Below, one piece after another: positions 1 to 20,692 of a stretch of DNA of 20,692 bases. Position 1 is the stretch's first letter; each line of letters opens with the position of its first letter. Origin of the DNA: a virus; the IMG/VR virus record IMGVR_UViG_3300024344_000159, positions 1 through 20,692 of that record. One strand, given 5' to 3'. The position numbers were made by a program, and so were the translations under genes. The notes beneath the pieces are model-generated. The model was given only the letters and a program-made list of their open reading frames with translations, ran no database searches and was not told where the DNA came from.

Positions 1-2
1 AA

Positions 3-341
3 ATGATCGAGCATCGGCTGGAAGTTCCCGATGCAATGGCTGAAGTCTTGGCCGATACTATTGATATAAGTTACGAGCAAGCCTTCGACCTCTATGATGA
101 GAGGTTGCCGGGACTCATAGCCAAGCTGACCGCTAACGAGCCGCTAGACCAATGGGAAGTGCACGCCGTCAGGGATGTTGCAACCGACAAAGTTTATGCT
201 GATATGGCAGAAGATGCCATTGGCTTTAATTGGAAAGATGACAAAGAAATGACCCCGCAATGGGCGTCTAAAATTTTCAATTGCAGCAAAGCATTATCAG
301 AAAAGTTATTAACTTACATTGAGGTAAATTCAAATGAGTAA
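3..341 (+). CDS. Hypothetical small acidic protein (possibly cut at left edge)
   Basis: A 112-residue reading frame begins at an ATG two bases inside the window, so the true start may lie further left and no ribosome-binding site can be judged. The protein is acidic and looks soluble, with no membrane segment, signal peptide or recognisable motif. Its end overlaps the start of the next gene by 8 bases, the usual packing of a phage early operon. I do not recognise the family. The overlap and the absence of a competing frame support that it is real. Confidence 0.6.
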   Translation: MIEHRLEVPDAMAEVLADTIDISYEQAFDLYDERLPGLIAKLTANEPLDQWEVHAVRDVATDKVYADMAEDAIGFNWKDDKEMTPQWASKIFNCSKALSEKLLTYIEVNSNE

Positions 342-726
342 CACAGCAACTTTTATCATGATTACTGGGCAACTGGTGATCATCTCTCTCTCACTTCTGG
401 TTGGCTTTAACTCCAGCACCGCAGTTGCAGGAATGGCAGCCGCTGGGATTTTGTGTTTTGGCTCGCTCTTCTGGATGCTTTTTGTTAAAGCCGCAGAAGA
501 CCTCATTAACTGGCCTTTAGTGGTGGAAACCTATCACCGCAGAAAGCGCGAGCCAGCCATCAAAACAATCAGACACACGCTAATTGCTATGGCCTTCATA
601 GCCGTTTTAGCTTTGATAGGCGAAATGGGCTATCAGGACGCTCTGTTAGAACAGGAGCTATACGCTGAGCTTGTTTGTGATGGCACATACCCTGACTACA
701 AAAATATCAACCCGGAGTGTAAATAA
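334..726 (+). CDS. Small membrane protein, three predicted helices
   Basis: The 130-residue product has three hydrophobic stretches, at about residues 4-24, 28-51 and 84-105. A basic loop (YHRRKREP) sits between helices two and three and is likely cytoplasmic. The C-terminal tail is acidic and carries two cysteines. The start is set by a GAGGTA Shine-Dalgarno at 321-326, seven bases before the ATG. The gene overlaps its left neighbour by 8 bases and its stop abuts the next ATG, so the three genes are probably co-translated. No family is recognised. A role in the host inner membrane is inferred only from the hydrophobic profile. Confidence 0.65.
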   Translation: MSNTATFIMITGQLVIISLSLLVGFNSSTAVAGMAAAGILCFGSLFWMLFVKAAEDLINWPLVVETYHRRKREPAIKTIRHTLIAMAFIAVLALIGEMGYQDALLEQELYAELVCDGTYPDYKNINPECK

Positions 727-1050
727 ATGACAACAATCTATAACTGGATTACCGACCCAGCCCACGGCTGGCTCACTGTACCGCTCGCAGAACTGCGAGA
801 ACTAGACATAGCTGACGATATCTCACAGTTCAGCTATATCAGCACCTCCAAGGGTGTCGCGTATCTGGAAGAGGATTGCGACGCGCTCCGCTTCATCAAG
901 GCGAAGGGCATCGACATTCGAGACCGCGAAGCATTGAGCCAATGGTGCGACGCTAACACCGTCACCCGTCACCATGACAGCGCGAATCATCAGTGCTACT
1001 CGCACCCAGTTCGTAACTGCGATCAGTACAGCGTGAGCGCAGCCGCTTAA
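727..1050 (+). CDS. Conserved phage-type hypothetical protein
   Basis: This 107-residue protein starts directly after the previous stop codon. Its N-terminal half resembles a small hypothetical protein I recall from phages and plasmids, with the pattern DPxHGWLxVPLAEL, then an ISxxSY segment, then AYLEEDCDAxxFxKAKG at about residues 46-62. The family has no function known to me. The last third is rich in histidine, asparagine and cysteine and may be lineage-specific. It is soluble with no membrane segment, and lies just before the SNF2 helicase gene. Confidence 0.7.
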   Translation: MTTIYNWITDPAHGWLTVPLAELRELDIADDISQFSYISTSKGVAYLEEDCDALRFIKAKGIDIRDREALSQWCDANTVTRHHDSANHQCYSHPVRNCDQYSVSAAA

Positions 1051-1085
1051 CTTGTGTTTACTTTCAATAATGAGGAATTGACCAA

Positions 1086-3149
1086 ATGACAAACCTAATT
1101 GACCTTGGCCTAAAATGGGCCACAAGCAGCATCAGGGGCAGCGAATTACTGACCGCAGAGCCTACTGGCGCATTTTGGGACTTATGGCGCGCTCACAAAG
1201 AAACGGTGAAGAACGAAGGTTTCCGCGTTGCTAAGATCGGCGATGATTTCGTTGTGATCGATGATCGCGACAAAGACCCCGAAGCAACCGCCGCCACTCT
1301 TGAAACATCACGCGCAATCAAAGCCCCGGAAGGTTACGAGATCCCCGCCCCTGATGGCTTGCAGTATCTCCCTTACCAATCCGCAGGCGTGAAAGCTTTG
1401 CAGGAACGCCAGAGCGCACTATTAGCAGACCCGATGGGATTGGGAAAAACAATTCAAATTTGTTCGTTGTTAAACAAGATACCCGGCGAGCTTCGGACAG
1501 TGCTTATAGTGGTACCCGCCAGCCTCAAGTTGAATTGGGCGAGAGAACTTTCCAAGTGGCTGGTTATTCCACGGCGGATTGACGTGGTAAACGGCGGCAA
1601 GGAATTGATGCCAGCCAACCCTGATATCGTCATCATCAATTACGATGTACTGGCGAAACATTCCGAGCAACTGAATAGCAGGATTTGGGACTGTGTCGTC
1701 TTTGACGAATCACATTACCTAAAAAACCCGAAAGCAGCGCGAACTAAACAAGCGTTTAAGATCCGCGCTCGAAGGCGCTACGCCTTAACAGGTACGCCCA
1801 TTCCTAACCGCCCGATCGAGTTGCAGCCGATTCTCGGCTACCTCGACCCTGACAACTTCGGAGGTAAAAACGGCTGGATTCGTTTTGCCTCCAGATACTG
1901 CGCTGGGCATAAGGGCAGATGGGGCTACGATGCGAGCGGTAGTAGCAACCTAGACGAACTCCGGCATCGCCTGCGAACTTCTATCATGATCCGGCGTGAA
2001 AAGTCCGAGGTGCTGACTGACCTACCAGCCAAGCGGCGGCAAGTCATCGTGTTGCCAGCCGATAAGTATAAGGACACATTACAAGCCGAGCGGTCAGCTG
2101 ATCGCGTCGATGAGGCGCTTACCGAGGCCCTTACCATGATCGAATCGGGCGGTTCAGTGGAGTTCAGCGAGATGAGCCAAGTACGCCATCAGACCGCATT
2201 GGATAAAGTCCCGGCGGTTCTGGAACATCTAGAAGGCATCACAGAACCCGTTGTAGTGTTCGCTCATCATCATGACGTGATGGAAAAATTAGCCGAAGGT
2301 CTCGAAGCTCAGGGGAGAACCGTTGTGATGCTACACGGTAAGCACTCATCAGAAGAGCGTGACCAAGCCGTTCGAGACTTCCAAGAATCCAGAGCCGACA
2401 TATTCATAGGCGGCATGAAAGCCGCCGGGGTAGGCATCACGCTAACCCGCGCATCTATTTGCTTATTCGCAGAGATAGACTGGACACCTGCAACGCTGGA
2501 TCAGGCAGAAGATAGGCTGCATCGAATCGGGCAGCACTCGCCCGTACTTTGTCAGCATCTCGTTATTAATGAAAGCATTGACCATCGAGTAATCGAACTC
2601 GTCGTCAGCAAGCAAGGCGTAATTGGTGAGGTGATGCAGAAGCCCAGTGATGCGGCAGTTGCCAAAGTGTTGGCTGGCCAGCAATCTCTGGAAGCTCTAG
2701 CAGCGACGTTGGTTGCCCAGGGCAAACATAAAGTACGCCAAGAATTGCCAAAATCTGAGAAGCCAGTATTGGACATTGCCGCCCTGTATGAGGTGCTAGA
2801 GAAGGCGGCAGCTGATGGCTTGCAATGGCCCACGTTTCGATTTGAGGGAATAGCGATAACCCTTGCAACCGCTGGGAAGAATCGAGGCTGCCTGTACGTT
2901 AAAAGCGGAGCCAACAGAGACGCTGATTACTTTGGCAAAATCACCCCGCAAGGTGAGTTTCATCCTTCCCGCGATTGCACTGAGGCACATTGTCAGCGGC
3001 TACGGGAGATTCTCGCAGATCATCAGGGCGAGCTTGTAGAGTACGGAAAAAAGACTGGAGCTTGTGGCGTCTGTGGACGCGAGCTAACCCAAAAAATCTC
3101 GATTGAACGGGGCATAGGCCCAATTTGTTTCGAGCGACTTTCACTTTAA
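1086..3149 (+). CDS. SNF2-family DNA-dependent ATPase/helicase
   Basis: The 687-residue protein carries a complete superfamily 2 SNF2 motor. Visible motifs are Walker A DPMGLGKT (115-122), the DESH box (207-210), LTGTP (234-238), a helicase C-terminal lobe with AAGVGITLT (446-454), and the arginine-finger motif QAEDRLHRIGQ (473-483). This layout is closest to the SMARCAL1-like group, whose members translocate on DNA and can anneal or remodel forks. The extreme C-terminus has C660, C663 and C681 in a CGVCGRELT...GIGPIC arrangement, a small zinc-binding module (DUF6011-like) common at the ends of phage and plasmid proteins. The start follows GAGGAA at 1072-1077, eight bases before the ATG. SNF2 proteins occur in many phages, where a role in replication or recombination is usually presumed. 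All motor motifs look intact. Confidence 0.95.
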   Translation: MTNLIDLGLKWATSSIRGSELLTAEPTGAFWDLWRAHKETVKNEGFRVAKIGDDFVVIDDRDKDPEATAATLETSRAIKAPEGYEIPAPDGLQYLPYQSAGVKALQERQSALLADPMGLGKTIQICSLLNKIPGELRTVLIVVPASLKLNWARELSKWLVIPRRIDVVNGGKELMPANPDIVIINYDVLAKHSEQLNSRIWDCVVFDESHYLKNPKAARTKQAFKIRARRRYALTGTPIPNRPIELQPILGYLDPDNFGGKNGWIRFASRYCAGHKGRWGYDASGSSNLDELRHRLRTSIMIRREKSEVLTDLPAKRRQVIVLPADKYKDTLQAERSADRVDEALTEALTMIESGGSVEFSEMSQVRHQTALDKVPAVLEHLEGITEPVVVFAHHHDVMEKLAEGLEAQGRTVVMLHGKHSSEERDQAVRDFQESRADIFIGGMKAAGVGITLTRASICLFAEIDWTPATLDQAEDRLHRIGQHSPVLCQHLVINESIDHRVIELVVSKQGVIGEVMQKPSDAAVAKVLAGQQSLEALAATLVAQGKHKVRQELPKSEKPVLDIAALYEVLEKAAADGLQWPTFRFEGIAITLATAGKNRGCLYVKSGANRDADYFGKITPQGEFHPSRDCTEAHCQRLREILADHQGELVEYGKKTGACGVCGRELTQKISIERGIGPICFERLSL

Positions 3150-3167
3150 ATAATGAGGAACTGAACC

Positions 3168-3572
3168 ATGATTACATCAAAACAGAAAAAACTAATATTA
3201 AGCGGCTTCGACCGTTTGCACCCTCTTACCGCTGAAAACATAGATGGCAGAAGACGCATTTATGACCTAGAGCGAAATTATGAAAAAATGCACCGCAACT
3301 TCTGTTCCGGCAGAGAATACCCAGCGAGCGCGCCTATGTCCTTGACTGCCAAATACTTAGCGGTGCGGTGTATCTTGGCCCCGCTATTTGACGACCCAGA
3401 CCGCTACAGCGTGGAGGATATTTTGGATATTAAAGAAAGCATTATCTGGGGTCAGGCGCTCGCCAATAAGTACCGAGACCAGCTATTAAAATCCTTTAAG
3501 GGGTTTGATCTCGAAGCCTTCAATAAACTTGATTATGTCGAGATGGTAGCCTTGCCGGGGCTGGAGTCATGA
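3168..3572 (+). CDS. Hypothetical protein
   Basis: A 134-residue soluble, mostly helical protein without recognisable motifs. Translation starts after GAGGAA at 3155-3160. The leader (AATAATGAGGAACTGAACC) is nearly the same as the one in front of the SNF2 gene. The stop overlaps the start of the next gene as ATGA, indicating translational coupling. I do not recognise the family. Confidence 0.65.
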   Translation: MITSKQKKLILSGFDRLHPLTAENIDGRRRIYDLERNYEKMHRNFCSGREYPASAPMSLTAKYLAVRCILAPLFDDPDRYSVEDILDIKESIIWGQALANKYRDQLLKSFKGFDLEAFNKLDYVEMVALPGLES

Positions 3573-4090
3573 ACCCGGCTGCATTGCTCCAAGCTATGGA
3601 TGACGCGGAAAAAAAGGCGGTTGATAACTTAGCGCGCTATAAGTTCTCAAATTTTGGCTATTGGGCAGCTGCATGGGTCAAATATAACCAGCTGGCCAAA
3701 GATATGGGCGTCATTGAAAAGAAACGGCCATCGCCTTTTAAGAGCCTTGTCGAGTCGGCCAGAGAGCTACAGGTGTCCAACGCGGTGGTAGATTTAGGGG
3801 GCCACTGGGCCGAGGCGTTTTCCAAGTTCGGCTGGGGCGATGGTGACAACGATAGCAGCGGTACAGATGTAGTAGCTCAGAAAATTAGAGCGTTAGGCTA
3901 TGAGGTTGTTACAGAATTCTGGGGCATCCATAACTACATGGTGCGGGATATCCTAAAAGATGGCGATATGGTCATCTCTGATGAGGTAAGGCTTGGCTAT
4001 GACAACCCCCGCGACTATCTGCCTAGCGAGCTTATAAGCGCACTAGATGAGGCCTTTACGCCTTACCCTGAGCCTGCTTTGTTCGATTAG
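3569..4090 (+). CDS. Hypothetical protein
   Basis: A 173-residue acidic protein, coupled to the gene before it through an ATGA overlap. The N-terminal 50 residues look like amphipathic helix with an aromatic patch (YKFSNFGYWAAAWVKYNQ). The middle is glycine- and aspartate-rich (WGDGDNDSSG), and the end is rich in proline and acidic residues. There is no signal peptide, membrane helix or catalytic motif that I can name. A GC-rich hairpin follows 13 bases after the stop. Confidence 0.65.
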   Translation: MNPAALLQAMDDAEKKAVDNLARYKFSNFGYWAAAWVKYNQLAKDMGVIEKKRPSPFKSLVESARELQVSNAVVDLGGHWAEAFSKFGWGDGDNDSSGTDVVAQKIRALGYEVVTEFWGIHNYMVRDILKDGDMVISDEVRLGYDNPRDYLPSELISALDEAFTPYPEPALFD

Positions 4091-4103
4091 CTCCAACTGA
4101 TGA

Positions 4104-4124
4104 GGCGGGGGTGATTCCCCCGCC
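4104..4124 (+). other. GC-rich perfect hairpin without U-tract
   Basis: An 8-bp perfect stem, GGCGGGGG (4104-4111) and CCCCCGCC (4117-4124), closes on a 5-base loop TGATT. No run of T follows, so it is not a standard intrinsic terminator. It lies between the stop at 4090 and the next ATG at 4167. It nearly copies the stem of the terminator at 4693-4718. It could stabilise the upstream mRNA end, pause RNA polymerase, or be a terminator that lost its U-tract. Confidence 0.6.
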
Positions 4125-4166
4125 GAAACCCTAGCGGGTCTTGGATAATCAAACGAGGACTGACAA

Positions 4167-4475
4167 ATGACCATAAAAGACTTGGGCAATAATTGCGTTT
4201 ATTGCTTTGAAAATACCGCCTTCGGTTCTGGGCGGTTTGTAAATCGAATCCCGGCGGATACTGAGACCCATAGCGGCTACGCTTGCGCTGAATGTATGGC
4301 GACAGAATGCGACAGATGCGGGAATAGTATTCCATTAGATGAAGACATTTCGCCATATTTGGTCTACTCAGAAACTGACTCCCGACACTTAGGCCATTTT
4401 AATGATGGAGCTTTCCGAGTTCATCAAGAATGCCTCAGCGACTCTGAACGCCTTCTGTTTGATGAGGAGAATTAA
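4167..4475 (+). CDS. Small zinc-ribbon-like protein
   Basis: The 102-residue product has cysteine pairs spaced like metal ligands: CVYC near the N-terminus, then CAEC, CDRC and a late HQEC. That is enough for one or two zinc knuckles. The sequence between them is acidic. Such proteins in phages are often assumed to bind nucleic acid or a host protein, but nothing here shows the partner. The start follows GAGGA at about 4155, inside a leader (GGATAATCAAACGAGGA) that resembles the one before the gene at 4956. It forms a two-gene unit with the membrane protein at 4477. Confidence 0.7.
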   Translation: MTIKDLGNNCVYCFENTAFGSGRFVNRIPADTETHSGYACAECMATECDRCGNSIPLDEDISPYLVYSETDSRHLGHFNDGAFRVHQECLSDSERLLFDEEN

Positions 4476-4476
4476 T

Positions 4477-4674
4477 ATGCTCACCACTCTAACCGCCGTT
4501 CTTATCTGCCTTTATTTGGGCGTAGCCCTGACCGCTTTAGCGGTTGTGGTGATTGCTTGTCATGATCACCGCAGCATTTGGCTCCCCGTCTGGCTGTTTT
4601 GTTTGGGGGTCTTTGTTTTGATTCTTGGGGGCTGGCTTGGCGTTATTGCTGAGTCGCTTCAGCCCTTGCTATAG
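4477..4674 (+). CDS. Small two-helix membrane protein
   Basis: I place the start at ATG 4477 because it follows a strong GAGGAGA (4464-4470) at good spacing. A longer in-frame version from 4402 would run inside the zinc-protein gene. The 65-residue product is almost entirely two hydrophobic helices (about residues 3-27 and 38-60) joined by a short HDHRS loop. It lacks a cleavable signal and ends just before an intrinsic terminator. No family is recognised. Small two-helix phage proteins include holin-like and superinfection-exclusion proteins, but nothing here decides between these. Confidence 0.65.
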   Translation: MLTTLTAVLICLYLGVALTALAVVVIACHDHRSIWLPVWLFCLGVFVLILGGWLGVIAESLQPLL

Positions 4675-4692
4675 CTGCAACCCATGTTTTGA

Positions 4693-4718
4693 GCGGGGGT
4701 AATCCCCCGCTTTTTTTT
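4693..4718 (+). terminator. Intrinsic (Rho-independent) terminator
   Basis: A perfect 7-bp stem GCGGGGG (4693-4699) / CCCCCGC (4704-4710) with a TAAT loop is followed at once by eight T (4711-4718). This is a textbook intrinsic terminator for rightward transcription. It ends the first early transcription unit, 18 bases after the membrane-protein stop. Confidence 0.93.
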
Positions 4719-4763
4719 GCCTTCCCTTCGGCTCTCTGGCTCCCACTCGCCAGACTCTCTAGC

Positions 4764-4866
4764 ACTCAAGCTTTCGCTTTTCTACTCTCAAGCTTTCGCT
4801 TTTCTACTCTCAAGCTCTCGCTTTTCTTAATTGCCCTGGCTCTCAAGCTACTATCATTCTCAAGCT
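4764..4866 (+). repeat. Cluster of CTCAAGCT direct repeats
   Basis: The core CTCAAGCT begins at 4765, 4787, 4809, 4842 and 4859. The first three copies are tandem with an exact 22-base period and nearly identical units (CTCAAGCTTTCGCTTTTCTA plus CT). The last two are spaced 33 and 17 bases. The segment is strongly pyrimidine-biased on this strand and lies in the 281-base gap between 4675 and 4955, which holds no gene that I can support. The 16-base sequence TAGCACTCAAGCTTTC at 4760-4775 recurs twice at 6927-6965. Possible roles are protein-binding iterons for replication or an operator array. Confidence 0.8.
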
Positions 4867-4891
4867 CCTATAAAGTCCCATTGTACAAATG

Positions 4892-4920
4892 TTGCATTGC
4901 ACAGATTAAGTGTGTACTCT
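4892..4920 (+). promoter_or_regulatory. Candidate promoter/operator, shared element copy A
   Basis: TTGCAT (4892-4897) and TACTCT (4915-4920) are separated by 17 bases, an acceptable though weak sigma-70 arrangement 36 bases before the ATG at 4956. The wider sequence TTGCATTGCA-N5-TAAGTGT-N1-TACTC recurs at 9203-9232 before the other rightward operon, at a similar distance from its start codon. That recurrence is better evidence of a regulatory role than the hexamers alone. Confidence 0.55.
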
Positions 4921-4955
4921 TCCAATTCTGGATAACCAGACGAGGAAAACGACCA

Positions 4956-5657
4956 ATGAATGATCAGCAACGTGAAATTGTCCGAGACTACATTAGTAGC
5001 CAACATAAAAGATGCAGCCAGCATCTCCGATCTCTAGGGCTTCTGAACAACAACGGTACTCTTCCCCGTTCTGAAGGCTCTCAAATCAACCTAGAAAGGT
5101 GGTTCTTCGACGCCATCAATTCTGACAACTACATCCTCTACAGCACTGACGCTGGTGGCGTTGAGGCCAGTTTAGAAATCGGCAGCTTTGACAGTTCCAG
5201 CGGCAACCCGGTGATTTTCGAGTTCGATGCTGCCGCATGGCCGGACTTGCTAGAGGAAGCCGTGCTGGTAGAAGTTGACGACGGTGTAGCCAATGGTACG
5301 GGCTGGGCAAAAGATGCCGAGCCGAGCATTTTCGTTGACATTTGTGGTGAGAGTCGCAATGAGTCTTACAGAAATATATTTGTCAAAAAAGATGATGGCG
5401 CAATCAATGATTTGCCCGGTATGGACTTATCTCAGTACGGTGGCCCAACAGCACTTCAAATTCTTGTCTGGAAGTTAATCGAAGATGAAGAAAAGAATCT
5501 TTTACAAGCGGTGCTTCAGTATGGAGCTAATTTGATTGATCTCAACGAAGACGGCCAACCTACGGCTGAATCTTACGCTGAAGCCAAGAAATGGTTTGAC
5601 CAGAATGGTCTTACTGAAAGACTCACCCGAATCGCTCAATCAGGAGTAATGAAATGA
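4956..5657 (+). CDS. Hypothetical acidic protein
   Basis: I choose ATG 4956, preceded by GAGGA at about 4942 in a leader like those at 1069 and 4144. The frame is open upstream to 4689, but that part covers the terminator tail and the repeat cluster and is low-complexity. The 233-residue product is acidic and soluble. It has glycine/serine-rich strand-forming segments in the middle (VEASLEIGSFDSSSG) and a helical C-terminal third. No catalytic motif or known family is recognised. It is the first gene of the second early unit, next to a candidate promoter. Confidence 0.7.
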   Translation: MNDQQREIVRDYISSQHKRCSQHLRSLGLLNNNGTLPRSEGSQINLERWFFDAINSDNYILYSTDAGGVEASLEIGSFDSSSGNPVIFEFDAAAWPDLLEEAVLVEVDDGVANGTGWAKDAEPSIFVDICGESRNESYRNIFVKKDDGAINDLPGMDLSQYGGPTALQILVWKLIEDEEKNLLQAVLQYGANLIDLNEDGQPTAESYAEAKKWFDQNGLTERLTRIAQSGVMK

Positions 5658-5881
5658 TTTTTGGATTGGACATTAATTTTAACCCAGGTTACGCAGACTC
5701 CATTATCAAGCATTGTCATGACACAGGCATGAATGAGATGGAGTCTTGGCTACATCTCCTTACTGCTGCCGCTGCATTGTGTCCTAAGAAAGAAATGAGC
5801 CAAACTGCGATATCGATGATTTATGACGCTGGAGAAGAAGCTCAACAAGTGGAAAATCAAGGGGAATACAATGAACATTGA
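5654..5881 (+). CDS. Hypothetical small protein
   Basis: A 75-residue protein coupled to the previous gene through an ATGA overlap, with AGGAG about nine bases upstream. It looks helical, with a mid-segment WLHLLTAAAALCPKKEM and an acidic end. No motif is recognised. Its last codons overlap the start of the next gene. Confidence 0.6.
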   Translation: MIFGLDINFNPGYADSIIKHCHDTGMNEMESWLHLLTAAAALCPKKEMSQTAISMIYDAGEEAQQVENQGEYNEH

Positions 5882-6188
5882 TGAATACGACTTCAAAACC
5901 AAAGTGGGGACGGGCACAACCGCTTCACTTGAGGGGTTCGACGCGCTCGCCACCGTGGTTAGTGGTGGTGAGCTTGATTTAAGAGTGGTTGAACTAAACG
6001 AAGACCACCTATCCACCATTTGGTATCTAATTGTTCATGCGCTTCTTGATCGCGGAGAAGAAGTTAAAACCTCCAATCCTGAGTTCCCACTGACCAGCGA
6101 GAACGATTTACCTGATTTCAAATTGGAATTCGTTGAAACATCCTCGCTGCAAGAACTGCTGGAAATTTGCCGTCAAATAAATCCGTAA
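5871..6188 (+). CDS. Hypothetical small acidic protein
   Basis: ATG 5871 is preferred over an in-frame ATG at 5823 because AAGGGGA lies at the right distance before it and the longer form would sit inside the previous gene. The 105-residue protein is strongly acidic and probably alternates strands and helices. No family is recognised. The gene overlaps its left neighbour by 11 bases. Confidence 0.6.
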   Translation: MNIDEYDFKTKVGTGTTASLEGFDALATVVSGGELDLRVVELNEDHLSTIWYLIVHALLDRGEEVKTSNPEFPLTSENDLPDFKLEFVETSSLQELLEICRQINP

Positions 6189-6204
6189 AAAAGGGAGAGA
6201 AAAA

Positions 6205-6546
6205 ATGAGTAAAAAAGAACTCGGTTCAAACGCGCAAGCGTTTTGCGACCATATCTGTGCGGGCCTCGAAGCTGGTGGCCTCAACCCGAAGGACTATCCA
6301 ATGATGATTGTGACTCACGACGCAACCAAAGAGGTCGGCTTTCTCATTGGTCAGGTTCCTTTTTCCGAACTCTCCGAGGAGCACATTCTTAAAAACTCAG
6401 AGGCCATCGTCTGCTACGAAGATCGAATATCCTGGCATTTTGAAGAAAATACTGCGTGTATGTCGGTCAGCGAGAGGCAGCCGGCCAGTATGTGCGCCGT
6501 ACTGTTTTTGGGCGCAATTCTGACGGGGAAAACCGTTCCTGCGTAG
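6205..6546 (+). CDS. Hypothetical small protein
   Basis: A 113-residue protein preceded by AGGGAGA at about 6191. It contains five cysteines but no paired CxxC motif. A hydrophobic stretch near the end (MCAVLFLGAILTG, about residues 96-108) could be a buried helix or a weak membrane segment. No function is recognised. It is part of the run of small rightward genes between 4956 and 6847. Confidence 0.6.
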   Translation: MSKKELGSNAQAFCDHICAGLEAGGLNPKDYPMMIVTHDATKEVGFLIGQVPFSELSEEHILKNSEAIVCYEDRISWHFEENTACMSVSERQPASMCAVLFLGAILTGKTVPA

Positions 6547-6565
6547 ATACTCCAGGAGTGTGAAG

Positions 6566-6847
6566 ATGAGTGAAGATATAACAATAGCGACAGAGGATGA
6601 CTCTGAATCTTGGGAAGCCCACCGCATGTTAGAAGAAGCCCAGCGGCGTGAAGAAGAAGAAAAACCAGCCCCCAAAATGTCCACAGTGGAAATCTTGGAA
6701 AGGCTACGGAAGGCTCATGCGATACTGGATGTATCAGATTCTCGAATTGACCATTTAACTTGGACAATTCATGAGATGATTCAGAGACTTAAACGAAAAG
6801 ATCAGGAGTTTAGAGATGGACTCAGAGATCAACTCAAGAAAATGTAG
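6566..6847 (+). CDS. Hypothetical charged coiled-coil-like protein
   Basis: ATG 6566 follows AGGAG (6554-6558) at seven bases and is chosen over the in-frame GTG two codons upstream. The 93-residue product is highly charged, with glutamate-rich runs (EEAQRREEEE) and a C-terminal half of heptad-like helix (VEILERLRKAHAIL, then IHEMIQRLKRKDQEF). It probably forms a coiled coil. No family is recognised. It is the last rightward gene before the terminator at 6872. Confidence 0.65.
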   Translation: MSEDITIATEDDSESWEAHRMLEEAQRREEEEKPAPKMSTVEILERLRKAHAILDVSDSRIDHLTWTIHEMIQRLKRKDQEFRDGLRDQLKKM

Positions 6848-6871
6848 AGGTTTTTGCTGTACTCTCAACAG

Positions 6872-6914
6872 GGAGCATATCCCCTTGTTTTTAGGGATAT
6901 TGCTCCTTTTTTTT
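6872..6914 (+). terminator. Intrinsic terminator ending the rightward early unit
   Basis: GGAGCATATCCC (6872-6883) pairs with GGGATATTGCTCC (6894-6906), leaving a single bulged base, around a T-rich 10-base loop. Eight T follow (6907-6914). It stands 25 bases after the stop at 6847 and before the oppositely oriented primase-helicase gene. On the minus strand it lacks a U-tract, so it serves rightward transcription only. Confidence 0.9.
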
Positions 6915-6923
6915 ATTCTGGAG

Positions 6924-6970
6924 TCTTAGCACTCAAGCTTTCAAAATCTTAGCACTCAAGCTTTCAAAAT
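6924..6970 (+). repeat. Two tandem 23-base repeats carrying the CTCAAGCT core
   Basis: The unit TCTTAGCACTCAAGCTTTC plus AAAA occurs twice with an exact 23-base period (6925-6946 and 6948-6969). It shares the 16-base sequence TAGCACTCAAGCTTTC with 4760-4775. The copies fill the space between the terminator at 6914 and the stop of the leftward primase-helicase gene, reaching into its stop codon. Confidence 0.85.
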
Positions 6971-8706
6971 TAGTCTAAGTCCCAATCAAAATCCTCTTCT
7001 GGTATATCGCTGAACCTGCCAGAAGCGACATCGTATTGCAGTTTTTGCTGACCTCTCTTGGCGACCCAAGGAAACCGAGCTTTCCAAATATTCACAATAG
7101 GTGTGTGATCGTTGGGATCAGATGTTCTAAAAAGCGAGCAACCGACATCGGCCTTTGCCAGCCAACTAGCCGAACCAGAAATCGAGTTGCCATCGAGAGG
7201 GCGCGCTTGAGAATCGTAAGGAATTTTCGTTGGGTGAGCGCAGAAGAATGTGGACAATGAGTGGCTTCGAGAAAACTGAATAGTTCTGCTCAACATCTCT
7301 GAAATCCCTAAATGCTCATTCTCATGCTTACTCTCCAAGAAATTGTAGGGATCAATTACTAGACCCCTAGTGCCTTGTCTAAGGATCGATGAGGCAGTTC
7401 TATCTAAGATACTTTTTAAGGTTGCAACCTCACCATCTCGATTCTCCAGAAACGAGAAATGATTGTTGATCCATTTGATGGCGTCTTGCAATTCATCTTT
7501 GCTCATTCGCTCAGTCGGCCCCTCAAAAAAAGGCTTCCCAGTGTGTAAAGCTGCGAGCTTCAAGATGTGGATTTTCACGGGGTTTTCCATCGAACAGATG
7601 GCCCACCTCATGCCGTGAAGCCTTGCTGTATTTACCATGACTGCATCGATCCAGGCCGATTTACCATGACCGGGTGAACCTGTGACCACATACAAACCTG
7701 GAGCGATGGTAATAAGGTCATCAAGAGAATCGAAACCAGTGCTTAGACCCTTACCAGTTCCACCGGCCTCATATAGTTCGTGAACCTCATCGCTATAATC
7801 AGAGGCTCGGTAGACTCCAGCCAGCGGCATGGGGGTAGCGGCCTCAATAATCTCTTTTAGACGCCCTGGCCCCTCGGCACATAGCACAGCGTTGGAGTCT
7901 TTTAGTTCAGCACTGAACCGCACTTCCCAGCATTTACCTAACCCGACACGCCTTCCTATCTCTTGTTTGAGAATATCTCCTGGCCCATCGTGGTCGGTAG
8001 CTAGAATTATTTTGCTACAGGTCTCTAAGAGTTTCCTTGATTCCCAGAGGTATCCAAATTTAACTCCATCATCGTTACGCACAAATTTTGCCGGAGCACC
8101 ATTGGGGACACTCACGGCGGGTATGCCGATTGACGCAAAACTCAAAGCGTCGATTTCGCCTTCACAAATCACTAAAGGGGTCTCACTCATGTCTTCTGGC
8201 AGATTCTCTAGCCCGTAAAACGTTTTAGCAGCACCAGTTTGAGTGAATGCCTTACCCTTAATAGAACGCCACTTTACTGCGCTTGGAGCCTCTCGATCAC
8301 CATATACAAAACCCACGGCTAATTGCTCGCCTTCAGTTTTATTGAACCAGCGGGTGTCTGTCACAACCCCATATCGTTTGTAAGTCTCTTCAGAGATAGA
8401 CCTAGAGGCCATAAATTCTCGAAGTTCTCTATCGCTAGTAACCTGCGGCATTTCGATCACGTTACTGGAAGAAGAAGTTGTACTTAAAAAATCTTCTAGC
8501 AAATCAGCATCAGAAGACGAAATCTTTTTTTCTGAAAATTTGCCTGACGCATCGCAATGAAAGCAATGGTAGATTTTATGGGGGCCATCTATCTTAATGG
8601 ACAGAGTTTTTTCTTTTGATTTTTTTCTGGTATCTGAGCAGGCGGGACACAAAATTCTTGTGTCTTGATAGCAGTTCATTACTGCCAGTTCGATATCTTG
8701 AATCAT
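6970..8706 (-). CDS. Fused TOPRIM primase / DnaB-like helicase (T7 gp4-type)
   Basis: The 578-residue protein has the three parts of a phage primase-helicase. An N-terminal zinc ribbon uses C20, C23, C48 and C51. A TOPRIM primase domain has E182-G-E184 followed by TDHDGPGD with D238 and D240. A RecA-fold hexameric helicase has Walker A GSPGHGKS (343-350), Walker B LVIDPYNF with D452, and H491 in CAHPTK. It should unwind DNA at the fork and lay down RNA primers. All key residues are present. The start is backed by GAGGAG upstream on the minus strand. The gene follows RusA by 27 bases, forming a short leftward operon. It is well matched in length to the T7 gp4 class (about 566 residues). No DNA polymerase gene is in the window. 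Confidence 0.95.
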   Translation of the reverse strand: MIQDIELAVMNCYQDTRILCPACSDTRKKSKEKTLSIKIDGPHKIYHCFHCDASGKFSEKKISSSDADLLEDFLSTTSSSSNVIEMPQVTSDRELREFMASRSISEETYKRYGVVTDTRWFNKTEGEQLAVGFVYGDREAPSAVKWRSIKGKAFTQTGAAKTFYGLENLPEDMSETPLVICEGEIDALSFASIGIPAVSVPNGAPAKFVRNDDGVKFGYLWESRKLLETCSKIILATDHDGPGDILKQEIGRRVGLGKCWEVRFSAELKDSNAVLCAEGPGRLKEIIEAATPMPLAGVYRASDYSDEVHELYEAGGTGKGLSTGFDSLDDLITIAPGLYVVTGSPGHGKSAWIDAVMVNTARLHGMRWAICSMENPVKIHILKLAALHTGKPFFEGPTERMSKDELQDAIKWINNHFSFLENRDGEVATLKSILDRTASSILRQGTRGLVIDPYNFLESKHENEHLGISEMLSRTIQFSRSHSLSTFFCAHPTKIPYDSQARPLDGNSISGSASWLAKADVGCSLFRTSDPNDHTPIVNIWKARFPWVAKRGQQKLQYDVASGRFSDIPEEDFDWDLD

Positions 8707-8733
8707 CGGTTGGTCTCCTCGCTAGTGTTATTT

Positions 8734-9243
8734 CTAAGTATTTTCTTTATAATCGTCTTTAAGATTAGTTTGGTCGCTAATCCCACCACCAGTTCCTCGC
8801 TGGTTCTTTAACCCCCACCAGTCGGGAGATTGGTGGGGGTTTTTTATTTCTATCTCTCGAATAAAAATCTCCGACCTGGGATTCTCCCGATCTAGTCTCC
8901 AGAATAGATGCTGATGTTTGATTTGTCTATCGTTTTTATACAAATAGCCCTGAGCCGCATCAAATAGAATACTGCAATCTAGGTCTGGTCTTCTTGATTG
9001 ATAAAAAACAGTAATCCAAACCTCTAAATCTCCCTCTAAAAAAGGGTCTAATTTAGGACATTGTGCTTGAAAATCAGTTACATAGCTTCTGGCTTTGGCG
9101 CTTTTAATAAATCGAGGCTTACCACCAATAGTTACCAGCTTCCTGCTGTTAGCTTTACTGTATGGCTGTCCCTGGACGGTAAAGGACGTTGATCTAAACT
9201 CTTTGCATTGCAACTCTGTAAGTGTCATACTCGCTACATTCAT
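8734..9243 (-). CDS. rusA: RusA-family Holliday junction resolvase
   Basis: The family signature is plain. An early strand FTVQGQPYSK is followed by a basic stretch, then RRPDLDC...LFDAAQGYLYKNDRQI, which holds the aspartates (DLD, FDAAQG, ND) that bind metal in RusA. RusA dimers cut four-way DNA junctions and in phages help resolve recombination or replication intermediates before packaging. The product is 169 residues, longer than the usual 120 or so. The extra part is a C-terminal tail after EIEIKNP that is encoded over a strong hairpin (8811-8840). The start is uncertain: no good ribosome site precedes ATG 9243, and the in-frame ATG at 9228 is an alternative. It is divergent from the operon starting at 9275. 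Confidence 0.9.
   Translation of the reverse strand: MNVASMTLTELQCKEFRSTSFTVQGQPYSKANSRKLVTIGGKPRFIKSAKARSYVTDFQAQCPKLDPFLEGDLEVWITVFYQSRRPDLDCSILFDAAQGYLYKNDRQIKHQHLFWRLDRENPRSEIFIREIEIKNPHQSPDWWGLKNQRGTGGGISDQTNLKDDYKENT
8811..8846 (+). terminator. Terminator-like hairpin inside the 3' part of rusA, facing rightward
   Basis: ACCCCCACCA (8811-8820) and TGGTGGGGGT (8831-8840) form a perfect 10-bp stem with a 10-base loop, followed by T residues (8840-8845) on the plus strand. This is a good intrinsic terminator for rightward RNA, yet the gene there runs leftward. A second copy of the left arm core (CCCACCA, 8782-8788) could pair with the same right arm, allowing alternative structures. It may stop antisense transcription, or act as a folded element in the rusA-primase mRNA. 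Confidence 0.55.
9203..9232 (+). promoter_or_regulatory. Candidate promoter/operator, shared element copy B
   Basis: TTGCATTGCA (9203-9212), TAAGTGT (9219-9225) and TACTC (9228-9232) repeat the element found at 4892-4919, with one extra base in each gap. TACTC starts 47 bases before ATG 9275 here and 41 bases before ATG 4956 in the other copy. The site lies within the 5' end of the divergent rusA frame, so some of its sequence is also constrained by coding. It could serve both directions as a regulator-binding site. Confidence 0.5.
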
Positions 9244-9274
9244 TCAAGAAACAATGAAACTTAATGGAGGTTTT

Positions 9275-9541
9275 ATGAAAATAGAGCGCGGCATACCTCT
9301 GCCGAACAATCTAGGTGATCGGGTTTCAGTTGGGCCGTTACCTCTGAGCGAGATGAAAGTTGATGATTCTATTCGCGTTGACGCAAAGAATGCTCGTGAA
9401 TTAGAGAGAAAGTACAACGCTTGTCGCATAAGACTGCAAAGGTTTACAAAAAAACGACCACATTACAAGTTTAAGCTCGCCAAATATTCTGATTCCAAAG
9501 GCCCATATCTGAGAATATGGAGAGTCAGTCGTGCCAGCTAA
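9275..9541 (+). CDS. Small conserved phage protein (IPLP/GDS-type), copy 1
   Basis: ATG 9275 follows GGAGG (9266-9270). The open frame upstream to 9095 is antisense to rusA and is not used. The 88-residue basic protein has the pattern IERGIPLPNN, LPLSEMKVDDSIRVD, then RLQRFTKKRPHYKFK and a C-terminal YLRIWRV. This matches a small phage family I recall with IPxP, a GDSxxV segment and an ending like RVWR. It resembles a compact winged or AbrB-like DNA-binding fold, but the function is not established. A paralogue lies at 12486. It heads the recombination operon. Confidence 0.75.
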   Translation: MKIERGIPLPNNLGDRVSVGPLPLSEMKVDDSIRVDAKNARELERKYNACRIRLQRFTKKRPHYKFKLAKYSDSKGPYLRIWRVSRAS

Positions 9542-10457
9542 GGTTACAAACGATCTTGGCTTATTGGAGCCAATATATAAGGCTCTGGCGCATGACGGTT
9601 ACACATCCGGTGGTGCTGACATCACACCAACAGCATGGCTGGACTCTCCACGCATCGCACAGCTAATGAAGACTCACCGTGATGAGATCGAAGAATCGGT
9701 CTCAGACAGGGTCTTTTCTGCGCTTGGTACTGGCTTTCACAACATAATGGAAAATGCTGTTGGCGACAATGCAATCACAGAAGAACGTGTTTTCTTAGAT
9801 CATCCCAGCGGTTTAAGGGTCTCAGGAGCAATAGACCTTCAAATAGAAAAAGAGGATGGCACAACGATTCTGGTGGATTACAAGGTAACAGGAGTTTATG
9901 GAGTAATTCTCAACAAGAAAAATGGCGGCGTTAAACCAGAGTGGGAAAAACAACTCAATTCTTATCGATATCTCTTGCAACGAGCAAAAGACATTAAAGT
10001 CTCAGAACTCTACATTTTAACCATGCTTAGAGATTGGAAGGCTTCAGAAGTTGGTAAGCCTGATTATCCTGATGCGCCTATCATGCAAATTCCTGTACCG
10101 CTTTGGTCTTGGCAAGACACAGTTCAATATGTTGATGAGAGAATCTCTCTGCATCGTGAAGCCTCTTACTCCTCGCTAATCGGTGAGGAGCTTCCCCTCT
10201 GCACATCTGAAGAGATGTGGGAGCGCCCTGAGAAGTTCGCTGTCATGAAGTCTTCCACTCACAAGAGAGCAAGCAGGTTGTTGGATTCTATGGAAGAAGC
10301 CATCGAATGGGCCGCTGACCCGACAAATGGCATGGACAGCAAGCATGTTATTGAACATCGCCAGGGCAAACGAGTTCGCTGCGAGGACTGGTGCAAAGTT
10401 GCACCGTTTTGCAGTCAGTACAAAAAATATTCGGAGAAGACTAATGACGACATTTGA
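9531..10457 (+). CDS. PD-(D/E)XK exonuclease, Cas4/RecB-like, with cysteine cluster
   Basis: The start is a GTG overlapping the previous gene by 11 bases, with GGAGAG just upstream. The 308-residue protein shows the RecB-nuclease series: GTGFH with H70, VSGAID with D102, VDYK with D116 and K118, and the EKQLNSYRYLL helix with Q141 and Y145. C224 plus C284, C288 and C294 (CEDWCKVAPFC) form a four-cysteine set like the iron-sulphur clusters of Cas4 and AddB-type nucleases. With the annealing protein at 10968 it probably makes a phage recombination pair in which the nuclease resects ends and the partner anneals strands. The polarity of digestion cannot be read from sequence. Confidence 0.88.
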   Translation: MPAKVTNDLGLLEPIYKALAHDGYTSGGADITPTAWLDSPRIAQLMKTHRDEIEESVSDRVFSALGTGFHNIMENAVGDNAITEERVFLDHPSGLRVSGAIDLQIEKEDGTTILVDYKVTGVYGVILNKKNGGVKPEWEKQLNSYRYLLQRAKDIKVSELYILTMLRDWKASEVGKPDYPDAPIMQIPVPLWSWQDTVQYVDERISLHREASYSSLIGEELPLCTSEEMWERPEKFAVMKSSTHKRASRLLDSMEEAIEWAADPTNGMDSKHVIEHRQGKRVRCEDWCKVAPFCSQYKKYSEKTNDDI

Positions 10458-10713
10458 TCATGTAAATGTTGGTGGATTGGTTTTGTGCAAAAAACTTCTT
10501 CTTTTAGAAACTGCAATTAATTTCAAAAAATCTTATGTTTTTAGATGGATTAGAGAAGACATTGTTTATCGGCCTGACCGGATGTTCAAAGTTTTAAGGT
10601 GGGTAAAAGAAAAAATCTTTTTCATCCAGCAGTGGAATGCGGTGGATAGCGATGAATATAAAAATCTTAGTGGCTTTGAGTTTCAACAGGTAGAAAAAAA
10701 TGACGATATTTGA
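10444..10713 (+). CDS. Hypothetical small basic protein
   Basis: ATG 10444 has GGAGAAG about four bases upstream and overlaps the nuclease stop by 14 bases. The frame is also open further left inside the nuclease gene, which I discount. The 89-residue product is basic and rich in aromatic residues (YVFRWIREDIVYR, RWVKEKIFFIQQW), suggesting a small nucleic-acid or protein-binding fold. The family is not recognised. Its start region (ATGACGACATTTGATC) is nearly repeated at the start of the next gene. Confidence 0.65.
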   Translation: MTTFDHVNVGGLVLCKKLLLLETAINFKKSYVFRWIREDIVYRPDRMFKVLRWVKEKIFFIQQWNAVDSDEYKNLSGFEFQQVEKNDDI

Positions 10714-10957
10714 TCTCGACAAATCGATTACGGTTGAGTTTCATGGATCTGATTCAATAGAGCGAAAAATGCTGGGCTTGTGGCAACAAGAGCAGTTCAA
10801 AAATGCCAATCTTGGCATGAAGTTAGTGAACGAAAAAGTCGTCATAACGATGAACGAATACTTTATAACCGAAATCCCTTTTACTTTGTTTGACCAACTC
10901 AGTGTCAAAGAACTAACAGAAATAATCATTAAAAAAGCACAAGAACGATTCACATAG
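10700..10957 (+). CDS. Hypothetical small protein
   Basis: An 85-residue protein that begins within the previous gene, overlapping its stop by 14 bases. Its N-terminus MTIFDLD echoes MTTFDHV of that gene. The rest shows no clear similarity between the two. It probably folds as mixed strand and helix, ending in a lysine-rich helix. No motif is recognised. It lies directly before the annealing protein gene. Confidence 0.65.
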   Translation: MTIFDLDKSITVEFHGSDSIERKMLGLWQQEQFKNANLGMKLVNEKVVITMNEYFITEIPFTLFDQLSVKELTEIIIKKAQERFT

Positions 10958-10967
10958 GAGAAAAGAA

Positions 10968-11783
10968 TTGAGCGAGGAATTAACGTACCAAAAAATCTGG
11001 GACACACTCAGCAGTGTGGACTGCAACGAACACACTGATAAGAAAGGCAACTTAACCTATTTATCTTGGGCTTGGGCTTGGGGAATACTCATGGAGCATT
11101 ACCCGATGGCTACCTTTGCTTTTAATGATAACGAAACCCACGCCGATGGGAGCATGACGGTTCACTGCAACGTGAACATTGGTGAATGCCAGCGATCTAT
11201 GTGGCTTCCTGTGATGAATTACAAAAATCAGGCAATAACATCGCCTAATGCGAGAGATATCTCTGACAATAAAATGCGTTGTCTTACCAAGTCATTAGCT
11301 CTTTTTGGCCTCGGACACTACATTTACGGTGGTGAGGATACGGTGAACGCTGGCTCTAATGCACAGACTGTGAAGGCTCAGACTGTGAAGGCTCAGACTC
11401 ACCAAGCTACTGCTACCCCGAAGGCACAACCGAAACAACCATCACCTCTGGAGACACGCATGTTGAAACAAAAAGAACTTGTAGCTAGTGCTACGTCTGA
11501 AAACATTGAGGAAGTGATGGATTTTGTTTTCAAAACAATTTTTTATTTTGCGCTGCCCCCGGAAGGCACAAAAGCAAAACCAGGCGATCCAGAAACAGTC
11601 GCCGGGTGGATCGATCAGTTTACGAGCGGCAACGGCAATAAAAAGACCTTGGTCGAGCTATATAACGCTGGATTCAAGGAGGAAGTACAGGCGTTAAATA
11701 AACGTCTGGACAAAATTCGCGTTCTTGAAAAAGAACAACTTTACAAATTACTGCGAGAGCAGAAGGAGAAAAAGAATGGCTGA
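10968..11783 (+). CDS. Single-strand annealing protein, DUF1071/Sak3-like
   Basis: The start is a TTG, fixed by AGGAG at 10956-10960 seven bases upstream. The N-terminal 125 residues match the DUF1071 pattern: IWDTLSSVDCNEHTDKKGNLTYLSWAWAWG, a strand-rich middle, then MRCLTKSLALFGLGHYIYGGED. In phages this domain belongs to the Rad52/ERF-like annealing proteins (Sak3 group), which pair complementary single strands. A linker of 15-base tandem repeats at 11361-11405 encodes AQTVK units. The C-terminal third is helical and lysine/glutamate-rich. It lies between the exonuclease and an SSB-like protein, as expected for a recombination module. Confidence 0.88.
   Translation: MSEELTYQKIWDTLSSVDCNEHTDKKGNLTYLSWAWAWGILMEHYPMATFAFNDNETHADGSMTVHCNVNIGECQRSMWLPVMNYKNQAITSPNARDISDNKMRCLTKSLALFGLGHYIYGGEDTVNAGSNAQTVKAQTVKAQTHQATATPKAQPKQPSPLETRMLKQKELVASATSENIEEVMDFVFKTIFYFALPPEGTKAKPGDPETVAGWIDQFTSGNGNKKTLVELYNAGFKEEVQALNKRLDKIRVLEKEQLYKLLREQKEKKNG
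11361..11405 (+). repeat. Three 15-base tandem repeats in the annealing-protein linker
   Basis: GCACAGACTGTGAAG, GCTCAGACTGTGAAG and a third diverged copy beginning GCTCAGACT run head to tail within the reading frame. They encode AQTVK, AQTVK and AQTHQ. The period keeps the frame, so copy-number change would lengthen or shorten the linker between the two protein halves without breaking it. Confidence 0.85.
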
Positions 11784-12150
11784 TAAGTACCCGAAAACTA
11801 AACAGGGTGGCCTGTGGAAAAACGACAATTCCAACACCGAAAACAAGCAACCGCCGTACAGGGGTCACATAGTTGTCACTGAAGAGATGCTGAAAACGCT
11901 GGTTGTTTTGATGCGGAACAATGCTTGGGAAAAGTCTGGGCAGAGTCCAGATTTGGGGCCAAGAATTAATCTGGCAGCGTGGCTGAACACCGCTAAGGAA
12001 ACAGGTGAAAAATACTTTGGTATTCAAGGTGATGTTTATTATCCAAAAGAGTACGACCATCTCTTCGATGGCAGCGCAGAACCAGAGGCTCCCGCTGAGT
12101 CCCGTCCTGTAGTAGCAGCACCACCGTTAGACGATGACTTCCCGTTCTGA
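11776..12150 (+). CDS. SSB-like protein with acidic C-terminal tip
   Basis: ATG 11776 follows AGGAG (11764-11768) and overlaps the annealing gene by 8 bases. The 124-residue protein ends in PPLDDDFPF, very like the acidic DDDIPF tip by which bacterial SSB recruits replication and repair proteins. The body (ADKYPKTKQGGLWKN, then VTEEMLKTLVVLMRN, LAAWLNTAKETGEKYFGI) does not show a clear OB-fold SSB signature but resembles small phage proteins found beside recombinases. A single-strand binding role is inferred from the tip and the position. Its last codons overlap the next gene's start. Confidence 0.75.
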   Translation: MADKYPKTKQGGLWKNDNSNTENKQPPYRGHIVVTEEMLKTLVVLMRNNAWEKSGQSPDLGPRINLAAWLNTAKETGEKYFGIQGDVYYPKEYDHLFDGSAEPEAPAESRPVVAAPPLDDDFPF

Positions 12151-12493
12151 ACAAAGTCGTTTAGAGGAAATGCGCGTTCAGGTTTCTGTGTTTCATAGAG
12201 AAAATCCTGATGTATGGAGCCTGTTCGTGCACTTCACTCAAGAGTTAATTAAACGTGGTTTTCAGAACTACTCGGTCAACGCTATTTTTGAAAGAATACG
12301 CTGGGAGTGCGATTCGGTGGGTGGAGATGGCAAATCTACCTTTAAGCTAAATAACAATTACCGAGCGTTCTACGCTAGACGGTTTCATAAAATGTATCCA
12401 CAACATGAAGGGTTTTTTAGAACCAGAAAACAAGTCAGCGAGGAAGGGTTTGCGACAAAATTACCGGAGTTAACCCCTAAAGAATATGGATAA
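12134..12493 (+). CDS. Conserved phage-type hypothetical protein
   Basis: A 119-residue protein starting inside the acidic-tip codons of the SSB-like gene. It carries the pattern NPDVWSLFVHFTQELIKRGF, YSVNAIFERIRWE, FKLNNNYRAFYARRFHKMYP, EGFFRTRKQ. I recall this as a widely spread phage protein, rich in aromatic and basic residues and of unknown activity. The basic helices suggest DNA contact. Its stop overlaps the next start by 8 bases. Confidence 0.78.
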   Translation: MTSRSEQSRLEEMRVQVSVFHRENPDVWSLFVHFTQELIKRGFQNYSVNAIFERIRWECDSVGGDGKSTFKLNNNYRAFYARRFHKMYPQHEGFFRTRKQVSEEGFATKLPELTPKEYG

Positions 12494-12746
12494 TCAGCTA
12501 CCAACTATTGATAAAAACGTGCCTTTGCCTTCATCTCGCTTTAACGAAGGGCATCCTTTTGCTGTATTGAGAAAACTACAGTCAGGAGACAGCGTGTTTT
12601 TTAGAGGAGTCATGTCTGGAGGCAAGGCTTACAAGGTTTTAAGTAACAGAATGTCCTACTTAAAAAATACCCAGGGCATGATGCTAACTGCCAGATCAGT
12701 TATTGAAAACGGATCGAAGGGCGTAAGAGTTTGGAGGAGAGCATAA
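12486..12746 (+). CDS. Small conserved phage protein (IPLP/GDS-type), copy 2
   Basis: This 86-residue protein shares its layout with the gene at 9275: IDKNVPLPSS, then FAVLRKLQSGDSVFFRG, a central RMSYLK segment, and the ending GVRVWRRA, which fits the family even better than copy 1. The two are probably diverged paralogues at either end of the recombination operon. It is small, basic and likely DNA-binding, though that is not shown. Ribosome-site sequence is weak, so coupling to the upstream gene is likely. Confidence 0.75.
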   Translation: MDNQLPTIDKNVPLPSSRFNEGHPFAVLRKLQSGDSVFFRGVMSGGKAYKVLSNRMSYLKNTQGMMLTARSVIENGSKGVRVWRRA

Positions 12747-12748
12747 GC

Positions 12749-12895
12749 ATGTGGGATATACCAGAAAACATTATTGACGAGCCTGACCACTGGAGTTGCG
12801 AAGAATGTGGTGGGCATTTTTACCCCGAACCGGGCAAAGAACCAGCAGAAGATGAGCCGGTTCTGTGCTACTCCTGTGACAGTTTTGACGGATAA
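12749..12895 (+). CDS. Zinc-ribbon microprotein, 48 residues
   Basis: A short frame found by reading: ATG 12749 preceded by GGAGGAGA (12733-12740) at ideal spacing, running to TAA at 12893-12895. The product has CEEC (17-20) and CYSC (40-43), a four-cysteine zinc ribbon in an acidic background (MWDIPENIIDEPDHW at the start). It fits exactly between the genes at 12486 and 12909. The partner is unknown. Confidence 0.78.
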   Translation: MWDIPENIIDEPDHWSCEECGGHFYPEPGKEPAEDEPVLCYSCDSFDG

Positions 12896-12908
12896 AAAAG
12901 GAGAAACA

Positions 12909-13073
12909 ATGAATTGTTGGCATTGTAATGAAGAGCTTATTTGGGGCGGAGATCACGACCTTGAGAAAGTATATGGAACATTGTCTGACGAATATTGCGT
13001 TGAAACAAATCTTTCCTGCCCAGAATGCGGAAGTTTTGTTTTAGTTTATTATCCAAGGGAAAAAAATGAGTGA
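12909..13073 (+). CDS. Zinc-ribbon microprotein of a common phage family, 54 residues
   Basis: ATG 12909 follows AGGAG (12899-12903). The longer open frame from 12774 overlaps the previous gene and is rejected. The sequence MNCWHCNEELIWGGDHD, later LSCPECGSFVLVYYP, matches a very common small phage family with two CxxC knuckles around a short acidic linker. Function is not known. The stop overlaps the DUF3310 start by 8 bases. Confidence 0.82.
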   Translation: MNCWHCNEELIWGGDHDLEKVYGTLSDEYCVETNLSCPECGSFVLVYYPREKNE

Positions 13074-13272
13074 TCCACTAGATGAACAAGTGGGTGGCGA
13101 CCATTACAAAGACTTAGTGATCCAGCCGTTTGAGTTTATAGAGCTTAATAATCTCGGCTACGGCGCAGGCAATGTTGTGAAGTATGTCTGCCGATATAAA
13201 ACCAAAGGTGGCGTTGATGACCTGAAAAAAGCTCGTCATTACATAGATTTGCTTATTGAGATAGAACAATGA
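13066..13272 (+). CDS. DUF3310 family protein
   Basis: The 68-residue product is essentially one DUF3310 domain: VGGDHYKDLVIQPFEFIELN, then GNVVKYVCRYKTKGGVDDLKKARHYIDLLI. In longer phage proteins this domain is sometimes annotated as nucleotide kinase-like, but no P-loop is present here. It is widespread in phage early and recombination regions. It is coupled to the next gene by an ATGA overlap. Confidence 0.9.
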   Translation: MSDPLDEQVGGDHYKDLVIQPFEFIELNNLGYGAGNVVKYVCRYKTKGGVDDLKKARHYIDLLIEIEQ

Positions 13273-13424
13273 ATAAAAACGCCCTAAAAAAACGCCGTAT
13301 CGTTGCTGTCAAAAAAATTCTAGCTAAGAAGCTTCCAGCAGACATGAAGCACTACTGGACTAAAGTATTGAGAGCTTTGCAACCTTGGGAATTAGAAAAA
13401 CGAAACTTGAGAATTGAGGAGTAA
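13269..13424 (+). CDS. Hypothetical basic microprotein, 51 residues
   Basis: The frame ATG 13269 to TAA 13422-13424 overlaps the DUF3310 stop as ATGA. The product is basic and helical (NALKKRRIVAVKKILAKKL at the start, WTKVLRALQPWELEKR later). No motif is recognised. The tight fit between neighbours and the overlap support it. Confidence 0.65.
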   Translation: MNKNALKKRRIVAVKKILAKKLPADMKHYWTKVLRALQPWELEKRNLRIEE

Positions 13425-13432
13425 AGAAAAAA

Positions 13433-13561
13433 ATGGGGAAGGGAAGCAAACAAAGACCAGCAGATAAAAAGCGTTTTGATGAAGGGTTTGACCGGATATT
13501 CGGCAAGAAGCCAACAAGCCACAAAAAATTAAAGAAAAAAGATACAAAAGCTCCAATATGA
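13433..13561 (+). CDS. Conserved phage microprotein, 42 residues (GKGSKxRP...FDRIFG)
   Basis: ATG 13433 follows GAGGAG (13416-13421), with TGA at 13559-13561. The sequence MGKGSKQRPADKKRFDEGF followed by DRIFGKK matches a tiny, highly conserved phage family I recognise by its GKGSxxRP and FDRIFG motifs. Function is unknown. The rest is a lysine-rich tail. The stop overlaps the next ATG (13558) as ATGA. Confidence 0.82.
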   Translation: MGKGSKQRPADKKRFDEGFDRIFGKKPTSHKKLKKKDTKAPI

Positions 13562-14049
13562 CTCCAATCGTTAAAAAAGCACTCGGCTGGCTTCAGAAAA
13601 AAAGCAACTTTGTACGACTCTACAACATCGACGTTTCTCAAGACCCTGTGAGACCTGAGCTAAGTCTCAGGTGGAGAACTTCATTTAATAGACAAATTTA
13701 TGGTCTAAAGCAGGGTGATGAAGTTCAAGCGGTTGTTTGTTTGGCATTTACCAACGATGTGCCTCACACAGTGCGTGAATTAGACTTGATGAGTAGAGTC
13801 AGCAAGTACGAGAAAAATGCAGACATTGCTATCGCCTATACCGTTTGGAGTAACAAAAAAGGGGTAGGTGCTGGTAAGCAAATAATGAAAGAAGTGCTTG
13901 AGTACGCAAAAGCACAACATTTGCAAAGAGTTGTCACACTAAGCCCTTTAACACCACTGGCAACTCATTTCCATATCAAATGTGGAGCAAAGTTGATTTC
14001 TCTTAATTCAACTACCCAAAACTTTGAATACAGAATTAGAAAGAATTAA
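13558..14049 (+). CDS. GNAT-like acetyltransferase of a marine-phage type
   Basis: The 163-residue protein has a GNAT-like core: a strand IAIAYTVW, then NKKGVGAGKQIMKEVLEYAK in the position of the acetyl-CoA binding loop and helix, then RVVTLSPLTPLATHFHIKCGAKLI and a closing NFEYRI. I recall close patterns in marine phage genomes. The substrate is unknown. The acceptor could be a host or phage protein. It is the last gene of the rightward operon and meets the leftward cyclase gene with only 13 bases between. Confidence 0.72.
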   Translation: MTPIVKKALGWLQKKSNFVRLYNIDVSQDPVRPELSLRWRTSFNRQIYGLKQGDEVQAVVCLAFTNDVPHTVRELDLMSRVSKYEKNADIAIAYTVWSNKKGVGAGKQIMKEVLEYAKAQHLQRVVTLSPLTPLATHFHIKCGAKLISLNSTTQNFEYRIRKN

Positions 14050-14062
14050 AAGTGTCAACCCT

Positions 14063-15901
14063 TTAGGATTTTCTTTCACTAACCCAATACTCAGCAAGAC
14101 GAGCCGCAGCTATCGCATCAGGAGACAGCGTGTAAACGCTCAGTTTCTCGCTCTTGCCCTTCACTTCGATTGAATCCAGATGCTTAACCATATCAGGAAC
14201 CTCTTGAGCCGTAGCCTCTCCGATCAATACATCATCATCGTATTTTCTAGTGCTGGACTCTAACCTGGCAGCAACATTCACCGAATCACCGATAGCGGAA
14301 TAGTCAAATCGCTTGTCTCCCCCGACATTGCCAATAACGCAGGGGCCAGTGTTGACTCCGATGCCAATGCCTAGCCTGGGCAATCCTTCTGCTTCTATTT
14401 CTTTGTTCAGTTCTTCCAATGCCACCAACATCATTGCGGCACAAGTCACTGCCCGTTCTTGATGGTCTTCACAGTCAACTGGTGCGCCCCAGAACGCCAT
14501 CACGCAATCGCCCATGTACTTGTCTATCGTTCCATCCAGCGATAGCACTACATCTGTCAATGCTGAAAGCAGTCTGTTGATAAGAGTCACTAACCCTTGG
14601 GGATCGTTGTTATTCTTGAAATGCTCTGAGATGGGGGTGAAGCCAACGATGTCGCAAAAGAGGAAACTTAATGTCTTGGTATCACCACCTAATCTCATCA
14701 GGGAAGGGTCATCCACCAACTGCTGTACTAATTTTGGGGAGACATAAGTGCCGAACATCCCTTTTATCTGTAACTTCTGTCGATATTCAGAGATCATTCT
14801 TTGACCAACCCCCACCGACCCGATGGTAAGGCTGCAAAGAACAGGCCATGCCGCATCCACCAGAATACCAAGTCTCAGGTAGCCTAAGACCGATCCTGTT
14901 GCTGTAAGAGCGCCTACAACAACAATTCCTAGTGGAACACTCAATACAGGCAAACGGCTTGCAGAGAAGGCTGTGAGCAGTCCTATAACTAATATCAGCA
15001 AGACCTCTCCACCTAAAGCCCAATCTGGGCGAACAGGTGAGGTTCCAGCCAATAAAGTCTCGAAAAGTGTCGCTTGAATTTCGTGGGGATACATCAGCCC
15101 CCGTGGAGTAGGTACTAATGGAGTTACCCCTGCTGCTGTCACACCGACAAAGATGATAGTACCTTCTGTCGGTTGCTGGGCAAACGTGGTTCCCCAATCA
15201 ACCCAGACCCTTCCTGCTGCATCAGTATTGATGGTATCGAAGTTAGGCACTCTAACCGCTTCTATGCCTGTCTCAGAGCCTCTGACTTGGTAGGAGGGGT
15301 CTCCGGCTAGGCCACGCAGGACATCCAGCCCAAGGGCCGGATACAGGCTCTCCCCAACCCTCACCACCATCGGCACACGTCTGACTAGCCCATCGACCTC
15401 TGGGGCCGTGTTAACTATGCCCGTACCGATAGCCGCCTCTTGCAACACAGCGACATTTGGCAGGATGCCAGGGTAATTGATAGCACTCTCATTGACTTGT
15501 CCTATCGTGGCTACACCTATGTGCCAGCCGTCTTGCCGATCTGTGCTGGTTGTAGCTACTGCTGAAAGAAATGTTGGTAGTTCATTCATGCTCTGAGCAA
15601 ACTCAGCATCACCACCAAATCGGTCTGTTTCGGGGAATAAAACCGAATACACAACTGCCGCTGCCCCTGAATCGAGAAGATAACGGTTAAGCTCTGCAAG
15701 TTGCTGCCGGGGCCAGGGCCACTGACCGCCCTCGGCTAATGCGGCTTCGTCTATGTTGTAAAGGGATATGTTCTGGCTTTGAACTGGCTCGCTAATCGTG
15801 AGCAGAGCATCAAAATACTTGAGTCTCAGAGTTTCTACAGGCCAAGGATCGACAACACGAAGAAGCAATAATCCAGCCAGCAAAGCAAGTAATACCTTCA
15901 A
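14063..15901 (-). CDS. CHASE2-domain class III adenylate cyclase (membrane)
   Basis: The 612-residue protein has an N-terminal membrane helix (3-17), a periplasmic CHASE2 sensor domain (about 20-295), three membrane helices (about 298-314, 320-340, 347-367) and a cytoplasmic class III cyclase domain (about 405-595). Catalytic residues are present: metal ligands D417 (FCDIVGFT) and D465 (YMGD), adenine-selecting K461, S535 at the second adenine position, and N542 and R546 in GDSVNVAARLE. It should therefore make cAMP from ATP in response to an envelope signal. It is coupled to the gene before it by an ATGA overlap and ends the leftward operon that also carries curli-type genes. Such cyclases are common in bacteria, often near FecR proteins, and unusual in a phage-like setting. 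Confidence 0.93.
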   Translation of the reverse strand: MKVLLALLAGLLLLRVVDPWPVETLRLKYFDALLTISEPVQSQNISLYNIDEAALAEGGQWPWPRQQLAELNRYLLDSGAAAVVYSVLFPETDRFGGDAEFAQSMNELPTFLSAVATTSTDRQDGWHIGVATIGQVNESAINYPGILPNVAVLQEAAIGTGIVNTAPEVDGLVRRVPMVVRVGESLYPALGLDVLRGLAGDPSYQVRGSETGIEAVRVPNFDTINTDAAGRVWVDWGTTFAQQPTEGTIIFVGVTAAGVTPLVPTPRGLMYPHEIQATLFETLLAGTSPVRPDWALGGEVLLILVIGLLTAFSASRLPVLSVPLGIVVVGALTATGSVLGYLRLGILVDAAWPVLCSLTIGSVGVGQRMISEYRQKLQIKGMFGTYVSPKLVQQLVDDPSLMRLGGDTKTLSFLFCDIVGFTPISEHFKNNNDPQGLVTLINRLLSALTDVVLSLDGTIDKYMGDCVMAFWGAPVDCEDHQERAVTCAAMMLVALEELNKEIEAEGLPRLGIGIGVNTGPCVIGNVGGDKRFDYSAIGDSVNVAARLESSTRKYDDDVLIGEATAQEVPDMVKHLDSIEVKGKSEKLSVYTLSPDAIAAARLAEYWVSERKS

Positions 15902-16164
15902 TGTACGTCATACTCCCACCATTGAATGATCGCAGACCACGGTATGACCATCGGTGTATTAATAACGTCAGGCTGTTTCTCGTAAATATCAGTCGATAAA
16001 ATTAAACATTCTTCATTGTCTTTGGATATAACATACCCCACCGTTGATCGTAGGACAGGAAGAAGTTCCATTGCTTCTTTCATCGTAACATCCTTTGTAT
16101 CAACCCAAGCATCTTCCCAAATGACCTGCGCTATTTTATGCCTTGCAATAAAGCTATCTACCAT
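15898..16164 (-). CDS. Small conserved phage-type hypothetical protein
   Basis: The 88-residue protein has KIAQVIWEDAWVDTKDVTMKEA, then TTVGYVISKDNEECLILSTD, then MVIPWSAIIQWWE. That is a pattern I associate with small phage proteins of about this size (WEDAW, VGYxxxxD, ending in IPxxxI). It is probably a small beta-rich fold of unknown role. It overlaps the gene on its right by 7 bases and is coupled to the cyclase by ATGA, tying the cyclase into a phage-type gene series. Confidence 0.7.
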   Translation of the reverse strand: MVDSFIARHKIAQVIWEDAWVDTKDVTMKEAMELLPVLRSTVGYVISKDNEECLILSTDIYEKQPDVINTPMVIPWSAIIQWWEYDVH

Positions 16165-16463
16165 TTAATTTTATCTGACCAAAAAGCGGCAGACATCTTT
16201 CCTTTCTTGATGTTCTTGCCATGCCTTGCCTTAAAAGACTTACGTCTGGCTTTCTGCTTGGCTGACTCTCCAGCTTTTGGTTTGCCAGCGGTCTTGACTC
16301 CCTGCTGGCCGAACCGAATGGTCTTAATCTTGTCGCCCTCTTTTGCCACAACAATGTGAGATTTCTTGGGGTGACTAGGAGTGCGCTTTGGCTTATTAAA
16401 ACCAGCAACACCAGCCCTGGCTAAACGCGGGTCTTTTTTGCTTTTACGCTTTTTTTCGGGCAT
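16158..16463 (-). CDS. Basic protein, DUF6321-like
   Basis: A 101-residue, strongly basic protein. Its pattern DPRLARAGVAGFNKPKRTP, SHIVVAKEGDKIKTIRFGQQG, then RKSFKARHGKNIKKGKMSAAFW fits a family I recall as DUF6321 from marine phages and metagenomes. AGAGGA precedes the start on the minus strand. It overlaps the gene on its right by 20 bases. A structural or nucleic-acid-binding role is inferred from charge only. Confidence 0.82.
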   Translation of the reverse strand: MPEKKRKSKKDPRLARAGVAGFNKPKRTPSHPKKSHIVVAKEGDKIKTIRFGQQGVKTAGKPKAGESAKQKARRKSFKARHGKNIKKGKMSAAFWSDKIKW

Positions 16464-16701
16464 TTTTAGTCCTCTTGAATGATCTGTTCTTAGCCTTGGA
16501 AGTTACCTTCAGGTTGCTGGCCTTCTTGTTTTTAGGGTTGCCATCTTTGTGATGAACGTCCTTGCCATCGCCTTTTGAGACCCTACCTTTCTTTTTCATC
16601 GAAGCACGACTAGCATTCCTAGCAGTGCGTCTTTTTTTCTGCTCTTCTTTGCCTTGATAATTATCGTATTCCTTACGGTAATTTCGTTTTTTCTTTGGCA
16701 T
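16444..16701 (-). CDS. Basic protein with partial HNH-like motif
   Basis: The 85-residue, lysine/arginine-rich product contains DVHHKDGNPKNKKASNLKV near residues 48-66. This resembles the central HH...N...N strand-helix of HNH nucleases and of marine-phage small basic proteins. No zinc cysteines and no full HNH length are present, so nuclease activity is uncertain. It starts at an ATG that shares a base with the stop of the gene on its right (TAATG). Confidence 0.7.
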   Translation of the reverse strand: MPKKKRNYRKEYDNYQGKEEQKKRRTARNASRASMKKKGRVSKGDGKDVHHKDGNPKNKKASNLKVTSKAKNRSFKRTKNARKKA

Positions 16702-16952
16702 TACTTTCCAGCCTTCCTGTATTTACGGGTTTTTTTGGCTATCTTCTTAGGTTGTTTGCTGACTTTTTTGCCCTTCTTAGTATCTTCTCGTTTTTTTCGA
16801 GTAGTTGCAGCGTACTCTTTAGAAGATAACGCTTTTATTGCAGCACTTGGTAAGTACCTTTCACCCGTCTTGGCTGAAGGCTTACCGCTTTTAGTACGCC
16901 ATTTCTGCTTTGTCCAAGACTTTAGGGACTTTTGAGATTTCTTGAGAGCCAT
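16701..16952 (-). CDS. Basic protein, DUF5872-like
   Basis: ATG 16952 is chosen over one four codons earlier because it makes a TAATG junction with the upstream stop and gives the family start MALKKSQKSLKSW. The 83-residue protein continues with KQKWRTKSGKPSAKTGERYL, then AIKALSSKEYAATTRKK and a lysine-rich end, matching the pattern I know as DUF5872. It is common in marine phages, with unknown role. About a third of residues are lysine or arginine. Confidence 0.82.
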   Translation of the reverse strand: MALKKSQKSLKSWTKQKWRTKSGKPSAKTGERYLPSAAIKALSSKEYAATTRKKREDTKKGKKVSKQPKKIAKKTRKYRKAGK

Positions 16953-17134
16953 TACTTGCGCCAACTGTTCTTAGCTTTTTTCTTAGCAGTCTTGCCCAAA
17001 TCACCGTAATGAAAAATAGGCTTGCTGGTTTTAGTGTGTGTTTTGTTGGTATGCAATGCACCATCAGACATCTTGTGATATGAACCTGTCCATTCCTTAC
17101 CGTCTTTCAGATAATGTTTTACATTCATTCCCAT
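16952..17134 (-). CDS. Small basic phage protein (MNVKHYxKDGKxxTG type)
   Basis: The 60-residue product begins MGMNVKHYLKDGKEWTGSYH, continues KMSDGALHTNKTHTKTSKPIF and ends lysine-rich. I recall this as a marine-phage pattern. GGAGG lies nine bases before ATG 17134. The in-frame ATG at 17128 would give the family-typical MNVKHY start. The first base of the frame is shared with the upstream stop codon. Unknown function. Confidence 0.75.
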   Translation of the reverse strand: MGMNVKHYLKDGKEWTGSYHKMSDGALHTNKTHTKTSKPIFHYGDLGKTAKKKAKNSWRK

Positions 17135-17325
17135 TATTTATAGCCTCCACCTTTTGCTTTGTACTCTTTAGCAAGCATTTGAGCTTTTCTAGCCGACCAT
17201 TGACCTGCTTTGCCACCTTTTGTGCCTGCTTTAATCCTATTAAAAAGATTTTTTCTCATAGTAGGCTTTGTATAGTTACCAGCCTCATTTACTCTTGACT
17301 TAGCTTTGCTTTTTTTCTTTGGCAT
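17134..17325 (-). CDS. Small basic phage protein (NYTKPxMRKxLFNRIKAG type)
   Basis: The 63-residue protein has SRVNEAGNYTKPTMRKNLF, then NRIKAGTKGGKAGQWSARKAQMLAK and YKAKGGGYK. It is a distinctive small family in marine phages by my recollection, very basic and probably nucleic-acid-binding. A G-rich stretch serves as ribosome site eight bases from the curlin stop. It is the first of five tandem basic genes after the curli genes. Confidence 0.8.
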   Translation of the reverse strand: MPKKKSKAKSRVNEAGNYTKPTMRKNLFNRIKAGTKGGKAGQWSARKAQMLAKEYKAKGGGYK

Positions 17326-17333
17326 CTTGCCCC

Positions 17334-18119
17334 CTAGTCAAACTGGTTCACAGTGACTGTTTTATTACAGCTAGAAGTACAATCTAATACTACCGTATAC
17401 GCCTTAGCACTCACCCCTGTCTGAGTCGCGTTTACAGTGTAATCCCCTTGTTTCACAAGAATATTCCCAGCGTGTGCACCGTCACCACTTTGCGTTAAGT
17501 TGACCGTGGAGTTGTCAGCAGGATTGTTGCGGAACTCAATATCCCCATCTTTCGCGCCACTACCGCTCTGGGTAATGGTCGCATCATTGTTGTTACAATT
17601 ACCACAACTCTTAACATAGGCATTATGGTTTCCAGAACCTGATTGCGTAGCAGTCCATGTGCTGTCATCCCCAAAAGCATAGAATTTGGCGTAGTGATTG
17701 CCTGTGCCTGTTTGCGTAATGGTGTACACGTTGTCATCGCCACTCATGTATATCTCACCATGCTTATCGTTACCCGTCTGAGTAACCGTCATCTCGTTTG
17801 AGTCCTGGTCAGCATCTATGTAGCCAGTATTGTCGTTGCCGGTCTGATTAATTGTATATTCATTTGCCGTGTGATTGGTGTACTGAGAATACGCCTTGGC
17901 AAGATTGTCATCACCATTCTGGTCAATATCGATGGTCGCGCTTGAACAGGTGTGTGTTGTATAGGTTCCGTTTGATAGCCCACACCATACGCGAGCGGTA
18001 TTGCCCGACCCGATTTGGTCAATGTAGATACTGGTATTTGTCCCTTTGGTATCTATTTCCACAGAGTTGTTAGCAGCAAAAGCAGAGAAGCTAATTAGAC
18101 TGATTAATATAAATCGCAT
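17334..18119 (-). CDS. Curlin-repeat amyloid subunit (CsgA/CsgB-like), ten regular repeats
   Basis: ATG 18119 follows GGGAGG and gives a clean signal peptide (MRFILISLISFSAFA); an ATG five codons earlier is not used. The mature part of the 261-residue protein is a chain of curlin repeats with the conserved glutamines at 35, 67, 92, 114, 136, 159, 184, 210, 233 and 259, spaced 22-32 and mostly 22-26 residues, in forms such as IDQIGSGN, INQTGNDN and ITQTGTGN. It ends VTVNQFD, a truncated last repeat. In curli, each repeat is one strand-turn-strand of a beta-solenoid amyloid. Cysteine pairs (46/58, 172/175, 247/251) are extra to classical CsgA. It overlaps the FecR gene by 29 bases. It should be exported to the periplasm and then through CsgG. 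Confidence 0.92.
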   Translation of the reverse strand: MRFILISLISFSAFAANNSVEIDTKGTNTSIYIDQIGSGNTARVWCGLSNGTYTTHTCSSATIDIDQNGDDNLAKAYSQYTNHTANEYTINQTGNDNTGYIDADQDSNEMTVTQTGNDKHGEIYMSGDDNVYTITQTGTGNHYAKFYAFGDDSTWTATQSGSGNHNAYVKSCGNCNNNDATITQSGSGAKDGDIEFRNNPADNSTVNLTQSGDGAHAGNILVKQGDYTVNATQTGVSAKAYTVVLDCTSSCNKTVTVNQFD

Positions 18120-19170
18120 TATCGCCTCCCCCATTTACTTCTGCCTGTATCTTCACACCAGCAGTCATAATATCAATTTTGTAAGGAGAGCCTTTGTCTA
18201 GTTCTAGGTCAATCGTATTTTCTACATTTCTTACAAAAAAGAGACTAGGCCCATCGGTAAAGGTGTACACCTGTAACTGCTGGTCAAAACCAGGAATCAC
18301 GCCTTCTATTTCGACACCATCCATCTCATAGACTTTCGCTTGCTTTCTTGACTCAGAGACTTGAACCAGCAGATCACCAAGGAAATCGGCTGCAAGCAAG
18401 TCGATGTCTAGTCTTCCCATGTCTTCTTCAAGCGCATCTTCCTCCAATTCATTGTCTTCCAACGCATCTTCTTCGAGTAAGTCTACGTCCAGAATATTAG
18501 TGGCTGTGCCGCTTTGCTCATCCACCGCCTCTTGTATCTCATCCGGCGGGTTTACGATAAGTAAATTATTCAGGAAATTCAAAGTCATGTTCTGAAGAAG
18601 AACGGGTGGCGTAGGGGGCGTTTCCGATACCGTAACCGCAGTAGCCTGCCAAGGCTCGTTCATGACAACCTCGCCAGCCATTGAAGTAACTACAATTTCT
18701 CCAGAAGACTCTCCGTTCTCATCCGGCAAAAGGATCACCATTGTTTCGCCAATCTCAGACACATGAGTAGTGAAGTCAGTACCTCGAATAGCGATAGTCG
18801 CCACAGGAGTCCTGATGTTGATGTTCTCTCGGTTAATACGACCTAAAGCTCCTGTCAGAAACCGAGCAGTACCGGAGGCCATATTGAGCGCCAAGCGACT
18901 TCGAGAAGGGTCAGGGTCAAAAACAAAGTCATCAATAACGATGCTGGAACGCTCAGTCAGGCTTACAGTGCTGTCATCCAGGAATGTAATGGATAACCTG
19001 CCGTTACCAGTTCTGACATTATCCATGCTGGCTATGCCAAGCTGTAACGCAGCAACTAAGGAATCATCAGAGTCCTCACGAAGCACCTCACCGATACCGC
19101 GTAGCTCAGAAATAGATCCAACTTGAGCGTTAGCTACAATCGGCAGGAATATCAGCAGCCACTTACACAT
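18091..19170 (-). CDS. Secreted FecR-domain protein with curlin-like C-terminal tail
   Basis: A signal peptide (residues 1-15) leads a FecR domain (about 17-167) with VGSISELRGIGEVLR, a GNGRLSITFLDDSTVSL strand pair and the signature TPVATIAIRGTDF (121-133). An acidic repeat region (227-256, LEEDALE units) and a second strand-rich domain follow. The last residues, GGGDNAIYINQSN, look like half a curlin repeat. FecR domains in the envelope act in signal relay or bind surface polymers. The ATG overlaps the upstream curlin gene by 19 bases with no clear ribosome site, so coupling is likely. Proteins of this kind often neighbour CHASE2 cyclases, and one lies downstream in the same operon. Confidence 0.88.
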   Translation of the reverse strand: MCKWLLIFLPIVANAQVGSISELRGIGEVLREDSDDSLVAALQLGIASMDNVRTGNGRLSITFLDDSTVSLTERSSIVIDDFVFDPDPSRSRLALNMASGTARFLTGALGRINRENINIRTPVATIAIRGTDFTTHVSEIGETMVILLPDENGESSGEIVVTSMAGEVVMNEPWQATAVTVSETPPTPPVLLQNMTLNFLNNLLIVNPPDEIQEAVDEQSGTATNILDVDLLEEDALEDNELEEDALEEDMGRLDIDLLAADFLGDLLVQVSESRKQAKVYEMDGVEIEGVIPGFDQQLQVYTFTDGPSLFFVRNVENTIDLELDKGSPYKIDIMTAGVKIQAEVNGGGDNAIYINQSN

Positions 19171-19865
19171 TGATCAATATCAATCACGCCGCCAGTTGTC
19201 ACAGCTATTATGTCAACAATCCCGCTGGTTGATCCAGATGCATGGGTCTGGTCTATGTCGATATTGTTGGTTGAACCTGTAATGTCTGCCGTGATGCTAC
19301 TTGATGCATTTCCGGTCTGAGTTGTATCTATATCGTTACTTGAGCCGTCCACATCCCAGTTATTTACACCACTCACCACCTCACTTACGATGTTCAGATT
19401 GTTGCTCGTTCCGGTCACCACGATGTCTGTATTGCCGCTGGTTGCCGTCGCTGCTGCGCCCTGCGTATAGCTCAATACATTTGAATCGCCAGTAGCAGCA
19501 AAGTCAAAATCGGTAGATTGGACATCACCGGACGCACCCAAGGCTAGTGTCTGCGTATTGGAATCACCTGTGCTTCTCAAAGTGAAGCTGGTTGAGTTAG
19601 CCTGTGCCGCAGTCATCGCAATGGTGTTGCTGTCACCTATCTGATCTATGTCAGCCGTAAGCGAAGTACCTGTAAGAGAGACCCTTGCGCTGGTGGTTCC
19701 AACCACGTTGGAGTTGCCTATCTGGTCGATATTAAGGGTCAGGGCTGTCGAGCCGCCAGATTGAGTCAGATATATGCTGTTGTTGGCAGCATTAGCTGAA
19801 ATGAAATAGGCAAGTGAATACAAAAGAAACAAGTAAACAAAGCAGCTTTTAATCAGTAATCTCAT
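19152..19865 (-). CDS. Degenerate curlin-repeat protein
   Basis: ATG 19865 is supported by AAGGAG seven bases upstream and by the signal peptide it creates (residues 1-26, cut near SANA). The longer frame to 20087 is inside csgG. The 237-residue product has repeats every 21-27 residues that keep the turn TGDSN/IGNSN but often lack the glutamine: LNIDQIGNSN (44), ADIDQIGDSN (71), FTLRSTGDSN (94), FDFAATGDSN (120), DIVVTGTSN (147), WDVDGSSN (170), ITADITGSTN (191). The end is IDIDQCVSGC with two cysteines. It may be a minor, nucleating or cap subunit beside the more regular protein at 17334. It overlaps csgG by 17 bases. Confidence 0.85.
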   Translation of the reverse strand: MRLLIKSCFVYLFLLYSLAYFISANAANNSIYLTQSGGSTALTLNIDQIGNSNVVGTTSARVSLTGTSLTADIDQIGDSNTIAMTAAQANSTSFTLRSTGDSNTQTLALGASGDVQSTDFDFAATGDSNVLSYTQGAAATATSGNTDIVVTGTSNNLNIVSEVVSGVNNWDVDGSSNDIDTTQTGNASSSITADITGSTNNIDIDQTHASGSTSGIVDIIAVTTGGVIDIDQCVSGC

Positions 19866-20691
19866 TCTGAACTCCTTGTGGGGTGTAGTCCCACATATCC
19901 TGCTGAATGCCTTGATGCACCAGTTCCAGAACTGCCGCTTCAATGGCACTTCTAACTGCATAGGTCGCAGTCTCGTTTCTGGCGGCTCCTGCTTCAATCT
20001 CCACAAGTTCAGTACCGCCAGTTTCTGTAAATATAAAGGTATCAAAATTAGTCGCTGTTGAATATATCTGCTTGCTGGTAATGACATTCAACAACACCTG
20101 TCCCGTTTGCACGAGAATGGCCCTCAGAGCCACTGTAACCTCATCCACTCGGTACTGTGCGCTTGCACCTATACCCAAATAACGCGCCCCTGCGCCGCCA
20201 CTCAGAAGGTTTGTGTCGTAACCAATGATGCCACCAGCCAAGATCAATCCAGAAAATAGCAGAGGCTCTAACTGATTAGCGCCCTCTCCATCATAATTAT
20301 TTCGTGTTGAAATAATAAGCTGTCGTTCTCTGGTCAAAACATCAAGATTTGCGCGTTCTGCAACGAGAAACCACTTACCATTACCCGCTGCCATTAGTGC
20401 ATCTATAAGGAAGCTGTCTGCCCCCTGGGTTACGGCAGTGCTGAATAAAGCCATGTTATCGGCTGTAGCTCTTTGCCCTGTTTGATCTGCAAAAGAATAA
20501 ACGCTCACGACAGCTTTTTGACGTGGCATAGCAAGGTTTTGCAACTCAGTAAGGGTTGGTCTCTCTATCCGTGGCTCAGGTGAGCAATAATTACTTAAAG
20601 TTCCACAGCGATAGGGATCAACACTCACACATCCTGAGACTGTGAGTACCAAAGCGCATAAGGCTAAAGCGCGCACTCGTCTGTACTGCAA
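19849..20691 (-). CDS. csgG: CsgG-like curli secretion lipoprotein (start uncertain at right edge)
   Basis: The protein has a lipoprotein signal (LALCALVLTVSGC, lipobox VSGC), then VVSVYSFADQTGQ, FSTAVTQGADSFLIDALM, KWFLVAERANLDVLTRERQLI, LILAGGIIGYDTNLLSGGAGA, RYLGIGASAQYRVDEVTVALR and QTGQVLLNVITSKQI. It follows E. coli CsgG (277 residues) along its whole length. CsgG forms a nine-subunit outer-membrane channel that secretes curlin. The first possible start here is a TTG two bases from the window edge (280 residues). A GTG at 20676 would place the lipid cysteine at residue 16, as in E. coli. The gene may also begin outside the window. It is the first visible gene of the leftward operon. Confidence 0.93.
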   Translation of the reverse strand: MQYRRVRALALCALVLTVSGCVSVDPYRCGTLSNYCSPEPRIERPTLTELQNLAMPRQKAVVSVYSFADQTGQRATADNMALFSTAVTQGADSFLIDALMAAGNGKWFLVAERANLDVLTRERQLIISTRNNYDGEGANQLEPLLFSGLILAGGIIGYDTNLLSGGAGARYLGIGASAQYRVDEVTVALRAILVQTGQVLLNVITSKQIYSTATNFDTFIFTETGGTELVEIEAGAARNETATYAVRSAIEAAVLELVHQGIQQDMWDYTPQGVQNEITD

Positions 20692-20692
20692 A

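Follow-up and report, generated by a model that had tools for sequence, protein, structure and literature searches.

We have analysed a viral record of 20.7 kb (20,692 nucleotides, referred to below as the window) and found that it carries, as had been predicted, an intact and selected membrane-bound class III adenylate cyclase with an extracytoplasmic sensor; domain matches, catalytic residues and dN/dS values agree on this. We place the cyclase gene last in a curli (type VIII secretion) cassette, because the same-strand genes upstream of it encode CsgG, curlins and a FecR-domain protein. Curli cassettes with a cyclase are already known from ocean phages and the window is another member of that type. 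Added here are a pairing of FecR proteins with CHASE2 cyclases in bacteria, a curlin-like tail on the phage FecR protein, a group of relatives with a kept sensor and a changed cyclase half, and lysis genes that flank some of the cassettes. The wiring of the cassette suggests how the cyclase may be switched, and we give about even chances to the reading that the phage encodes a relay from the envelope to cAMP, which would report on the assembly of its own curli and FecR proteins.

The cyclase ORF (14063..15901; like every feature described below, on the minus strand) encodes 612 aa from a TTG start and matches PHROG 35576 (E 3.3e-181). The full CHASE2 sensor of the original prediction was recovered as a Pfam domain (PF05226, E 3.5e-36) over residues 9-310 (14972..15877), followed by a class III catalytic domain (PF00211, Guanylate_cyc, E 6.2e-21) over residues 409-592 (14126..14677). 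In this one protein the two domains score 125.5 and 75.3 bits against Pfam curated cut-offs of 26.3 and 21.9, respectively. The catalytic residues that had been named, D417, K461, D465, N542 and R546, are all found at those positions, and they fill both metal Asp positions, the substrate Lys position and the transition-state Asn and Arg positions. We take D417 and D465 to serve the metal, K461 the substrate and N542 and R546 the transition state; S535 presumably marks the enzyme as adenylate-type (class IIIb). Hydropathy analysis agreed with the membrane helices as well: one hydrophobic segment lies at the N-terminus and several more cluster around residues 295-344, a pattern that matches the usual topology of CHASE2 proteins. 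By these features, the protein is predicted to be a phage membrane enzyme that makes cAMP.

The cyclase frame opens after a stop codon, and its first start codon is the TTG at 15901. This codon lies on the TGA stop of an 88-aa ORF (15898..16164), forming a TTGA overlap at 15898..15901 rather than the ATGA overlap first described. We observed the same CA-TTG-A junction in 14/14 loci outside the window in which the 88-aa ORF and the start of the cyclase could both be located (L002, L004-L008, L011, L017-L022 and L041). An assembly chimera at 15898 had been named as a finding that would undo the prediction. The cyclase lies beside the 88-aa ORF or a curlin gene in contigs from many records, and because the junction recurs across contigs of many different records, we conclude that it is no such chimera.

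Conservation of the enzyme was assessed in 50 phage cyclase rows (the window and 49 other ORFs, several of them near-identical or fragmentary), 47 of which cover the catalytic sites. D417, D465 and R546 are kept in 47/47, N542 in 46/47 and K461 in 45/47. K461 is replaced by T in L008 and L016, and N542 by S in phage Melnitz, which also has D at position 535. Against five relatives the cyclase gave dN/dS values of 0.062-0.093, which are rough because dS was 1.2-1.6 in three of the five comparisons; L013 and L015 were left out because dS was saturated. By these sequence measures, the cyclase is under purifying selection. It could be argued that the cassette was gained whole and that the cyclase is a passenger with no role for the phage, since some phage curli cassettes are described as lacking a cyclase in passages of PMC9599517. 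We regard this as very unlikely, as dN/dS values of 0.06-0.09 and the conserved catalytic residues already disfavour it.

The cassette itself was not part of the original prediction, which did not note CsgG, FecR or the two curlin-repeat proteins in the same-strand run that extends to 20691. CsgG, the curli pore of the outer membrane (19849..20691; Pfam E 3.9e-47; lipobox VSGC by eye), reaches the window end. It is followed by the first curlin-repeat protein, the curlins being numbered in order of transcription (19152..19880; longest ORF from 20087), which has a signal-like N-terminus and was assigned from its relatives and from a Curlin_rpt match (E 0.0012) of 19.1 bits, just under the cut-off of 20.7. 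Next come the FecR-domain protein (18091..19170; 359 aa; Pfam FecR E 4.1e-11) and the second, CsgA/B-like curlin (17334..18119; Curlin_rpt E 1.8e-14), which also has a signal-like N-terminus by eye and scores 45.8 bits with the NCBIfam CsgA model, under that model's cut-off of 160; its start was picked by comparison, the longest ORF beginning at 18134. Between this curlin and the cyclase lie five small Lys-rich ORFs (16158..17325), one of them HNH_3-like, and then the 88-aa ORF. CsgF is absent within the window, which ends in CsgG; it was found in 9/10 related viral records, and upstream of CsgG in the loci whose layout was inspected. On one strand, the order is CsgF (off-window)-CsgG-curlin-FecR-curlin-small ORFs-88-aa ORF-cyclase.

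The small Lys-rich ORFs behave as a variable insert that is present, partial or absent among relatives. The 88-aa ORF is conserved in relatives and has no Pfam match; its structure model is beta-rich (pLDDT 77) and had no PDB match at E<=0.001, and a weak resemblance to Sm/SH3 barrels was set aside, every E being above 0.2. An Rfam scan of the window gave no riboswitch or other RNA family at gathering score, and scans for promoter-like and terminator-like sites gave 3 against a shuffled mean of 11.4 and 6 against 6.7, respectively, so that these counts carry no information. The order CsgF-CsgG-curlin-FecR-curlin-cyclase was also observed in phages whose cyclases are 34-41% identical to that of the window (L033, L039, L040, L049 and L050), the second curlin of L033, L039 and L040 being assigned from its strand motif only. 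It should be noted that the phage set was picked by likeness to the window's cyclase, which favours similar cassettes.

It had been thought that no well-studied phage carries such a cyclase. However, of 50,697 phage records searched by tblastn, nine had a match and six matched across 80% or more of the query. These six are two records of Pelagibacter phage HTVC008M (38.9%) and four genomes of Methylophilales phage Melnitz (35.4%), isolates whose long relatives have a cyclase annotation. In two records of Acinetobacter phages and one phage record without annotation, the match was confined to the cyclase domain. The HTVC008M and Melnitz homologues align over 94% of the query and, as in the window, the cyclase follows CsgF-CsgG-curlin-FecR-curlin. 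Unlike the window, these phages are members of the Kyanoviridae with genomes of 141-147 kb, and they lack the 88-aa ORF before the cyclase.

The presence of an adenylate cyclase in phage curli cassettes is, moreover, already on record. According to passages of PMC9599517, cassettes with FecR and adenylate cyclase occur in HTVC023P-type podophages and in pelagimyophages, are likely of alphaproteobacterial origin and were transferred between phage families; viral curli proteins were detected at 65/65 stations analysed, with metatranscriptome evidence for expression of these proteins and of FecR, and known Pelagibacter have no curli system. Sibling capture is proposed as a role for the cassette in a passage of the earlier PMC7029224. 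The cassette of the window resembles these type VIII secretion cassettes in its order of CsgF, CsgG, curlin, FecR, curlin and cyclase, in an HTVC023P-like podophage background (from the terminase described below) and in a cyclase that falls in a viral group near Alphaproteobacteria. All of the parts but CsgF are in the window, and CsgF is in related records. It differs in the 88-aa ORF that overlaps the cyclase and in the inserted Lys-rich ORFs. It differs also in lacking a histidine kinase, one or two of which always precede the podovirus cassettes described there: HATPase_c (PF02518) was found in 0/15 phage records, several of them fragments, and the window ends at CsgG. A histidine kinase partner of the cassette was rejected on this count. 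Neither CHASE2 nor PF05226 is mentioned in the main text of PMC9599517, and we found no paper, judged by title, whose subject is a phage CHASE2 adenylate cyclase.

The lineage was traced through the closest long relative, G001 (locus L002), whose cyclase is 95-96% identical to that of the window. G001 carries portal, ejection and internal-virion families. Its terminase is 53-59% identical to the terminases of the podophages HTVC027P, 023Pt_psg01 and HTVC023P (53-58% for these three) and to that of DSL-LC04. By terminase, the nearest isolates are HTVC027P and HTVC023P, both Pelagibacter phages, and DSL-LC04, the record of which names Gammaproteobacteria. The primase-helicase of the window is 33% identical to the best-ranked phage records. 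From the terminase and virion families of G001 and the primase-helicase match, we regard the window as most likely a piece of the genome of a marine, HTVC023P-like podophage that has no close isolate.

A tree of CHASE2 cyclases had been proposed as a way to see whether the phage-borne members cluster, and they do. The tree held 34 phage cyclases of more than 520 aa and 62 bacterial rows, chosen by similarity (31 from the alphaproteobacterial and 31 from the gammaproteobacterial set), and was rooted at the midpoint. A branch with SH-aLRT 100 set all 34 phage cyclases, joined by the alphaproteobacterial rows, apart from 30/31 gammaproteobacterial rows. With the cyclase half alone, a free tree search split off seven phage rows; the AU test did not reject a single phage clade (p-AU 0.68). 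The best bacterial scores were 340.8 bits in 385 alphaproteobacterial genomes and 273.9 in 369 gammaproteobacterial ones. Further kinds of phage cyclase may exist, because similarity to the window was the basis on which the phage rows were chosen.

Seven contigs from seven records (L017-L023) have a cyclase whose two halves compare differently with the window. In the three that were measured, L017, L018 and L023, identity is 78-79% over the CHASE2 part and 43-44% over the cyclase part, and it changes in a step near residues 276-301; D417, K461, D465, N542 and R546 are kept in 7/7. For comparison, the two parts of L015 are 77% and 78% identical to the window; among other distant phage rows the cyclase half is better conserved than the sensor in 5/6, the values for Melnitz being 37% and 38%. 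The simplest account of these alignments would be that the output domain was exchanged and the sensor kept with the cassette, although the divergent half may have arisen by fast divergence instead. This half is 47% identical to L033 and 46% to an alphaproteobacterial protein. A bacterial donor was considered, because the tree places this half outside the phage clade, but we did not adopt it: the three neighbours there are long branches, and a single phage clade is not rejected by the AU test given above. That one cyclase was replaced by another cyclase argues that the cyclic-nucleotide output matters.

We next consider the FecR protein, which by eye has a signal-like N-terminus. In the FecR regulator of ferric-citrate transport, a cytoplasmic anti-sigma part and a transmembrane helix precede the FecR domain. 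In the phage protein PF04773 was the sole Pfam family above cut-off, with no anti-sigma domain, and hydropathy gave no hydrophobic segment or transmembrane helix over threshold; in these respects it departs from a ferric-citrate-type anti-sigma regulator. By its sequence, the protein looks like a fibre-associated protein rather than an anti-sigma regulator. Its C-terminus consists of IYINQ (residues 353-357; 18100..18114) and two further residues, and it resembles strands in both curlins. The pattern [ILV]x[ILV]xQ has a single match in the 359 residues, at IYINQ. It falls within the last nine residues of 21/21 phage FecR proteins (the window and 20 loci, some near-identical), as against 6/604 control ORFs (150 aa or longer, taken from the bacterial regions and from six viral stretches); N-x5-Q occurs within the last ten residues of 19/21, and in a 13-sequence alignment only Q357 and G294 are invariant past residue 266.

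In most of the phages, the first 29 nt or more of the second curlin gene overlap, in another frame, the region that encodes this tail, and this overlap could shape the tail. Only three loci counter such shaping: L033 and L039, in which the tail is present without an overlap, and L040, in which the overlap is 4 nt. A structure model of the FecR protein (pLDDT 39) was too low for use. We found no published report of a curlin-like FecR tail in titles, abstract openings and some passages. Possibly, though we think it rather doubtful, the curlin-tailed FecR protein sits in or caps the phage's own amyloid fibre, and CHASE2 reads whether or not it is present in the periplasm, as a self-contained envelope checkpoint of ocean phages through which fibre export would become a cAMP signal. 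Were this so, FecR-CHASE2 would be a general, little-recognised bacterial sensor of surface structures, with adhesins taking the place of curli, and the seven contigs, whose sensor is kept while the cyclase half seems exchanged, would be a natural experiment showing selection for cyclic-nucleotide output.

Evidence that FecR and CHASE2 cyclases may belong together came from bacteria. We hand-picked 40 of the higher-scoring bacterial relatives (32 alphaproteobacterial and 8 gammaproteobacterial, with several near contig ends skipped) and searched their flanks, which extended to 7 kb in either direction or were shorter near contig ends, with a profile of the phage FecR proteins. A FecR-domain ORF lay near 16/40 cyclases and was not found in the other 24 neighbourhoods; 11 lay within 500 bp, one of these overlapping an over-extended cyclase frame. 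Of 20 arbitrary regions of 16 kb each, drawn from ten of these genomes, 0/20 had FecR, and a CsgG profile matched in 0/40 of the cyclase neighbourhoods. Because FecR accompanies the cyclase in 16/40 as against 0/20, and does so without CsgG, the two look like an older bacterial pair. They are mostly neighbours and not operons, since 13/17 FecR-cyclase pairs are on opposite strands. All nine partner proteins scanned have the FecR domain; two of them are giants of cadherin/Ig type, and one of these two has NIDO with an RTX match just under cut-off. The curlin-like tail pattern occurred in 1/17 of the bacterial partners. Within short flanks of about 1-1.5 kb, FecR-like ORFs were seen only near L080, L101, L105 and L110, and near L061 with longer flanks. 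A Pfam tally of ORFs flanking the 40 cyclases (133/144 ORFs, the 11 longest being left out and ORFs above 1200 aa not included) gave FecR 5, HD 6, GAF 6 and MlaC 4. We prefer the profile count of 16/40, because the tally omits several giant FecR proteins. The reading that we draw is that the phage cassette joins a curli exporter to a pre-existing FecR-CHASE2 sensing pair.

Two bacterial systems described in the literature bear on this reading. In the Burkholderia BiofilmReg operon, as given in passages of PMC5192318, an exported LysM-FecR protein is encoded beside a CHASE2 sensor, a histidine kinase, and the operon has a biofilm phenotype; the system is bacterial and its output is a histidine kinase, whereas the phage output is a cyclase. 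In Sinorhizobium meliloti, the CHASE2 cyclases CyaD1, CyaD2 and CyaK are signalled through an outer-membrane barrel, the receptor NsrA, and the signal raises cAMP (passages of PMC13001267 and PMC7529298); CyaD1 without CHASE2 makes cAMP constitutively (passage of PMC5498481). These enzymes share the CHASE2 and cyclase domains with the phage protein and differ in being bacterial and in having a known effector, Clr; the passages concerned draw no link to curli. CHASE2 ligands were called unknown in 2016 (in a passage of PMC5192318), and the one signal and outer-membrane receptor reported since then are those of S. meliloti. The FecR protein would be a concrete candidate partner for a much wider set of CHASE2 proteins.

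The relay that we favour would work as follows. The cassette, probably expressed late, would build a curli export system in the envelope of the infected cell, with CsgG (and CsgF) as the outer-membrane pore. The two curlin-repeat proteins and the FecR protein with its curlin-like tail would be secreted or attached to the fibre. The periplasmic CHASE2 domain would sense the state of assembly, with the FecR protein as the likeliest go-between, and set cAMP synthesis by the inner-membrane cyclase, and the cAMP would act on cAMP-binding regulators of the host. The ligand (the FecR protein or the curlins), the sign of the signal, the cAMP product, the late timing and the host effector we infer; what we observed is the cassette with its intact cyclase under selection, the FecR-CHASE2-cyclase neighbourhood of bacteria, the tail of the FecR protein and the lysis genes beside several cassettes. 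According to PMC9599517, curli cassettes of phages are found throughout the ocean. Should the cyclase read either the FecR protein or the fibre, the question why such a cassette contains a cyclase would become testable in a laboratory E. coli.

A cNMP-binding protein (PF00027) was found in 0/13 phage records, some of them fragments. A phage-encoded cAMP effector was rejected on this result, and because of it an effector, if there is one, would probably be the host's. A more general alternative is that an envelope signal unrelated to curli raises host cAMP, to which a CRP-type regulon responds. The intact cyclase and sensor would suit such host reprogramming, and the S. meliloti CHASE2 cyclases do work through the CRP-family regulator Clr (passage of PMC13001267), but it leaves the linkage of CsgG, FecR and curlins across distant phages unexplained, and we think it improbable. 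The particular form in which the original prediction had put it, with the cyclase steering the CRP regulon and curli genes of an enteric host, is unsupported, because the curli genes are the phage's own and lie in the same cassette. A connection with curli thus stands, in that curli genes are tied to the cyclase; the route through an enteric host's CRP regulon does not.

Defence was considered as well. Pycsar systems pair a PycC cyclase with a cyclic-nucleotide-binding effector, and PADLOC PycC models do match the phage protein (best 91.7 bits), which could indicate that it blocks, or constitutes, a cyclic-nucleotide defence. The matches are confined to the cyclase domain, though, in a protein that has a CHASE2 sensor, and no effector was found in the 13 records. 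Pycsar-type defence was rejected on these observations, and a role in defence or counter-defence seems to us the least probable of the explanations weighed here.

Together with curli-independent host reprogramming, the main rival to the relay is control of lysis. Here the cassette would belong to the lysis programme, as a pore combined with a cAMP switch or energy sensor by which lysis would be held back or set off, much as a passage of PMC9004378 proposes lysis control for the Melnitz CsgGF. Upstream of CsgF, 9/9 window-lineage loci that reach that far (L002, L004, L005, L008, L013-L015, L027 and L041) encode a small protein without a recognised family, in which a hydrophobic stretch can be seen by eye; a spanin-like pair accompanies it in 5/9. 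In 7/7 of L017-L023, there is an endolysin gene no more than about 0.5 kb past the cyclase (by family scan in L017 and L018, and by likeness to L017 in the others), and weak spanin homologues follow the cyclase in L040, L045 and L048. These neighbours suggest late expression in some lineages, and they keep lysis timing alive as an explanation. Yet the spanins and endolysin are separate, complete genes whose adjacency may reflect late expression only, the curlin repeats and FecR tail indicate fibre building, and HTVC008M has no annotated lysis gene beside its cassette. We therefore consider lysis timing unlikely, to about the same degree as host reprogramming, and keep to the relay as the preferred reading.

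Finally, we compared the cassette genes of the window with those of L002. The cyclase gave a dS of 0.34, whereas dS was saturated for CsgG, FecR and the second curlin, and from this difference we conclude that the cassettes are mosaics.

We compared the 2 halves of the phage cyclases with those of the window CHASE2 cyclase, and observed that in a lineage of seven phage contigs (L017-L023; for example, the cyclase gene at L017:4099-5880) the CHASE2 half was window-like (78% identity), whereas the cyclase half was strongly divergent (44%). The catalytic residues were retained, and these cyclases likely represent a natural exchange of domain. The same lineage carries a GroES-like co-chaperonin gene (L017:6641-7069), which is flanked by an endolysin gene and a phrog_28737 gene, a phage gene of unassigned function.

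In the cyclase of Methylophilales phage Melnitz (L050, MZ577097.1, 8932-10983), serine replaces N542, a residue conserved elsewhere, and aspartate occupies the S535 position; the enzyme may be altered in activity. The Melnitz record also annotates 2 curlin-repeat proteins around FecR (L050:6122-6841 and 7900-8916), yet PMC9004378 states that csgA and csgB are missing.

Among the Lys-rich small ORFs of the window (16158-17325), the 101-aa ORF has relatives of 68-79% identity in contigs L029, L046 and L047, where they are located downstream of cyclases only 41-44% identical to that of the window. Convergent with the window cyclase is a small acetyltransferase-like ORF (13558-14049), which weakly matches the malonyl-CoA decarboxylase C-terminal.

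In 2 bacterial loci, FecR-domain giants with cadherin/Ig-type repeats directly adjoin CHASE2 cyclases (1450 aa, L139:9057-13409; 1722 aa, L140:9443-14611). In Pseudidiomarina, from L061:9923-15874 onward, the CHASE2 cyclase is followed by GAF-HD-like and beta-lactamase-fold hydrolase-like ORFs, both assigned by eye, and a giant FecR-domain ORF lies farther along, beyond them.

Follow-up and report, generated by a model that had tools for sequence, protein, structure and literature searches.

A phage-borne curli-type secretion module in a viral contig and the curlin kernel at the C terminus of its FecR-domain protein

The window (the whole stretch of 20,692 nucleotides analysed here, from IMG/VR virus record IMGVR_UViG_3300024344_000159) carries genes for a CsgG channel, a first curlin, a FecR-domain protein and a second curlin, all four on the minus strand. 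They overlap head to tail, by 17, 19 and 29 bases at the csgG/curlin 1, curlin 1/FecR and FecR/curlin 2 junctions, respectively, and a gap of exactly 8 bases separates curlin 2 from the first of the small basic genes (17325). This arrangement, described in the initial annotation, stands, with all four open reading frames present and three of them, curlin 1 excepted, supported by Pfam matches above the cut-off. The limits given there (17334-20691) do enclose the four genes, but the module is longer and runs past curlin 2, via small basic and HNH genes, to a CHASE2 adenylate cyclase. Its features are as follows.

19849-20676, minus strand: csgG, outer-membrane curli channel, a lipoprotein (PF03783, E=3.9e-47; GTG start, with a TTG at 20691 possible)
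19152-19865, minus strand: curlin 1, 237 aa, with a signal peptide and degenerate curlin repeats (Curlin_rpt 19.1 bits, AF2 model, conservation)
18091-19170, minus strand: FecR-domain protein, 359 aa (PF04773, E=4.1e-11; AF2, Foldseek)
18100-18135, minus strand: FecR C-terminal tail NGGGDNAIYINQ, residues 346-357, curlin amyloid kernel N-x-psi-x-psi-x-Q
17334-18119, minus strand: curlin 2, 261 aa, with a signal peptide and several curlin repeats (Curlin_rpt, E=1.8e-14, four stretches)
17134-17325, minus strand: small basic protein, 63 aa (phrog_17747)
16952-17134, minus strand: small basic protein, 60 aa (92% identical in relative L013)
16701-16964, minus strand: small basic protein, 87 aa (phrog_14910)
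16444-16701, minus strand: small HNH-like protein, 85 aa (PF13392 HNH_3, E=4.2e-6)
16158-16463, minus strand: small basic protein, 101 aa (phrog_7595)
15898-16164, minus strand: 88-aa protein, without a Pfam match, a neighbor of the cyclase in several relatives
14063-15901, minus strand: CHASE2 adenylate cyclase, 612 aa (PF05226, E=3.5e-36; PF00211, E=6.2e-21)

Ratios of dN/dS of 0.01 to 0.07 against the nearest relatives indicate that the module genes are real and under constraint. In some relatives the gene for the 63-aa protein separates curlin 2 from the cyclase, in others it comes behind the cyclase, and that for the 88-aa protein adjoins the cyclase in L009, L010, L013, L014 and L017. 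Alongside its CHASE2 domain, the cyclase possesses the catalytic residues of class III enzymes, namely, the two metal-binding aspartates (D417/D465), the K461/D533 pair that contacts the adenine base and the transition-state residues N542/R546. At the other end of the module, the 5' end of csgG lies about 16 bases from the end of the contig. In relatives, csgF is found directly upstream of csgG (e.g., in L004; PF10614, E=2.5e-17); the window lacks it, probably only because the contig stops there, and on the precedent of the relatives it would sit just beyond that end.

CsgG is recognized by PF03783 with 160.7 bits (cut-off, 20.8), is 47% identical to a Caulobacteraceae CsgG and 37% identical to that of Escherichia coli K-12 and displays a lipobox, LTVSGC, whose cysteine is invariant in the alignment. 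Curlin 2 reaches 53.8 bits with Curlin_rpt (cut-off, 20.7) and E=5e-12 with the NCBIfam CsgA model, below that model's cut-off; it contains six kernels, against 0.9 expected after shuffling, and terminates in NKTVTVNQFD. Curlin 1, which falls just under the Curlin_rpt cut-off and terminates in IDIDQCVSGC, is supported by Gln, Asn and Gly columns that are invariant across 44 relatives and by its place in the module, which is likewise conserved. Fold prediction, a check suggested in the initial annotation, yielded for this protein a beta-rich, solenoid-like AlphaFold (AF2) model of stacked short strands (mean pLDDT, 86.5), for which Foldseek retrieved no significant fold match in the PDB. An obvious N22-type signal is absent from both curlins.

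Comparison of gene order in relatives revealed that the order csgF-csgG-curlin 1-FecR-curlin 2-cyclase recurs in 43 loci on IMG/VR contigs, and with at least 580 FecR relatives, such modules are numerous among marine viral sequences. The combination had been taken to be undescribed in phages, but a phage curli module was partly described in 2020 (PMC7029224), is also treated in PMC9004378 and was reported with CsgF, CsgG, both curlins, FecR and the cyclase in pelagiphages by Wittmers et al. in 2022 (PMC9599517). The window has the CsgG gene, curlins flanking FecR and followed by the cyclase, and a phage carrier, and its module is a new member of this pelagiphage-type group, the gene set of which was published in 2020-2022. 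The module described in PMC9599517 resembles that of the window and its relatives in gene order, in its marine provenance and in having HTVC023P-type podoviruses among its carriers; the window differs from that description in its lineage of 46% GC and in the small basic and HNH genes between curlin 2 and the cyclase.

A further difference from that description is that several relatives of the window have the module beside lysis genes. In 55 of 55 testable phage loci, and in neither of two bacterial loci, csgF is preceded by one or two membrane proteins of about 90 residues. They match phrog_18771, show weak similarity to a holin family (phrog_4898) and to YvrJ and, judging by position and number, are probably the products of the genes that Wittmers et al. 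named HK (histidine kinase); Pfam searches up to E=1 retrieved no match to HisKA or HATPase kinase domains. In about ten loci, spanin genes are found just upstream, in some cases together with an endolysin gene, and PHROGs identified an endolysin, Rz and Rz1 upstream of the module in L004. Both these lysis genes and csgF are known from the relatives, not from the window. No promoter could be assigned, as a promoter scan yielded fewer matches than expected by chance.

The myophages HTVC008M and Melnitz (141-147 kb) carry six module genes in the order seen in the window's relatives, and the csgG, FecR and cyclase products of the window are 34-47% identical to theirs. Unlike several of the window's relatives, they have no recognizable endolysin or spanin genes directly upstream of the module. 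The likeness to the E. coli csgBAC/csgDEFG system extends to the CsgG channel, to CsgF in the window's relatives, to the curlin repeats and to the presence of two curlins, whereas in the phage module csgE was not detected by search, csgC and csgD were not recognized, a FecR protein and a CHASE2 cyclase are added and the curlins are larger and more degenerate.

The FecR-domain protein scores 43.6 bits with PF04773 (cut-off, 24), the only Pfam model to pass its cut-off. It comprises a Sec signal, the FecR domain (residues 50 to 140), an acidic linker modeled at low confidence (201 to 277), a C-terminal beta region and a terminal curlin kernel. The AF2 model is of middling quality (mean pLDDT, 67.8; pTM, 0.50); its FecR domain resembles the FecR/PupR-type domains 4m0h and 6ovk in Foldseek searches and weakly matches the cell-surface anchoring domain 5ix9 (E=0.014), and two sequence profiles run against the PDB found nothing. 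The tail, which is one half-repeat only, has the kernel motif N-x-psi-x-psi-x-Q as defined in PMC10192328, and the E. coli nucleator CsgB ends in AIRVTQR. All 100 FecR relatives with an intact end terminate in psi-x-psi-x-Q/H, as do 92 of 92 curlin 2 proteins; psi-x-psi-x-Q occurs near the end of only 5 of 88 curlin 1 proteins, and none of 508 control open reading frames matches the strict tail motif. HTVC008M and Melnitz FecR end in ITINQTN and VTIIQIN, respectively, a kernel of the same type. Entropy in the tail is 0 at N346, G347, G349, I353, I355 and Q357, and the alternation of the last three with variable residues points to a beta-strand pattern. In a position-matrix test, the best match lay at the C terminus in 80 of 89 FecR proteins, but controls and shuffles had a 99th percentile of 12.7, little different from the median FecR score of 12.3; this result is supportive but not decisive.

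The universal curlin kernel, the protein-level selection on it, the Sec signal and the lack of an anti-sigma domain together suggest that FecR is a secreted fiber anchor or nucleator rather than an iron regulator, a reading as a fiber component that departs from PMC9599517. The best explanation of the system as a whole, to which we assign a probability of roughly 0.6, is that the phage carries a type VIII secretion (curli) module that would be expressed late and would include FecR as a secreted part of the fiber. Judging by position only, the module may be expressed together with the lysis genes. Curlin 1 and curlin 2 would leave through an outer-membrane pore formed by CsgF and CsgG and are predicted to adopt curlin-type beta-solenoid folds on the infected cell's surface. 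The FecR domain would stay at the cell surface while its C-terminal kernel templates or anchors the fiber, as CsgB does in E. coli, and the cyclase might report the state of the envelope through cAMP. The phage would most likely benefit from a surface-anchored amyloid coat, made late, that may bind cells or debris to one another or shut out other phages; adhesion, biofilm formation, receptor masking and superinfection exclusion had been put forward as possible uses in the initial annotation. We advance only tentatively, at somewhat below even odds, the wider proposal that FecR of the phage and of some bacterial curli operons is a dedicated amyloid nucleator-anchor, with a surface-held domain, a flexible linker and a fiber-seeding kernel, and that phages have integrated the entire system into their lysis operon such that the amyloid is made at lysis.

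Some observations count against the best explanation: the absence of clumping reported for cultures of Melnitz, which carries the module (PMC9004378); the undetected CsgE and the curlins' lack of an obvious N22-type signal; the single half-repeat, the mediocre FecR model, the weak 5ix9 match and a poor fit of the Caulobacteraceae tail (see below); the want of a significant PDB fold match for curlin 1; and the lack of an assignable promoter for late expression. The published proposals for such modules conflict, invoking iron regulation, a pinholin or the capture of siblings. The FecR tail yields a sharp prediction, namely, that FecR is in the fiber and anchors it, and the proximity of lysis genes in several relatives yields a second, late expression; both, if true, would help to choose among the proposals and would bring in an anchor type resembling CsgB that is present in some bacteria too.

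A possible but doubtful alternative is that FecR is a co-secreted passenger and not a nucleator, its tail serving as a signal for export through, or docking to, CsgG/CsgF. The terminal kernel shared with curlin 2, the missing N22-like segments and the link between CsgB R5 and CsgF binding (PMC10192328) would fit such a signal, but the different end of curlin 1 implies that a C-terminal export code is not general to all substrates. We consider it unlikely that the CsgG/CsgF pore has been co-opted to time lysis, as a pinholin or secretin-like device to which fibers are irrelevant. This was proposed for Melnitz (PMC9004378), and in several podovirus-type relatives the module does come after endolysin, Rz, Rz1 and the small membrane proteins. 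However, strong purifying selection acts on both curlins and on the FecR tail, almost all loci retain them, and a pore alone would need neither; moreover, that proposal relied on a Melnitz without curlins, whereas the deposited Melnitz record annotates two.

Less likely again is the role suggested for FecR by Wittmers et al. (PMC9599517), that of regulating the module in response to iron or to the envelope, for which the PF04773 domain and the structural resemblance to the FecR/PupR domains of anti-sigma regulators speak. Against it, the protein begins, by sequence, with a Sec-type signal peptide and not with the cytoplasmic anti-sigma domain and inner-membrane helix of FecR-type regulators; the module as present in the window, which ends upstream of csgG, has no recognizable gene for an ECF sigma factor, a TonB receptor or a siderophore; the kernel is universal and common to curlin 2; and fecR lies between two fiber-subunit genes in phages and adjoins them in bacteria.

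We also mostly reject, as improbable, conservation of the tail merely through its overlap with the region that encodes the start and signal peptide of curlin 2. The two genes do share the final 29 bases of fecR, and a G-rich stretch there could be the ribosome-binding site of curlin 2, but amino-acid entropy in the overlap is half as high in the FecR frame (0.76) as in the curlin 2 frame (1.48), and FecR-frame codons vary most at position 3 (1.04, against 0.40 and 0.49 at positions 1 and 2). The curlin 2 start moves between ATG and GTG with the tail unchanged, and the motif is kept in L108, where fecR has no overlap with curlin 2.

Misbinning of a bacterial chromosome fragment with ordinary curli genes, for which the related operon in two Caulobacteraceae metagenome-assembled genomes (MAGs) might speak, is rejected as having next to no likelihood, given the phage-type primase/helicase, RusA, exonuclease and Sak genes in the window and the viral contigs, in the hundreds, among the at least 580 FecR relatives. 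The view of the locus as a phage-type genome in which a curli (T8SS) channel is combined with a FecR protein and two substrates of curlin type is borne out. The window probably belongs to a lineage of 46% GC related to HTVC023P/HTVC027P: it is a fragment without terminase, portal and capsid genes, and its replication genes differ from those of HTVC027P, but a 56.8-kb relative encodes homologs of the terminase, portal and capsid proteins of HTVC027P and DSL-LC04, with identities of 54-58%, 43-45% and 61%, respectively. The suggestion that lysogenic cells might use the module is unsupported, as nine records, all possibly fragments, yielded no integrase.

The two Caulobacteraceae MAGs (L023 and L024) carry csgF-csgG-curlin-curlin-FecR-CHASE2 cyclase, the gene set of the phage module, with a FecR protein 39% identical over nearly its full length and a kernel-like tail, VNGGGTIINVTQD, that fits the curlin matrix poorly. 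Their operon differs in being chromosomal, in the position of FecR behind both curlins and in its lack of the small membrane proteins and lysis genes; it was found in 2 of 249 sampled genomes of the family. The passages on phage curli modules in PMC9599517, PMC7029224 and PMC9004378 do not state this operon, the terminal curlin kernel of FecR, the small membrane proteins before csgF or the lysis-gene neighborhood. A wide search of Alphaproteobacteria with full-length FecR retrieved only these two MAGs, the remaining matches covering the FecR domain only. Many such FecR-domain matches are embedded in open frames as long as 800 to 6900 codons.

The initial annotation had read four genes on one strand as a curli-like export module, overlapping one another and followed after 8 bases by the next gene; the ORFs, Pfam matches and a model of curlin 1 bear this out. 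The genes it named stand, but its limits were too narrow, and the block runs on to a CHASE2 adenylate cyclase:

17334-20676, minus strand: csgG, curlin 1, FecR-domain protein, curlin 2
15898-17325, minus strand: genes for small lysine-rich proteins (phrog_17747, 14910, 7595), plus one HNH-like gene
14063-15901, minus strand: CHASE2 adenylate cyclase
13558-14049: 163-aa ORF adjoining the cyclase

The first four genes overlap by 17-29 bases. CsgG, FecR and curlin 2 have clear Pfam support; curlin 1 scores just below the cut-off and is predicted to be β-rich and solenoid-like (mean pLDDT, 86.5). The cyclase, which closes the block with its catalytic residues in place, is separated from curlin 2 by six small genes, most of them basic and one HNH-like. 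Because the contig ends at the start of csgG, which csgF immediately precedes in close relatives, the lack of csgF reflects truncation; the 20,692 bases, an IMG/VR virus record, are without end repeats and hence probably a fragment. Helicase, primase/helicase, RusA, exonuclease and Sak-like genes are of phage type. We regard the block as a real, phage-borne curli module (probability about 0.97), a further member of an already described kind.

The set had been called undescribed in phages, which is wrong because Wittmers et al. (2022; PMC9599517) already describe CsgF, CsgG, a curlin, FecR, a second curlin and an adenylate cyclase in pelagiphages of both podovirus and myovirus type; they detected components at every one of the 65 ocean stations examined, as well as in metatranscriptomes. 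Other accounts report csgF/csgG in pelagimyophages in 2020 (PMC7029224) and in phage Melnitz (PMC9004378). Gene order in HTVC008M and Melnitz is that of the present module. The Melnitz paper states that csgA and csgB are missing; the deposited record (MZ577095.1) annotates two curlin-repeat proteins (5265-5984 and 7043-8059) flanking FecR. Our contribution lies in the FecR tail, in the lysis genes that accompany the module in relatives and in what these two points ask of two published readings.

One or two membrane proteins of ~90 residues (phrog_18771, weakly similar to holins and YvrJ) lie directly before csgF in 55/55 phage loci whose upstream sequence is long enough to show them, but not in either of the two bacterial loci. 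Judging by position and number, they appear to be the genes named histidine kinase in PMC9599517; they gave no kinase match. In ~10 loci, genes for Rz/Rz1 spanins, accompanied at some of these loci by an endolysin gene, occur just upstream on the same strand, placing the module in or beside the lysis operon and lending weight to late expression. This partly backs the idea, put forward in PMC9004378, that the module serves lysis timing, but the conserved curlins and the FecR tail speak for a fibre product. Any one particular benefit to the phage is at best tentative.

The C-terminal tail of the 359-aa FecR protein (residues 346-357) matches, in sequence, the curlin kernel N-x-psi-x-psi-x-Q (PMC10192328). 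Wherever the end of FecR is intact (100/100 proteins), and in 92/92 curlin 2 proteins, the chain terminates in psi-x-psi-x-Q (or H) plus 0-3 residues; the strict form is found in 98/100 FecR proteins, 74/92 curlin 2 proteins and 0/508 control ORFs. E. coli CsgB, the nucleator, ends in AIRVTQR. N346, G347, G349, I353, I355 and Q357 are invariant in the non-redundant phage set and A352, Y354 and N356 variable, an alternation typical of a strand with one buried face. Scored with a position matrix derived from curlin repeats, 80 of 89 FecR proteins have their best match at the C terminus, although the score alone does not exceed the extreme of controls. The few complete alphaproteobacterial FecR-domain proteins seen outside curli operons end otherwise. 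That the tail is conserved only through its overlap with the start of curlin 2 is very improbable, since conservation there is twice as high in the FecR frame as in that of curlin 2, wobble positions of the FecR frame are free, the tail stays where the curlin 2 start shifts, and a phage locus without the overlap (L108) keeps it.

Phage FecR proteins carry an N-terminal signal peptide, and Pfam revealed no anti-sigma domain beyond the FecR domain. The model comprises a FecR-type N-domain matching FecR/PupR folds and, weakly, the cell-surface anchoring domain 5ix9 (E=0.014), an acidic linker of low confidence and a β-rich C terminus. Given the kernel-like tail, the overlap tests, the signal peptide and the missing anti-sigma domain, FecR would sooner anchor or nucleate the fibre than act as a regulator; that it is a fibre component is reasonably probable. 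In Alphaproteobacteria, phage-related FecR domains often lie within very long open frames (800-6900 codons; L115-L138), which suggests a module common to surface proteins in general, not a regulatory one.

A csgF-csgG-curlin-curlin-FecR-cyclase operon occurs with bacterial neighbors in two Caulobacteraceae MAGs (contigs of 32 and 83 kb). Such operons are rare (2/249 Caulobacteraceae members sampled), and in a class-wide sample of 385 genomes the query genome alone carries one.

The csgG-to-curlin 2 stretch is closest to one phage relative, L004 (93-98% identity), and the cyclase to another, L013 (96%), as are most basic genes together with it (92-99%); this suggests a mosaic module (14063-20676) with internal recombination. 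A putative lineage assignment rests on relatives, the window itself carrying no structural genes: the 56.8-kb L013 contig shares 54-58% (terminase), 61% (capsid) and 43-45% (portal) identity with HTVC027P and DSL-LC04. GC is 46%, versus 34% in the HTVC008M locus, so the host may lie outside SAR11. A search of the window and eight relatives turned up no integrase.

The lysine-rich/HNH-like cluster differs among relatives in presence and in position, before or after the cyclase, and could represent an insert that is mobile or hypervariable. The 163-aa ORF (93-96% identity in relatives) appears GNAT-like by eye, with no PHROG or NCBIfam match. Two contigs binned as Flavobacteriaceae (NZAX01000026.1) and Pirellulales (JADHSL010000081.1) MAGs have FecR/cyclase genes like those of pelagimyophages, set among phage-like neighbors, and are probably misbinned phage contigs.
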